Assembly (NCBI RefSeq): GCF_029774155.1
Contig: NZ_CP103833.1
Coordinates: 682,001-746,000, forward strand
Direction of reading: 5' to 3'
DNA length: 64,000 bases
Source: Actinobacillus arthritidis
GTDB taxonomy: Bacteria; Pseudomonadota; Gammaproteobacteria; Enterobacterales; Pasteurellaceae
In this document: positions 1-64,000 of the stretch, in pieces
Position numbering within the stretch: the stretch's first letter is position 1
Layout of the letters: the number at the start of each line of letters is the position of its first letter
Notes under the pieces: model-generated
Seen by the model: only the letters and a program-made list of their open reading frames with translations
What the model was told of the DNA's origin: nothing
The model's database searches: none
Made by a program: the position numbers and the translations under genes

Positions 1-1177
1 CTTGCAAGAAGCCGTTGCCATGATCAGTCGTTACAATGAGTAATGTTTCATCCCATGAACTATTCTTTTCAACCCAGTTTACTGTTGCTTCGACTGCAAG
101 GTTAAAATCAATTTGTTCTTCGACTAAACGAGGTAAATTATTAGCGTGAGTCGCCCAATCCACCGCACCGCCTTCAACCATTAAGAAAAAGCCTTTATCA
201 TTCTTACTGACCACGTTTAATGCACCTAACGTCATTGTGGCTAAATCTGGTTGGTTCTCAAGCCGATTACCTGCCGTTACACCATCTCGATTAAATTGTA
301 AGGTCGCATTATTCGGAGCAGTACCAAGTATTTTTTGTTTACCGTGAAAATCTAATTTACCTTCAGCCAGTGCAATAAAATCTGCTTTACTATCAATTAG
401 CTTATAATCGGTTTTCCCTGCAACTAAGTTTTCCCACGTTTCTTTACCACCAACAAAACGGAAATCTTTTTCATTTTTTGGCTGAGTAGCTTTACCGTTT
501 TTGTCAAAATACGGATGACCACTTCCCATAATAACGGATGCACGTCCGGATTTTACCGCTTCTTGAGCAATTTCAGCATAATTATTACGGCTTATATTAT
601 GTGATAAAAAACCTGCCGGCGTAGCATGACTCCATTGTACGCTACTAATTACCCCTAAAGAACGACCAGATTCCACCACATATTCACCAATATTTTTGAT
701 ACGAGTGTCATTATTCGACCAGTTAATTGCATTGTTATAGGTTTTTTGACCGCTAGCTAAGGCTGTTGCAGCAATGGCACTATCAGTAAAATCAGTTTGA
801 GCATATTCATATCCGCTGAAATAGCTAGGATAGCTTGTAAGATTGCCTTTGTGCTGATAATTAGATTTATCTTTATTCCAAAGATTTTTAGGATCAAATT
901 TAATTGAGTTTTCAAGTGAATTGGTTGGTTTATTCGAGGTATTAAGCGGATAGGTTGAAGCAAATAATTTTACATCAAATTTATCATAAACTTCTTTACT
1001 CAATGCTCCGTGACGGAAATAGCTTGCGGCTTTCCAAGTATTAATACCAGCACCATCACTAATTAATAGGATAACATTTTTAGCTTTAGGACTTTCAGTT
1101 GCGGTTGACTTTGCGATAGCCGTTTGATGAATAGTTGCACCTACACATAAGAATAATGCAATTTTTGATAATTTCAT
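1..1177 (-). CDS. phoA: Alkaline phosphatase, C-terminus beyond window edge
   Basis: Periplasmic metal-dependent phosphomonoesterase that releases phosphate from organic esters. I read 392 in-frame codons from the ATG at 1177 to the window edge without a stop, so the C-terminus lies outside. The N-terminus has a Sec signal (MKLSKIALFLCVGATIHQ, then TAIA-KS as probable cleavage). Family motifs follow in order: SDGAG near residue 44 (metal Asp), TDSAIAATALASG (phosphorylated Ser), EGGAVDWATHAN (metal ligands) and TTDHG near the edge. A Pho box lies 52 bases upstream of the start, so it is probably induced by phosphate starvation. The motifs make the family certain; substrate range is inferred. 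Confidence 0.93.
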   Translation of the reverse strand, partial: MKLSKIALFLCVGATIHQTAIAKSTATESPKAKNVILLISDGAGINTWKAASYFRHGALSKEVYDKFDVKLFASTYPLNTSNKPTNSLENSIKFDPKNLWNKDKSNYQHKGNLTSYPSYFSGYEYAQTDFTDSAIAATALASGQKTYNNAINWSNNDTRIKNIGEYVVESGRSLGVISSVQWSHATPAGFLSHNISRNNYAEIAQEAVKSGRASVIMGSGHPYFDKNGKATQPKNEKDFRFVGGKETWENLVAGKTDYKLIDSKADFIALAEGKLDFHGKQKILGTAPNNATLQFNRDGVTAGNRLENQPDLATMTLGALNVVSKNDKGFFLMVEGGAVDWATHANNLPRLVEEQIDFNLAVEATVNWVEKNSSWDETLLIVTTDHGNGFLQ

Positions 1178-1228
1178 AATTACTCCTTAGATTGACTATT
1201 TAGTCGAGGTGTATTTTATGGATTAATT

Positions 1229-1246
1229 ATGACATTTATATGACAG
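1229..1246 (-). promoter_or_regulatory. Pho box (PhoB site) of phoA
   Basis: Read on the minus strand the site is CTGTCATATAAATGTCAT: two 7-base direct repeats, CTGTCAT and ATGTCAT, separated by 4 bases, which is the classic Pho box design. Ten bases downstream is TAAAAT (1213-1218), a plausible -10 at the spacing of the E. coli phoA promoter, where the Pho box replaces the -35. It points at the alkaline phosphatase gene. Confidence 0.85.
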
Positions 1247-1276
1247 TAAGCTAAAGTTTTAGATAGATGGTAAGTA

Positions 1277-1300
1277 AAAGCCCTGTAATCACAGGGCTTT
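1277..1300 (-). terminator. Terminator after guaA
   Basis: Perfect 10-bp stem AAAGCCCTGT / ACAGGGCTTT with a 4-base loop, followed on the minus strand by TTTTACTT. It lies 45 bases beyond the guaA stop and before the phoA promoter. Confidence 0.8.
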
Positions 1301-1345
1301 GAGCTATTCTTGAAATGAATTGTAATCAACCGAAAAGCGGGTTTC

Positions 1346-2919
1346 TTATTCCCACTCAATCGTTGCAGGCGGTTTGCCTGAAACGTCATATACCACGCGG
1401 GAAATGCCGTTTACTTCATTGATAATACGGTTTGAGATTTTACCGAGTAAATCGTATGGTAAATGCGCCCAATGTGCGGTCATAAAGTCGATGGTTTCAA
1501 CTGCACGGAGTGAAACAACCCAGTCGTATTTACGACCGTCACCCATCACGCCCACTGATTTCACCGGAAGGAATACGGTGAACGCTTGGCTTACTTTGTA
1601 ATACCAATCCGCTTTATAAAGTTCCTCGATAAAGATTGCATCCGCTTTACGCAGTAAATCGCAGTATTCTTTCTTGATTTCACCTAATACACGCACACCT
1701 AAGCCTGGGCCTGGGAATGGGTGGCGATTAAGCATTTCTGCCGGTAAACCAAGGGCTAAACCGATTTTACGCACTTCATCTTTAAATAATTCACGTAACG
1801 GCTCAACTAAACCGAGTTTCATATAATCTGGTAAGCCACCTACGTTGTGGTGAGATTTAATTACGTGTGCTTTACCAGTTTTGCTTGTCTGCTGATTCGA
1901 TCACGTCAGGGTAGATAGTACCTTGTGCTAACCATTTTACTGAGGTCAGCTTTTTAGATTCATCATCGAATACATCGACAAACACTTTACCGATGGTTTT
2001 ACGTTTTGCTTCTGGCTCATCAATACCTTTTAACGCATCTAAGAAACGGTCTTCGGCATTTACTCGAATGATGTTTAAACCGAATTTATCGCCAAACATT
2101 TCCATCACTTGATCGCCTTCATTTAAACGAAGTAAACCGTTATCCACAAATACGCAGTGTAAGTTTTTGCCGATAGCACGGTGTAATAGCAATGCAGTAA
2201 CTGATGAATCTACACCGCCTGATAAGCCTAAAATTACTTCGTCGTCGCCTACTTGCTCTTTAATACGAGCGACAGCATCTTCGATAATATTTTCTGCTGT
2301 CCATTTACATTCGCAACCACAAATGCCTACTACGAAGTTAGTTAATAGCTCTAAACCGCTTTTCGTGTGAGTTACTTCCGGGTGGAATTGTACACCGTAG
2401 AAACGGCGGCTTTCGTCCGACATTGCTCGCAATCGGGCAAGTTGGTGTGACACCAATGATTTGGAAACCTTGTGGTAAACGAGTTACTTTATCACCGTGG
2501 CTCATCCAAACGTCTAATTTCGGCTCAGAAGCGGTCAAATTATCGTTTAATTTTGCAAATAACGCATCAGTTGCTTGTAAATCAACGGAAGCATAGCCGA
2601 ATTCACGATGATCAGAAGTTTCAGTTAAACCGCCTAATTGCATCGCCATGGTTTGCATACCATAGCAAATACCTAATACCGGTACGCCTGCATTGAATAC
2701 ATATTCCGGTGCACGAGGGCTGTTTTCTTCGGTGGTACTTTCAGGACCACCTGAAAGAATAATCCCGGTCGGGTTAAATTCACGGATTTGTTCTTCGGTA
2801 ACGTCCCACGCCCAAAGCTCGCAGTAAACCCCAATCTCACGCACACGACGTGCGATTAATTGCGTATATTGTGAACCGAAGTCCAAAATTAAAATTTTAT
2901 GATTGTGAATGTTGTTCAT
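1346..2919 (-). pseudogene. guaA: GMP synthase (glutamine-hydrolysing), two frameshifts
   Basis: Converts XMP to GMP using ATP and glutamine; last step of guanine nucleotide synthesis and normally essential without guanine salvage. The N-terminal class I glutamine amidotransferase has catalytic Cys85 in GICYGMQ; the ATP pyrophosphatase loop LSGGVDSS and the dimerisation domain ending ATIEWE follow. The reading frame breaks twice. At 2427 an extra T turns the expected minus-strand ATTGCGGCAATG into ATTGCGAGCAATG. At 1888 an extra T turns GCAGCAAGC into GCAGACAAGC. Removing both gives 1572 bases, 523 residues, the normal length. It lies downstream of guaB, as in E. coli guaBA. I think the breaks are sequence errors. 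Confidence 0.93.
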
Positions 2920-2940
2920 TTAAGTTCTCTTTTTTATAAA

Positions 2941-3060
2941 AACCTAGGGCGATTCGCCCTAGGTTACGCATAGTTGAGCTACTCTGTAGCTCTTGTTTAT
3001 TTGTAATGCCCAGCTCCAGCGGAGCTGAATTATGCATAACCCACGGCATAAGCCGTGGGT
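2941..3060. repeat. String of four hairpins between guaB and guaA
   Basis: Four inverted repeats lie head to tail: 2941-2965 (12-bp arms AACCTAGGGCGA), 2976-2992 (GAGCTA/TAGCTC), 3011-3027 (CAGCTCC/GGAGCTG) and 3039-3060 (ACCCACGGC/GCCGTGGGT). None has a clear T-tract on the minus strand, so they do not look like simple terminators. The first arm resembles hairpins at 8990 and 22877, suggesting an interspersed repeat family. Confidence 0.75.
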
Positions 3061-3086
3061 ACTGTGCTACACAAGATAGCCTAAGA

Positions 3087-4550
3087 TTAACCCATACGAT
3101 AATTCGGTGCTTCTTTAGTAATAGTCACATCGTGAACGTGAGATTCTTTGATACCTGCACCGCTGATACGTACGAATTGTGCTTTAGTACGAAGATCTTC
3201 AATGGTTGCTGAACCTGTTAAGCCCATGCAAGAACGTAAACCGCCCATTTGTTGGTGGATAATTTCTTTTAAGAAACCTTTGTATGGGATGCGTCCTTCA
3301 ATACCTTCCGGTACTAATTTATCCGCCGCGTTATCTGATTGGAAATAACGGTCTGAAGAACCTTTGCTCATTGCACCTAATGACCCCATACCACGGTAAG
3401 ACTTAAATGCACGTCCTTGGTAAAGTTCGATTTCACCTGGTGCTTCTTCCGTGCCGGCAAACATAGAACCCACCATTACACAGCTTGCGCCCGCCGCGAT
3501 TGCTTTTGAAATATCGCCAGAGTAGCGGATACCACCGTCTGCAATTACAGGAATACCACGACCTTCTAATGCCGCTGCTGCTTCTGCAATCGCAGTGATT
3601 TGTGGTACGCCTACGCCGGTTACGATACGTGTAGTACAGATTGAACCCGGGCCGATACCCACTTTTACCGCACTTGCACCGGCATCTGCTAATGCGATTG
3701 CGCCTTCAGCGGTTGCGATGTTACCGGCAACGATTGGTAAGTTAGGGTATTTTGCACGGGTTTCACGGACACGTTGTAATACGCCTTCAGAGTGGCCGTG
3801 TGAAGAGTCGATTAATAATACGTCCACGCCAGCTTTCACTAATGCATCAATACGTTCTTCATTACCAGGGCCCGCACCAACAGCCGCACCAACACGTAAA
3901 CGACCGAATTCATCTTTACACGCATTCGGTTTTTGTTCCGCTTTTTGGAAGTCTTTAACGGTGATCATGCCTTTTAATTTGAAGTTGTCATCAACCATTA
4001 ATACTTTTTCAACACGGTGTTCGTGCATCAATTCTAAGATTGCTTCACGCGTTGCACCTTCTTTTACAGTGACGAGGCGTTCTTTCGGTGTCATTACTTT
4101 TGCAACAGTTTTGGTTAAATCTTTAACGAAACGAGTGTCTCGGCCGGTAATGATACCGACTAAATTATTTTCACTATCAACAACAGGATAACCGGCAAAA
4201 CCGTTTTTCTTCACAAGTTCAGCAAGAGAAGCAAGCGTTAAATCCGGCGACACAGTAACAGGTTCCGAAACAATACCACTTTCAAATTTTTTCACTTTAC
4301 GTACGCGATCCGCTTGACGTTCGATAGACATATTTTTATGAATAAAACCGATACCGCCTTCTTGTGCTAAAGAAATCGCTAATTTAGTTTCTGTGACAGT
4401 ATCCATTGCGGCGGAAAGCATTGGGATATTTAAACGAATTTCTTTAGTAAGTTGAGTAGAAAGATCAGCAGTATTTGGAAGCACAGTGGAGTGTGCAGGG
4501 ACGAGAAGAACATCATCAAATGTGAGGGCTTCTTGTTTGATACGTAGCAT
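3087..4550 (-). CDS. guaB: Inosine-5'-monophosphate dehydrogenase
   Basis: Oxidises IMP to XMP with NAD, the committed step to GMP. The 487-residue product has the normal length. Visible are the TIM-barrel start [13 protein letters not shown], a CBS-domain pair at about residues 93-205, the phosphate-binding loop and the active-site loop GPGSICTTR with catalytic Cys305, the GGIRYSGD motif and the flap RYFQ. It is first in a guaB-guaA unit, separated from guaA by 167 bases of hairpins. A PurR palindrome about 100 bases upstream implies purine repression, as known for guaBA in enterics. Confidence 0.97.
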
Positions 4551-4650
4551 CGCAATAGTTCCTTTAAAAATTATTGAAAATAAAAATAGGTATGGGAAAA
4601 ATTGCGAGCGGATTATACAGAGGTTTCTTTTTTTTGTAAATTTGAATTTT

Positions 4651-4666
4651 GGGCAAACGTTTGCTT
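4651..4666. promoter_or_regulatory. PurR operator upstream of guaB
   Basis: The core GCAAACGTTTGC (4653-4664) is a perfect 12-bp palindrome identical to the centre of the PurR consensus. It lies between the divergent guaB (start 4550) and rlmE (start 4813) genes. Purine biosynthesis genes are the known PurR targets, so guaB is the likely one. Confidence 0.85.
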
Positions 4667-4812
4667 TTGTTTAAAATTTAACTGTTATTTTTAATTTATT
4701 TAGCTTATTACAAAAATTTAACTTTCCAATCGCTTTTCTCTCTTGAATTGAGATAAATTGCCCTTATTATGGTAAACTGTATTTTTAAATTATAGATAAG
4801 AGATTATAAAGG

Positions 4813-5437
4813 ATGGGCAGAAAAAGAAGTGCCAGTTCATCTCGTTGGTTGGCGGAGCATTTTAAAGATCAGTTCGTGCAAAAAGCACATAAACAAAAAT
4901 TACGTTCACGAGCTTATTTTAAATTAGATGAAATTCAGCAGACTGATCGTTTATTTAAACCGGGAATGACAGTCGTTGACTTAGGGCCGCACCGGCGGCT
5001 GGTCGCAATATGCGGTCACGCAAATTGGTAGTAAAGGGCGTATTATCGCTTGCGATATCTTAGATATGAATCCAATTGTTGGTGTGGATTTTTTGCAAGG
5101 CGATTTCCGAGAAGAGTCGGTGTTAAATGCTTTATTAGAGCGTGTCGGCGATGATATGGTCGATGTGGTTATGTCGGATATGGCACCGAATTTCAGCGGT
5201 ATGCCGTCAGTTGATATTCCACGAGCAATGTATTTAGTAGAATTAGCCTTAGATATGTGCCGTCAGGTACTTGCACCTAAAGGCAGTTTTGTGGTCAAAG
5301 TGTTCCAAGGTGAAGGCTTTGATGATTATTTAAGAGATATTCGTGCAATGTTTAGCACAGTAAAAGTGCGTAAACCTGAAGCTTCTCGAGATCGTTCAAG
5401 AGAAGTTTATATTGTAGCAACGGGTTATAAAGGCTAA
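4813..5437 (+). pseudogene. rlmE: 23S rRNA 2'-O-uridine methyltransferase, frameshifted
   Basis: RlmE (FtsJ/RrmJ) methylates U2552 of 23S rRNA in the 50S subunit using S-adenosylmethionine. The start [17 protein letters not shown] and the later SDMAPNFSG and [12 protein letters not shown] motifs are typical. The SAM-binding motif DLGAAPGGW is broken: the DNA reads ttagggccgcaccggcggct where tta-gggg-cc and ccg-ggc-ggc are expected, so one G is missing from each of two G runs (near 4985 and 4994). Restoring both gives 627 bases and 208 residues, normal for the family. It is followed by ftsH, the conserved rlmE-ftsH order. Confidence 0.92.
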
Positions 5438-5479
5438 TAAGCGGTTAAAAATTGCAAAGCGTTTGCAAAAATCTGACCG

Positions 5480-5510
5480 CTTGTTATCGAGTGATATAAC
5501 AAGTTTTTTT
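5480..5510 (+). terminator. Terminator after rlmE, built partly from an uptake signal
   Basis: CTTGTTAT (5480-5487) pairs with ATAACAAG (5496-5503), followed by seven T. The left arm uses the end of the uptake core ACCGCTTGT (5476-5484). Just upstream, AAGCGGT (5439) is its inverted partner and GCAAA/TTTGC (5454-5466) forms a nested hairpin. ftsH starts 23 bases later, so ftsH probably has some promoter of its own or depends on readthrough. Confidence 0.7.
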
Positions 5511-5532
5511 ATTCTAAAAGAGGAAATTAACC

Positions 5533-7467
5533 TTGAGCGATATGGTTAAAAATATTGTCCTTTGGGTAGTGGTTGCAGTTGTTTTAATGACTGCCTTTGA
5601 GGGCTTTAACTCAAATTTTGGTAACAACAATACGGTTGCTTATTCGACTTTTTTAAATGATATTAAATCAAATAATTTGAAAGAAGTGGATTTCAAACGT
5701 AATGATGAAACCATCTCCGTTACTAAAAACGATGGTACGCAATACCAAACCGTAATGCCGATGTATGACGAATACTTATTGGCTGATCTTGCGAAAACAA
5801 ATGCAACGGTCACCGGTCAACCGGAAGAACGCCGTGGTTTGTTATCTCAAATCTTGATTTCTTGGTTCCCGATGTTAATGCTAATCGGCTTTTGGTTGTT
5901 TTATATGCGTCAAATGCAAGGCGGTGGCGGTCGTGGTGCGATGAGTTTTGGTAAGAGCAAAGCGAAAATGCTGACTGCTGAGCAAGTTAAAACACGCTTT
6001 ACCGATGTAGCTGGTTGTGATGAAGCTAAAGAAGAAGTCGGCGAAGTGGTGGATTTCTTAAAAGATCCGAGTAAATTCCAAAAACTGGGTGGACGTATCC
6101 CAAAAGGTATTTTAATGGTTGGTCCTCCTGGTACAGGTAAAACCTTATTAGCGAAAGCGATTGCCGGTGAAGCTGGCGTGCCATTCTTTACGATGGCGGG
6201 TTCTGATTTCGTAGAAATGTTTGTTGGTGTTGGTGCTTCTCGTGTACGTGATCTTTTTGAGCAAGCGAAGAAAAATGCACCTTGTATCATTTTTATCGAT
6301 GAAATTGATGCGGTCGGTCGTAAACGTGGTGGTGCAGGTTTTAGCGGTGGCCATGATGAGCGTGAACAAACCCTTAACCAGATGTTAGTTGAGATGGACG
6401 GTTTTGAAGGTTCAGAAGGCGTGATTATTATCGGCGCAACGAACCGTGCGGATGTGCTTGATGACGCATTAACCCGTCCGGGACGTTTTGACCGTCAAGT
6501 CACGGTAGATTTACCGAATGTGAAAGGTCGTGAGCAAATCTTAAAAGTGCATATGAAAAAAGTGCCGCTTGCACCGGATGTTGATCCTATGATTGTAGCT
6601 CGTGGTACACCGGGCTATTCAGGTGCGCAATTAGCAAACTTAGTTAATGAAGTCGCTTTATTTGCCGCACGTAAAAATCAACGTGTTGTAACCATGGATG
6701 ACTTTGAAAAAGCTCGTGACAAAATCAATATGGGGCCGGAGCGTCGTTCAAATACGATGACCGAAAAAGAATTGATGAATACCGCTTATCACGAAGCCGG
6801 TCACGTGATTGTCGGTTATTTAATGCCTGAACATGATCCGCTCAATAAAGTAACCATTGTGCCTCGTGGCCAAGCACTTGGTTTTGCACAATTTTTACCG
6901 GAAGGTGACCGTGTAAGTGAAACCTTTACCAAATTGGAAAGCCAGCTTTCAACCTTATTTGCAGGACGAATTGCCGAAGGACTTATTTTTGGTGAAGATA
7001 AAATTACTACTGGTGCGTCTTCGGATATTCATCGTGCAACGCAAATTGCTCGTGCAATGGTAACCCAATGGGGCTTCTCTAAAGAGTTAGGTCCGCTGTT
7101 CTATCAAAATGAAGACGGTATGGGGGCAATCAAAGGCGTATCGGAAGAGTCGCAAAAATTGATTGACCAAGAGATGCGTAAAATCATTGATCGTAACTAC
7201 GAGCGTGCGAAGAAAACCTTAGAAGACAATATGGATATTTTACATGCGATGAAAGACGCATTGTTAAAATATGAAACCTTAGATCGTAAGCAAATTGATG
7301 ATTTAATGAATCGTCGTCCAGTTGGTGAGCCGGCAGGTTGGAATGATAAGGGGGATAACAGTTCATCTAATGATTCTAATACTGTACAAAAGACGGATAC
7401 GGACTCAAAACCGACAGAAACGAGCCATTCTGATGCAGAAGTTGCGGATAAACAAGCAGATGCTTAG
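5533..7467 (+). CDS. ftsH: ATP-dependent zinc metalloprotease FtsH
   Basis: Inner-membrane AAA+ protease that degrades misfolded membrane proteins and short-lived regulators. The 644-residue product starts with TTG at 5533 behind AGAGGAAATT; the next ATG, three codons on, would leave a poorer spacing. It has two membrane segments (about residues 5-20 and 100-120) flanking a periplasmic domain, Walker A GPPGTGKT at 197-204, Walker [10 protein letters not shown] near 255, the second region of homology RPGRFDRQ, and the zinc site HEAGH at 420-424. The C-terminal 40 residues are Ser/Asp/Thr rich and look disordered. The frame is intact throughout. Confidence 0.97.
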
Positions 7468-7481
7468 TGATTAATAAAGAG

Positions 7482-7510
7482 CCGAGAAATAAAAATTTCT
7501 CGGTTTTTTT
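7482..7510 (+). terminator. Terminator after ftsH
   Basis: Nine-bp stem CCGAGAAAT / ATTTCTCGG with loop AAAA, then seven T. A forward uptake core ACAAGCGGT follows at about 7533. Confidence 0.88.
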
Positions 7511-7599
7511 ATGCCTGAAATTTGTTGATTTTACAAGCGGTTGAATTTTTTGGAAACTTGTAATCCCATAAATGAAGCTAACTTGTTGATTTTCAATGG

Positions 7600-7636
7600 T
7601 GTAAAATTTAGTTTACGGTGAAATTTTTTCGTTACA
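7600..7636 (+). promoter_or_regulatory. Strong plus weak TyrR boxes of tyrP
   Basis: TGTAAA-N6-TTTACG at 7600-7617 matches the TyrR consensus TGTAAA-N6-TTTACA at 11 of 12 positions. One base further, TGAAAT-N6-GTTACA at 7619-7636 matches 9 of 12. The weak box overlaps GTTACA (7631-7636), which with TAGAAT at 7654-7659 (17-base spacing) forms a plausible promoter. A strong and weak box side by side over the promoter is the arrangement known for E. coli tyrP. Confidence 0.75.
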
Positions 7637-7690
7637 TTTTTGTTTTGTTCTTGTAGAATGGCTTCATTCATAACAATTTAGAGGTTAGAT

Positions 7691-8905
7691 ATGCAAAACA
7701 AAACGCTTGGAAGTACATTAATTGTTGCAGGGACGACAATTGGTGCAGGAATGTTGGCGATGCCGCTGACTTCTGCTGGGATCGGTTTCGGATGGACATT
7801 AGTATTGCTTATTGCACTTTGGTTATTACTTTGTTTTAGTGCATTGTTATTCGTTGAACTGTATCAAAATGCGGAAAGTGATGCAGGGATTGGGACCTTA
7901 GCTGAAAAATATTACGGTAATTTGGGGAGAATTGTTTCTACTGCGGTATTAGTGATTTTTTTATATGCGATTCTTTCCGCTTATGTTTCTGGCGGTAGTT
8001 CATTATTGGCAAGTATCTTGCCAACGATTAATGATGCAGAAACCACAAAAAGAATTGCTGGTGTGATTTTTACACTTGTATTTGGCGCTTTTGTGGTAAT
8101 CGGAACGACGAGTGTGGATATTATCAATCGTATCCTATTTTTAACTAAAATCGGTGCGTTTTTATTAGTATTAGCCTTGTTATTACCGAATATTTCAGTA
8201 AGTAATTTACTTGAAACACCGATTGATAATGCGTTATTAATTTCTGCAACCCCGGTTTTCTTTACCGCTTTCGGCTTCCATGGTTCAATTCCGAGTTTAA
8301 ATAAATATTTAGACGGAAATGTCAAAGCGTTGCGTATCTCGATTTTAGTCGGTACGGCGATTCCGCTAATTGCGTATGTATTATGGCAACTTGCGACACA
8401 TGGATTATTAAATCAAACCGCATTTTTACAATTAATTGAAAAGGATCCGACGTTAAACGGCTTAGCGGAAGCAATTCAGCAAATGACTGGTAGTTCATTA
8501 ATTGGTGGAACGGTTAAATTATTCTCGGCATTGGCTCTTATTACTTCATTTTTAGGTGTTGCGTTAGGTTTATTTGAATGTTTAGAAGACTTGTTTAAAC
8601 GCGTGCATATCAATACGCCTCGTATTTCTTTGGGGGCATTAACCTTTATTCCGCCAATGTTATTTGCCTTTTTCTATCCGGAAGGTTTTATTGCCGCACT
8701 GGGTTACGCAGGACAAATGTTTGCTTTCTATGCGTTAGTTTTACCGATTGCGATGGTGTGGAAGTTCCGTAAATTGCATCCGGAGGCAAAATATAGAGTA
8801 TTTGGCGGCAATGTGGCATTATTAATTGCATTATTATTAGCAATATTTATCATTAACGTGCCATTTATTATTGAAGCCGGTTATTTACCGAGAGTAATTG
8901 GATAA
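7691..8905 (+). CDS. tyrP: Tyrosine-specific transport protein (first tandem copy)
   Basis: Inner-membrane aromatic amino acid permease of the TyrP/Mtr/TnaB family, proton-coupled uptake. The 404-residue protein begins with the family signature GSTLIVAGTTIGAGMLAMP (residues 6-24) and has about eleven hydrophobic segments; FTAFGFHGSIPSL in the middle is typical. Start ATG 7691 follows AGAGGTTAG. Two TyrR boxes overlap its promoter, which supports tyrosine over tryptophan as substrate. A second copy follows 214 bases downstream. Confidence 0.9.
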   Translation: MQNKTLGSTLIVAGTTIGAGMLAMPLTSAGIGFGWTLVLLIALWLLLCFSALLFVELYQNAESDAGIGTLAEKYYGNLGRIVSTAVLVIFLYAILSAYVSGGSSLLASILPTINDAETTKRIAGVIFTLVFGAFVVIGTTSVDIINRILFLTKIGAFLLVLALLLPNISVSNLLETPIDNALLISATPVFFTAFGFHGSIPSLNKYLDGNVKALRISILVGTAIPLIAYVLWQLATHGLLNQTAFLQLIEKDPTLNGLAEAIQQMTGSSLIGGTVKLFSALALITSFLGVALGLFECLEDLFKRVHINTPRISLGALTFIPPMLFAFFYPEGFIAALGYAGQMFAFYALVLPIAMVWKFRKLHPEAKYRVFGGNVALLIALLLAIFIINVPFIIEAGYLPRVIG

Positions 8906-8989
8906 TAATGTAGAGAAAGTGGTCGAATTTGGCTAAAAAATCGAAATTATGTAGCAAATGCACAAAGAGGCTAATCTGTTTCAATTATA

Positions 8990-9014
8990 TAGGGGCGAAC
9001 ACGGTTCGCCCCTA
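8990..9014. repeat. GC-rich interspersed hairpin between tyrP copies
   Basis: Perfect 11-bp arms TAGGGGCGAAC / GTTCGCCCCTA with a 3-base loop, set in A+T-rich spacer. No T-tract follows on the plus strand. It resembles hairpins at 2941 and 22877 (TAGGG..CG arms) and so probably belongs to a dispersed intergenic repeat family. Confidence 0.75.
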
Positions 9015-9088
9015 CAAATAAACTTTTTTGCAACTGTTACATAATGCCGTAAAAAATTACAAATTTTGACCGCTTGTTTTAAGTTAAC

Positions 9089-9106
9089 TGTAAATACAAT
9101 CTTATT
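9089..9106 (+). promoter_or_regulatory. Possible weak TyrR box of second tyrP
   Basis: TGTAAA-N6-CTTATT has a perfect left half and a poor right half (9 of 12 in all), 14 bases before the second tyrP start. It could equally be chance in A+T-rich spacer. Confidence 0.3.
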
Positions 9107-9119
9107 GGTTATTATATAA

Positions 9120-10338
9120 ATGAAAAATAAAATTTTAGGCAGTGCTTTGATGATTGCAGGCACAACGATTGGTGCGGGAATGTTAGCGATGCCGCTCACT
9201 TCTGCTGGAATGGGTTTTGGTGCAACAGTAGTTTTACTGATTTGTTTATGGGCATTATTAGCTTATACCGGTTTATTGTTTATGGAAGTTTACCAAACTG
9301 CCCCAAAACAAGATATCGGGGTAGCGAGTTTAGCTGAACAGTATTTTGGTATCTCAGGACGAGTATTAACGACAACAAGTTTATTAATTCTACTTTATGC
9401 ACTTTTAGTCGCTTATATTACTGGTGGTGGTTCATTATTATCAGGGTTGTTGCCGGAAATCGGTGATGCACAAATCACAAACCAAGTGGGAATTTTACTG
9501 TTTACCGTATTACTTGGTTCATTTGTCGTTATTGGTATCAAAGGGGTAGATGGTTTAACTCGTTTACTCTTTATTGGGAAAATCATCGCTTTTGTATTTG
9601 TGTTGCTAATGATGCTACCAAAAGCAAAATTGGAGAATTTAACTGCCGTTCCGCTTGATAATTTATTTGTAGTATCTGCCATTCCGATTTTCTTTACCTC
9701 ATTTGGTTTCCACGTAATTATGGCGAGTATCAATACTTATTTAGATGCAGATATTCGTAAAATCCGTATTGCGATTTATATTGGTACAGCAATTCCATTA
9801 GTGGCGTATTTATTATGGCAACTCGCAACGCACGGTGTGTTAACCCAAGCGGAATTTGTAGAGATTTTAAAACAAGATCCAACGTTAAATGGTTTAGTGA
9901 AAGCCACTAGCCAAATTACCGGCAGTACAATTTTAGGTGAAATGGTGCGTTTATTCTCAGCACTTGCATTGATTACCTCGTTCTTAGGCGTAGCAATGGG
10001 GATTTTCGAGTGTGTGGGTGATTTATTAAAACGTGTGAACTTACCGGCAAATCGTTTATGGTTGACCTTAGCAACCTTTATTCCACCAGTATTATTTTCG
10101 TTATTCTATCCAAATGGATTTATCGGCGCGTTAGGTTATGCAGGTTTACTCTTTGCCTTCTATGGTATGTTATTACCAATCGGTTTAGCTTGGAAAGCAC
10201 GTCAGCAAGATCCAAATTTAGCTTATCGAGTGATTGGGGGGAATGCTTGCACTCGTGATTGCATTAATTGCTGGTATTATCATTATGATTATTCCATTCT
10301 TTATTCAGTTAGGATATTTACCACAAGTTGCTGGCTAA
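9120..10338 (+). pseudogene. tyrP: Tyrosine-specific transport protein (second tandem copy), 3' frameshift
   Basis: Paralogue of the preceding gene with the same N-terminal signature (AGTTIGAGMLAMPLTSAG) and the same segment order. The frame is lost 35 codons before the end, in a run of six G at 10236-10241. With five G the reading continues VIGGMLALVIALIAG to PQVAG and stops at 10338, giving 405 residues, like the first copy. As written, the product would end in about 56 unrelated residues (stop at 10403). The ATG at 9120 has no strong ribosome site; ATTATATAA precedes it. The tandem pair probably arose by duplication. Confidence 0.87.
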
Positions 10339-10350
10339 CATATAAAATAC

Positions 10351-10397
10351 AAGCGGTTAGAAATTGTGAGAAATTTGCAGATTCTAACCGCTTTTTT
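10351..10397 (+). terminator. Uptake-signal dyad terminator after tyrP pair
   Basis: AAGCGGTTAGAA (10351-10362) pairs with TTCTAACCGCTT (10382-10393), a perfect 12-bp stem, followed by a T-tract. The left arm is part of the uptake core ACAAGCGGT. Confidence 0.85.
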
Positions 10398-10438
10398 ATA
10401 TAAGAATACTTTGAGAATTTTTTCGTCAGGAAGAAAAG

Positions 10439-12994
10439 ATGGATATTGCAATAAAATCACGGCTTATTGAATTTAATACGAAACAACGTCACGCTTTTTC
10501 TCAAGGTGATGTTTTTGAGCTGATTTATCAGCGTAGTGATTTTTACGATGAATTATTATTAACCCTATGGCAATCTTTTGGCTTTGATAGACGTACGGAT
10601 ATGGCATTGATTGCCGTGGGCGGTTATGGTCGAAGAGAGATGTTTCCGCTGTCTGATGTGGATATATTAGTTCTCACAGAGCAGAGCATTGATGAGAAAA
10701 GTACGCAACAGCTTAACGCATTATTTAATATTTTGTGGGATTGTAAATTACAAGTCGGTGCAAGTATTAGAACATTAGAAGAATCCTTAGAGATTGGACG
10801 TAAAGAGATTTCTGTTGCAACAAATATTTATGAAGGACGTTTTTTAACTGGTAATAAACAGCTATGGACAGCATTAGTTGAGCAAATATATCAAGCAGAT
10901 TATTGGCCGATAGAAGCGTTCTTTCTAGCGAAGATAGAGGAAAAGAATGATCGTTATGCGCGTTACCATAACACCAGTTATAACCTTGAACCGGATCTTA
11001 AGCATAGCCCGGGCGGATTGCGAGATCTGCATTTGATTTCTTGGATCTTCTTGCGGCAATTTGGGACTTATTCGTTTGAAAGTTTATTGAATAAGGGAAT
11101 CTTATTTCCTGAAGAGTTTCAAGAGCTGAATAAAGCACAAACGATCTTGTTCCGTATGCGTTTTGCGTTGCATTTACAGCTTAAACGTTATGATAATCGC
11201 CTACGTTTCGATCGCCAGCTACAATTAAGTGAATTATTGGGCTATAAAGGAGAAGGCAATCAAGCGGTAGAAGCGATGATGAAGACCTTTTTTCAAGCAA
11301 CACAAACGATCTCCCAGCTCAGCCAATTATTGTTAAATAGTTTTGAGCAACAGGTATTGAGATCGCAAAATAATTTGGAAAAAAGACCGCTGGATCAATA
11401 TTTTTATTTGCAAGGATCAGAAATTCATTGCCAAGATCGCAGGTGCTTTATCCATACACCGAGTTCGATCCTTGATTTATTCTATTATTTAACCGTATAT
11501 CCTGAGGTAAGTGCCAGTGCCACGATGTTAAGGCATTTACGTTTAGCACTATATAAGCTGAATCAGCCTTTAAGTGCATTGCCTGAAGCCAGAGCACGTT
11601 TTATTCGATTATTTGAACAGCCGAATGTTGTTAAAAAAGCGATTATTCCAATGCACCAATTAGGCGTATTAACGGCTTATTTACCACAATGGCAAAATAT
11701 TGTTGGTTTAATGCAATTTGATTTATTTCATATTTATACGGTAGATGAACATACTATCCGAGTGATGCTGAAATTGGAAAGTTTTTTAGATAAACAAACG
11801 GCAGAACAGCATCCACTTTGTTGTCAGCATTTTATGCATTGTCAGCATAAACCGTTACTTTATTTAGCGACATTGTTTCACGACATTGCAAAAGGACGAG
11901 AAGATGATCACGCAGAAGTCGGTGCATTGGATATGGAACAATTTGCATTGCAGCATAATTTTGACGCGGATCAGATAGCTAAAATGGTTTGGTTAGTACG
12001 TGAACATTTAACGATGTCAATTACGGCACAAAGACGGGATATCCACGACCCATTTGTAATAAAAGCCTTTGCAGAAAAAGTAGAAAATCAAACCGCTTTA
12101 GCCGATTTAATGTGTTTAACGATTGCTGATATTTGTGCGACGAATGAAACACTTTGGAATGATTGGAAGCGGTCGCTTTTTGCCCAACTTTTCCAATTTA
12201 CCAGTCAACAATTGGTTAAAACGCTCGATTATCAAAAAGAAGCAGAGATGAATAGATTACAAGCGTTAGAGTTAATTAAATTTACGTTAAAACCGGATGA
12301 ACGGATAACGTTACAAACATTTTGGCAATCGTGCCCAAGTAGCTATTTCCTACGTCATAAACCAAAGCAATTAGTTTGGCACGCTTTATCTTATCTTAAG
12401 CGACAAACAATGCCGTTAGTGCTAGTCAGCAATGAATATGCACGAGGTGCGACTGAAATTTTTGTATATTGTGAAGATCAGCCTCAACTATTTTTACGTA
12501 TTGCCCAAATACTCAGTCAAAAGAAAATCAGTATTCATGATGCACAGATTATTACAAGCCAAAATGGTTTGGTTTTAGATAGCTTTATTGTCACGGAATT
12601 GAATGGAAATCCGTTAGATTCAATGCGTTGCGAGCAAGTTAGGCAATCACTTGAAGTAGTATTAACGACAAAAGATGCGAAAATTCATAAACCAATGCGT
12701 AAGCCGGTAAAACATCAATCTTTTAAACGTCAAACAAATGTGAGATTTTTAGCCAATTCTCAACAAAATCAGACCGCTTTTGAACTATTTACACTGGATA
12801 GAGAGGGATTATTAGCACAAATCAGTGATGTGCTAAATCAGTTGGATTTAAATTTAATCAACGCCAAAATCACTACGATTGGTGAAAGAGTCGAAGATTT
12901 TTTTGTTGTTACGACACGACAAAATCAGGCATTAGATGATAATACTCAAAAAGCATTGAAATCAGCGTTAGTAGAGGAACTGGCAGACTCCTAA
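10439..12994 (+). CDS. glnD: PII uridylyltransferase / uridylyl-removing enzyme
   Basis: Senses glutamine and adds or removes UMP on the PII protein, so setting nitrogen assimilation. The 851-residue protein has the nucleotidyltransferase motif GGYGRREMFPLSDVDIL (61-77), an HD phosphohydrolase domain with TLFHDIAKG (His481-Asp482) for UMP removal, and two C-terminal ACT domains for glutamine binding (about 690-760 and 780-851). Slightly shorter than the E. coli enzyme (about 890). It is monocistronic, between two terminators. Confidence 0.96.
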   Translation: MDIAIKSRLIEFNTKQRHAFSQGDVFELIYQRSDFYDELLLTLWQSFGFDRRTDMALIAVGGYGRREMFPLSDVDILVLTEQSIDEKSTQQLNALFNILWDCKLQVGASIRTLEESLEIGRKEISVATNIYEGRFLTGNKQLWTALVEQIYQADYWPIEAFFLAKIEEKNDRYARYHNTSYNLEPDLKHSPGGLRDLHLISWIFLRQFGTYSFESLLNKGILFPEEFQELNKAQTILFRMRFALHLQLKRYDNRLRFDRQLQLSELLGYKGEGNQAVEAMMKTFFQATQTISQLSQLLLNSFEQQVLRSQNNLEKRPLDQYFYLQGSEIHCQDRRCFIHTPSSILDLFYYLTVYPEVSASATMLRHLRLALYKLNQPLSALPEARARFIRLFEQPNVVKKAIIPMHQLGVLTAYLPQWQNIVGLMQFDLFHIYTVDEHTIRVMLKLESFLDKQTAEQHPLCCQHFMHCQHKPLLYLATLFHDIAKGREDDHAEVGALDMEQFALQHNFDADQIAKMVWLVREHLTMSITAQRRDIHDPFVIKAFAEKVENQTALADLMCLTIADICATNETLWNDWKRSLFAQLFQFTSQQLVKTLDYQKEAEMNRLQALELIKFTLKPDERITLQTFWQSCPSSYFLRHKPKQLVWHALSYLKRQTMPLVLVSNEYARGATEIFVYCEDQPQLFLRIAQILSQKKISIHDAQIITSQNGLVLDSFIVTELNGNPLDSMRCEQVRQSLEVVLTTKDAKIHKPMRKPVKHQSFKRQTNVRFLANSQQNQTAFELFTLDREGLLAQISDVLNQLDLNLINAKITTIGERVEDFFVVTTRQNQALDDNTQKALKSALVEELADS

Positions 12995-13002
12995 TGAGAA
13001 TA

Positions 13003-13026
13003 AAAAAGGGCTTTATAGCCCTTTTA
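13003..13026. terminator. Bidirectional terminator between glnD and zapG
   Basis: AAAAGGGCT / AGCCCTTTT hairpin with A-rich left and T-rich right flanks serves both convergent genes. Confidence 0.8.
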
Positions 13027-13035
13027 CATTAAACA

Positions 13036-13434
13036 TCAAGATTGTGTTTTTAGTAAACCTGATGAACCTTCCGAATAATCACGGGGCTGATCGTCACTCA
13101 CGTTTTTCGCATTATCAGTTAGTTGTGGTTGTTTAAAAAACTCAACTTGTTTAGCTTCCGGAACAAGCATTTCCGAACCTTTTGCCAAATGCGTATACAG
13201 CTTTTTATAGTCTTCTGCTAATGTGGAAAGCAATGCGGCAGATTGCTCAAAATGTTGTTCAAGTTGCTGTTTTTGAGCTTCAACTTGTTCTTTGGTCGCT
13301 TTAAGTTCCGTTTCAAGTTGAATATGTTGTTTTACGTTGCCTTTTAAAGCACGAACAACCGCACATCCAACGATAATACCGACAAAAAAAGCCGCACAAA
13401 TCGCAAACCATACATTAGGTGTCCATTGTTCCAT
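13036..13434 (-). CDS. zapG: YhcB/ZapG-family membrane-anchored coiled-coil protein
   Basis: DUF1043 protein of 132 residues: one N-terminal membrane segment (about residues 5-25, WFAICAAFFVGIIVGCAVV), then a coiled coil rich in Glu, Gln and Lys (about 30-75), and a variable tail. Family members sit in the inner membrane and link the divisome with envelope synthesis. I chose ATG 13434 because AGAGGA lies 8 bases before it and the product starts MEQWTPNVW as expected; a longer reading from 13476 adds 14 unlikely residues. The gene is convergent with glnD. Confidence 0.85.
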   Translation of the reverse strand: MEQWTPNVWFAICAAFFVGIIVGCAVVRALKGNVKQHIQLETELKATKEQVEAQKQQLEQHFEQSAALLSTLAEDYKKLYTHLAKGSEMLVPEAKQVEFFKQPQLTDNAKNVSDDQPRDYSEGSSGLLKTQS

Positions 13435-14170
<736 letters not shown>

Positions 14171-14186
14171 TCACGGAGCATCGAAA

Positions 14187-14582
14187 ATGACAGCAAAAAA
14201 TCAAAACTACGGCACAGGTCGCCGCAAAAGCTCTTCAGCTCGTGTATTTATCAAACCGGGCAGTGGTAACATTACCATCAACCAACGTTCTTTAGACGTT
14301 TACTTCGGTCGTGAAACTTCACGCATGGTAGTTCGTCAACCATTAGAATTAGTTGAGTTATTAGATAAATTAGATTTATACATCACTGTTAAAGGTGGTG
14401 GTATTTCTGGTCAAGCAGGTGCGATCCGTCACGGTATCACACGTGCATTAATGGAATACGACGAAACTTTACGCCCTGCATTACGTGCGACTGGCTTCGT
14501 TACTCGTGACGCACGTCGCGTTGAACGTAAAAAAGTGGGTTTACACAAAGCACGTCGTCGTCCACAATACTCAAAACGTTAA
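14187..14582 (+). CDS. rpsI: 30S ribosomal protein S9
   Basis: Small-subunit protein whose basic C-terminal tail reaches the P-site tRNA. It has 131 residues with the family ends: [16 protein letters not shown] at the start and the tail RRPQYSKR. Second gene of rplM-rpsI, with a good ribosome site CACGGAGCATCGAAA before ATG 14187. Confidence 0.99.
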
Positions 14583-14620
14583 TTTCGAGTATTACCGATA
14601 TACGAAAGTATTATCAGCAG

Positions 14621-14646
14621 AAGGCAGGATTATTCCTGCCTTTTCT
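14621..14646 (+). terminator. Terminator of rplM-rpsI
   Basis: AAGGCAGGA / TCCTGCCTT stem with a 4-base loop, then TTTTCTGTTTTT. Confidence 0.88.
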
Positions 14647-14702
14647 GTTTTTATCGCCTGACAAGTGCTAAAATAAGTCAGATTTTTAACCAAGGATTTT
14701 TT

Positions 14703-15485
14703 ATGTTAGCCATTATTTCTCCTGCCAAAACATTAGATTTTGAAACCCCCGCACCTAATTTCTCATTTGCAAATTCTCAACCGATATTAACCGCTTATAG
14801 TCAACAACTGATTGATATCTGTAAACAGTTTTCACCGGCAGAACTAGGTTCTTTAATGTCGATCAGCGATAAACTTGCTAGTCTGAATGTAGCCCGTTTT
14901 GCAGAATGGCAACTGGAACATAACGAACAAAATGCTAAAGCGGCCTTATTTGCGTTTAAAGGTGATGTTTATACCGGACTGGATGCAGAAACGCTTACTC
15001 AGGCGCAAGTAGAATATGCACAGATGCATTTACGTATACTGTCCGGCTTATACGGTTTACTAAAACCGCTTGATTTAATGCGACCGTATCGCTTAGAAAT
15101 GGGAACGAAATTAGTTAATCCGAAAGGCAAAGATCTTTATGCGTTTTGGGACGATATTATTACTCAACATTTACAGGCGACGATTGATGAACAAGGCGAT
15201 AACATCTTAGTGAACCTTGCTTCGGACGAATATTATGGTGCAGTAAAAGCAAAACAGTTACAAGCGACCGTTATTAAACCGGCATTCTTAGATGAAAAGA
15301 ACGGCAAGTTTAAGCAAATCAGTTTCTATGCGAAAAAAGCGCGCGGTATGATGGTACGTTTTATTTTAGAAAATCAACCGACTAACGTGGATCAGTTAAA
15401 AGCCTTTAATTACGGTGGCTATTGGTTTGATGAAGAGGCATCTAGCGCAACGGAACTCGTCTTTAAACGTGAGGAGCAGGCATAA
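14703..15485 (+). CDS. yaaA: Peroxide stress protein YaaA
   Basis: UPF0246/DUF328 family, 260 residues. In E. coli YaaA is induced by hydrogen peroxide and lowers free intracellular iron, protecting DNA from Fenton damage. The start [16 protein letters not shown] and the motifs [40 protein letters not shown] and ARGMMVRFI are characteristic. Its stop overlaps the start of the next gene (TAATG), so the two are translationally coupled. Confidence 0.93.
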
Positions 15486-16030
15486 TGCGTTGGCTTTTTC
15501 TTGCAGGATTTTCATTATTTTTGACCGCTTGTAGCCTCACCCAAAAGCAATTTGAGTTACCGGAAAAAGTGGATTTCCAAGGTAAATCTTATGTGAAGGT
15601 AACGGATAATCGTATTGATGAAATGCGACAGTTGCTTTATTTACTGGCTGATGGAAAGCAAGATCCTGAACATTGGAATAATGGGATTTTATTTTTCTTA
15701 GATCAAAATTCTCAAGGGAAAACTTTGCAACAGCGAGTAGTGCTTCGCCAGGCGGCATTTGCGCAACAAAATAATACGCAATCTAAAGTCCGTATTGAGA
15801 ATCAAGAGTTGCGTAGCGAAGTAATCTATCCGCCAACTGAGCGTTTTAATGATGTTTTACTTGAAGTTTCTCGAGGGCGAGATTTGCAATGTGGTTACGG
15901 GCAAATTCAATATTCGGATAAGCGACCTGTTTCTGTGAAAAAATGGCAAAATCCGACTGCTTATCAGGCTTCATTAGTCCAATTGGCACAACAACTGGCA
16001 ACAATGCCATGGTTGATTATGTGCAAATAA
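15485..16030 (+). CDS. Hypothetical lipoprotein coupled to yaaA
   Basis: 181 residues with a lipoprotein signal: Met-Arg, hydrophobic core, lipobox LTAC with Cys16, so probably lipid-anchored in the outer or inner membrane. I do not recognise the mature domain; it has no membrane segment and a few charged helices, with Cys residues near 139 and at the end (MCK). The lipobox codons ACC-GCT-TGT are exactly an uptake-signal core (15524-15532). It overlaps yaaA by one base, suggesting a shared transcript, not necessarily a shared function. Confidence 0.85.
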   Translation: MRWLFLAGFSLFLTACSLTQKQFELPEKVDFQGKSYVKVTDNRIDEMRQLLYLLADGKQDPEHWNNGILFFLDQNSQGKTLQQRVVLRQAAFAQQNNTQSKVRIENQELRSEVIYPPTERFNDVLLEVSRGRDLQCGYGQIQYSDKRPVSVKKWQNPTAYQASLVQLAQQLATMPWLIMCK

Positions 16031-16060
16031 ATATAGTGGTATACATACTAGGGGAAGTGT

Positions 16061-16983
16061 ATGGAGCAACAATATATTAAATTGGTAAAAAGAGCGGCAA
16101 ATCTTGCAATTATTGTAGCTTGTTTACTGATTTTAATTAAGGCGGTTGCGTGGTGGAAAACCGGCTCTATTTCGATTTTAGCGGCGGTGACGGATTCAGT
16201 TGTCGATTTATTAGCATCGATTACTAATATTATCGTGTTGCGTTTTGCCTTACTGCCGGCAGATGAAAAGCATACTTTCGGACATGGGAAAGCAGAATCA
16301 CTCGCGCAATCGCACAAAGTGCTTTTATTGGCGGGTCAGCAGTTTTCTTAGTGTTACAAGGTGTTCATAAACTCACCTATCCGAATTTTATTGAAGGATC
16401 TGAACTTGGGGTTATTGTCAGTATAATTTCTATCATCGTAACAGGTGGTTTAGTATGGTATCAAAAGAGAGTTGTAGCCCTAACTAAAAGTCCTGCGATT
16501 GCAACTGACTCCCTACATTATCAAACCGATTTATTTATGAATGGGGCCATTTTAGTAGCGATGTTGCTGAATTTATATGGTTTTGTATATGCAGATGCAC
16601 TTTTTGCGATAGGCATTGCACTTTATATCGGTATTAATGCGTTTAAAATGTTTTGGGATGCAGTACAAGTATTATTAGATCGTGCATTACCTCAAGAAGA
16701 AATTGATCAAATTATTGAGCTAGCTACCAAACACGAACAGATTATTGGTTTTCATGACTTATTAACCCGTCAAGTTGGTGCGGTACGCTTTATTCAACTC
16801 CATTTAGAATTAGCTGATAATCTAACGCTATTAGAGGCTCACGATATTACGGATTCACTGGAGCGGAAAATTCTTGATGTGTTTCCTCATTCAGAAATTA
16901 TTATTCATCAAGAGCCGACTTCAATTGTTCAGCAAGAGCTTAAATTAGGACAAGTAAAAGATTATGTACCAAGTTATCGCTAA
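16061..16983 (+). pseudogene. fieF: Cation-efflux protein FieF/YiiP, frameshifted
   Basis: Cation diffusion facilitator exporting Fe2+/Zn2+ in exchange for protons. The N-terminal part carries the first metal site, DSVVD (residues 45-49), and FGHGKAESL; the C-terminal part has the second site HYQTD and the cytoplasmic domain (VQVLLDRALP, HDLLTRQVG, IIIHQEP). The frame breaks near 16306: ctcgcgcaatcgc where ctcgcggcaatcgc is expected (one G lost). Repaired, the protein has 307 residues, the normal length. ATG 16061 follows AGGGGAAG. Its end overlaps the next gene by 20 bases. Confidence 0.92.
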
Positions 16984-17735
16984 TTTTAGTTATCAAAATT
17001 TTGAAAGCGATCCTGTCACGCTTATTAATCAAATTGTTAATCAATGGCGTTTTAACGGACAGATTATCGGGCGAGAATTTGCGGTAACTTATCACCAAAA
17101 TCCGCAAGCACACTTCCAAGTACGAGTATCAACTCCGGAGCAAACCAGTTTAATGCCGGAATGGAATAGTGAGGAAGTCAATGAGGCATTATTACAGGCA
17201 GAAGAAAGTGGCGTAGAATTTGAATCGTTTGAAATTGTCGGCAGAGATTATCAAGCGGAACAAACTAGCGAACTTGAACAGCAATCATTCCAAATTCTTT
17301 ATACTACTCATTTAGACAGTTGCTCGCCGGTTTATGGCGGCGAGGATTTTTGTGCGATTCCGCTCTATCAGGCTACAAAACAGCAAGCAACAGCTTGGTG
17401 AACAGCTGATTAAATGGCAAGAAAATTGGCAATCTTGCGATCAGTTGCAAATGAATGGCGGAGTGCTAGAGCAACGGGCTTTAGCACAAATTAGTGAGGT
17501 CAATAGCGAACTTTCACAAATGGGAATAACCTTATGTCGTCAACTTGAAACGCTAAGTGGTGTGCCGACTTTCTATTATTTATATCGTTTAGGTAATGAT
17601 TTAACTGCAGAACATCAGCGTAAGTGTCCTAAGTGTCAAGGAGAATGGAAATTAGCACATCCGTTGCATCAAGTGTTCCACTTTAAGTGCGACAAATGTC
17701 GTTTAATCTCTAATTTAAGCTGGGAAGTACAATAA
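16964..17735 (+). pseudogene. DUF2310 zinc-ribbon protein, frameshifted
   Basis: Zn-ribbon-containing family of unproven function; a nucleic-acid-binding role has been suggested from the ribbon alone. The C-terminus has two CxxC pairs (CPKC and CDKC, about 20 residues apart). The frame changes near 17370, where ctctatcaggctac carries an extra A relative to ctctatcggctac; without it the reading PLYRLQNSKQQLGEQ is continuous and the protein has 256 residues. It starts inside the 3' end of fieF, so the two probably form an operon. Confidence 0.82.
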
Positions 17736-17781
17736 TATAACTTTCTGATCTATAAAATGAGAAAGTTGAATTGAAAATATG

Positions 17782-17813
17782 AGGTGAGGATTATATCCTC
17801 GCCTTCATTTTTT
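17782..17813 (+). terminator. Terminator after fieF-DUF2310 unit
   Basis: AGGTGAGGA / TCCTCGCCT stem (one G-U pair) with a 5-base loop, then a T-rich tail TCATTTTTTATT. Confidence 0.75.
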
Positions 17814-17830
17814 ATTGTTTGGAGATTCGG

Positions 17831-19156
17831 ATGATTATCCTTAATTTAGCTGTATTTACAGCATTACTTTTCCTACTATTTTTACTGTATAAGAACACGC
17901 AAAAATTAGGACAAACTGTTTTTGTCGGCTTATTACTTGGGGTAGTAAGCGGTGCAATTTTGCAAAATTTTTACCAAAAAGCTGAAATTGATGCGAGCTT
18001 AGAATGGATAAATTTAGTTGGTAATGGTTATGTACGCTTGTTGCAAATGATCGTAATGCCATTAGTATTTATTTCAATTTTATCGGCGATTACTCGTCTA
18101 AAACAAGCAGGATCATTGGGTAAAATCAGTTTTAGTGTGTTATCGGTTTTATTGGTTACTACAGCGATTGGTACGCAATCGGTATTGCAATGGTCTATTT
18201 ATTTGATTTATCGGCGGAAGGATTGGTTGCTGGTGAGGAGAGAATTGGCGGCACAAGGCAAAGTCGCTGGGCGAGTAGAGCAAGTGTCAAACTTATCTGT
18301 CCCGGCAATGCTAGTGTCCTTCATTCCGAAAAACCCGTTCTTAGAATTAACCGGTGCAAACCCGACCTCAATTATTAGCACGGTAATTTTTTCTGCATTT
18401 TTAGGCATAGCAACATTAAGCCTTGCCAAAGAAGATGAAGCGTTAGGCGAACGTATTGCAACTGGTGTAGATACGTTAAATAAATTAGTGATGCGTTTAG
18501 TCCGCTTTGTGATTCGTTTAACCCCTTACGGCGTATTTGCTTTAATGCTGAAAATGGCGGCGACATCAAAATGGGAAGATATTGTGAATCTAGGTAGCTT
18601 TATCGTTGCTTCCTACTTAGCAATCGGCTTAATGTTTTTAGTGCATGGTATTTTGCTTTTCGTGGCAAAAGTGAATCCGTTTGATTATTATAAAAAAGTG
18701 TTACCAACACTCAGTTTTGCTTTTACTTCTCGTTCAAGTGCGGCGACTTTACCGTTAAATATCGAAACGCAAACCGATAAATTAGGTAATCAGAATGTTA
18801 TCGCGAATTTCTCAGCGACTTTTGGTGCAACCATTGGGCAAAACGGCTGTGCGGGGATTTATCCGGCAATGTTAGCGGTAATGGTCGCACCAACGGTAGG
18901 TATTGATCCATTTAGTATTAGCTACGTTGTCACGTTAATTCTAGTGGTAGCAATTTCTTCATTCGGAATCGCAGGCGTTGGCGGCGGTGCGACCTTTGCG
19001 GCAATCGTGGTGCTTTCCACCTTAAATTTACCGATTGAATTAGTCGGCTTATTGATTTCGGTTGAACCGCTAATTGATATGGGACGTACCGCATTAAACG
19101 TAAACGGTTCAATGGTGGCAGGTACATTAAGCAATAAGTGGCTTAACCGAGCATAA
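17831..19156 (+). CDS. tcyP: L-cystine uptake symporter TcyP-like (sodium:dicarboxylate family)
   Basis: Inner-membrane symporter close to E. coli YdjN/TcyP, which imports L-cystine. ATG 17831 fits best: GGAG lies 6 bases before it, whereas the upstream TTG at 17819 would include the ribosome site. The 441 residues carry LLQMIVMPLVFISIL, AFTSRSSAATLPLN, GATIGQNGCAG and SVEPLIDMGRTALNV. Between about 18175 and 18237 the frame is wrong: a G is missing near 18175 (gtacgcaatc for gtacggcaatc) and one is extra near 18237 (tgaggagaga for tgagagaga). Correcting both replaces about 20 odd residues by the family-like AMVYLFDLSAEGLVAGERE. Confidence 0.88.
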   Translation: MIILNLAVFTALLFLLFLLYKNTQKLGQTVFVGLLLGVVSGAILQNFYQKAEIDASLEWINLVGNGYVRLLQMIVMPLVFISILSAITRLKQAGSLGKISFSVLSVLLVTTAIGTQSVLQWSIYLIYRRKDWLLVRRELAAQGKVAGRVEQVSNLSVPAMLVSFIPKNPFLELTGANPTSIISTVIFSAFLGIATLSLAKEDEALGERIATGVDTLNKLVMRLVRFVIRLTPYGVFALMLKMAATSKWEDIVNLGSFIVASYLAIGLMFLVHGILLFVAKVNPFDYYKKVLPTLSFAFTSRSSAATLPLNIETQTDKLGNQNVIANFSATFGATIGQNGCAGIYPAMLAVMVAPTVGIDPFSISYVVTLILVVAISSFGIAGVGGGATFAAIVVLSTLNLPIELVGLLISVEPLIDMGRTALNVNGSMVAGTLSNKWLNRA

Positions 19157-19215
19157 CAAGCGGTGTTTTTGGGCAAAAATTTTACGAAATTTGACCGCTT
19201 ATTATCGAAAATAGA

Positions 19216-19235
19216 AAAGGGGCGTAAGCCCCTTT
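19216..19235. terminator. Bidirectional terminator between tcyP and tetR-family gene
   Basis: Perfect 8-bp stem AAAGGGGC / GCCCCTTT with loop GTAA between convergent genes. An uptake-signal pair (ACAAGCGGT at 19158, ACCGCTT near 19193) lies just upstream. Confidence 0.82.
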
Positions 19236-19241
19236 GTCTTT

Positions 19242-19796
19242 TCAAACAGTTTGAAGTGCTTTTAGAATTTGTTCAATTTCATTCCAGACTTGTTTTACCG
19301 GAATCGTTGAATTTCGCTCAAAGTAATATTGCATCGTCTTTAAAATTATCGTGGCGACTAACTCACCTTGATAATCTAAATTGTGATGGGGGAGTTTAGC
19401 TTGCTGGGTAGCAATATAATTGTTTTTTATCATCAAAAACATATCGTCCCACAGATGATGGCGTTTTGTTTTGATTTTCCATAACATCAAAATTACTTCT
19501 CGTTTTTGATAGAATTGAGGCAAAATGTCATCAATAAATTTATTCAAATCAAGAGTCTGCTTTCTTTTATCAATTAAATTGGCGTATTCAGCTTTAAATT
19601 CGTTAATCATTACACCTGCCAAATCGCTTTTACCTGAATAATATTTATAAAAGGTATTTCTATTAACTAATGCTCGCTCAAGAATTTCTTGTATTGCAAT
19701 GTTTTCAAAGGGTTTTTCTTTCAATAATTCCATAAAAGCGGTGCGAATAACTTTATGTGTTTTTTGCACTCGCAAATCTTGTTTTTCAGATGACAT
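19242..19796 (-). CDS. TetR/AcrR-family transcriptional regulator
   Basis: 184 residues. The N-terminal helix-turn-helix is clear: VIRTAFMELLKEKPFENIAI (about 17-36), QEILERALVNRNTFYKYYSGK (helices 2-3), then a ligand-binding domain of the TetR_C type with many aromatic residues. The ligand is unknown. It is transcribed divergently from a carotenoid-hydratase-family membrane protein 158 bases away, so that gene is the likely target. A 20-bp near-palindrome in the shared spacer could be the operator. The unit may have been acquired from Neisseriaceae (see terminator at 20786). Confidence 0.88.
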   Translation of the reverse strand: MSSEKQDLRVQKTHKVIRTAFMELLKEKPFENIAIQEILERALVNRNTFYKYYSGKSDLAGVMINEFKAEYANLIDKRKQTLDLNKFIDDILPQFYQKREVILMLWKIKTKRHHLWDDMFLMIKNNYIATQQAKLPHHNLDYQGELVATIILKTMQYYFERNSTIPVKQVWNEIEQILKALQTV

Positions 19797-19828
19797 AACA
19801 ATTTTTCTCTAAATTATCCAGTTATTAG

Positions 19829-19848
19829 TACATTTCTAAAAATTTGTA
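19829..19848. promoter_or_regulatory. Possible TetR-family operator
   Basis: TACATTTCTAAAAATTTGTA has perfect TACA/TGTA ends and a loosely symmetric A+T centre, in the 158-base spacer between the divergent tetR-like and DUF422 genes. TetR proteins usually bind such palindromes in their own divergent promoter. The symmetry is imperfect, so confidence is modest. Confidence 0.4.
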
Positions 19849-19954
19849 TGCTTATTATAGCGGTTTTACTCTGTTTTGACTGTATTTATCGGCAGAACAA
19901 TCACTTAAAATAGTTTTATCTTTATTCAGCAATATTTTAAGAGAGAAATAAAAT

Positions 19955-20782
19955 ATGACACAAAAACAATACACTAATTTAAATATCGGAAGGTGGTTAT
20001 TGATAGGAATAATGTTCGTCCTAACGGCGTACTTGTTATTTGCCCCCGAAATGTTGGCTCCGCTCGGTCCACTTTTTGCAATATTGATCGCAGTATTTGC
20101 TTTTTGGCATGGTTATCAAAGATTTGGTGCTAAAAATATGATTATTTTCTTCTTAATCACTTGGATCATTAGTCATTTCTTTGAATCATTGAGTGTTTCT
20201 ACCGGATTTCCTTTCGGGCATTATCATTATAAAGCTCTACCTGGCCCAAGAATTGCTAATGTGCCATTGATTATTATGCCAGCCTATTTTGCAATGGGTT
20301 ATACGTCCTACATTTTAGGACAAGTGCTAACTGGTCAATATGGCAAGAAACTACAAGATATCCATATTTTTATTACACCATTTGTGGCAACATTCATTAT
20401 GGTAATGTGGGACGTTCTAATGGATCCTTTGGCGACAACGATTAACCAATCTTGGGTTTGGAGAGATAGCGGTGCTTATTTTGGCGTACCCCTTTCTAAT
20501 TTTGTAGGTTGGTTTTTTGTGGTTTATCTGTTTATGCAATTATTCTTACTCTATCTTGCAAAATACGATAAAATGCCCCCAAAAAACTATGACAATGCTT
20601 TTTGGCTAGAAGCAGTAGCGGTTTACGCTATTAAAGGTTTATCTTTTATTATTCCAGCCTTTGTGTTGAAGAGTAATGTTGAAATGAATGGTTCGATTGC
20701 TTTAATTTCTGTTTTTACTATGATGTTTGTTGCTTTGCTTTCAGTAATTAACATCTTTACTATGCAAGTTCGTACCTCATAA
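19955..20782 (+). CDS. Carotenoid biosynthesis (CruF/DUF422) family membrane protein
   Basis: 275 residues with about seven hydrophobic segments. The family pattern is plain: HFFESLSVSTGFPFGHYHY (about 70-90), GPRIANVPLI, then WDVLMDPLATT (about 152-162) and WVWRDSGAYFGVPLSNFVGW (about 169-188). Named members are hydratases of carotenoid end groups such as CruF; no other carotenoid gene is in the window and Pasteurellaceae are not pigmented this way, so the true substrate is unknown. GAGAGAAATAAA precedes ATG 19955. Divergent from a TetR regulator and closed by a Neisseria-type DUS terminator. Confidence 0.85.
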   Translation: MTQKQYTNLNIGRWLLIGIMFVLTAYLLFAPEMLAPLGPLFAILIAVFAFWHGYQRFGAKNMIIFFLITWIISHFFESLSVSTGFPFGHYHYKALPGPRIANVPLIIMPAYFAMGYTSYILGQVLTGQYGKKLQDIHIFITPFVATFIMVMWDVLMDPLATTINQSWVWRDSGAYFGVPLSNFVGWFFVVYLFMQLFLLYLAKYDKMPPKNYDNAFWLEAVAVYAIKGLSFIIPAFVLKSNVEMNGSIALISVFTMMFVALLSVINIFTMQVRTS

Positions 20783-20785
20783 TGA

Positions 20786-20818
20786 AAAGATGCCGTCTGA
20801 ATTTCAGTCGGCATCTTT
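20786..20818 (+). terminator. Terminator containing a Neisseria DNA uptake sequence
   Basis: AAAGATGCCGTCTGA pairs with TCAGTCGGCATCTTT (14 of 15 positions) around a 3-base loop. The left arm with the loop contains the complete 12-base Neisseria DUS, ATGCCGTCTGAA (20790-20801); the right arm is a copy with one change. Neisseria commonly uses inverted DUS pairs as terminators; this is foreign to a genome that otherwise uses ACAAGCGGT. Confidence 0.85.
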
Positions 20819-20921
20819 ATTATAGTTCGGTTTTATGTATAGGCTATGTATATGGAATTACAGATCTTAAGTAGTGAAAAAATCCTTGCTATAAATCTGG
20901 TTCCTTACTAGGTAATTAAAA

Positions 20922-20942
20922 ACCGTACGTTTTACGTATGGT
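20922..20942 (-). terminator. Terminator after nitroreductase gene
   Basis: On the minus strand ACCATACGT-AAA-ACGTACGGT (one G-U pair) followed by TTTTTAATT, 13 bases past the stop of the nitroreductase gene. Confidence 0.75.
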
Positions 20943-20954
20943 ATATATAGATTA

Positions 20955-21617
20955 CTATTCCACCCAACTAATCACATCTTCAGCTGGTTTGCGGTATTTT
21001 TTTGTAATCGGTTTCGCACGATAACCGAAGGTCACCATGCAAGAAACACCGTATTCGTTAGCGTCAAATAAACCTTCTTTCGCTAAGATTTCGTTTACCG
21101 CATCATAGTTAAAGCCTTCAATCGGACAAGAGTCAATGCCAATCATTGCCGCACCGGTCATCATATTGCCAAGCGCAATATACGTCTGTTTTGAACACCA
21201 ATCGAATAAGGTGCGTTCACTTTCTAATACTTTAATATCATCGGTTTGAAATGATTTATAACGGGCAATAGTGGCATCCATTTGTTCCGGTGTTAAGCCA
21301 CGTTTAGATAAGCCTTGACGGAAGAAATCCGAATCATAACGTGCATTTTTCTTGGCAAGAATGACAACTAAATGGCTCATTTCGTTCATCGGGTGTTTAA
21401 TCCCCCAAGAAACCGGTGCAATTTTTTCACGGATAGTCGCATTTTGTAGCACAATAAATTTCCAAGGCTCGGAACCGACCGAACTTGGCGATAATCTACC
21501 AAGTTCTAAAATATATTCCATGTCCTCACGGCTGATTTTCTTAGCCGGATCATAAGTGCGGCAAGCTGAACGGAAGCTGAATGCGTCTAAAACATCTTGT
21601 TTGCTAATATGTGACAT
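20955..21617 (-). CDS. NAD(P)H-dependent nitroreductase family protein (NfsB-like)
   Basis: Flavin (FMN) oxidoreductase of 220 residues that reduces nitro compounds or quinones in the cytoplasm. The FMN-binding start FSFRSACRTYDPAKKIS (residues 13-29), LSPSSVGSEPWKFIVL and the later TYIALGNMMTGAAMIGIDSCPIEGF are family hallmarks. It is monocistronic between a terminator and a 265-base spacer. The native substrate cannot be read from sequence. Confidence 0.9.
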   Translation of the reverse strand: MSHISKQDVLDAFSFRSACRTYDPAKKISREDMEYILELGRLSPSSVGSEPWKFIVLQNATIREKIAPVSWGIKHPMNEMSHLVVILAKKNARYDSDFFRQGLSKRGLTPEQMDATIARYKSFQTDDIKVLESERTLFDWCSKQTYIALGNMMTGAAMIGIDSCPIEGFNYDAVNEILAKEGLFDANEYGVSCMVTFGYRAKPITKKYRKPAEDVISWVE

Positions 21618-21882
21618 AATTTCCTCGTATTGTATGTAAGAAATGCGGTGATAATACGCTTTTCTTGTAAGTTAAGCCAATGATTCCTTATAACAAATAG
21701 TGAAACTTGATTTTTGTAAAAGAACGCCAAAAACAGACTGCTGATTTTAAGTGAGTTATTCAAATAGAATATTTTTATGAAACCTTAAAAATCAACACTT
21801 TAGCTTAACTTTACATTTACTTTCTTTAGGCAAAGTATTATTATCACCATAATTTTTCAGCAATATATTAAGAGGATAGGTA

Positions 21883-22868
<986 letters not shown>

Positions 22869-22876
22869 TAGGGTAG

Positions 22877-22896
22877 GGACGCAATGCTTTGCGTCC
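22877..22896. repeat. Hairpin repeat between pheS and pheT
   Basis: GGACGCAA / TTGCGTCC with a 4-base loop, without a T-tract. With the flanking TAG it resembles the arms at 2941 and 8990. It lies in the spacer of an operon, so it may act on the mRNA. Confidence 0.65.
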
Positions 22897-22965
22897 GAAT
22901 GTTAAATTTGCCGTAGTATAAGCGGTAGAATTTCCCAAGAATTTTACAAAATAGGACAGAAATAA

Positions 22966-25353
22966 ATGAAATTTAATGAATCTTGGTTGCGTGAGTGGGT
23001 AAATCCTGCAGTATCGACAGAGCAATTATGCGACCAAATTACCATGTTAGGTTTAGAAGTCGATGATGTTGAGCCGGTTGCTGGTGCATTTAGCGGTGTC
23101 GTTGTGGGTGAAGTGGTTGAATGTGCTCAACACCCGGATGCGGATAAATTACGTGTAACTAAAGTGAATGTAGGCGGTGATCGCTTATTAGATATCGTAT
23201 GCGGTGCACCAAACTGCCGTCAGGGCTTAAAAGTGGCATGTGCAACGGAAGGCGCTGTATTACCGGGCGATTTTAAAATTAAGAAAACCAAATTACGCGG
23301 TCAGCCGTCTGAAGGTATGCTTTGTTCATATTCTGAATTAGGCATCAAAGAAGATCATAGCGGTATTATCGAATTACCGGCGGATGCGCCAATTGGTAAA
23401 GATTTCCGTGAATATTTAGATTTAAATGATGTGGCAATCGAGATCAGCTTAACGCCAAACCGTGCAGACTGTTTAAGCATTGCCGGTATCGCACGTGAAG
23501 TGGGTGTAATTAACCGAGCGGAAGTAAAAGCACCGGTGATTTCAGCCGTACCTGCAACGATTGCGGACAAAGTTGCTGTAGAATTACAAGCACCGGAAGC
23601 TTGCCCGCGTTACCTTGCTCGTGTTGTGAAAAATGTAAACGTAAAAGCGGCTTCACCATTGTGGCTACAAGAGAAATTACGCCGTTGTGGTATTCGTTCA
23701 ATCGACCCGATTGTCGATATTACTAACTTAAGCCTGTTAGAACTTGGTCAACCGATGCACGCTTTTGATGCGTCTAAAATTGATGGTGCTATCCAAGTCC
23801 GTATGGCAAAAGAGGGTGAAGAATTAGTTTTATTAGACGGTACAACCGCAAAATTACAACCAAATACTTTAGTGATTGCTGATAGCAAAGGTGCATTAGC
23901 GATGGCAGGTATCTTTGGTGGTGAAGCAAGCGGCGTAAATGAAAATACGACTGACGTAGTATTAGAATCTGCATTCTTTGCACCATTAGCGATTACCGGT
24001 CGCGCACGTCAATATGGCTTACACACTGATGCATCACACCGTTTCGAACGTGGTGTTGACCCGCAATTAGCACGTGATGCGATGGAGCGTGCAACCGCAT
24101 TATTACTTGAAATTTGTGGCGGTGAAGCGGGTGAAATTGTTGAAGCAGTAAGCGAACAGCACTTACCGAAACGTAATACGGTTACCTTACGTCGTAGCAA
24201 ATTAGATGCAGTTATCGGTCACCACATTGAAGATGAAATTGTAACGGATATTTTAACTCGCTTAGGTTTAAACGTAACCTTTGCAAATGATAGTTGGACA
24301 GCGGTAGCACCAAGCTGGCGTTTCGATATTGAGATCGAGGAAGATCTTATCGAAGAGGTTGCACGTATCTACGGTTATAACAGTATTCCGAATAATTCTC
24401 CACTTGCACATTTAACGATGAAAGGTACACCGGAGAAATTATTAGAAGCTAGTCGTATTCGTACTGCATTAGTGGATAGCGATTATCAAGAAGTGGTGAC
24501 ATATAGCTTCGTTGATCCGAAAAAACAATCATTATTGCATCCGAATCAAGAAGCGTTAATTCTACCTAACCCGATTTCAAGCGAAATGTCAGCAATGCGT
24601 TTATCGCTTTTAACCGGTTTATTAGATACCATCGTTTACAACCAAAGTCGCCAGCAAACACGTGTTCGTATTTTTGAAGGCGGTTTACGCTTTGTTCCGG
24701 ATGCAACGGCTGAATCTGGCGTGCGTCAAGAGTTCGTATTCGGTGCGGCAATTGTCGGTGATAAACGCCCGGTACATTGGGAAAGTAAAGGCGAAGTGGT
24801 AGATTTCTTCGACTTAAAAGGCGATATGGAACGAGTATTATCGTTAACCTCGGCACGTCATGATTTACAATTTGTGGCAAAACAGTTCCCTGCATTACAC
24901 CCGGGACAATCTGCGGCAATTATGTTAGATGGCAAAGAAATCGGTTTTATTGGTTCGGTTCACCCATCTATCGTGCAAAAACTCGGTATCAAAGGTAAAC
25001 CTGTTGTATTTGAGATTCTAGGTGATGCAATTGCAAATCGCCCGGTTCCAACGGCAAAAGAGATTTCTAAATTCCCTGCGAATAACCGTGATATTGCAGT
25101 TGTGGTTGATGAAAACGTGGCGACTGGTGATGTATTGGCGGCTTGTCGCAATGCCGGCGGTGCAAAATTAGTTGCGGTAAACTTATTTGATGTGTACCGT
25201 GGTGCAAATTTAGAAGCTGGTAAGAAAAGTTTAGCAATTAGCTTAACGGTTCAAGATACTGAAAAAACGCTTGAAGAAGAGGAAATCTCAGCGGTTACTC
25301 AAGCCGTATTAGCGGAATTAGCACAACGTTTCCAAGCATATCTAAGAGATTAG
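22966..25353 (+). CDS. pheT: Phenylalanyl-tRNA synthetase beta subunit
   Basis: 795 residues, as in E. coli. Domains in order: N-terminal [14 protein letters not shown], a tRNA-binding EMAP-like domain (about 40-150, with [15 protein letters not shown]), the B3/B4 editing domain (about 210-390), the B5 domain, a catalytic-like core (about 480-690), and the C-terminal ferredoxin-fold anticodon-binding domain (about 700-795, [15 protein letters not shown]). The frame is intact. The gene is translated behind pheS and followed 16 bases later by ihfA. Confidence 0.97.
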
Positions 25354-25368
25354 CGTTAAGGACTATTT

Positions 25369-25665
25369 ATGGCACTCACTAAAATTGAACTTGCTGAAAG
25401 CCTTGTTGAAAATTGTGGCTTTGATAAACGAATTGCAAAACTATTTGTAGAACAGTTTTTCGAGGAAATTAGAAGCTCGCTTGAACGGGGCGAAGAGGTT
25501 AAATTATCCGGTTTCGGTAATTTCTCATTACGTGAAAAAAATGCACGTCCGGGAAGAAATCCTAAAACGGGTGAAACGGTTGCGGTAACTGCTCGCCGAG
25601 TTGTTGTTTTTAAACCCGGTCAGAAGCTCAGAGATCGAGTAGAAAACGTAAAAGTGAAGGCATAA
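25369..25665 (+). CDS. ihfA: Integration host factor alpha subunit
   Basis: 98-residue DNA-bending histone-like protein that pairs with IhfB. Start [21 protein letters not shown] and the beta-arm region [22 protein letters not shown], with the Pro that intercalates into DNA, identify it as the alpha subunit. It follows pheT in the conserved pheST-ihfA order. Confidence 0.97.
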
Positions 25666-25671
25666 ACATTC

Positions 25672-25709
25672 AACATTCCATAGGTCGACTGACTTGTGGA
25701 ATGTTTTTT
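25672..25709 (+). terminator. Terminator of pheST-ihfA
   Basis: AACATTCCA (25672-25680) pairs with TGGAATGTT (25697-25705), followed by a seven-base T-tract. Confidence 0.85.
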
Positions 25710-25720
25710 ATAGGTAAAAT

Positions 25721-26248
25721 ATGACTAAATTGAATAAAAAGTGTTTATCATTGTTTGCAGTTGCATCTTTTGCGATGATTTTAACCGCTTGTTCTAGTAA
25801 TGATGACTATAGTACGGGTCCGATTAAGGCAAAATCAGGCATTTTTAGAACGCATCACAGTAGCTTATCTGACCCGATTATGGCGATCAGTAGTTTAAGT
25901 GAACATCAATATGAATGGAAAGGTACTCGTTATCGCTTAGGTGGTAATAGTAAGGCTGGAATTGATTGTTCTGGTTTTATGCAAGTCACTTTCCGTGATT
26001 TATTCGGGATTGAGTTGCCAAGAACGACTTCAGAGCAAGCTAAAGAAGGAACGAGAATCGATCGTGATGAGATTCAAACCGGTGATCTTGTGTTTTTTAA
26101 AACGGGTCGTGGTCCTAATGGCAAGCACGTAGGCGTTTATGTAAAAAATGGACAATTCTTACATGCATCGACAAAGGGCGGTGTAATCTATTCGGATATG
26201 AATTCGCCTTATTGGTCTAAAACATTTTGGCAAGCTCGCCGTTTATAA
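25721..26248 (+). CDS. nlpC: NlpC/P60-family peptidoglycan endopeptidase lipoprotein
   Basis: 175 residues. Lipobox LTAC with lipidated Cys24 after a hydrophobic signal, then an NlpC/P60 cysteine peptidase: Cys83 in IDCSGFMQ, His136 in GKHVGVY, and a third polar residue His148 in QFLHAS. Such enzymes cut peptide cross-links in peptidoglycan. The lipobox codons ACC-GCT-TGT form an uptake-signal core (25784-25792). E. coli also has nlpC a few genes after ihfA. ATG 25721 is preceded by TATAGGTAAAAT. Confidence 0.92.
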   Translation: MTKLNKKCLSLFAVASFAMILTACSSNDDYSTGPIKAKSGIFRTHHSSLSDPIMAISSLSEHQYEWKGTRYRLGGNSKAGIDCSGFMQVTFRDLFGIELPRTTSEQAKEGTRIDRDEIQTGDLVFFKTGRGPNGKHVGVYVKNGQFLHASTKGGVIYSDMNSPYWSKTFWQARRL

Positions 26249-26252
26249 CTAA

Positions 26253-26276
26253 AAATATGATATAGATCACATATTT
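26253..26276. promoter_or_regulatory. CRP- or FNR-like palindrome
   Basis: Core TATGA-N6-TCACA (26256-26271) matches the CRP consensus TGTGA-N6-TCACA except one base, within A+T flanks; the same bases contain ATGAT-N4-ATCAC, 12 of 14 with the FNR box TTGAT-N4-ATCAA. It begins 5 bases after the nlpC stop and its centre lies about 93 bases before the predicted RNA start, a spacing compatible with CRP activation. Confidence 0.6.
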
Positions 26277-26356
26277 TTGAAAAAGACACGTACTTTACAA
26301 AATAAAACTTGAAAAGTTTAAAAAGTTGACATACTCTATACAAACTTAATAACAAG

Positions 26357-26423
26357 TGTTGTGTTCAGCAACCGATTTCATAAATTTGCTTTCCGAGTAG
26401 CCCCTAGTTGAGGGGCTTTTTTT
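26357..26423 (+). ncRNA. Candidate small RNA gene between nlpC and bioD
   Basis: No coding frame is apparent. A -35 TTGACA (26326-26331) and a poorer -10 TAATAA (26347-26352, spacing 15) would start RNA near 26357. The roughly 67-base product has a small 5' hairpin GTTG/CAAC (26358-26372), a single-stranded A+T-rich middle, and a strong terminator: AGCCCCT/AGGGGCT (26399-26417) then seven T. A CRP/FNR-like box lies upstream. Alternatively this is only the 3' end and terminator of nlpC. I cannot assign it to a known RNA family. Confidence 0.45.
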
Positions 26424-26515
26424 ATGACGTTTTTGAGCCAAGATTTTGTTTACAAGCGGTCTAATTTTTGACTTATTTTAGCATTTGGGATTAAGTCCTC
26501 TATGAGAGCTTAATG

Positions 26516-27235
26516 TTATTCGGTAAAGTAATGTAATAAAGGCTCGGGATTTTGAATATAAGGAGATAAATCTTTCTTATACGGATGACCTATATATGGA
26601 ATCTGCCCGAGTAATGGTGCGTCAATTTTCTGACCTAACAACTCAATAAGTTCCGCATAATGACGTAATCCGGGATTGACTCGGTTTGCAATCCAGCCGA
26701 TTAATTTTACGCCTAGTTTTTGGATTGCTTGAACGGTCAACATAGTGTGATTTACACAGCCTTCTTTAATACCCACCACAAGCACAACAGGCATTTCATT
26801 ATATTTTACCCAATCGGCAAAACTTAAATCTTTATTGATAGGCGTGAGCCAACCGTGTGTACCTTCTACGATGACATTACGGTAAGTTTGTTGTAAACGA
26901 GTTAAATCATTATTCAACTTATCTTCTTGAATATGATGAACCGCATCTAATGCCGCAAAGACCGGTGTACTGGAGTGAATAAATGTATAACTATTGATAT
27001 CGCGATATTTGATTGGTATCGAACAACTATCAAGGATTGTTAATACGTCAGGATTATCTTCACTCGCATAATCTACTTGATTTTGACCGCTAGGCAGAGA
27101 ATCATCGCCACCACAGGCAATTGGTTTATATCCTACAGCTGGGATATTATGTAAAGTTAAAGTTTGTAAAATGGCACGGGTGACGGTTGTTTTCCCTACA
27201 TTGGTATCCGTGCCTGTAATAAATAATGAAGGCAT
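26516..27235 (-). CDS. bioD: Dethiobiotin synthetase (BioD2 type)
   Basis: ATP-dependent closure of the ureido ring of dethiobiotin, the penultimate step of biotin synthesis. The P-loop GTDTNVGKTTVTRA is near the start; VEGTHGWLTP and IGWIANRVNPG follow. I prefer ATG 27235 (239 residues, MPSLFITGTD) because GAGAAA lies just before it; a TTG at 27253 would overlap that site. In E. coli the second bioD gene also lies next to mlc, supporting BioD2, whose in vivo role is less certain than BioD1. Confidence 0.9.
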   Translation of the reverse strand: MPSLFITGTDTNVGKTTVTRAILQTLTLHNIPAVGYKPIACGGDDSLPSGQNQVDYASEDNPDVLTILDSCSIPIKYRDINSYTFIHSSTPVFAALDAVHHIQEDKLNNDLTRLQQTYRNVIVEGTHGWLTPINKDLSFADWVKYNEMPVVLVVGIKEGCVNHTMLTVQAIQKLGVKLIGWIANRVNPGLRHYAELIELLGQKIDAPLLGQIPYIGHPYKKDLSPYIQNPEPLLHYFTE

Positions 27236-27289
27236 ATTCTGTTTCTCTAACAAAAAAGTTACAAAACTGCCTCTATATTAACGAAATTT

Positions 27290-28480
27290 TTAAGGTTGAA
27301 TGATGTTCTTGATCAAATTACCTTCATAAATCCCTTGTTTTATTGCAGAACAGGCGATCAATGGGCTATTCCATTCGAATTGGCTGGTTACAAGATCAAT
27401 CTGTAAATGACTTAATAAGAGATCTTTTTGCAATCTTGTCTGAATTTGTTCAAACAGTTTATGTTTAATTCGTAGTAGTGGAGAATTAAGCATAATTTTT
27501 TCTGTAGAGAAAATATTAATGAGGTTCATTAAGACATACGCCAAATTATTACTAATATGCGATAATATTTTTAATGCTTCAGAGTTTTCTTGTTCAACCT
27601 GTTCACAAAGCCAGTCAATTTTATCCTTTTGAGTATGGCACTGATTCGGCAAATATTTGTCGACCAAACGCGTGATTGCGGTAAATGTAATTTGATTTTT
27701 TAGTTGATAGCGTTGAATTTCGTCTTTTTCTGATGTTGTTTCATTACTTAATGGTCCAAAATTAGGCATAAGCATTTTATCTACATTCATTTTAGACTGC
27801 TGATGAAGTAATGACCCTCTAAGTAATACGCTTAAATTAACAGAGTCGTCCAGTTGTAGAAAAATGACATTATCATTATTAATTAGACTACCTAACGTTG
27901 ATTCGGTAAATAGCCATAATTGGAAATGTTCATTAAGTAAAATAGGTTGTTCAAATTGCTGTTTCAGAGCCTCAACAATAGTGCAGTCTAACTCGGTTTG
28001 TCCTAATTGAGTAATATGGGTTTTAGTTTGATCAATTTTTCCTACTACGCTTACCGAAACTGCCAGTATACGATGTTGATCTAACGGAGAATGCCAAAAG
28101 AAATCTTTTAAGCAGAGCAGGGTATATTCGGATAAATCGGTATAGTGTTGCTCAGTTAAAGGATATGCTTTAGATTGAATAGCTTTGCCATTTAATTCAC
28201 AAAGTGAAATTTCGATTCTTTCAGGTGAAATCGTAAAACATAATAATTGCCAAAAAAAGTTAGAAACCGCTAAACCTACAGCAGGACGACCTCTTGAACT
28301 GCTATTTTGAACAGAACGTTCCAAAATGAATTTGTTATCGATGAGGGATTTTGTGAGGTTTGTGATAGAAGCTGGTGCGAGTCCCGAAAGTTTTGCCAAA
28401 TCTGTACGGGAAATAAGCTCAAATTGTTCCACAAGACGATAAATTGTACCAAGGTGTAGGGTCTTATTATCTGAAATCAT
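27290..28480 (-). CDS. mlc: Mlc/NagC-like ROK-family regulator with altered effector domain
   Basis: 396 residues. The N-terminal winged helix (about 8-60, YRLVEQFELISRTDLAKLSG, APASITNLTKSLI) and the linker RGRPAVGL are very like E. coli Mlc, the glucose-PTS repressor. The rest aligns only weakly: the ROK zinc motif CxCGxxGCLE and the sugar-contacting E.GH segment are absent; the corresponding stretch reads MPNFGPLSNETTSEKDEIQ. The frame is continuous and the length normal, so this is divergence rather than a frameshift. Ribosome site AAGGATTATACT. Gene order mlc-bioD2 matches E. coli. Whether it still responds to PTS EIIB-Glc or any sugar is doubtful. Confidence 0.82.
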   Translation of the reverse strand: MISDNKTLHLGTIYRLVEQFELISRTDLAKLSGLAPASITNLTKSLIDNKFILERSVQNSSSRGRPAVGLAVSNFFWQLLCFTISPERIEISLCELNGKAIQSKAYPLTEQHYTDLSEYTLLCLKDFFWHSPLDQHRILAVSVSVVGKIDQTKTHITQLGQTELDCTIVEALKQQFEQPILLNEHFQLWLFTESTLGSLINNDNVIFLQLDDSVNLSVLLRGSLLHQQSKMNVDKMLMPNFGPLSNETTSEKDEIQRYQLKNQITFTAITRLVDKYLPNQCHTQKDKIDWLCEQVEQENSEALKILSHISNNLAYVLMNLINIFSTEKIMLNSPLLRIKHKLFEQIQTRLQKDLLLSHLQIDLVTSQFEWNSPLIACSAIKQGIYEGNLIKNIIQP

Positions 28481-28538
28481 AGTATAATCCTTATAATAAA
28501 GAAAAGGTCAACAGTCCCTATAAATAAAATAGTAGGTA

Positions 28539-28564
28539 TTCTCACCGCCTGATATTGGTGAGAA
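28539..28564. repeat. Hairpin in mlc 5' leader region
   Basis: Perfect 8-bp arms TTCTCACC / GGTGAGAA around a 10-base loop, 59 bases upstream of mlc. It could be leader structure or a protein-binding dyad; I cannot tell which. Confidence 0.4.
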
Positions 28565-28640
28565 AGTTTTACATTAAACACTCCATACGATAATTATTTT
28601 GCTTCAATATTGGGGAATCACAACTACTTTATGTTAATTA

Positions 28641-28656
28641 TGTGAGTTAGCTCACA
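28641..28656. promoter_or_regulatory. CRP-binding site between mlc and rnd
   Basis: TGTGAGTTAGCTCACA is a perfect match to both CRP half-sites (TGTGA-N6-TCACA). It lies in the 221-base spacer between divergent mlc and rnd. E. coli mlc is under CRP control, so mlc is a reasonable target; TAGTAT at 28666-28671 could be a rnd -10, where CRP bound at this position would repress. Confidence 0.8.
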
Positions 28657-28701
28657 GAATTACTTTAGTATCTGAAGAAATTAGCGGAAAAGAGGATAAA
28701 A

Positions 28702-29821
28702 ATGAACCAAGTTATTCACTATCACTGGATTGATTCAAATGAACAGCTATTGGAAGTTTGTGAAAAAGCGACTAAGAAAACAGCTGTTGCATTGGATACC
28801 GAATTTATTCGCACCCGTTCATATTATCCTAAATTAGGGTTGATTCAATTATTTGACGGAGAGCAAGTCAGTTTGATCGATCCGAACACGATCTCAGATT
28901 TTGATCCTTTCATAAAATTATTAGCAAATCAGCAGGTTGTAAAAGTATTGCACGCTTGTAGCGAAGATCTCGAAGTCTTTCAACACAGATTCAAGCAATT
29001 GCCAACACCACTCGTTGATACGCAAATTATGGCTGGGTTTGCTGGATTAGGCGTATCAATAGGCTTCGCCAAATTAGTTTCGCATTATCTTAATATTGAA
29101 CTAGATAAAGGTGCTTCGAGAACAGATTGGTTGGCAAGACCTTTAACACCGGAACAATTACAATATCTTTGCGGCGGATGTATGGTATTTGTTACCGGCT
29201 TTTCGTGATTTAGTGGCGACCTTAGATGCGACCCCGTGGCAAAATGCGGTGGAACAAGAATGTCAGATGCTATTGGATAAACGACTGCGACAAACTGATC
29301 CGAATAAGGCATATAAAGAGATTGCAAATGCTTGGCGTTTAACACCACCGCAGTTAGCCATCTTACAAGTGTTGGCGAAATGGCGTATCGAAGAGGCTGA
29401 AAAGCGTGATTTGGCATTAAATTTTGTGGTAAAAGAGCAAAATTTATTTGAGATTGCGAAATTACAGCCTAAACATACTTCTCAATTACTTGAGTTTATG
29501 CACCCTAATGAAGTAAGGATTCACGGTAAGAAATTATTATTATTGGTAGAGCAAGGCAAGGCGGTATTAGCTGAAAATTATCCGCCTGTGATTGTTCGAT
29601 TAGTAGATGAAGTTGGTTATAAGCATAAACTTAAAGCAATGCGACAAAAATTAAGTGAAATTCAACCGCCTAATCTTGCTCCGGAATTACTTGCTAGCAA
29701 ACGACAACTTAATCAATTATTTAGTTGGTTTCAAAAAGGACAGAATAGTGAAAGATTGCCGGAATTATTAATTGGTTGGCGTAGAGAGTTCGGTTTGCAA
29801 CTGATGAAAGTATTATCGTAA
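28702..29821 (+). pseudogene. rnd: Ribonuclease D, frameshifted
   Basis: 3'-5' exoribonuclease that trims tRNA precursors. The DEDD exonuclease domain shows ALDTEFIRTRSYYP (Exo I), LHACSEDLEVF (Exo II) and the start of Exo III; the HRDC domain follows in the second part (LPELLIGWRREFG at the end). The break is in the T run at 29168-29170: caatatctttgcggcg reads on correctly with one T fewer (QYLAADVWYLLP, which restores Exo III). Repaired length 372 residues, close to E. coli (375). Confidence 0.92.
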
Positions 29822-29918
29822 GCGGTCAAAATTTCTGATTATTTGCAAGTGAGATAGACCAATAAGATTAAACATTGTACAATTATGCCATAGAACAAAA
29901 TACTGGAAAGACTAGAAA

Positions 29919-30401
29919 ATGGAACATAAAAAACTACCTAAAGCTCTCGATGCCATCGATTTAAAAATCTTAAATGAGCTACAACGTAACGGGAAAATCT
30001 CTAATATTGAGTTATCTAAGCGAGTTGGATTATCGCCGACACCATGTTTAGAACGTGTGAAACGTTTGGAAAAGCAAAATGTCATTATGGGTTATCGTGC
30101 CTTGCTTAACCCGGAATTATTAGAAGCACCATTATTAGTGATTGTGGAAATTACCTTAGTAAGAGGTAAACCGGACGTATTTGAGGAATTTAACCGAGCG
30201 GTACAACAACTGGATGAGATTTAAGAGTGCCATTTAGTATCGGGTGATTTTGATTATTTGTTGAAAACACGTGTGGCGGATATGGTCGCCTATCGTAAAT
30301 TATTAGGCACAACATTGTTACGTTTACCGGGTGTAAACGATACACGTACCTATGTAGTTATGGAAGAAGTCAAACAAACTAACTATCTTTTACTAAAATA
30401 A
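29919..30401 (+). pseudogene. lrp: Leucine-responsive regulatory protein, in-frame stop at codon 102
   Basis: Global AsnC/Lrp-type regulator. The N-terminal helix-turn-helix is complete (LKILNELQRNGKISNIELSK, VGLSPTPCLERVKRLE). Codon 102 (30222-30224) is TAA where family members have CAA (Gln): DEI-stop-ECHLVSGDFDYLLK. The frame then stays open to TAA at 30399-30401 through RVADMVAYRKLLG and TYVVMEEVKQTNYLLLK, giving 160 residues if the stop is read as Gln. So a C-to-T change, not an indel. As written, a 101-residue protein without most of the ligand-binding/oligomerisation domain is made. It precedes ftsK as in E. coli. Confidence 0.93.
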
Positions 30402-30411
30402 GGAGTTATGG

Positions 30412-33339
30412 GTGATCGAAAGATTTAAACCACGATTAAAAGGTAAAGAAAATCTGATTAACCTTGCATTTATATTAGTAGGGTTATTCGGATTATATTT
30501 GATCGTGGCGTGGGCAAGTTATAGCCCATTAGATAATGCGTGGAGTGTCGGTAGTAGTGTGACTGAACTTGAGGTCTTAAATAAAACCGGTGCGTTCGGT
30601 GCTTGGTTTGTTGATTTACTTTACGCATTTCTAGGGAAAGTTGCCTTTATTATCCCCTTTGCATTGCTTGGGGTATCGGCATATACATTGATATTTAGTA
30701 CAGCAAACGATTGGACATTAAAACGATTTCTTTTACGTATTGCCAGCTTTAGTTTATTCGTTATCGGATTAGCTGGGCTTTCTAGTGTTGTTTTCTCAAA
30801 TAACGCCTATTATTTATCCGGTGGATTTATTGGTGGCTTATTTCAAACAATTTTAGGGGAAACTCTCGGTCAGTTTGGTGCGTTATTAATTGCAATGCTT
30901 TGTATTGCAGTCGGCTTTTATTTCTGTTCAGGTCAGTCTTTATTACCGTTATTCGCACAATTCTATGATTGGATTGTGGCAAAAGATGAGAAGTCTGTGG
31001 AGGTAGAAACGACGGAATTGCAAGAAAATAGAGAAAATATACCGCCTGTAAATACAAGTCATTTAGAGCATTCCTCGGTCTTTACGACTCATAATACAAT
31101 GACAGCAGATGCAGAAGGGTTTACTGATCCATCTAACTTTAGTAAACCGAATATTAGTGGTTTAAGAAGCCATAACGAAAATCAAGATACATCGGAATCG
31201 CTTACTAACCCGGCAATGTTTAAAGTAGAGAAGGAATTGGATTTACCTAAAATTAATATTCAGGGACTTGATACGACACCGACATTAGAGCCTCAGTTTG
31301 AAGCACCTATCTCAGTGGCTAATGTGGAATTACCTAAGATTCGTTTGCACTCGGAGCAAGCTGAAAGTAAGTTAGAACCGCTGGAGCAAGAGGATACAGA
31401 GAAAGAACTTATTTCGGAAACGCTTGAACAAGAAGATGAAGCAACGGTTATGGAATTTCAACCAACTCTTGTTGAAATGCCGGATTTTATCAAAGAAGTT
31501 AAACCTACCGTACGTCTTCAACCGATTGAGGAAATCAATCAATTGCACATGGAGCCGGAAAGTGATATTGAAATCGATTCCGATACGGACTATGAAGCAG
31601 AATTGGCAAGAGAGTTTGAATTAGCGGAACAAGCTCGTTTGGCAGAAATGGAACGTCGGGCTAAATCACAAGGTTTAGAGCAAACATTTGAACAAATTGT
31701 TAATCATCAGCCAGAGTCAAAAGTTGTTCAGGATATTGTCGTACCGAATGTAGTAACAGACACGGTTACGCAAAAAACGGAAACGGTAGCAACACCGAAT
31801 TATCCAAAAGGCTATGGTGATACATTAATACACCCGTTATTACAACGTAACCACGTGATAGAGAAGCCAACCACGCCGTTACCGACGTTAGATTTATTGG
31901 ATGAATCACCTCGTCAAACGCAACAAATTACCGAACAGGAAATTGTTGATACTTCTCATCGTTTGGAAAGTGCATTAGCAAACTATGGCGTGAAAGCAAC
32001 GGTTGAAGATGTATTAGTCGGTCCGGTTGTGACTCGTTATGAAATTAAGCCGGTCGCCGGTGTTAAAGCGACGAAAGTCGTTGGTTTAGCCAGCGATCTT
32101 GCTCGTGAATTAATGTTTAAGGCGATTCGTATTACAGAAGTTGTACCGGGTAAGCCTTATATGGGTATCGAAACGCCAAATAAACATCGAGAAACGGTAT
32201 GGTTACGTGATGTTTTGAATAGTGACGCGTTTCGCAATAGTAAAGCAACCTTGCCAATGGCTCTCGGTAAGGATATTAGTGGTGAACCGATTGTAGTCGA
32301 TATGGCCAAAATGCCTCATTTACTTGTTGCCGGTCAAACCGGTGGTGGTAAATCAGTGGGTGTTAATACCATGATTTTGAGTTTGTTATTCAAACTTTCT
32401 CCGGAACAAGTACGTTTTATTATGATCGACCCGAAAGTGGTTGAGCTTTCTATTTATAATGATATTCCACATTTATTAACGCCGGTTGTCACCGATATGA
32501 AAAAAGCGACAAATGCTTTACGTTGGGCGGTAGAAGAAATGGAACGCCGTTATTTATTAGTCAGCCATTTAAGTGTGCGTAATATTGAAGGTTACAATGA
32601 TAAAATTGACCAAGCAAATGCAATGAATTTCCCTATTCCTGATCCAACTTGGCGTCCGGGCGATTCAATGGATCAACTGCCTCCTGCATTAGAAAAACTA
32701 AGCTATATTGTACTGATTGTAGATGAGTTTGCAGATTTAATGATGTCTGCCGGCAAGGAAGTTGAAGAATATATTATGCGTATTGCTCAGAAAGCACGAG
32801 CAGTCGGAATCCATTTAATTCTTGCAACACAACGTCCTTCTACGGATGTCATTACTGGGGTGATTAAAGCGAATATTCCAAGCCGTATTGCCTTTACCGT
32901 CGCAAGCCAAATTGACTCGCGTACGATTTTAGATGCAGGCGGCGCTGAAGCATTATTAGGTCGTGGCGATATGCTATATTCGGGTGCAGGCAGTCCAGAT
33001 ATTATTCGTGTTCACGGTGCATTTATGAGCGATGAAGACGTACAACGTGTGGCGGATAACTGGCGTGCAAGAGGTAAACCGCAATATTTAGAAAGTATTG
33101 TTGCCTCGGTTGAAGACTCGGAAGGTTCGGATCGTATGAGCGGATCGAGCGATTTAGATCCGTTATTTGATGAAATTGTCGAATTTGTAGTTGAAAGCGG
33201 AGTCACTTCGATTAGTGGTATCCAACGTCGTTTCTCACTAGGTTTTAACCGTGCGGCACGTATTGTAGACCAAATGGAAGCACAAGGGATTCTTTCGGAA
33301 CAAGGAAAAAATGGGAAACGTGAAATTTTAGCAAGATAA
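30412..33339 (+). CDS. ftsK: DNA translocase FtsK
   Basis: Couples chromosome dimer resolution to division. 975 residues: four or five N-terminal membrane segments (about 15-190), an acidic Glu/Gln-rich linker (about 195-500), the RecA-like motor with Walker A AGQTGGGKSVG (about 640-650) and Walker B IVLIVDEFADLMM, and the C-terminal gamma winged helix (about 910-975, DPLFDEIVEFV, GFNRAARIVDQME) that reads KOPS. GTG 30412 is chosen as start because AAGGAG lies 8 bases before it. Adjacent to lrp, as in enterics. Confidence 0.96.
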   Translation: MIERFKPRLKGKENLINLAFILVGLFGLYLIVAWASYSPLDNAWSVGSSVTELEVLNKTGAFGAWFVDLLYAFLGKVAFIIPFALLGVSAYTLIFSTANDWTLKRFLLRIASFSLFVIGLAGLSSVVFSNNAYYLSGGFIGGLFQTILGETLGQFGALLIAMLCIAVGFYFCSGQSLLPLFAQFYDWIVAKDEKSVEVETTELQENRENIPPVNTSHLEHSSVFTTHNTMTADAEGFTDPSNFSKPNISGLRSHNENQDTSESLTNPAMFKVEKELDLPKINIQGLDTTPTLEPQFEAPISVANVELPKIRLHSEQAESKLEPLEQEDTEKELISETLEQEDEATVMEFQPTLVEMPDFIKEVKPTVRLQPIEEINQLHMEPESDIEIDSDTDYEAELAREFELAEQARLAEMERRAKSQGLEQTFEQIVNHQPESKVVQDIVVPNVVTDTVTQKTETVATPNYPKGYGDTLIHPLLQRNHVIEKPTTPLPTLDLLDESPRQTQQITEQEIVDTSHRLESALANYGVKATVEDVLVGPVVTRYEIKPVAGVKATKVVGLASDLARELMFKAIRITEVVPGKPYMGIETPNKHRETVWLRDVLNSDAFRNSKATLPMALGKDISGEPIVVDMAKMPHLLVAGQTGGGKSVGVNTMILSLLFKLSPEQVRFIMIDPKVVELSIYNDIPHLLTPVVTDMKKATNALRWAVEEMERRYLLVSHLSVRNIEGYNDKIDQANAMNFPIPDPTWRPGDSMDQLPPALEKLSYIVLIVDEFADLMMSAGKEVEEYIMRIAQKARAVGIHLILATQRPSTDVITGVIKANIPSRIAFTVASQIDSRTILDAGGAEALLGRGDMLYSGAGSPDIIRVHGAFMSDEDVQRVADNWRARGKPQYLESIVASVEDSEGSDRMSGSSDLDPLFDEIVEFVVESGVTSISGIQRRFSLGFNRAARIVDQMEAQGILSEQGKNGKREILAR

Positions 33340-33369
33340 ATAGCGACAATGTAACGTTTTGCTTTAAAC

Positions 33370-33425
33370 AAGCGGTTGAATTTCCTGAAAACTTTACAAG
33401 TTTTGGAGGAAATTTAACCGCTTTT
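33370..33425 (+). terminator. Uptake-signal dyad terminator after ftsK
   Basis: AAGCGGTTGAATTTCCT (33370-33386) pairs with AGGAAATTTAACCGCTT (33407-33423), 17 bp with one G-U, then TTTT. The left arm belongs to the uptake core ACAAGCGGT. Confidence 0.85.
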
Positions 33426-33519
33426 TCGCTTTATACGGATGTTATAAATTACTTGTAGGATAGATGGCGATATTCATATAAAATTAATATTGTATTTTTA
33501 CTCTAGTAAGGAAAATGGA

Positions 33520-34382
33520 ATGCGTTTAGATAATGAAAGAGAAAGCTCGAATGTGGAAGATAGACGTGGGCAGTCAGGTTATGGTCGCCGTGCTTCGGGC
33601 GGACGAGCGAAAGGCGGTATTTTAGGGTTTATTATCGTATTAGTCGGAGCCTATTATGGTGTTGATTTAACCGGTTTAATGGGGTATGGCGATTCATCGT
33701 CTTATCAGCAACAGCAAACCACACAGGTGAAAACCTCCTCAGAAGAAACCGAATTAAATACAATTGCCCGCAAAGTGTTATATACAACAGAACGTATATG
33801 GGGAGATTATTTTAAACAAAATGGTTTAACTTATCGAGAGCCTAAATTAGTGCTGTATCGTGGTGTGACACATACGGCTTGTGGTACGGGACAATCAGCA
33901 ATGGGCCCGTTTTACTGTCCGGCGGATCAAAAAGTTTATCTGGATTTATCATTTTATGATGATATGAAATCACAACTAAAAGCATCTGGTGATTTTGCGT
34001 TTGCTTATGTGATCGCACACGAAGTTGGGCATCACGTGCAAAATTTATTAGGCATTAGTGAACAAACTCAAAAGGCACAACGTAACGCTCGTAATCAGGT
34101 CATGCTAATAAAATCTCTGTGAATGTTGAGTTACAAGCCGACTGTTTTGCCGGTGTTTGGGGCTACCAAATTCAGAAAGAAGGAAAATTGGAAGCTGGTG
34201 ATGTGGAAGAAGCATTTATTGCTTCACAGGCGGTTGGCGATGATCGTCTGCAAAAACAAGCACAAGGTTATGTTGTGCCGGATAGCTTTACTCACGGCTC
34301 ATCTGCTGAACGTCTAGCTTGGTTCCGTAAAGGCTTACAATCAGGTAATCCTGCGGTTTGTAATACATTTTCAGTGCGTTAA
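33520..34382 (+). pseudogene. ypfJ: YpfJ-type neutral zinc metallopeptidase, frameshifted
   Basis: Putative membrane-anchored zinc protease of unknown substrate. Residues 1-25 are charged (MRLDNERESSNVEDRRGQSG), followed by a membrane segment GGILGFIIVLVGAYYGV, then the metal motif HEVGHHVQNLLG and the third ligand region [12 protein letters not shown] in a second frame. The break is near 34100: aatcaggtcatgctaat needs one more base to read [15 protein letters not shown]. Repaired length 287 residues, equal to E. coli YpfJ. ATG 33520 follows AAGGAAA; a TTG at 33490 would add 10 residues without support. Confidence 0.9.
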
Positions 34383-34403
34383 TTTTTATAAGTGTGAATC
34401 TTT

Positions 34404-34421
34404 GTACTAGTAAAATAGTTC
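34404..34421 (+). promoter_or_regulatory. TrpR operator upstream of aroG
   Basis: GTACTAGTAAAATAGTTC matches the symmetric TrpR operator GTACTAGTTAACTAGTTC at 16 of 18 positions, 78 bases before the aroG start. TTGACT (34431) and TATAAT (34443-34448) lie just downstream, so bound repressor would sit at or next to the promoter. TrpR control of a DAHP synthase is known for E. coli aroH. Confidence 0.7.
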
Positions 34422-34498
34422 AAAAATCATTTGACTTCATTTTATAATTCCATTACTTTAGATTCAATTAACTACATAAAATAATAAGAGAGCACACA

Positions 34499-35575
34499 AT
34501 GTCTTACAAAAATGATGATTTACGTATTACCAATATCGAACAACTTTTACCGCCGGTTGCATTATTAGAACGTTTTCCTGCAAGTGAAGTAGCGGCTGAA
34601 ACTGTGGAAAAAGCTCGTCAAGCGATTCATAAAATTATTCACGGGGCAGATGATCGCCTGTTAGTTGTGATTGGACCTTGTTCTATTCATGATCCTAAAG
34701 CGGCATTAGAATATGCACAACGTATCAAAGCCCTTCGAGCTAATCCCCAAATTAACCAAAATCTTGAAGTTGTGATGCGAGTATATTTTGAAAAACCGCG
34801 TACTACGGTTGGTTGGAAAGGTTTAATCAATGATCCGTATTTAAACGAAACTTATGCGTTAAATGACGGTTTGCGTATCGCCCGTAAAGTCTTATCGGAT
34901 ATTAATGATTTAACTGTACCAGCGACCAGTGAGTTTTTAGATATGATCACGCCGCAATATATGGCAGACTTTATGAGTTGGGGAGCGATTGGAGCAAGAA
35001 CGACCGAATCGCAAGTACATCGTGAATTGGCTTCCGGTTTATCTTGTGCGGTGGGTTTTAAAAATGCAACGAACGGTGGTGTAAAAATTGCATTGGATGC
35101 GATTGGTGCGGCAGAAGCGCCACACCATTTCTTATCCGTAACGAAATTTGGCCATTCTGCGATTGTTTCGACCGCCGGTAATCCGGATTGCCATATTATT
35201 TTACGTGGTGGAGATAATGGTACGAATTATGATGCGGAATCTGTAGCGAAAGTTTGTGCAGATATTGAGAAATCCGGTCGCCGTCCGCACGTGATGATCG
35301 ATTTTAGTCACGCAAATAGTCAAAAACAATTTAAACGCCAAATGGATGTGTGTGCTGATGTATGCCAACAAATTGCGAATGGATCAGAATTTATTTCAGG
35401 CGTAATGATTGAAAGTCATTTAGTTGAAGGTCGTCAAGATTTAGGCGATGGTAATTTAGCTAATTTAGTATATGGTCAGAGCGTTACGGATGCGTGTATT
35501 GGCTGGGAAGATAGTGAAAAAGCGTTATTCGCCTTAGCCGATGCCGTTGAACAACGCCGTGCTAAACGTGCATAA
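34499..35575 (+). CDS. aroG: 3-deoxy-7-phosphoheptulonate synthase (AroG type)
   Basis: Condenses phosphoenolpyruvate and erythrose 4-phosphate, the first step of the shikimate pathway. 358 residues with the type I signatures VVIGPCSIHDP (metal Cys), MRVYFEKPRTTVGWKGLINDP, GARTTESQVHRELASGLS, MIDFSHANSQKQ and ESHLVEGRQ. Sequence is closest to the Phe-inhibited AroG of E. coli, but feedback specificity cannot be settled by eye; a TrpR operator upstream links its expression to tryptophan. AGAGCACACA precedes ATG 34499. Confidence 0.95.
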   Translation: MSYKNDDLRITNIEQLLPPVALLERFPASEVAAETVEKARQAIHKIIHGADDRLLVVIGPCSIHDPKAALEYAQRIKALRANPQINQNLEVVMRVYFEKPRTTVGWKGLINDPYLNETYALNDGLRIARKVLSDINDLTVPATSEFLDMITPQYMADFMSWGAIGARTTESQVHRELASGLSCAVGFKNATNGGVKIALDAIGAAEAPHHFLSVTKFGHSAIVSTAGNPDCHIILRGGDNGTNYDAESVAKVCADIEKSGRRPHVMIDFSHANSQKQFKRQMDVCADVCQQIANGSEFISGVMIESHLVEGRQDLGDGNLANLVYGQSVTDACIGWEDSEKALFALADAVEQRRAKRA

Positions 35576-35596
35576 TCACTAAATAAGCAATATCAG

Positions 35597-35660
35597 AAAC
35601 ACGGAAATAATAGGCTTTGCAAATGTTTTGTAAAATAGACCGCTTATTTCCGTGTTTTCT
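35597..35660 (+). terminator. Terminator after aroG
   Basis: Perfect 14-bp arms AAACACGGAAATAA (35597-35610) and TTATTTCCGTGTTT (35644-35657), then TTCTCTCG. The 33-base loop and right arm include GACCGCTTA, a partial uptake signal. Confidence 0.75.
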
Positions 35661-35682
35661 CTCGTTTTAAGGTAATAAACTA

Positions 35683-36366
35683 ATGAATAAAACAATTCTT
35701 GCTATTGATACGGCGACTGAGGCTTGTTCCGTAGCATTATTACATAATGGGGAAATGACTTCGTTAGATGAATTAAGCCCGAGAACACATACGCAAAGAA
35801 TTTTGCCAATGATTGATGAGTTATTAACCAAAGCAGATATTTCGCTTAAACAAGTCGATAAATTGGCATTTGGGAGAGGTCCGGGTAGTTTTACCGGCGT
35901 ACGTGTCGGTATCGGTGTCGCTCAAGGATTAGCAATGGGGGCTGAGTTACCTGTTGTACCTATTTCAAATTTAGTTGCAATGGCACAGGCGACTTATCGG
36001 GAAATAGGGGCAGATAAAGTTGTTGCACTCATTGATGCTCGTATGAATGAGGTTTATTTCGCTCAATATGAAAAAGCTGAAACAGGTTGGAAAATGGTTG
36101 TTACAGAACAAGTTTGTTCACCTGAAAAGGCGATTGCTCAAATACAATTAGCAGAAGGATTAGTTGTGGTGGGGACCGGCTGGCAGGCATATCCACAGTT
36201 TGCAGAAGCTGATTTAGCAATTTTCGTGACCGATATTCATCTCCCTTCGGCTAAATATATGTTGGAGCTTGCACAAGAAACAACGCAAACCTTCTCAGCT
36301 TTAGAGATTGAGCCGGTCTATTTGCGTAATGAAGTGACTTGGGAAAAATTGCCTCATAAACGCTAA
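35683..36366 (+). CDS. tsaB: tRNA threonylcarbamoyladenosine biosynthesis protein TsaB
   Basis: Non-catalytic partner of TsaD in the t6A37 tRNA modification complex, and normally essential. 227 residues, ASKHA fold: MNKTILAIDTATEACSVAL, SPRTHTQRILPMIDELL, and GPGSFTGVRVGIGVAQGLA (about 66-84) identify it. Length and end (EPVYLRNEVTWEKLP) are normal. Confidence 0.95.
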   Translation: MNKTILAIDTATEACSVALLHNGEMTSLDELSPRTHTQRILPMIDELLTKADISLKQVDKLAFGRGPGSFTGVRVGIGVAQGLAMGAELPVVPISNLVAMAQATYREIGADKVVALIDARMNEVYFAQYEKAETGWKMVVTEQVCSPEKAIAQIQLAEGLVVVGTGWQAYPQFAEADLAIFVTDIHLPSAKYMLELAQETTQTFSALEIEPVYLRNEVTWEKLPHKR

Positions 36367-36370
36367 TAAA

Positions 36371-36416
36371 ATAAGCGGTTAAATTTGCAGGAAATTTTGC
36401 AAATTTAACCGCTTAT
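36371..36416. terminator. Perfect 19-bp uptake-signal dyad between tsaB and tdk
   Basis: ATAAGCGGTTAAATTTGCA (36371-36389) and its exact complement (36398-36416) flank an 8-base loop. It ends both convergent genes and contains two opposed AAGCGGT cores. The longest perfect uptake dyad in the window. Confidence 0.9.
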
Positions 36417-36419
36417 CAC

Positions 36420-37001
36420 TTATATACGACCTAACTTTTGTTTATAGTGGTAGCGACATACTGAAAGATATTTATCATTTCCGCCAATCTGAATTTGATC
36501 ACCATCCGATACTGCTTCACCGTTTTCATTCATTCGAATAACGAAATTGGCCTTCTTACCGCAATCACAGATTGTTTTGAGTTCTTGCAACTCATCAGCC
36601 CAAGCCAATAGATATTGGCTACCTTCAAAAAGTTCTGCTTGGAAATCGGTACGCAAACCATAGCAGAGTACCGGCACTCTGAGTTTATCCACGACATCAG
36701 TTAATTGATAAACTTGCTCTCTCGTTAGAAATTGGGCTTCATCAATTAAGATACAATGCAATTTTTGCTGTTGATAAGCTAATGCTATCTCCTCAAACAA
36801 ATTTGTATTCGGTTGGAATAATTGTGCTTCTTGCGAAATACCGATGCGTGAACTGACTTTACCTATGCCATAGCGGTCATCAATCGTCGCCGTATAGACT
36901 AAGGTATTCATACCTCGCTCTTGATAATTATAAGAGGATTGGAGCAGAGTGGTTGATTTCCCTGCATTCATTGAAGAGTAATAAAAGTAGAGTTTTGCCA
37001 T
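36420..37001 (-). CDS. tdk: Thymidine kinase
   Basis: Salvages thymidine to dTMP. 193 residues from ATG 37001 ([20 protein letters not shown]); an upstream ATG at 37013 adds four residues and lacks a ribosome site. P-loop NAGKST, Walker [10 protein letters not shown], and a zinc-binding domain with CDC and later Cys/His residues ([18 protein letters not shown]). Follows zapB on the minus strand after a terminator. Confidence 0.95.
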
Positions 37002-37020
37002 AATCTTACACAAATAAAAA

Positions 37021-37042
37021 ACGGCTAATACGCATTAGCCGT
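37021..37042 (-). terminator. Terminator between zapB and tdk
   Basis: ACGGCTAAT / ATTAGCCGT with a 4-base loop; on the minus strand it is followed by TTTTTTATTTG, 18 bases past zapB. Confidence 0.82.
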
Positions 37043-37059
37043 TCTGCAAAGAAGGAAAG

Positions 37060-37278
37060 TTATACGTTGTCGATTTGACCTAAAAGTGAACGTAAACGGT
37101 CTTGGAAACTTTGTTGTTCAGACTTTAATTGTTCGTATTCTTGGCGTAATGTTTCTTTTTCTTGTGCTACAGTATTATTTTTTTCTTTTAATTCTTCAAC
37201 TTCTAATTGAAGTAATTGAATAGTTTCTACTGCTTGTTTAATTTTTTCTTCAAGTTGGTCAAGAACTGATAATGACAT
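37060..37278 (-). CDS. zapB: Cell division protein ZapB
   Basis: 72-residue, almost wholly coiled-coil protein ([20 protein letters not shown] start, ending [11 protein letters not shown]) that stimulates Z-ring assembly via ZapA. Length and start match the enteric and Haemophilus proteins. AGAGGAAATTCC precedes ATG 37278. In E. coli zapB is also close to glpX, here divergent at 182 bases. Confidence 0.92.
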
Positions 37279-37459
37279 AATGGAATTTCCTCTTAAAAAT
37301 AAATAAGTAAAGTGTAAGAATTATAACTCAGTTAGGCATTGATTTCATTGAAAAGTTCACGCATTTTGGCATTTTTCTTCATTTGGCGATTTTTTAGTAA
37401 CGAAACCGATTGCGAGCTGATAAAATGTAAATAATTTTAGTCATTATAAGGAAGATAAG

Positions 37460-38460
37460 ATGAAACGTGCTATCTCTTTTGAGTTTTCTCGAGTTACGGA
37501 AGCGTACGCTTTAGTCGCCTATGATTGGATTGGGCGAGGCGATAAAAATGCGGCGGACGATGCGGCGGTAAAGGCAATGCGTTTAGTATTGAATAAAATG
37601 GAGATCCGCGGAGAAATCGTGATTGGCGAGGGGGAAATTGACGAAGCTCCTATGCTGTATATTGGGGAAAAAGTTGGGCGTTCTGATCCACAAGATATAG
37701 AAGTAGCGATTGCGGTTGACCCGATTGACGGTACTCGTATGACGGCAATGGGGCAGTCCGGTGCATTAGCGGTATTGGCGGCAGGCAGTAAAGACAGCTT
37801 TTTACAAGCTCCGGATATGTATATGGAAAAACTGGTTGTAGATAGTGAGGCGAAAGGTATGATTGATCTCACTTTACCGCTTGAACAAAATATTCGCCGT
37901 GTTGCTTCTAAAAAGGGTAAATTATTAACACAAATGACAGTTGCAATTTTAGCGAAACCACGTCACGATGACATTATTAAAACAGTACAGAAATTAGGAG
38001 TAAAAGTGATGGCAATTCCTGACGGCGATGTGGCAACCGCCGTGCAATGCTGTCTGCCTGATAGTGACTTGGATTTAGTTTATGGGATTGGTGGTGCACC
38101 GGAAGGTGTTGTAGCGGCAGCTGCATGGTACGTGCTTTAGGTGGCGATATGCAAGGACGTTTAATTCCACGCAATCAGGTCAAAGGAAATTCGCCGGAAA
38201 ATCTTTCCGTCGCTGAAAAAGAAATCTCTCGTTGTACAGAAATGAATGTGCCAGTTAATAAAGTATTGAAGCTGGAAGATTTGGTACATGATGATCATGT
38301 GTTATTTGTCGCAACTGGTATTACTACTGGCGATTTATTAAAAGGTGTACAACGTAAGGGCAGTATGATGTTTACTGAAACATTGTTAATTCGTGGTCGC
38401 TCCCGTACGATTCGTAAATTAGCCTCTTATCACGATATTTCTCGTTTATCAGAAGATTAA
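37460..38460 (+). pseudogene. glpX: Fructose-1,6-bisphosphatase class II, frameshifted
   Basis: Gluconeogenic phosphatase. The first part has the metal motifs GEGEIDEAPMLYIGE and AVDPIDGTR; the second has GGDMQGRLIPRNQVKGN, ATGITTGDLL and TLLIRGRSRTIRKL. The frame is lost at about 38125: gcagctgcatggtacg lacks one A for AAAAMVRALGGD. Repaired length 333 residues, normal. Divergent from zapB. Confidence 0.93.
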
Positions 38461-38466
38461 TCATAA

Positions 38467-38496
38467 AAAAGTCGTATCATTTCTGATACGACTTTT
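38467..38496. terminator. Terminator between glpX and Nif3-family gene
   Basis: Perfect 13-bp arms AAAAGTCGTATCA / TGATACGACTTTT with a 4-base loop, bidirectional between convergent genes. Confidence 0.87.
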
Positions 38497-38510
38497 CATT
38501 TATGAGCTGA

Positions 38511-39284
38511 TTAAGCAGGATTATCGATATCAATAAATTCCACATCCAAGCCATATTCTTGTGCGAGCCATTCACCTAATGCTTTTACCCCATCTCGTTC
38601 CGTTGCGTGATGTCCGCAAGCATAGTAATAAATGCCTTGCTCTCGAGCCGAGTGGGTGGTCTGTTCCGAAATTTCGCCGGAAATAAACGCATCACAACCT
38701 TTGCTTGCCGCTAAGTCAATATAACCCTGTCCGCCACCGGTACAGATCCCAATTTTTCGAATTAATTTATGCGGATAGTCAACAATAAATTCATCACATA
38801 AAATGGGTTTACGGTTAAGCACTTGTTCAATACGATTCGCTAAATCTTTAGCCGAAATCGGGGTCTCCAGTTCTCCATAAACCGGTATAGAGTTTGGTTT
38901 ATCCTCTAACCCTTGTAAATTAATCACGCCTAATTTTGCCGCAAGTTGGGCGTTATTGCCTAATTCAGGATGGATATCGAGTGGTAGATGATAGCCGAAC
39001 AGATTAATATCATTGACCAGTAATTGTTTAATGCGTTTACCTTTCATACCTCGGATACAAGGTGATTCGCTTTTCCAAAAATAACCGTGATGTACCAAAA
39101 TCGCATCCGCTTTCTTTTCAATCGCTTGTTCAATCAGTGGTAGAGAGGCAGTTACACCGGTTACAATCCGTTGAATCTGCGATTTTCCTTCCACTTGTAA
39201 GCCGTTTGGTGCGTAATCATTAATCGCTTTGCTATTTAATTTTTGATCGATAATGTGTTCAAGTTCGAGATTAGATAGTCTCAT
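38511..39284 (-). CDS. Nif3-like dinuclear metal centre protein (YbgI family)
   Basis: 257 residues, DUF34/NIF3 family: toroidal hexamer with a two-metal site. Metal motifs are visible: VHHGYFWK near residue 65, GYHLPLDIHPELGNN near 97-111, and ACGHHATERDG near 222. A role as GTP cyclohydrolase 1-like or in repair of damaged metabolites has been proposed for relatives, but function is unsettled. It ends in a shared terminator with glpX. A partial uptake dyad lies upstream (39310-39366). Confidence 0.9.
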   Translation of the reverse strand: MRLSNLELEHIIDQKLNSKAINDYAPNGLQVEGKSQIQRIVTGVTASLPLIEQAIEKKADAILVHHGYFWKSESPCIRGMKGKRIKQLLVNDINLFGYHLPLDIHPELGNNAQLAAKLGVINLQGLEDKPNSIPVYGELETPISAKDLANRIEQVLNRKPILCDEFIVDYPHKLIRKIGICTGGGQGYIDLAASKGCDAFISGEISEQTTHSAREQGIYYYACGHHATERDGVKALGEWLAQEYGLDVEFIDIDNPA

Positions 39285-39376
39285 TTTTTATTCCTTTTGT
39301 AAGCCAAAACAAGCGGTGAAATACTCTAAAATTTTGCAAATTTATCGATAAATTTAGCCGCTTATCGAGAAAGAAT

Positions 39377-41299
39377 TTATTCTTGTGCCAATGCGGTAAT
39401 CGGATTGAGCTTGGAAGCATTTTTGGCTGGCATATAACCGAATACGATCCCAATTAGCGTGGAGCAGAATACCGCTAATACTACGGATTCAGGCGAGAGA
39501 ATCATCTTAAAATTAGTGCCTAGCGTATTAAATGAGAAAATAATCGCTATAGCGAGCAGAATACCAATCACACCACCTAATAAGCAAATTAAGATCGCTT
39601 CAATTAAGAATTGTTGCAAAATATTGCCTTGTTTAGCACCGATTGCCATACGAACACCGATTTCTTTGGTTCGTTCCGTTACCGATACTAACATAATATT
39701 CATAACCCCGATGCCACCGACAATCAGTGAAATCATAGCAATAGAGGAAATTAATAATTTCATGGTATTGGTGGTGCTAGTAATCGTTTGTTTAATCGTG
39801 TCACTATTCATTACAAAGAAATCTTTCTTACCGTGTTTGGCGGTAAGTAACTCATTAATGCTTTTTTCTGCTGTTTGGCTCTCGACATTGTCTTTTACTT
39901 TTACGGTTAAGGAATCAATAAATTTCTCACCGGAAATTCGTTGCATTAACGTTGTGTAAGGCATCCAGATTTTTAAACTAGTTTGATTCATATTATTCGA
40001 CTCTTGTGCCAAACCAATAATTCTCAGTGGTTTTTTACCGACTAAAATCACTTTTCCTTCTACCGGATCTGTTAAACCGAGATCTTTTTTAGTATTTGCA
40101 TCAATGACGACAACTTGTGACGATAATTTGACTTCATCAGCATCAAAAAAACGTCCTGAAACCATTTTTAAACCTTTCACATTGATAAACTGTTCGCCAA
40201 CCCCATTAACTGAAGCGGTAACATCCATATTTCCATAAATCAGCGTGCTACTAAAACTGCTAGATGGTGTCGTACTATCAACAAATTGTTGCTTGTTAAG
40301 CATAGTCGCATCGCTGATTGTCAAATTTTTCGTTAAATTTGCCCGCCTGTCGCCAAAACCAGTACCATTCATAATGGTCATCGTATTTGTGCCTAAGCTA
40401 TTAATATTCGAGAGAATTTGTTGTTGCGAGCCTTGACCGAGTGCCACGACGGAAATTACTGATGTAATCCCGATAACGATACCTAACATTGTGAGTAAAG
40501 CACGTAATTTATGAGCCATAATTGCATTAGTTGCCATTTTGAAAGACTCGATTAATTGGTCAAAGAAACGAGGAGATTTATGTTCTCGTTTAGTGAGTTT
40601 CAATTCTTCAGAATAAGGTTGTTGACGTTGATCCCGAATAATAGCACCGTCTTTAATTTCGATCACACGACTGGCGGTAGTCGCGATATTAGGATCGTGT
40701 GTCACCATAATGATCGTGTGACCTTCTTTATGCAGATCTTGCAAGATCTCCAATACGGTTTCACCGCTTTTTGAATCTAAAGCACCGGTCGGTTCATCGG
40801 CTAAAATAATTTCACCACCATTCATTAATGCTCGTGCAATACTGACTCGCTGTTGTTGTCCTCCAGAGAGTTGGTTTGGTTTATTCGTGGTTTTATCGGA
40901 TAAGCCTAATTTCTCAAGTAATTGATTCGCTCTAGCTCTGCGAGATGAACTATCCATACCGGCATAAATTGCCGGTAATGCAACATTTTCGTTGGCGGTT
41001 AAAGCGGAGAGCAGATTATAACGTTGGAAAATAAAGCCAAATTTACGTTGGCGTAAATCAGATAATTCATCGGCGGTCATATTTAATGTTTCTTTGCCAT
41101 CAATGCGACATACACCGGAACTGGCGGTATCCAAACAACCGATAATGTTCATTAATGTTGATTTACCTGAGCCAGAAGCCCCAATAATTGCAACAAAATC
41201 GCCTTGCTCAATAGAAACATTAATATCTTTTAAAATATGAGCTTTATTTTCACCCGAACCGAAATATTTATTTAGTTTTTCAATTTCAATAAGTTTCAT
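39377..41299 (-). CDS. macB: Macrolide-export ATP-binding/permease protein MacB
   Basis: 640 residues. N-terminal ABC ATPase: Walker [10 protein letters not shown] (40-48), signature LSGGQQQR (144-151), Walker B ILADEP; then one membrane segment (about 275-295), a large periplasmic domain, and three C-terminal segments with the FtsX-like [22 protein letters not shown]. MacB works with the adaptor MacA and TolC to export macrolides, enterotoxin or lipopeptides. No macA is beside it: upstream is cpxA and downstream a Nif3-family gene, so the partner is encoded elsewhere or missing. Its start is 144 bases after the cpxA stop. Confidence 0.93.
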
Positions 41300-41342
41300 T
41301 TATTTAAATAATTCCAAGCCAATATATGAATACTAGACCCAT

Positions 41343-41363
41343 CACGTCGTGATAGGTTCGCTA
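41343..41363. repeat. Small palindrome upstream of macB
   Basis: ATCACG-T-CGTGAT with partly matching flanks (ACCC/AGGT) lies in the 144-base cpxA-macB spacer. It could be an operator or a hairpin in the macB leader; no factor is suggested by the sequence. Confidence 0.35.
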
Positions 41364-41390
41364 TTTTTGTATAACTAGACAACGATTAAA

Positions 41391-41432
41391 AGCGGTCTTT
41401 TTTTGCAAGATTATTTACAAAAAAGACCGCTT
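41391..41432. terminator. Uptake-signal dyad terminator after cpxRA
   Basis: AAGCGGTCTTTTTT (41391-41404) pairs perfectly with AAAAAAGACCGCTT (41419-41432), 14 bp, 11 bases past the cpxA stop. Confidence 0.85.
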
Positions 41433-41443
41433 ATATCGGGTTA

Positions 41444-42844
41444 TTATTCAATCCAAAGCGGTAGTTTGATTTCAATTCTCAAACCGCCTAACTGGCTCTT
41501 CATTGCTTGTACATGACCTTTATGCTGTTGCACTGCATTTGCTACAATCGCAAGCCCAAGTCCCGTGCCACCGGTTTGTCTAGCCCTCGCTTCATCAACC
41601 CGATAAAACGGACGAAAGATCTGTTGATATTCGGTTTCAGGAATACCTTCGCCATCATCATCTATCGCCAGGATTAATTCGGTATTATCAATATAAATGA
41701 GTACTTTAATACTTTTACTCGCATATTTTTGAGCATTGCGGATTACATTTTCCAATGCACTGGCAAGAATATTCGGATTACCATTGATAAAGAATCTCTC
41801 TGGGTTAGCGATACGCTGACTAATAAATAAATCTAAGTTATTTTGTTCCGCCTCAAATTTTGCATCCTCTAAAATGTCATCCCAAATTTTGTTCACGGAG
41901 AAGATCTCTCGAGTCATATGCTGATTAACCTGTTGGCGAGAAAGCATCAGGAGATCGTGTACCATGGTATCAAGTTTAATCACTTGGTTTTCAATTCTTG
42001 CTAATTCCGGCGATTCTCCATTACGGCGACGAATCAATGCGGTAGCTAAATGTAAACGAGCTAGTGGCGTTTTCAGCTCATGTGAAATATCTGATAACAA
42101 TCGCTGTTGGTGTAATGTTAAATCTTGCAGAGAAGTAATCATCTGATTAAAACTTTTACCTACTTCACGTAATTCATTGATTCCTTCCGTTTCGAGTGCT
42201 GGATTTATCGCAAAATTACCGGTTGCTACCGCATTGGCAGATAGGCGTAAGGCTTTTACCGGTTGGGAAATTTTCCATGATAGCCAAAGTAGAATAGGAA
42301 TACTGACGCCTAACACGATTAGTAACATCAGCCATGGCGAGTCAAAAATACGGTTAAAAAATTCCTCTTGCGGATCAACGACTTGAGCAAAGTATTGATA
42401 ATATTCTCGCTTATTGGATTTTACTAAAAAAGGGCCATAAATTTCCAAATTTCCAAAGCGACGTTGTAACGGCTCTTCAGGACTATCTGCTCGATATAAG
42501 AATACTTGGAAAGATTTTATTTGGTGTTGATTTACCCCGACAAAGATACCAGTTTTTCTATCTAGTAAAATGACATCGAATCCATTTTGGGTTGCAACGG
42601 ATAGTTCTCTCTCAAAAATCTCATCCAAGTTATATTGCAATTCAGTGCTATGACTCTCTTGTTTAAAAAATTCTTTCTCATTCGTTTCAATCGGTAAAAA
42701 TGAACGGGCATCAAAATTAGGAATAGCCAATGTAATTGCAAGCATAATTGCAAAAACTAATCCGAAATAGGCAAATAATTGGTACGCTAAATAGTGGCGT
42801 ACGGCTCTTATTTTTTTGAAGATATTTTTAATATGTTTAGCCAT
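41444..42844 (-). CDS. cpxA: Sensor histidine kinase CpxA
   Basis: Envelope-stress sensor of the inner membrane. 466 residues: membrane segments at about 23-43 and 170-190 around a periplasmic sensor, a HAMP domain (about 190-243), the dimerisation helix with phosphorylated His255 in SDISHELKTPLARLH, then an ATPase domain with NVIRNAQKYA (N box), DDDGEGIP (G1) and GGTGLGLAIV (G2). It follows cpxR with a 57-base spacer containing a hairpin. No cpxP is seen here. Confidence 0.95.
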   Translation of the reverse strand: MAKHIKNIFKKIRAVRHYLAYQLFAYFGLVFAIMLAITLAIPNFDARSFLPIETNEKEFFKQESHSTELQYNLDEIFERELSVATQNGFDVILLDRKTGIFVGVNQHQIKSFQVFLYRADSPEEPLQRRFGNLEIYGPFLVKSNKREYYQYFAQVVDPQEEFFNRIFDSPWLMLLIVLGVSIPILLWLSWKISQPVKALRLSANAVATGNFAINPALETEGINELREVGKSFNQMITSLQDLTLHQQRLLSDISHELKTPLARLHLATALIRRRNGESPELARIENQVIKLDTMVHDLLMLSRQQVNQHMTREIFSVNKIWDDILEDAKFEAEQNNLDLFISQRIANPERFFINGNPNILASALENVIRNAQKYASKSIKVLIYIDNTELILAIDDDGEGIPETEYQQIFRPFYRVDEARARQTGGTGLGLAIVANAVQQHKGHVQAMKSQLGGLRIEIKLPLWIE

Positions 42845-42865
42845 TTTTGCTTAAATTTAAAAGAA

Positions 42866-42889
42866 AATCCCTCGAAAATTCGAGGGATT
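42866..42889 (-). terminator. Hairpin between cpxR and cpxA
   Basis: AATCCCTCGAA pairs with TTCGAGGGATT; on the minus strand it is followed by TTCTTTTAAA. This terminator-like element lies inside the cpxR-cpxA transcript, so it may reduce cpxA expression relative to cpxR or process the RNA. Confidence 0.65.
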
Positions 42890-42901
42890 AAATGAGAGTA
42901 T

Positions 42902-43630
42902 TTATTTTTCTGTTACAAGTAAATAACCTCGACCACGTAGCGTTTTAAACCATGGAAGATTATCATTACGTTCAGGTAGTTTTTTACGCAAATTAGATAT
43001 GTGCATATCAATCGCACGGTCGTAAGGTGTTAGCCGTTTACCCAAAATTTCTAAACTGAGTAATTCACGAGAAAGAATTTGACCGGGATTACGCATTAAC
43101 ATCTGTAATAATGCAAATTCCGTACCAGTTAAGTCTAAGTCACGACCTTCGAAAATAGCTTGTTGACGACCCGGATGTAACTCAACGCCGCCAAATGATA
43201 GTTGCTTGCTGTTTTCTTCTAAAGATTGATTAGATGACATAATAATATCGGAGTGAGATAAACCGATAGGCACAGTTCGACGTAAAATCGCTTTAATACG
43301 AGCAACTAGCTCACGATCATTAAACGGTTTTGGTAAATAGTCGTCTGCACCTAATTCTAATCCAAGTACACGGTCAATTTCATCGTCTCTAGCACTCAAC
43401 ATTAATACTGGAGTTGAATGTCTTTGACGTAATTGTTTTAGTGTTTCAATACCGTTTAATACAGGCATCATAACATCTAACAGAATCAGATCATAATTTT
43501 GTAACTCTAATTCTGTGAGAGCATCTTGACCGTTATGAACGCAGTGAATATCAAAACCTTCTAGCGAAAGTAATTCCGCTAGTAATTCTGTCAGTTCAAT
43601 ATCATCATCAACGAGTAAAATTTTAGGCAT
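42902..43630 (-). CDS. cpxR: Response regulator CpxR
   Basis: 242-residue OmpR/PhoB-type regulator: receiver domain with acidic pair DDD (8-10), phosphorylated Asp52 in LLDVMMP, conserved Thr/Ser and Lys (GADDYLPKPFNDRELVAR), and a C-terminal winged helix (about 148-240, LTGTEFALLQMLMRNPG, RAIDMHISNLRKKL, TLRGRGYLL). Activates envelope-stress genes with CpxA. It is first in the cpxRA pair. Confidence 0.96.
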   Translation of the reverse strand: MPKILLVDDDIELTELLAELLSLEGFDIHCVHNGQDALTELELQNYDLILLDVMMPVLNGIETLKQLRQRHSTPVLMLSARDDEIDRVLGLELGADDYLPKPFNDRELVARIKAILRRTVPIGLSHSDIIMSSNQSLEENSKQLSFGGVELHPGRQQAIFEGRDLDLTGTEFALLQMLMRNPGQILSRELLSLEILGKRLTPYDRAIDMHISNLRKKLPERNDNLPWFKTLRGRGYLLVTEK

Positions 43631-43707
43631 AACTAATTCCCATGTTTCTTTAATTATATTTCTTACTTGTAATTAAATTTACAACTTTATCAAGGTTTGT
43701 CAATTCA

Positions 43708-44485
43708 TTATAGTGATTTTATTTGATCCCAAATAAAATCAAGTTCTTGTAGAGAGCAGTCTTGTATAGATTTATCCGATTTTTTAACCACCTTTTCCAC
43801 CTTCCTGAAACGTTGTTCGAATTTGATATTCGCATTACGTAAACTGGTTTCCGCATCCATTTTATAGTGACGACATAAATTTACTGTGGCAAACAGAAAA
43901 TCGCCCAATTCTTCCTCTAACTTATCCGCATTTTGAGGATATTGCATCATCTCATCTTTAACTTCTTGTAATTCTTCTTCCACTTTAGCTAGTACATCTT
44001 GAGGATTATCCCAATCAAAACCAACTTTTGCGCGCGTTTTTGTAACTTATTGGCCCGCGTTAATGCCGGTAAAGCAAAAGGTATATCGTCTAAAATAGAT
44101 TCGTGCTGCTGACGTTTAGCTTCGGTCGCTTTCTGAGTTTCCCAATTCTTAAGTGCTTCTTCACTATTTGCGGAGATTTATCGCCAAAAACGTGAGGATG
44201 TCTGTAAATCAATTTGTCATGAATGTCGCTTAGTACGTCATCAAATGTAAAAGTTCCTTCCTCTTTTGCTAATTGGCTAAGAAATACCACCTGAAGTAAT
44301 AAATCGCCTAATTCTTCGCGTAATGCGGCACGGTCTTTTGTATGAATCGCTTCTGCAACTTCGTAAGTTTCCTCAAGTAAACAGGGTAACATTGAATCAA
44401 AGTTTTGCTTAATATCCCAAGGACAGCCTGTTTCAGGATGTCTTAATTGTGCTACCACATCAAGTAATTGTTCGATAGAGGTCAT
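43708..44485 (-). pseudogene. mazG: Nucleoside triphosphate pyrophosphohydrolase MazG, two frameshifts
   Basis: Hydrolyses NTPs and lowers ppGpp in E. coli. The first MazG domain is read from [24 protein letters not shown] with [10 protein letters not shown] and [12 protein letters not shown]; the second domain has VEEELQEVKDE and LEEELGDFLFATVN. Two single-base losses separate them: near 44174 (minus strand AAATCTCCGCAAAT for AAATCTGCCGCAAAT) and near 44024 (CAAAAGTTGG for CAAAAGGTTGG). Restoring both gives 780 bases, 259 residues, the usual two-domain enzyme. Confidence 0.9.
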
Positions 44486-44624
44486 TTTATTTCTCCCAAT
44501 AAACTATTATAAAAAGTAAACGCGATATTATTGTGTTAGGTTATACGCTAGATCAACTAAAAATTCACCATTCCAAAATAAATCTTGTTACAATAAAGCC
44601 ATATGAAATTAATACGAGAAATAT

Positions 44625-44726
44625 ATGGCGGCGGAAAAACTTACTAAAAAGCGATTAATTCAAATTGTTCTTATGTTAATTATTTTAATTGGTGCTTTTC
44701 TTTATCGTACATATACATATAGCTGA
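44625..44726 (+). CDS. Possible 33-residue single-pass membrane protein
   Basis: ATG 44625 to TGA 44726 reads MAAEKLTKKRLIQ, then a hydrophobic stretch (about residues 14-26, IVLMLIILIGAFL) and a short polar tail RTYTYS. Basic residues precede the segment, predicting an inner-membrane protein with its N-terminus inside. GAGAA lies 6 bases before the start. It sits in the 344-base spacer between divergent mazG and accD. I do not recognise it; the size means chance is possible. Confidence 0.5.
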   Translation: MAAEKLTKKRLIQIVLMLIILIGAFLYRTYTYS

Positions 44727-44829
44727 TATTTCAGCTGATCAGAGCAGATTATATGATTAAAGCATATCCAAAAGATTGAAATTATGCTTTAATACCGATA
44801 ATTTTTTGTCAGAATAATAAGGTTAAAAA

Positions 44830-45722
44830 ATGAGCTGGATTGAAAGAATTTTAGGTAGAACCTCTTCATCATCAAGCAGTAGCAAATCCAAAGTGCCAGA
44901 AGGTGTTTGGACGAAATGCACGAGTCGCGAACAGGTCCTGTACAGCGAAGAACTTAAACGTAATATGAATGTTTGCCCAAAATGTAATCATCATATGCGT
45001 TTTGATGCACGTACTCGTTTATTATCGTTATTAGATCAAGATAGTGCACAAGAGATTGCCGCAGAGTTAGAACCGCAGGACATCTTAAAATTTAAAGATT
45101 TGAAAAAATATAAAGATCGTTTAACTGCGCGCAAAAACAGACCGGAGAGAAAGACTCTTTTATTACGATGTGCGGTACATTACATAATATGCCGGTAGTA
45201 GTCGCTTCATTTAACTTTGAATTTATGGGCGGTTCAATGGGCTCGGTTGTCGGTGCTAAGTTCGTGCGTGCGACGGAGCGTGCATTAGCGGAAAATATTC
45301 CGTTTATCTGTTTCTCCGCATCTGGCGGTGCTCGTATGCAAGAAGCATTATTCTCTTTAATGCAGATGGCGAAAACGAGTGCGATCTTAGCGAAAATGCG
45401 TGAAAAAGGTGTGCCGTTTATTTCTGTTTTAACAGATCCGACACTAGGCGGTGTTTCAGCAAGTTTAGCAATGTTAGGTGATATCAATATCGCAGAACCT
45501 AAAGCGTTAATCGGTTTCGCAGGCCCACGAGTTATTGAACAAACTGTGCGTGAAAAATTACCAGAAGGCTTCCAACGTGCAGAGTTCTTATTAGAACACG
45601 GTGCAATTGATATGATTGTACAACGTAAAGATATGCGTGATACGCTTGCTCGTTTATGTGCAAAAATGACCAATAAACCAACGCCGTTTAAAACAGCGGA
45701 ACTTATTGTTGAAGAAGCGTAA
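44830..45722 (+). pseudogene. accD: Acetyl-CoA carboxylase carboxyltransferase beta subunit, frameshifted
   Basis: With AccA transfers the carboxyl group to acetyl-CoA, the first committed step in fatty acid synthesis; normally essential. The N-terminal zinc ribbon is [12 protein letters not shown]...VCPKC: Cys30, Cys49 and Cys52 are present but residue 33 is Arg (CGC, 44926-44928) where family members have Cys (TGC). The frame is lost near 45129, where actgcgcgcaaaaacag lacks one G for actgcggcgcaaaaacag; it resumes [13 protein letters not shown]. Crotonase core motifs [28 protein letters not shown] are intact. Repaired length 297 residues. folC follows, as in E. coli. Confidence 0.94.
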
Positions 45723-45739
45723 TTTTATTTAGCATGACT

Positions 45740-45768
45740 AAGCCACGTTATACGTGGCTTTCTTTTTT
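45740..45768 (+). terminator. Terminator between accD and folC
   Basis: AAGCCACGT / ACGTGGCTT with a 3-base loop, then TCTTTTTT. It lies 17 bases after accD and 13 before folC, so folC may be expressed by readthrough. Confidence 0.75.
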
Positions 45769-45780
45769 GGAAAAGATATA

Positions 45781-47082
45781 ATGAATACTTTAATTGTTCC
45801 AACTATTAATGATAGCCTCGCCACATGGTTGGATTACTTAGAAAAATCGCATTTTAAGCCGATTGATATGGGCTTAGAACGTATTAAAAGCGTAGCGGAA
45901 GCGCTCGAATTACTTCAGCCGGCACCTTATGTTATCACCGTTGCCGGTACTAACGGGAAAGGGTCAACTTGTCGTTTATTGGAAGTAGCCTTGCTTAAAG
46001 CCGGTTATCGAGTCGGTGTCTATTCATCTCCTCACCTAATTCGTTATAACGAACGAGTGAGAATTCAAGGCGAATTACTCAATGACGAAGCCCATGTGCA
46101 ATCATTTGCAAAAATCCAACAAAAAAAGACCGCTTCTTTAACCTATTTTGAGTTTAGTACGCTTTCGGCACTGCGGCTTTTTAAAGAGGCAAATTTAGAT
46201 ATTGTCATTTTAGAAGTTGGGCTTGGCGGACGTTTAGATGCAACCAATATTGTTGATCCGCATTTAGCGATAATTACTTCAATCGATATCGATCACGTGG
46301 ATTTTCTCGGCGATAACCGAGAAGATATCGGGCGAGAGAAAGCAGGCATTTTCCGTGAAAATATACCGGTAATTATCGGTGAACCGGATTGCCCGAGAAG
46401 CATTTTACAGCAAGCGAAAGCACTTAATTGCCAAGTGGTTAGACGCAATGTGAATTGGAAATATTCTGTAGAAAATAACCGCTTTCACTGGCAATCGGAA
46501 TTTATTGATTGGCAAGATTTACCGATGCCGCAAATTCCGATTCCGAATGCCGGTACCGCTTTAGCCGCGTTGGCTCAACTTCCGTTTGAAATAAATGAAC
46601 AAGTAGTTAGAGCCGCATTGCAAGAAGCACAAATGACAGCCCGTTTCCAAACGTTAACCGAAAAAGATTTTGCAAACTTTTCCGGAAAACAACCGCTTGC
46701 TCAAGTGATTATTGATGTCGGACATAATCCGCATGCGGCAAAATATTTGGCAGGGCGATTAAGTTCGCTGAAACAGGCTAACCAAAAGATTTATGCCGTA
46801 TTTAGTGCATTAGTTGATAAAGACTTAAGCGGAATCGTAGAGCCATTGGCAAATGTTATTGACGAATGGTACTGTGCCGGCTTAGACGGATACCGAGGAC
46901 AGTCAGGTGAAGAAGTCTATCAAAAACTTGCAAAAGTTTTACCAAATTCGACCGCTTGTTATTACCAAACGGTTTCCGAAGCGACCGAATCATTATTCGC
47001 CAAAGCGAGCAAAACCGATATTATCCTGATTTTCGGCTCATTCCACACCGTGAGCGATTTTTTAGTTTGGGTTGGGGAGTGA
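45781..47082 (+). CDS. folC: Bifunctional folylpolyglutamate / dihydrofolate synthase
   Basis: Adds glutamate to dihydropteroate and to folates. From ATG 45781 (GGAAAAG upstream) the product has 433 residues; an earlier GTG at 45754 lies inside the terminator and is unlikely. Mur-ligase fold: LDYLEKSHFKPIDMGLERI, P-loop GTNGKGST (56-63), GVYSSPHL, FEFSTLSALRLF, ILEVGLGGRLDATN, and IIDVGHNPHAA in the C-terminal domain. An uptake core lies in the gene near 46948. Confidence 0.95.
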   Translation: MNTLIVPTINDSLATWLDYLEKSHFKPIDMGLERIKSVAEALELLQPAPYVITVAGTNGKGSTCRLLEVALLKAGYRVGVYSSPHLIRYNERVRIQGELLNDEAHVQSFAKIQQKKTASLTYFEFSTLSALRLFKEANLDIVILEVGLGGRLDATNIVDPHLAIITSIDIDHVDFLGDNREDIGREKAGIFRENIPVIIGEPDCPRSILQQAKALNCQVVRRNVNWKYSVENNRFHWQSEFIDWQDLPMPQIPIPNAGTALAALAQLPFEINEQVVRAALQEAQMTARFQTLTEKDFANFSGKQPLAQVIIDVGHNPHAAKYLAGRLSSLKQANQKIYAVFSALVDKDLSGIVEPLANVIDEWYCAGLDGYRGQSGEEVYQKLAKVLPNSTACYYQTVSEATESLFAKASKTDIILIFGSFHTVSDFLVWVGE

Positions 47083-47127
47083 TTTGTTGTTTTGTTAATC
47101 AAACAAAAACAAATTTGAAAAAAGTGC

Positions 47128-47155
47128 TTGCATTGGTTTTGGAAATCTCTATAAT
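47128..47155 (+). promoter_or_regulatory. Promoter of initiator tRNA and rimP operon
   Basis: -35 TTGCAT (47128-47133) and -10 TATAAT (47150-47155), spacing 16. The mature tRNA begins 14 bases after the -10, so a short 5' leader is removed by RNase P. Confidence 0.75.
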
Positions 47156-47168
47156 GAGCCACATCAGA

Positions 47169-47245
<77 letters not shown>

Positions 47246-47254
47246 GTTTTAAGG

Positions 47255-47442
47255 CTCACAGTTTTGATTAAAGCTGTGAGTTTTGTTTTATATATAGCCT
47301 TTGCTAATTTTCGATAACGAACATAATTCGCAAAATTTTGTATAAAACAAACCGCTTAAAGCCCCACGGTTTTCCGTCTGGGGTTTTTTTGTGGCTGGTA
47401 CATAATAATCGTATCAAAAGGGCTGGTTAAGGCTCTTTTTTT
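47255..47442 (+). terminator. Three successive terminator-like hairpins before rimP
   Basis: 47255-47290: CTCACAG/CTGTGAG then TTTTGTTTT. 47362-47390: CCCCA-CGG/CCG-TC-TGGGG then seven T. 47416-47442: AAAAGGGC/GCTCTTTT (one G-U) then TTTTTTT. The first ends the tRNA; the others lie in the leader of rimP-nusA-infB and suggest attenuation or antitermination. A reversed partial uptake core (ACCGCTTAA) lies between them. Confidence 0.7.
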
Positions 47443-47466
47443 ATATCTGTCATTTAGGAGGCTTCC

Positions 47467-47928
47467 TTGGCAACTTTAGAACAAAAATTAGAAGAACTCG
47501 TTTCTGACACCATTGAATCAATGGGCTGTGAATTAGTCGGTATTGAGTGTCAACGAGCAGGGCGTTTTTTAACAGTACGTTTATATATTGATAAAGAAGG
47601 CGGCGTAACCATTGATGATTGTAGTGATGTGAGCCGTCAAGTGAGTGCAATTTTAGATGTTGAAGATCCGATTGCGGATAAATATAACTTAGAAGTTTCA
47701 TCTCCGGGCTTAGATCGTCCGTTGTTTACGCTTGCACATTACCAACGTTTTATCGGACAAGAAGTTGTGATTCACTTACGTATTCCAATGTTCGACCGCC
47801 GTAAATGGCAAGGTAAATTAGAGAGTGTAGAAGGCGATTTAATTACGCTGACAGTAGATAATGAGGCTCGTCAATTCGCATTCGGTAATATTCAAAAAGC
47901 AAACTTAGTTCCAGTTTTTAATTTCTAA
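47467..47928 (+). CDS. rimP: Ribosome maturation factor RimP
   Basis: Needed for 30S subunit maturation. 153 residues from TTG 47467, with a strong AGGAGG 5 bases upstream that fixes this start. Motifs: [58 protein letters not shown]. First protein gene of the rimP-nusA-infB-rbfA-truB group. Confidence 0.94.
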
Positions 47929-47944
47929 AAGGTTAACCTAGAAA

Positions 47945-49427
47945 ATGAGTAAAGAAATTTTATTAGCCGCTGAAGCGGTATCTAACGAGAAGTTATTGCC
48001 AAAAGAAGCTATCTTTGAAGCACTTGAAACAGCATTAGCCATTTCGACTAAAAAGAAAAAAGAAATGGATATCGATGTGCGTGTGGTAATTGACCGCAAA
48101 ACCGGCGATTTCCAAACTTTCCGTCGTTGGATTGTGGTTGAACAAGTACACAATATGACACGTGAGATCAGCTTAGAAGCGAGCACAATACGAAAATCCT
48201 AGCGTGCAATTAGGCGATATCGTTGAAGATGAAGTAGATTCAATTCCATTCGACCGTATTACGATGCAGACTGCACGCCAAGTGATCAGCACAAAAATTC
48301 GTGAAGCGGAGCGTAACAAAGTTATCGACCAATTCCGTTCACAATTAAATACCATCATCACTGCAACTGTTAAGAAAGTAAACCGTGATCAAATTATTTT
48401 AGATTTAGGTAACCAAGCGGAAGCGGTAATCGTGCGTGAAGATATGCTTCCACGTGAAAACTTCCGTCCGGGTGACCGTGTACGTGGCGTATTATATGCG
48501 ATTAAACCGGAGTCAAAAGGTCCGCAACTTTTCGTAACACGTGCAAAACCGATTATGTTAGAAGAGTTATTTAAACTTGAAGTACCGGAAATCGGCGAAG
48601 ATGTCATCGAAATTAAAGGTGCATCGCGTGATCCGGGCTCTCGTGCAAAAATTGCAGTGAAATCACACGATAAACGTATCGATCCGGTAGGTGCTTGCGT
48701 TGGTATGCGTGGTGCGCGTGTTCAAGCAATTAGTAGCGAATTAGGCGGTGAGCGTGTAGATATCGTGCTTTGGGACGATAATCCGGCACAATTCGTCATT
48801 AACGCAATGGCTCCGGCAGATGTAAGTTCTATCGTGGTTGATGAAGATAAACATGCAATGGATATTGCGGTTGAAAGCAAAAACCTTGCGCAAGCAATTG
48901 GTCGTAACGGTCAAAACGTACGTTTAGCGACACAATTAACCGGTTGGACATTAAACGTAATGACTACCGAAGACTTAGATAAGAAGCATCAAGCGGAAGA
49001 TAATAAAGTTATCGATTTATTCGTAACTTCATTAGAAATCGACCAAGAATTTGCACAAATCTTAGTAGATGAAGGTTTCTCTAGCCTAGAAGAACTTGCA
49101 TTCATTCCAGTAAGCGAATTAACTTCTATCGATGGTCTTGAAGATGAAGATTTAGTAGAAGAGCTACAAACTCGTGCGAAAAATGCGATTACCGCAAAAG
49201 CATTAGCGGAAGAAGAAGCATTAAAACAAGCGCATATTGAAGATCGTTTATTAAACTTAGAAGGTTTAGATCGTCATATCGCATTTAAACTGGCTGAAAA
49301 AGGTATCACAACGCTTGAAGAATTAGCAGAACAAGCTACGGATGACCTTTCGGATATTGAAGAATTATCAGCAGACAAAGCAAGCGAATTAATTATGGTC
49401 GCTCGTCAAATTTGCTGGTTTAGCTAA
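47945..49427 (+). pseudogene. nusA: Transcription elongation/termination factor NusA, frameshifted
   Basis: RNA polymerase factor for pausing, termination and antitermination. N-terminal domain [16 protein letters not shown] (residues 1-~125), S1 domain (~135-200), two KH domains ([42 protein letters not shown]) and two acidic C-terminal repeats. The frame breaks at 48182, where gaagcgagcacaatac has an extra A relative to gaagcggcacaatac (EAAQYENP). Repaired length 493 residues, as in E. coli (495). The same GCGGC-to-GCGAGC change occurs in guaA. Confidence 0.94.
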
Positions 49428-49448
49428 TCGTTGTAAGGAGATAAAACA

Positions 49449-51992
49449 ATGAGTGATAACGAAATTAAAAACGAAGCACCTAAGAAATTGAGCTTACAAC
49501 GTCGTACAAAAACAACCGTTGCTGATGGTAAAGTCCAAGTGGAAGTGCGTAAGTCACGTAAAATTGATACGGAAGCGGTTAAAAAAGCACAAGAAGAGGC
49601 GACTTTAAAAGCAAAACAGGAAGCGGAAGCAAAAGCTCTAGCAGAGAAAGAAGTCGCGGAAAAAGCAATGCCGAAGCAAAAGCTAAGGCGGAAGCAGAAG
49701 CGACTAAAAAAGCAGAAGAAGCAAAAGTAGAAGCGGCTAAAAAGGTTGCGCCGGCAGTTCCTGTTATGCCTAACAGTAAACCGAAAGCGACTACACCGAA
49801 AGTAGAACAACCGAAACAAGAGAAAGCACTTGATCCGGAAAAAGAAGCGAAGAAAAAAGAAGAAGCTGAACTCCGCCGTAAACAAGAAGAGTTAGCGCGT
49901 CAAAAAGCGGAAATGGAAGCGAAACGTGCGGCGGAAAATGCGCGTCGTTTAGCGGAAATTGCACGTGAAGAAGCGGCTGAAAGTGGTGAAGAATTTGAAG
50001 ATGATCGTTTTACTTCAACCTATGCGCGTGAAGCAGATCGTGATAATGATCGTCGTAGCGAAGCAAATCGCGGTCGTGGTAAAGGCGGTGTAAATAAAGC
50101 GAAAAAAGGCGATCGTGAAGACAAAAACGAGCGTAGCGCAGACCGTCGTAACCAAAAAGATGTGAAAGGCAAAGGTAAAAACGCGAAGAAAGGTTCTGCA
50201 TTACAACAAGCCTTTACTAAACCTGTTCAAGTAAATAAAGCGGATATTGTGCTTGGTGAAACCATTACGGTTGCTGAACTGGCTAATAAAATGGCGGTAA
50301 AAGCAACCGAAATCATCAAAACGATGATGAAAATGGGTGAAATGGTAACGATTAACCAAGTTATCGACCAAGAAACTGCTCAACTTGTTGCGGAAGAAAT
50401 GGGACATAAAGTTATTTTACGTAACGAAAATGAACTTGAAGATGCGGTAATGGAAGATCGTGACGTGGATGCGGAAAAAGTAACACGTGCGCCGGTAGTA
50501 ACTATCATGGGTCACGTTGACCACGGTAAAACCTCATTACTTGACTATATCCGTAAAGCGAAAGTGGCGGCAGGTGAAGCAGGTGGTATTACTCAGCATA
50601 TCGGTGCTTATCACGTTGAAACGGAAGACGGTAAAATGATCACCTTCTTAGATACACCGGGACACGCCGCATTTACTTCTATGCGTGCACGTGGTGCGAA
50701 AGCAACAGATATCGTTGTTCTTGTTGTAGCAACAGATGATGGTGTAATGCCACAAACTATCGAAGCAATTCAGCACGCGAAAGCAACTGGTGCGCCGATT
50801 GTCGTTGCGGTAAACAAAATTGATAAACCGGAAGCAAATCCTGATCGTGTAGAGCAAGAATTACTTCAACACGAAGTGATTTCAGAGAAATTCGGTGGTG
50901 ATGTTCAGTTCGTACCTGTATCAGCGAAAAAAGGTTTAGGTATTGACGAGTTACTAGAAGCGATTCTTCTTCAATCTGAAGTATTAGAACTTACTGCAGT
51001 TAAAGAAGGTATGGCAAGCGGTGTCGTAATCGAATCTTATCTTGATAAAGGCCGTGGCCCAGTAGCGACAATCCTTGTGCAATCAGGTACATTAAACAAA
51101 GGCGATATCGTACTTTGTGGCTTTGAATATGGTCGTGTGCGTGCGATGCGTGACGAAAACGGTAAAGAAGTGGACTCTGCTGGCCCATCAATTCCAGTTG
51201 AGGTTTTAGGTCTTTCAGGTGTACCGGCGACCGGTGATGAAGCAACTGTGGTACGTGATGAGAAAAAAGCACGTGAAGTAGCATTATTCCGTCAAGGTAA
51301 ATTCCGTGAAGTGAAACTTGCTCGTCAGCAAAAAGCGAAACTTGAAAATATGTTTAGCAATATGACCGCTGGTGATGTTGCAGAGCTTAATGTGATTGTT
51401 AAAGCGGACGTACAAGGCTCGGTAGAAGCCATTTGCCAAGCATTAGCAGAGCTTTCAACAGACGAAGTAAAAGTGAAAGTAGTAGGTTCTGGTGTAGGTG
51501 GTATCACTGAAACGGATGCAACCTTAGCGGTACGCTTCAAATGCGATTATGGTTGGTTTCAACGTACGTGCGGACGCATCGGCTCGTCGTGTCATTGAAG
51601 CAGAAAATATTGACTTACGTTACTACTCAATCATCTACGAATTGCTCAACGAAATCAAAGCGGCAATGAGCGGTATGTTACAACCTGAGTTCAAACAAGA
51701 AATCATCGGTTTAGCAGAAGTACGTGATGTATTCCGTCATCCGAAATTCGGTGCAATCGCTGGTTGTATGGTAACTGAAGGTGTAGTGAAACGTAACAAT
51801 CCAATCCGTGTATTACGTGACAATGTAGTAATCTTCGAAGGTGAGTTAGAATCTCTTCGCCGCTTCAAAGACGACGTTTCAGAAGTACGTAACGGTATGG
51901 AATGTGGTATCGGCGTTAAAAACTATAATGATGTAAAAGTTGGCGACCAAATCGAGGTATTCGAAGTGGTTGAAGTGAAACGTAGCATCTAA
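49449..51992 (+). pseudogene. infB: Translation initiation factor IF-2, two frameshifts
   Basis: GTPase that brings fMet-tRNA to the 30S subunit; essential. The N-terminus is a long Lys/Glu/Ala-rich helical region; the G domain ([11 protein letters not shown] near residue 354, [16 protein letters not shown]) and domains II-IV follow. Near 49667 an A is missing (gaaaaagcaatgccg for gaaaaagcaaatgccg, reading [15 protein letters not shown]). At 51533 a base is extra (gcggtacgcttcaa for gcggtagcttcaa, reading [17 protein letters not shown]). The two changes cancel in length: 847 residues after repair. Follows nusA by 21 bases. Confidence 0.94.
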
Positions 51993-52009
51993 TTTCATTT
52001 TATGATTGA

Positions 52010-52070
52010 AAGCGGTCAGATTTCTGCATAAATTTGCAAGAATTTAGTGGAAACTGACCGCTTGTTTTTG
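52010..52070 (+). terminator. Uptake-signal dyad between infB and rbfA
   Basis: AAGCGGTCAG (52010-52019) pairs with CTGACCGCTT (52054-52063), extended by ATTTC/GGAAA, then GTTTTTGG. The right arm includes the uptake core ACCGCTTGT. It lies within the nusA-infB-rbfA-truB group and may partly separate infB from rbfA. Confidence 0.65.
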
Positions 52071-52162
52071 GCTGAACGTCGCTAATAACCACAAATTAGG
52101 GTATAATCCTAACAAAATTTTGAGGCGCTTTTGTGGTGCCTCGTTTGCATTTTGGAGAAAAT

Positions 52163-52546
52163 ATGAGCAGAGAATTTAAACGTAGTGATCGTGTAGCGCA
52201 AGAGCTACAAAAAGAGATCGCTTTGATTTTACAACGTGAGGTTAAAGATCCTCGTATCGGCATGGTGACGGTATCTGATGTGGAAGTAAGCCGTGATTTA
52301 GCTTATGCAAAAATCTTTGTCACTTTCTTATTCGATAATGATCAAAGCGTGATTGAGCAAGGTATGAAAGGCTTAGAAAAAGCAAGCCCGTATATTCGCT
52401 CATTAGTCGGTAAAGCAATGCGTTTACGTATCGTGCCTGAGCTTCGTTTTATTTACGATCAATCGTTGGTAGAAGGGATGCGTATGTCTAACCTTGTATC
52501 GAATGTGATTAAAAACGATGAAGCTAAACATAAAGAGGACGAATAG
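52163..52546 (+). CDS. rbfA: Ribosome-binding factor A
   Basis: Cold-shock 30S maturation factor with a KH-like fold. 127 residues from ATG 52163 (TTGGAGAAAAT before it); the reading [19 protein letters not shown] is the usual start, and a GTG at 52133 adds 10 unsupported residues. [29 protein letters not shown] is the family core. Its stop is directly followed by the truB GTG. Confidence 0.95.
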
Positions 52547-53464
52547 GTGTCAAGACCTCGTAAAAAAGGCCGTGATGTTCACGGCGTATTTTTATTAGAT
52601 AAGCCGCAAGGAATGTCATCAAACGATATCTTGCAAAAGGTAAAACGCTTATTTCAGGCAAATAAGGCAGGGCATACCGGTGCATTAGATCCGCTTGCGA
52701 CCGGAATGTTACCGATTTGTTTGGGGGAAGCGACTAAGTTTTCGCAATTTTTACTTGATTCGGATAAACGTTATCAAGTTACTGCCAAATTAGGCGAACG
52801 TACTGATACGTCTGATGCTGAAGGACAAGTGGTTGAAACTCGTGCAGTGAATGTTGGTGAAGCAGAAATTATTGCGGCATTAGAGCAATTTCGTGGCGAT
52901 ATTTTACAAGTTCCAACCATGTTCTCCGCCTTAAAACATAACGGTAAACCGCTTTATGAATATGCTCGTCAAGGTATTACAGTAGAACGAGAAGCACGTC
53001 CGATTACAATTTTTGAGCTAGATTTTATTGAGTATTCCGCACCTTATCTGACGTTAGAAGTACATTGTTCAAAAGGCACTTATATCCGTACTTTGGTGGA
53101 TGATTTGGGTGAAGCTTTAGGCTGTGGTGCACATGTCACGGTTTTACGCCGCTTAGCGGTGGCAAATTATCCAATTGATGCAATGATGAGCTATGAAGAT
53201 TTGCAAAATTTAAGTGAAAATCAACCGCTTGAAGTGTTGGATCAACATCTTTTACCTTTAGATACTGCTGTAGAAAGCCTACCCAAAATAAATCTCACCG
53301 CAGAGCAAACTAAAGCGGTCGGTTTTGGTCAAAGAGTGAGGTTTGAAAATATAAATCAAATTTATGGACAAGTTCGTCTATTTTCAAATAATTCGCAATT
53401 CCTTGGTGTCGCTGATATTACAGCCGATAATGTAATTCGCCCAAGTAGAATGGTTAATCTTTAG
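52547..53464 (+). CDS. truB: tRNA pseudouridine(55) synthase TruB
   Basis: Makes pseudouridine 55 in the T loop of tRNAs. 305 residues starting with GTG immediately after the rbfA stop (no gap), so translation is coupled. [19 protein letters not shown], catalytic Asp48 in [28 protein letters not shown] and [16 protein letters not shown] are conserved. Last gene of the group. Confidence 0.95.
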
Positions 53465-53500
53465 TTTTAAGCGACTTTTTATTCGCTATATATTTATCTT

Positions 53501-54590
53501 ATGAAATTAAAATTTTTAGCAATTCCAGTCACTATGATGGCTCTAGCTCTTTCCGGATGTTCTAATAAAAGTAGTAGTTACGCAGAACTTCCTATAGACG
53601 CTAAATATACTAAATCTCGTACTGTGCATAATTTTAATGATTATGTACATTTCTTGAAGCAAAAAGTCGCTGGTGCAGGCGTATCGGATAAAGTTTTAAA
53701 TAGCCAGAAATTCATCCAATATAATGCACGTGCAGTACAGTTAGATCAGGCTCAAGCGACGCAAGCGTGATCCAAATACACCGCCTCCACCACCTAATCC
53801 AAATGGTGTTACTAATTATTTAAGTAAAGTGCTGACGCAAAATAAGGTCAATCTAGCCAGTGAATATTGGTATGAATTTAACGGAGCATTAAATAATGCG
53901 AGTAAAAAATATGGTGTGCAAAAGGAATATATCTTAGCCTTATGGGGTATGGAGAGTAGTTTCGGGCGTTATCAAGGTGATTTTGATGTGTTATCCGTAT
54001 TAGCAACATTAGCTTTTGATGGTCGCCGTGAAAAGCTCTTTACCCAAGAATTTGTTAATGCAATGAAGATGCTTGATGACGGTACAATTAATCGTTATGA
54101 ATTGTTAGGCTCTTGGGCAGGTGCAATGGGGCAGACCCAATTTATGCCAACGGCATATTTGAGTTATGCCGCTGATGGTAATGGCGATGGTAAAAAAGAT
54201 ATTTGGAATACGGAAGCAGATGCGTTTGCCTCCATTGCATCTTATCTTTCTACAGTCGGTTGGGATGATGAAGTTCCTTGGGGCGTTGAAGTAAAATTAT
54301 CTAGCCCAATTGATATATCATTCTCAGGCATTGAAGCGAATAAAGCTAAAACGTTAGGCGAATGGCAATCGTGGGGAGTATATTTGGCATTTCCAACTTC
54401 ACAAGAAACAGCAAAACTAAGTGCCTTAAACGGTAAAAAATTATGGTTAGTGCGTCCGGATAAAGAAGTGGGGAGAGCATTTTTAGTATCAAATAACTTC
54501 CGTACCTTAATGGATTGGAATAAATCAAATAATTTTGGTGTAAGCATTGGTAAATTTGCTGATCGCATTTTGGCAAGTGTGGGGCAGTAG
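53501..54590 (+). pseudogene. mltB: Membrane-bound lytic murein transglycosylase B, frameshifted
   Basis: Lipoprotein that cleaves peptidoglycan glycan strands, leaving 1,6-anhydro ends. Lipobox LSGC with Cys20; catalytic Glu151 in LWGMESSFGRYQG; GSWAGAMGQTQFMPTAYLSYA follows. Near 53763 the reading changes: gcgacgcaagcgtgatcc has one base too many for ATQRDPNTPPPPPP. Repaired length 362 residues, as in E. coli (361). A run of six prolines sits just after the break. Confidence 0.9.
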
Positions 54591-54703
54591 TTTTACCTTT
54601 GTAAAGAAGCGGTAATTTTTATCTAATAAATTGCAATTTATACTAAAATCAGTAAGCTATCAGTACCAAACATAAGTTTGGGATTTTTAATAAGGAAAGT
54701 AAT

Positions 54704-54892
54704 ATGTACTTTGAAATTTATAAAGATGCTAAAGGTGAATTCCGTTGGCGTTTAAAATCCGGTAACCATCAAACCATTGCAACCGGTGGTGAAGGATATG
54801 CAACAAAACAAAGTCGCCAAAAAGGTATTGATGCAGTGAAAAAAATTACCGCTGAAACTGAAGTTAAAGACTTAACTAAAGAAGAAGCATAG
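54704..54892 (+). CDS. DUF1508 (YegP-like) small protein
   Basis: 62 residues, a single DUF1508 unit: YFEIYKDAKGEFRWRLKSGN, then IATGGEGYATKQSRQKGIDAVKK. E. coli YegP has two such units; function is unknown. ATAAGGAAAGTAAT precedes ATG 54704. It ends in its own terminator. Confidence 0.88.
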   Translation: MYFEIYKDAKGEFRWRLKSGNHQTIATGGEGYATKQSRQKGIDAVKKITAETEVKDLTKEEA

Positions 54893-54896
54893 TTGA

Positions 54897-54926
54897 AAAG
54901 CCCTGAAGAAGATTCAGGGCTTTTTT
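54897..54926 (+). terminator. Terminator after DUF1508 gene
   Basis: Perfect 11-bp stem AAAGCCCTGAA / TTCAGGGCTTT with a 5-base loop, then TTTTTT. Confidence 0.88.
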
Positions 54927-54967
54927 ACAAAAAAATTTACTGAATTTTACCGCTTTTATAGCTATAA

Positions 54968-54993
54968 AAAATGCCCTCAAATGAGGGCATTTT
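54968..54993 (-). terminator. Terminator after pta
   Basis: AAATGCCCTCA / TGAGGGCATTT hairpin; on the minus strand it is followed by TTTTTATAG, 12 bases beyond the pta stop. Confidence 0.85.
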
Positions 54994-55004
54994 GCATTTA
55001 GGCA

Positions 55005-57142
55005 TTAAGCTTGTGTTGCCTGAATTGCAGTCAATGCGATGGTGTATACGATATCATCCACTAACGCACCACGAGAAAGGTCGTTAACTGGTTTACGCAT
55101 ACCTTGAAGCATTGGGCCGATAGACACTAAATCTGCAGAACGTTGTACTGCTTTATATGTCGTATTACCGGTATTTAAGTCAGGGAATACGAATACGGTT
55201 GCTTTACCTGCTACTGGAGAATTAGGTGCTTTAGAACGAGCCACATCTTCCATTACCGCGCATCATATTGTAACGGACCATCGATAATTAAATCTGGGCG
55301 TTTTTCTTGTGCGATACGAGTTGCTTCTTTCACTTTCTCTACATCTGCACCAGAACCTGATGTACCGGTTGAATAAGAAATCATTGCAACACGTGGGTCA
55401 ATACCAAATGCTTTCGCTGATTCTGCAGATTGAATTGCAATTTCAGCTAATTGTTCTGCAGTCGGATCTGGGTTTACCGCACAGTCACCGTACACAAGCA
55501 CTTGATCCGGTAATAACATAAAGAAGATTGAAGAAACAATTGAGCTACCCGGAGCAGTTTTGATGATTTGCATCGGTGGGCGAATCGTATTTGCTGTGGT
55601 ATGTACCGCACCAGATACTAAACCGTCAACCTCACCTGCTTCTAACATCATTGTACCAAGTACCACAGTATCCGTTAATTGCTCACGAGCAACCACTTCT
55701 GTCATACCTTTGTTTTTACGTAACTCAACTAAACGAGCAACGTAGTTTTCACGTACTTCTTCAGGGTTGATAATTGTGATACCTTTACCTAATACCACAC
55801 CTTGTGATTCCGCTACACGTTGAACATCAGTAGGATTTGCTAAAAGTACACATTCTGCAATACCGCGTTCCGCACATAATGCTGCCGCTTTAACAGTACG
55901 AGGTTCATCACCTTCAGGTAACACGATGCGTTTTCTCGCTTGACGTGCATATTCAGTTAATTGATAACGGAATGTTGCTGGAGATAGACGACGTGCACGC
56001 GTTGTCGCTTTAGAAATTTCATCAATGAAACCATGGTTAAATTGACTTGCAACGTATTCTTTAATTGATGCAATACGTTCTTTATCATCCGCAGGAACCT
56101 CTAAGCTGAAACTTTGTAAGCTAAGTGCAGTTTGCCATGTATTACCTTCTACACGGAATACCGGCACACCAGATTCAAATGCTTGTTGGCAAAGTTTAGC
56201 AATCGGTGTTTCGATTTTATAGCCACCAGTTAATAAGATTGCACCAATCTCAACGCCGTTCATTACCGCTAAAGAAGCGACCACTAAAACTTCCGGACGA
56301 TCCGCAGAAGTTACTAATAAGCTACCTGCTTTGAAATGATCAACCATATGCGGAAGACTACGAGCACAGAATGTTACACCACGAATACGACGAGTTTGGA
56401 TTTCGCCTTCGTTAATAATTGCGGCGTGTAAGTGTTTCGCTAAATCGATCGCACGAGTTGCAATTAAATCGGATTTCCACTCAACGCAAGCAAGTAATTT
56501 GATTGGGCTTTTCGTAAATAATGCTTCCACTTCCGCCGCATTTTGTGTGCTGTGTTGGAATGAATCGAAAATTTCCGTTAAGTCCGGACGAGTACGGCCA
56601 GATTCATCAACCGGTGCATTAAATTTGTTGATGATCACACCTAACAAGTTAGGATTGTGACGACCACCGAATTCTGATGCAGTTGCTTCAATACGTTCTT
56701 TTAATTGTGCCGGTTTATCTGAACCCGGTGCGACAACTAAGATGATTTCTGCATCTAACGCTTGAGCAATATCATAGTTTACGCTGTTTGCGTATGAGTT
56801 TTTACGTGTTGGAATTAGACCTTCAACAACGATAACTTCATTATTTTTTGATAATTGTTGGTGACGCTCAACTACTTTTTCTAATAAAACATCACTTTGG
56901 TTTTGACCAATTAACGCTTCCGCTTCGCTTAGCATAAATGGTTCGCCCACTTCTGTGGTTTGTGCGCCTTTAATGATAGAAGTAGAGCGGTCTAAAGTAT
57001 CTTCACCGGTAATCGGTTGTGCGATAGGTTTTAAAAAGCCAACTTTTGTGCCTTTTTGCTCTAATGCATGAACTAAACCAAGGCTAACACTTGTTAAACC
57101 TACACCGGTTGTAGTTGGGATAAGAATAATTGTTCTAGACAT
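55005..57142 (-). pseudogene. pta: Phosphate acetyltransferase, frameshifted
   Basis: Interconverts acetyl-CoA and acetyl phosphate. N-terminal P-loop domain ([20 protein letters not shown]), central DRTGG domain, and C-terminal catalytic domain ([42 protein letters not shown]). The frame is lost near 55258: minus-strand GATGCGCGGTAATGG lacks one G for GATGCGGCGGTAATGG; it resumes [19 protein letters not shown]. Repaired length 712 residues, like E. coli (714). It follows ackA, 54 bases apart. Confidence 0.94.
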
Positions 57143-57170
57143 ATTTAATTCCGTTTATGTGAAATAGTAA

Positions 57171-57191
57171 AAGGGCAGAAGATCTGCCCTT
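57171..57191 (-). terminator. Hairpin between ackA and pta
   Basis: AAGGGCAGA / TCTGCCCTT with a 3-base loop; the minus-strand sequence after it is TTACTATTTC, a weak T-tract. It starts 5 bases beyond the ackA stop and probably attenuates pta or protects the ackA message. Confidence 0.65.
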
Positions 57192-57196
57192 GGAAA

Positions 57197-58405
57197 TTAT
57201 AATGCTAATTTAGCTGTATCTTGTGCAATCACTAATTCTTCGTTTGTAGGGATGACTACCGCTTTGAATGTTGAGTCATCTGCAGTAATAGTGCCTGATT
57301 TACCGAAACGTGCGGCTAAGTTACGTTCTGCATCTAATTTAACACCGAATAATTTTAAGTGATTTAATGCTAATTCTCGAACGTGACCCGAGTTTTCACC
57401 GATACCTCCTGTGAATGCAATAGCGTCTAAGTGAGAATCACCTAAGATTGCCATATATGCACCGATATATTTTGCTAAACGGTAGCTATATACGTCTAAT
57501 GCACGTTTTGCTTCAGGTTTTGATGCATCGTCATAGTTATCTTCTGCATAACGACAGTCGCTAGTTACTTCTGTTAAGCCTAAAAGACCTGATTTTTTCA
57601 CTAACGTATCTTCGATTTGCTCCATTGACATACCTAAGTTTTTGTATAGGTAGAAAATGATTGCAGGGTCGATGTCACCTGAACGAGTACCCATCACTAA
57701 ACCTTCTAATGGTGTTAAGCCCATTGAAGTATCAATACATTTACCGTTACGAACAACAGATACAGAACCACCGTTACCTAAGTGACAAATAATTGCATTT
57801 GTTTGATCTACTGGTTTACCTGCTAATTCAGCAACTTGTGATGTGATGAATAAGTGGCTAGTACCGTGTGCACCATAACGACGGATACCATGCTCTTTAT
57901 ATAAGTTATATGGAAGTGCATAGAGGAATGCTTCTTCCGGCATAGTTTGATGGAAAGCCGTATCGAATACTGCAACATTTTTCTCTTTTAATTCAGGGAA
58001 AATACGGAATGCTTCTTGAATACCGATTAAGTGGGCCGGGTTGTGAAGTGGTGCGAATTGAATTGCGTTTTCGATGCCTTTAACTACATCGTCATTGATA
58101 ACTACAGATGAGGTGAACTGTTCACCACCGTGAACGATACGATGACCGATAGCGCCAATGCTTGATTTTAATTCTTCGGATAATAATTGATTTGCGATGA
58201 ATGTTAATGCTTCGCTATGTCTTGCTCCCGCACCTAAATCTGCATTGCCTTTTTCGCCGTTTAATTTCCATTTGATACGTGCGTCTTCTAAATTGAATGC
58301 TTCTGCTAAACCAGATAATTTTTCGTCACCCGTTTTAGGATCTAAGATGGCAAATTTTAGCGAAGAGCTACCACAGTTAAGGATAAGGATTAAGTTTTTA
58401 GACAT
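57197..58405 (-). CDS. ackA: Acetate kinase
   Basis: Converts acetyl phosphate and ADP to acetate and ATP. 402 residues from ATG 58405 (AAAAAGGTG upstream); an in-frame reading from 58456 adds 17 unlikely residues. Motifs: [13 protein letters not shown] near the start, [38 protein letters not shown] and FTGGIGENS. Operon with pta. Confidence 0.96.
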
Positions 58406-58719
58406 GTCAAACACCTTTTTTCTTTTGTTCATGAAAGGATTGATAAACTGACACACAAAAATATGTGTACGTCTTTATAAGAATACACTTTTCGGCACAT
58501 AAAATAAATTCCTATTCCAAAAAATCCTGAAAAACAGCTGAAAATTTAACACATCCCATCATTTCCAGTACAATTTACTGAGTTATCAAATTTATAATGT
58601 GGTGTTGTTCACTAAATTGGTAAAAAGAGCTAGAGAATAAGCGGTTATTTTCTTACAATAATTTGCAATATGAAATTTAACAGATTTCTTAATTTAACTT
58701 TAGACAAGAGGAGAGTGCT
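58406..58719. other. Divergent spacer ackA / cpdB
   Basis: 314 bases without a gene. A+T-rich, presumably holding both promoters. I see a partial uptake core (TAAGCGGTT near 58638) and AAGAGGAGAG as the cpdB ribosome site, but no operator I would name. Confidence 0.5.
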
Positions 58720-60696
58720 ATGTTAAACAGACGACGTTTTATTCAACTTGGTGCAAGTGCGATGCTTGTGCTAGGAACGAATAAATTTGCTTTTGCAAAA
58801 GGTGCTAATCAAGCGGATTTACGTATTATTGCAACCACTGATGTCCACGGTTTCCTAACAGATTTCGATTATTATAAAGATGCTCCGACTGAGAAATTCG
58901 GTTTTACTCGTGCGACAAGCTTAATCGAACAAGCTCGTAAAGAAGTGAAAAATAGCGTGCTAGTGGATAATGGTGACTTGATCCAAGGTAACCCGATTGC
59001 CGATTATCAGGCGACGGTGGGTTCAAAAGAAGGCAAAGCCGATCCGGCAATGAAAGCCCAAAATGCAATGAAATATGATGTCGGTACTATCGGTAATCAC
59101 GAGTTTAATTATGGTTTAACTTATTTAGGTAATGTCCTTAAACAATCTAACCACCCTATCATCAATGCCAATATCGTGAAACCGGGTACTGATGAGCCTT
59201 TCTTCCAACCTTATTTTATTCAAGAAAAAACCATTGTTGATGCCAACGGTAAATCACAAACCTTAAAAATCGGTTATATCGGTTTTGTTCCGCCGCAAGT
59301 AATGGTGTGGGATAAAGCAAATTTAGAAGGTAAAGTAGAAGCACGTGATATTGTGAAAACGGCTGAAAAATATGTACCGATTGTGAAAGCAAAAGGAGCA
59401 GATGTGATTATTGCATTAGCACATACAGGGCCATCTGACGAACCGTATAAAGAAGGTGCAGAAAACTGCGCGTTCTATCTTGCTGATGTTAAAGGTATTG
59501 ATGCGGTTATTTTTGGTCACTCACACCGTTTATTCCCGAATAAAGAATTTGCACAATCGCCAAATGCTGATATTGCAAAAGGCACAATGAAGGGTGTTCC
59601 GGAAAGTATGGCAGGTTATTGGGCTAATAATATTAGTGTTATTGACCTCAGTTTAGCAGAACAAAACGGTAAATGGGCTGTGGTAGATGGTAAAGCGGCA
59701 CTTCGTCCGATTTATAACGCCGAGACGAAAAAAGCAACGGTTGAGAATCATCCAGAGATTGCAAGCATTACTTAAAGAAACTCACGAAGCAACTCGTAAA
59801 TTTGTGTCGCAACCTATCGGTAAAGCAACTGATAATATGTATAGCTACTTAGCATTAGTGCAAGATGACCCGACAATTCAGATTGTAAACCAAGCACAAA
59901 AAGCTTATGTGGAAAACGTCGTAGTTAAAGGCTTACCAGAACTCGCAGGCTTACCGGTATTAAGTGCTGGTGCACCATTTAAAGCTGGCGGTCGTAAAAA
60001 TGATCCGACCGGCTTTACCGAAGTGGATAAAGGTCAATTAACTTTCCGTAATGCGGCGGATTTATATCTCTATCCAAATACTTTAGTGGTCGTAAAAGCG
60101 ACAGGAGCAGAGTTAAAAGAGTGGTTAGAATGTAGTGCAGGAATGTTTAAACAAATTGACCCGGCTAGCACACAACCTCAAAGTTTATTAGATTGGACGG
60201 GGTTCCGTACTTATAACTTTGACGTAATCGATGGTGTAGAGTACCAATTTGATATTACTCAGCCGGCACGTTACGATGGCGAATGTAAATTAATCAATGA
60301 AAATTCACACCGTGTGGTGAATTTAACCTTCAAAGGAAAACCGGTTGATCCTAAACAAGAGTTCTTGATTGCAACTAACAACTATCGTGCATATGGTGGT
60401 AAATTCCCGGGTACCGGCGATAGCCATATTGTGTTTGTCGCACCGGATGAAAACCGTCAAGTTCTTTCTAATTACATCTCGGCAGAAAGTAAAGCTAACG
60501 GTCATGTTGTACCGACAGCAGATAAAAACTGGCGTATTGCACCGATTAATGCTCAAGCGAAGTTAGATGTTCGTTTTGAAACTTCTCCAACCGAAAAAGC
60601 AGAGCATTTATTAAAGAAAAAGCACAATACCCAATGACTTTAGTCGGCACAGACGAAATTGGTTTTGCGGTATATCAAGTTGATTTAACGAAATAA
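58720..60696 (+). pseudogene. cpdB: 2',3'-cyclic-nucleotide 2'-phosphodiesterase / 3'-nucleotidase, two frameshifts
   Basis: Periplasmic enzyme releasing nucleosides and phosphate from extracellular nucleotides. The N-terminus NRRRFIQLGASAMLVLG with AFA-KG looks like a twin-arginine signal. Metallophosphatase motifs: TTDVHGFLTDFD, DNGDLIQGNP, IGNHEFNYG, FGHSHRLFP; then the 5'-nucleotidase C-terminal domain. At 59761 one base is extra (gagattgcaagcattac; without the G it reads [16 protein letters not shown]). Near 60608 a T is missing (gagcatttattaaag for gagcattttattaaag, [13 protein letters not shown]). The true end is then TAA at 60694-60696; 658 residues. Confidence 0.92.
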
Positions 60697-60714
60697 TTTG
60701 CGTTATTTTTAATT

Positions 60715-60773
60715 ACCACGGAATACTCGGATTACACTGATGTTTTATCTAATCTATCTGAGTATTCCATGGT
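60715..60773. repeat. Inverted repeat after cpdB, same family as at 62617
   Basis: ACCACGGAATACTCGGAT (60715-60732) and ATCTGAGTATTCCATGGT (60756-60773) are complementary at 16 of 18 positions. The bidirectional hairpin lies between convergent cpdB and nadV and probably ends both. The word ACCACGGAATAC recurs in the repeat at 62617-62741. Confidence 0.75.
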
Positions 60774-60774
60774 T

Positions 60775-62253
60775 TTATCGTTGCATATTAATATTCGCTC
60801 TAATTTGATCAAAACTAATCTGTTTCACTAATTTACCGTTCTCAAAAATCAGTTCTAATAGATCATCAGAAAAATCATCTGTAGTGGTTAACCCATCAAT
60901 ATAATGATCGAAAGCAATTACTTTTACTCGACCTTTTTGTGATTTTTTTAATCCGTCATCTGTTTTAGGATTTTTAAAAATGGCTTTTTCTGTACCATTG
61001 ATTGTAATTGAAGTGGCTTTTACAGCAAAACCTAGCGTATCTCGCGTATTACGCTGATAAGTTTGCGCCCCGACACCAAATACAATATTACTTGAAGCAA
61101 AACCTTTTTGCTCAAGTCCTTCCAATACGGCCAACATCTTATCGTAAGTTACGCCATCGCCGTAAATTGCCCCAATATGTGAGTCTAAAACTTTATAACC
61201 TTTGGTATTAATTGTGCCACCGAAGATATCCCATAAACATTCAATTAAACCTTTACGTTCATATTCATTACAAGCGGTCGAATTTCCGCAAAGAATTGCA
61301 AAAAAATCACCGCTATCAGGGCGTATAACCACTTTAGCATAAGTAGGGCGAGCCATAATTTCATCTTTTAGCAATGGCAGGTTAACGCTAATGTTATGCC
61401 AAAAATCGGTCGTATCTGCTACTATGGATAACATACTATCCGGAAATTTCTGCATTAAATAGCGGAAAGTAGGTAGCTCATCCACACCATGCGCACTCAT
61501 AACCGAATGTTCAGAAGCGGGTATAGAAGTGCCAATTAAGTTCTGTGAACCATAATAACTGCTGATAAATGAAATCGCTGGGATAGTGTCCGTACCCAGA
61601 AAACTGGTTAAATGACCGGCACCGGACATCTCAGCGGATTCTAACGAACTCATTCCACGCATTGAAAAGTCATGCGATTGAAACGGAATATGTTCATGGT
61701 TATCACAGGTTTTCTCTGCAAATTTAGTCAGAGCAGAGCGATAAGCAAACGCAATTGAAGCGGACGTCATTGGTTGCCATAAACAGACATTAATGAGTGT
61801 TTCTAAATAGTTGGTTAACCAAAAGAAATCCGGATGCGTATTTTCAATCGTCATTACCGGCACTTTAATCGCAACGGATTTACCTTCCGGAATCGCTTTG
61901 ATACGAACAGGTAAATAGCCTAATTGATGTAATTGAGCAATGTGTTTACCGGAATCCTTGAACTGTAGTGTTTGAGCAATAAATTGCGAATATTCTGATA
62001 CAACTTCAGATGTCGGACGATTAAAAAAATTATCGTTAAAATAATGAATTAAATACTTAGTAAGAAATGCTTGAAACCCGAATGACACAACTCGGTTCAA
62101 ATAAGGGGCTTGCTTATTACTACGAGGAGTAAAAGTGCTATAAATAATTTGTGTATTTTCTGGATATTGGATTCGATGTGACGTTTTGTAAAAGTCGCAT
62201 AATAAGGACGGAATTGCACTCGATCTTTGATATTTGTTTAATAAACTACACAT
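60775..62253 (-). CDS. nadV: Nicotinamide phosphoribosyltransferase
   Basis: Makes nicotinamide mononucleotide from nicotinamide and PRPP, which frees Pasteurellaceae from the need for V factor (NAD). 492 residues of the NAMPT family: CDFYKTSHRIQYP near residue 19, HDFSMRGMSS (194-203), catalytic His249 in TSIPASEHSVMSAHG, and phosphate-binding VVIRPDSGD (308-316); GGTINTKGYKVLDSHIGAIYGDG follows. Intact frame. ATG 62253 after AAGGTAGTATT. It contains a full uptake signal ACAAGCGGTC (about 61270). It lies between convergent cpdB and a spacer with repeats, and may have been acquired by transformation. Confidence 0.93.
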   Translation of the reverse strand: MCSLLNKYQRSSAIPSLLCDFYKTSHRIQYPENTQIIYSTFTPRSNKQAPYLNRVVSFGFQAFLTKYLIHYFNDNFFNRPTSEVVSEYSQFIAQTLQFKDSGKHIAQLHQLGYLPVRIKAIPEGKSVAIKVPVMTIENTHPDFFWLTNYLETLINVCLWQPMTSASIAFAYRSALTKFAEKTCDNHEHIPFQSHDFSMRGMSSLESAEMSGAGHLTSFLGTDTIPAISFISSYYGSQNLIGTSIPASEHSVMSAHGVDELPTFRYLMQKFPDSMLSIVADTTDFWHNISVNLPLLKDEIMARPTYAKVVIRPDSGDFFAILCGNSTACNEYERKGLIECLWDIFGGTINTKGYKVLDSHIGAIYGDGVTYDKMLAVLEGLEQKGFASSNIVFGVGAQTYQRNTRDTLGFAVKATSITINGTEKAIFKNPKTDDGLKKSQKGRVKVIAFDHYIDGLTTTDDFSDDLLELIFENGKLVKQISFDQIRANINMQR

Positions 62254-62616
62254 AATACTACCTTAATCTATTTTAAACTAAAATAAAGTCTACCATATGC
62301 AACAAGTAAATAATAAGGATTTATTTCATTTCTATAACCATATGTACAGATAACAACAAATTTGTAATATATATTAACCAATATGCATTTGGTGATCTTA
62401 TATGTAACTCGCATATAGAGTTAATATTAACTAGTATAAAAAGTCGCAAATTTCTGTACAAATTTGACCGCTTATAGATAGTATTAAAATTAAACAGAAT
62501 AGCACCAGATATACTATCAAAGTCACAATTATTTTACATTCGCATAATGTAGATTATGTTAAATAGAAAGTTGTTTATATATTTAGGAATATTAGCTTGT
62601 GCTACTTTCTTTATTC

Positions 62617-62741
62617 AACCACAGAACACACGGAATACACAGAAAGCTTATATACAATATCCTTTAGATTATTGCTAAAACTATATAGTGTATTGGAAAC
62701 ATACCTTCTTTCTTTCCGTGTACTCTGTGTATTCCGTGGTT
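62617..62741. repeat. Large inverted repeat (ACCACGGAATACACAG family)
   Basis: Left arm 62617-62646 and right arm about 62712-62741 are complementary at about 25 of 30 positions; nearly all differences are transitions. The right arm read backward begins AACCACGGAATACACAGA. About 65 bases lie between. The arms contain internal repeats of GGAATACAC. The shape suggests a MITE-like or palindromic intergenic repeat; the same family occurs at 60715. Confidence 0.7.
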
Positions 62742-62763
62742 AATATGTCATAAAAAAACAAAA

Positions 62764-62787
62764 CCCCAATAGTTTTTACCATTGGGG
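62764..62787 (-). terminator. Terminator after porin gene
   Basis: CCCCAAT (62764-62770) pairs with ATTGGGG (62781-62787); on the minus strand TTTTGTTTTTTT follows. Confidence 0.85.
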
Positions 62788-62821
62788 CTTTTAGCTATTA
62801 ACTTAAGCTATTGGCAACAAA

Positions 62822-63920
62822 TTACCAGTAAACACGCATACCCACACCGATAGCTTTGTCTTTTGCTTTACCAACATAGTTACCTTGAACATCATATGCT
62901 TTAGTCTGAACATATTTACCTTCAACATAAGCTACAACTTGTTTATGTAATTTATAATCCGTACCTAATAAGAAACCATGAGATTTAGCTTTGTTGATAT
63001 TTGTAAAATAATCACTTACTTTATCTGAAGTTTGATCATTATCAGCTTCTACACGCTCATATAAGTAGTTACCGTAGATACGTGATTTAGGTGTTACTTG
63101 GTATTGGAAACCCGGTGCTACGTAGAAACCTTTAACACGTTCTGTACCATCTTTCTCATATTTGTAACCAAAGTCACCCACTAATTTTAAGTCTGCGATA
63201 GTGTAACCTACTGCAAATTCATAACCATCTTGATAATGTTTATGGCTTGCTCCTGTAACATAGTTTGCACGACCCACACCACCTTCTAAGTTTAAGGTAT
63301 GACCATTCGCTAACTGAGTTTCATAGACAGCACCGAAACCGTATGCATTTTTAAGTTCGTTTACTAATACTTCACCTGTCTGCATCACGTTTTTCAGCGA
63401 AGTTATAGTTTGCACCAAGTTGTAAACCTTCGATACCTTTATAATCGTAACGAATTACAGAGTTACCTGATGTTGCGATATAACTAGGCACAATACCATA
63501 GTACATATCGTCTGTTTGACCGTAATCATCAGCGATTGTTAATTGACGACCGAATGTTACGTCACCATATTGTTTGCTACCTAAACCGATGTAAGCACGT
63601 TTTGCGTATAAATCACCGAAATTATCTGTGCCGGTATCTTTAAAACGAATTTCTAAACGACCTAACGCATAGAAATCATTACCTAAATCATGATTTACAC
63701 GTACACCAAAACGTGAACTTGCATTTTTTAGGTTAGTATGTGAATTTTTCTTAGCTGTACGATGACCAGCCGGATCTTGTGTTTTGTTACTTTCTTGAGC
63801 AACAATTAAACGTAAAGAACCGTCAACTTGTACTTTAGTACCTTCTGCGTCATATACGGTTACCGCTGAAGCTGATGCCGCGAATGCTGTTACTGCTAAT
63901 GCAACTAGAGTTTTTTTCAT
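62822..63920 (-). pseudogene. ompP2: OmpP2-type general porin, frameshifted
   Basis: Trimeric outer-membrane porin of the Haemophilus P2 / Gram-negative porin family. Start ATG 63920 (AAGGTGAAC before it): signal MKKTLVALAVTAFAASASA, then VTVYDAEGTKVQVDGSLRL. Beta-strand pattern throughout, e.g. SSRFGVRVNHDLGNDFYALGRLE and YVGLG/GDVTFGRQ, and an aromatic C-terminus (GVGMRVYW). Near 63380 the reading gains one base (plus strand cacctgtctgcatcacg) and changes from NYNFAEKRDA to GEVLVNELKNAYGFG. Repaired length about 365 residues. The symbol is by family resemblance; another Pasteurellaceae porin name is possible. Confidence 0.85.
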
Positions 63921-64000
63921 AATGTTCACCTTAATTTTTAATTTTAAGTTTATTTAAAACTACTCTCGATAAGGTGTAAGAGTAATTTTCCAAAACTGAC

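What the first reader, a model, noticed from the sequence alone, without database searches (positions are those of the whole stretch)
20786..20818. Complete Neisseria uptake word in an Actinobacillus-type genome
The terminator after the DUF422 gene contains ATGCCGTCTGAA, the 12-base Neisseria DUS, plus an inverted near-copy, in the typical DUS-terminator layout. The rest of the window uses ACAAGCGGT. A perfect 12-mer in a functional terminator is unlikely by chance, so the tetR-DUF422 unit was probably received from Neisseriaceae.
Basis: partly seen in the sequence, partly recalled or inferred. Interest (0 to 1): 0.8.

Follow-up and report, generated by a model that had tools for sequence, protein, structure and literature searches.

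The report
Neisseria uptake tag on inserted gene pair
An Actinobacillus bacterium carries a small inserted gene pair that ends in the DNA "address label" of a different bacterial family, one trace of gene trading between families in which some islands carry the labels of both.

Summary
ATGCCGTCTGAA lies at 20790-20801 with a one-mismatch inverted copy at 20803-20814, forming a strong hairpin after the DUF422 gene. All 3 exact 12-mers in this 2.27 Mb Actinobacillus genome have such an inverted partner and lie outside genes. tetR-DUF422-hairpin is a 1.7 kb insertion: 6 of 8 other genomes of the genus show the empty site, with 17-22 bp in its place. The Bibersteinia copy ends DUF422 with a Pasteurellaceae USS pair, yet its tetR begins with the exact 12-mer, as does the closest tetR found in 83 Neisseriaceae genomes (71% identity). 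The neisserial mark is therefore real. "Received from Neisseriaceae" is only partly supported: DUF422 was found in 0 of 83 Neisseriaceae, and the window's TetR is sister to, not nested in, a mixed Pasteurellaceae/Neisseriaceae clade. The likeliest reading is a module from a pool traded between the families, whose DUS pair now works as a terminator. Following it led to DUS-dense islands in other Pasteurellaceae. In one genus (G034-G037) these hold both DUS and USS densely, and 49 of 145 DUS are fused directly to a reversed USS.

The parts
19238..20955 (.). Inserted segment (tetR, divergent DUF422 gene, DUS hairpin); relatives have 17-22 bp between the flanks instead
   Evidence: in G001, G002, G005, G006, G007, G008 the left flank (to about 19237) runs into the right flank (from about 20949-20956)
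19242..19796 (-). tetR-family regulator gene, 184 aa
   Evidence: ORF; PF00440 E 6.7e-07
19785..19796 (-). tetR start ATGTCATCTGAA, 2 mismatches (both transitions) from the DUS12 that starts the Bibersteinia and G848 homologues
   Evidence: decay of a DUS is inference
19829..19848 (.). Possible TetR operator, imperfect dyad TACATTTCTAAAAATTTGTA in the divergent promoter region
   Evidence: element like ACAAATTTTAAAATCTGTA conserved in 5 aligned loci of both families; function inferred
19955..20782 (+). DUF422 / PF04240 (carotenoid biosynthesis protein family) gene, 275 aa
   Evidence: ORF; PF04240 E 7.4e-36
20786..20818 (+). Hairpin built from an inverted DUS pair, probable terminator
   Evidence: -20 kcal/mol, 0 of 200 shuffles as good
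20790..20801 (+). Exact 12-mer AT-DUS ATGCCGTCTGAA
20803..20814 (-). Inverted near-copy of the DUS, 1 mismatch in 12

Best explanation
The sequence is a neisserial AT-DUS arranged as the usual inverted-pair terminator. It forms the right part of a 1.7 kb tetR-DUF422 module inserted between a transporter gene and a nitroreductase gene in this Actinobacillus lineage. The module belongs to a pool of regulator-plus-enzyme modules that circulates among Pasteurellaceae, Neisseriaceae and Moraxella. It, or at least its ends, passed through a DUS-using genome before arriving. Shown: the hairpin, the insertion, the patchy distribution, and DUS at the start of close tetR homologues in both families. Inferred: entry by natural transformation and recombination; that the hairpin now only ends DUF422 transcription; that TetR represses the divergent promoter at the conserved dyad; that the DUS has no uptake role in this ACAAGCGGT-using host.
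For: Empty site in 6 of 8 other genus genomes. DUF422 in 2 of 140 Pasteurellaceae. Exact DUS12 at the tetR start (M-P-S-E) in Bibersteinia and in Neisseriaceae G848. The window tetR region is 78% identical to G848 DNA over 541 bp. The other two DUS12 hairpins of this genome adjoin genes shared across families: a DUF4143-type ATPase gene 84% identical in DNA to G848, matched in 12 of 83 Neisseriaceae and 35 of 140 Pasteurellaceae, this genome included, and an Old Yellow Enzyme whose relatives include Kingella denitrificans at 87% and Moraxella cuniculi at 84%. The 12-mer is in 88 of 140 Pasteurellaceae, 331 copies by my sum of the rows, against 10 of the reversed control.
Against: No Neisseriaceae genome searched has DUF422 (0 of 83), and TetR is not nested in Neisseriaceae. 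The Bibersteinia DUF422 lacks a DUS terminator, so the DUS pair may have been joined to DUF422 at the insertion. In 11 of the 12 Neisseriaceae loci with the ATPase gene (one not printed) no GCCGTCTGAA follows it within 110 bases, so that hairpin too was not seen in the other family. Cassette GC (tetR 0.315, DUF422 0.356) is below that of G848 control DNA (0.485) and of its tetR region (0.412).
Confidence: 0.8

Rival explanations
1. The cassette came directly from a Neisseriaceae species (the first reader's reading in its strong form; a sub-case of the best explanation).
For: DUS pair after DUF422; TetR homologue at 71% with a DUS start in Neisseriaceae G848.
Against: DUF422 in 0 of 83 Neisseriaceae; mixed clade with the window outside it; low GC.
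Confidence: 0.3
2. The direct donor was another Pasteurellaceae or a Moraxella that already held neisserial DNA, so the DUS is second-hand (also a sub-case).
For: Closest DUF422 in a named genome is Bibersteinia (79%); DUS clusters occur in several Pasteurellaceae genera; Moraxella relatives of TetR and of the Old Yellow Enzyme.
Against: No donor with a DUS terminator after DUF422 was found.
Confidence: 0.55
3. Chance: a terminator hairpin that happens to spell the DUS.
For: A class-wide sample shows stray 12-mers in 66 of 369 genomes, two of them Pasteurellaceae; within the window alone the excess is weak.
Against: 3 of 3 genomic 12-mers have inverted partners with 1-2 mismatches against 125 of 20,000 random places; the 6 non-Pasteurellaceae loci checked have 3-6 mismatches; homologous tetR genes start with the same word.
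Confidence: 0.04
4. Vertical inheritance with many losses.
For: TetR relatives exist in 39 of 140 Pasteurellaceae.
Against: DUF422 in 2 of 140; empty site in 6 of 8 congeners; the Bibersteinia copy lies between other genes.
Confidence: 0.03

Closest known systems
Inverted-pair DUS terminators of Neisseria (PMC1852404 and PMC3630211, passages seen; the original 1988 and 2007 papers known only from reference lists)
   Same: Same 12-mer, same order of the two arms (GCCGTCTGAA first), short loop, just after a stop codon.
   Different: Found in an Actinobacillus that uses ACAAGCGGT; the second arm has one mismatch.
Haemophilus-Neisseria exchange marked by uptake words (Kroll 1998, recalled, not held; mod locus in PMC3311624, passages seen)
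   Same: Foreign uptake word as footprint of intergeneric transfer; at mod, words of both families are reported.
   Different: Here neisserial words lie in Pasteurellaceae, in several genera and in islands of tens of kb.
DUS dialect mapping of mobile elements and 'peregrine' DUS in Neisseriaceae (PMC7371117, abstract and section list; PMC3630211, passages)
   Same: Uptake-word dialect used to trace foreign DNA.
   Different: By what I saw, that work stays within Neisseriaceae; here the recipient is Pasteurellaceae and some islands carry both families' words.

Membership tests
Neisserial AT-DUS | Exact ATGCCGTCTGAA | tested here: met
   20790-20801
Neisserial AT-DUS | Very many copies in the host genome | tested here: not met
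   3 exact 12-mers and 14 exact 10-mers in 2.27 Mb: a foreign footprint, not the host's own uptake word
Neisserial AT-DUS | Promotes DNA uptake in the host | not testable with these tools
   Needs an uptake assay
DUS-pair intrinsic terminator | Inverted pair with a stable stem after a stop codon | tested here: met
DUS-pair intrinsic terminator | T-rich tail after the stem | tested here: inconclusive
   Not listed by the strict scan; TTT lies inside the predicted stem and ATTATA follows
DUS-pair intrinsic terminator | Terminates transcription | not testable with these tools
   Needs a reporter or RNA ends
Horizontally inserted cassette | Empty site in close relatives | tested here: met
   6 of 8; G003 has another upstream sequence, G004 no clear flank orthologue
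Cassette of direct Neisseriaceae origin | Both genes nested within Neisseriaceae | tested here: not met
   one search had no positive control among the genomes searched
PF04240 carotenoid biosynthesis protein | Pfam gathering score | tested here: met
   124.5 bits against 25; enzymatic role not tested
TetR_N regulator | Pfam gathering score | tested here: met
   29.4 bits against 24

The most novel reading that the evidence does not exclude
The window cassette is one small member of a trading network with bilingual islands: in Pasteurellaceae genus g10 (G034-G037) accessory islands carry DUS densely and USS at or near core density, and about a third of the DUS are fused end to end (or with a one-base overlap) to a reversed Hin-USS, giving one 18-19-mer readable by both uptake systems. 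Such islands would be maintained by uptake bias in both families.
Probability: 0.35. Interest if true: 0.85.

Novelty: new variant of a known kind. Interest (0 to 1): 0.6.

Why it matters
Uptake words are thought to keep transformation within a family, and a passage of PMC3630211 reports no significant transformation of meningococci by USS-tagged DNA. Neisserial 12-mers in 88 of 140 Pasteurellaceae genomes, and islands bearing both words, suggest that the barrier leaks in a patterned way. The leak can be mapped by reading foreign words. The fused words make an open question testable: do such words spread by uptake bias itself?

Tried and rejected
Plasmid and phage origin: no DNA match of the cassette in plasmids; the 25 plasmid records with a protein match are all below 60% identity; none in phages. 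Contamination as the source of DUS islands: rejected for G037, G034, G035, G038, G039 and G001, because an island stretch and a DUS-free control stretch lie on the same contig (counts). Long blocks of one word then the other: rejected for G037, where DUS and USS alternate more than shuffled (46 runs, 30.4 expected, sd 3.8); G039, G034, G035 and G001 have 21, 13, 16 and 16 runs against 18.0, 10.5, 11.0 and 15.8. Close DUS-USS pairing is strong in G037 (34 of 41 DUS with a USS within 150 nt, 9.4 expected), G034 (8 of 11, 2.5) and G035 (14 of 17, 3.6), weak in G039 (8 of 23, 3.1) and absent in G001 (3 of 15, 2.2). Fused words elsewhere: 0 in G039, 0 in viral contigs, 0 papers with the letters. 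One search used a wrong spacer, was my mistake and says nothing. The class sample held no genome with neisserial DUS density, so Neisseriaceae were reached by another route.

Full report
THE OBSERVATION. The 12-mer ATGCCGTCTGAA is at 20790-20801 and its inverted copy, with one mismatch, at 20803-20814; 7 bases separate the 12-mer from the stop codon of the DUF422 gene. The hairpin folds at about -20 kcal/mol with no shuffle of 200 as stable. The strict terminator scan did not list it. The window's native word is ACAAGCGGT, 13 copies with 0.49 expected. The whole genome (2.27 Mb) has 14 exact 10-mers, reversed control 2. They split cleanly: 10 lie in ORFs of 120 aa or more and have only poor inverted partners (3-4 mismatches), so they are probably coding coincidences, the window copy at 23304 in pheT among them. 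Four lie outside and have partners with 1-2 mismatches: the three 12-mers and one 10-mer at genome position 605822. A partner with 2 or fewer mismatches in 12 was met at 125 of 20,000 random places of the window. Of the other two 12-mer hairpins I folded one (-15.9 kcal/mol). G005 has what looks like an intact counterpart of the 605822 hairpin (my reading of the letters).

THE INSERTION. A DNA query of 18700-21700 against the 9 genomes held for the genus (8 besides this one) shows the left flank running into the right flank with 17-22 bp between in G001, G002, G005, G006, G007 and G008. G003 has another upstream sequence and G004 only a distant match of the right flank. So about 19238-20955, with tetR, DUF422 and the hairpin, is inserted. 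The Bibersteinia copy lies between other genes.

RELATIVES. In Bibersteinia the DUF422 gene ends in a USS pair (-23 kcal/mol), while its tetR starts with the exact 12-mer, reading M-P-S-E. The closest tetR among 83 Neisseriaceae genomes (G848, 71% identity) starts with the same 12-mer. That family is unnamed in the tool; I call it Neisseriaceae because G552 has 1,437 DUS12 copies and because a G822 protein start equals that of a Neisseria chenwenguii record. The window tetR starts ATGTCATCTGAA, two transitions away: a decayed DUS is my inference. Upstream of tetR a dyad like ACAAATTTTAAAATCTGTA is conserved in 5 aligned loci of both families, a likely operator. In G848 the gene divergent from tetR is not DUF422, so the regulator has been re-paired.

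TREES. TetR: 33 of the 37 rows, four short or partial rows dropped, with P0122 standing in for the nearly identical G848 protein. The window is sister to G848-like, Bibersteinia and two unnamed rows (the five together 100/99); Moraxella cuniculi, a second Bibersteinia copy and one unnamed row come next. DUF422: 21 chosen rows of the 120 listed; the window groups with Bibersteinia and two unnamed rows, then with a clade that holds Streptococcus thoraltensis. DUF422 is in 0 of 83 Neisseriaceae; the tool warns that an empty answer without a positive control shows little. A direct neisserial donor is thus not shown.

OTHER TAGGED GENES OF THIS GENOME. One DUS12 hairpin lies between a DUF4143-type ATPase gene (name by my reading) and a convergent methylase-like gene. 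The ATPase gene is 84% identical in DNA to G848, with matches in 12 of 83 Neisseriaceae at 74-84% and in 35 of 140 Pasteurellaceae, this genome included, the others at 70-94% and some of them partial. Against my reading, none of 11 Neisseriaceae copies whose downstream 110 bases were printed has GCCGTCTGAA there; one has GCTACCTGAA words. The third DUS12 hairpin lies between an Old Yellow Enzyme gene and a convergent gene. The enzyme's best relatives are Actinobacillus genomosp. 2 (96%), Aggregatibacter kilianii and Kingella denitrificans (87% each) and Moraxella cuniculi (84%); records named Neisseria are at 55-56%.

WIDER PATTERN. The 12-mer occurs in 88 of 140 Pasteurellaceae genomes, 331 copies, against 10 of the reversed control. 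In a class-wide sample it occurs in 66 of 369 genomes, this one and G119 included, and no genome but those two has more than 2 copies. Of 30 Pasteurellaceae loci fetched, one per genome and this genome included, 11 have an inverted partner with 2 or fewer mismatches. The highest counts are G044 33, G039 26, G037 25 and G001 15; for G039, G037 and G001 the listed places are clustered. By my reading of translations the islands are rows of LysR, TetR and AraC regulators with oxidoreductases, restriction-modification-like genes and ATPases.

BILINGUAL ISLANDS. I chose island stretches because they hold DUS, so their DUS density is selected; their USS density is not. G037 island, 36 kb: DUS10 11.4 and Hin-USS 10.0 per 10 kb; G037 control, 80 kb: 0 and 11.2; Neisseriaceae G848, 80 kb: 13.4 and 0.1. 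G034 and G039 islands have DUS10 5.6 and 6.0, and USS 8.2 against 11.2 and 4.7 against 7.5 in control. Some islands do not fit: G038 has USS 0.8 against 6.5 in control, G119 and G006 stretches have 1 and 0 Hin-USS, and two G044 stretches have 3 and 6 Hin-USS per 20 kb against 10-18 in four DUS-free stretches. The G001 island holds AT/AG-, king- and sim-type words plus 11 Hin-USS; none of these is in its 60 kb control. In G848 the tetR region has 5 Hin-USS in 16 kb against 1 in 80 kb, the reverse trace. In the g10 genomes (G034-G037), nine stretches of 170.5 kb hold 145 DUS10 and 147 USS; 38 DUS abut a reversed USS exactly and 11 overlap it by one base. Control stretches of G037, G034 and G035 (180 kb; none for G036) hold no DUS10. 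Two hairpins with both words in both arms fold at -40 and -47 kcal/mol. Fused words were found in no fetched locus outside g10.

MECHANISM. Most likely: DNA of lysed neighbours on mucosa is taken up, modules recombine at permissive spacers, and each family adds its own uptake word by uptake bias. The window cassette arrived this way and kept a DUS pair because the hairpin works as a terminator. The entry route, terminator activity and operator are inferred.

NOVELTY. Uptake-word-marked exchange between Haemophilus and Neisseria is known (Kroll 1998, recalled; PMC3311624, passages, notes both words at mod). Small numbers of DUS10 (6 to 22 per genome) are tabulated for Avibacterium paragallinarum, without follow-up in the passages I saw (PMC10269479). 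Searches showed no title or abstract start describing bilingual islands or fused words; most subscription papers are not held.

Noticed in passing
L109, L110, L117, L194-L199 (genomes G034-G037): Fused bilingual uptake words GCCGTCTGAA(A)CCGCACTT: 49 of 145 DUS10 in 170.5 kb of island; 180 kb of control from three of these genomes holds no DUS10.
   Followed up: partly
   Followed up: partly
L118 (Neisseriaceae G848): Reverse trace: 5 Hin-USS in the 16 kb tetR region against 1 in 80 kb of control.
   Followed up: partly
L062 5919-7526 (own genome): EcoRI-like methylase and endonuclease genes, the latter seemingly lacking its start, with DUS hairpins on both sides; the family name is recalled, not tested.
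   Followed up: no
L060 and L119 (G119, G006): Similar sets of metal-resistance-like genes (P-type ATPase, MerR-type regulators, cation transporter, by my reading) with five DUS12 each, in two Pasteurellaceae genera.
   Followed up: no
window 23304-23313: Second exact DUS 10-mer of the window, inside pheT coding sequence, best inverted partner 4 mismatches: probably chance.
   Followed up: yes
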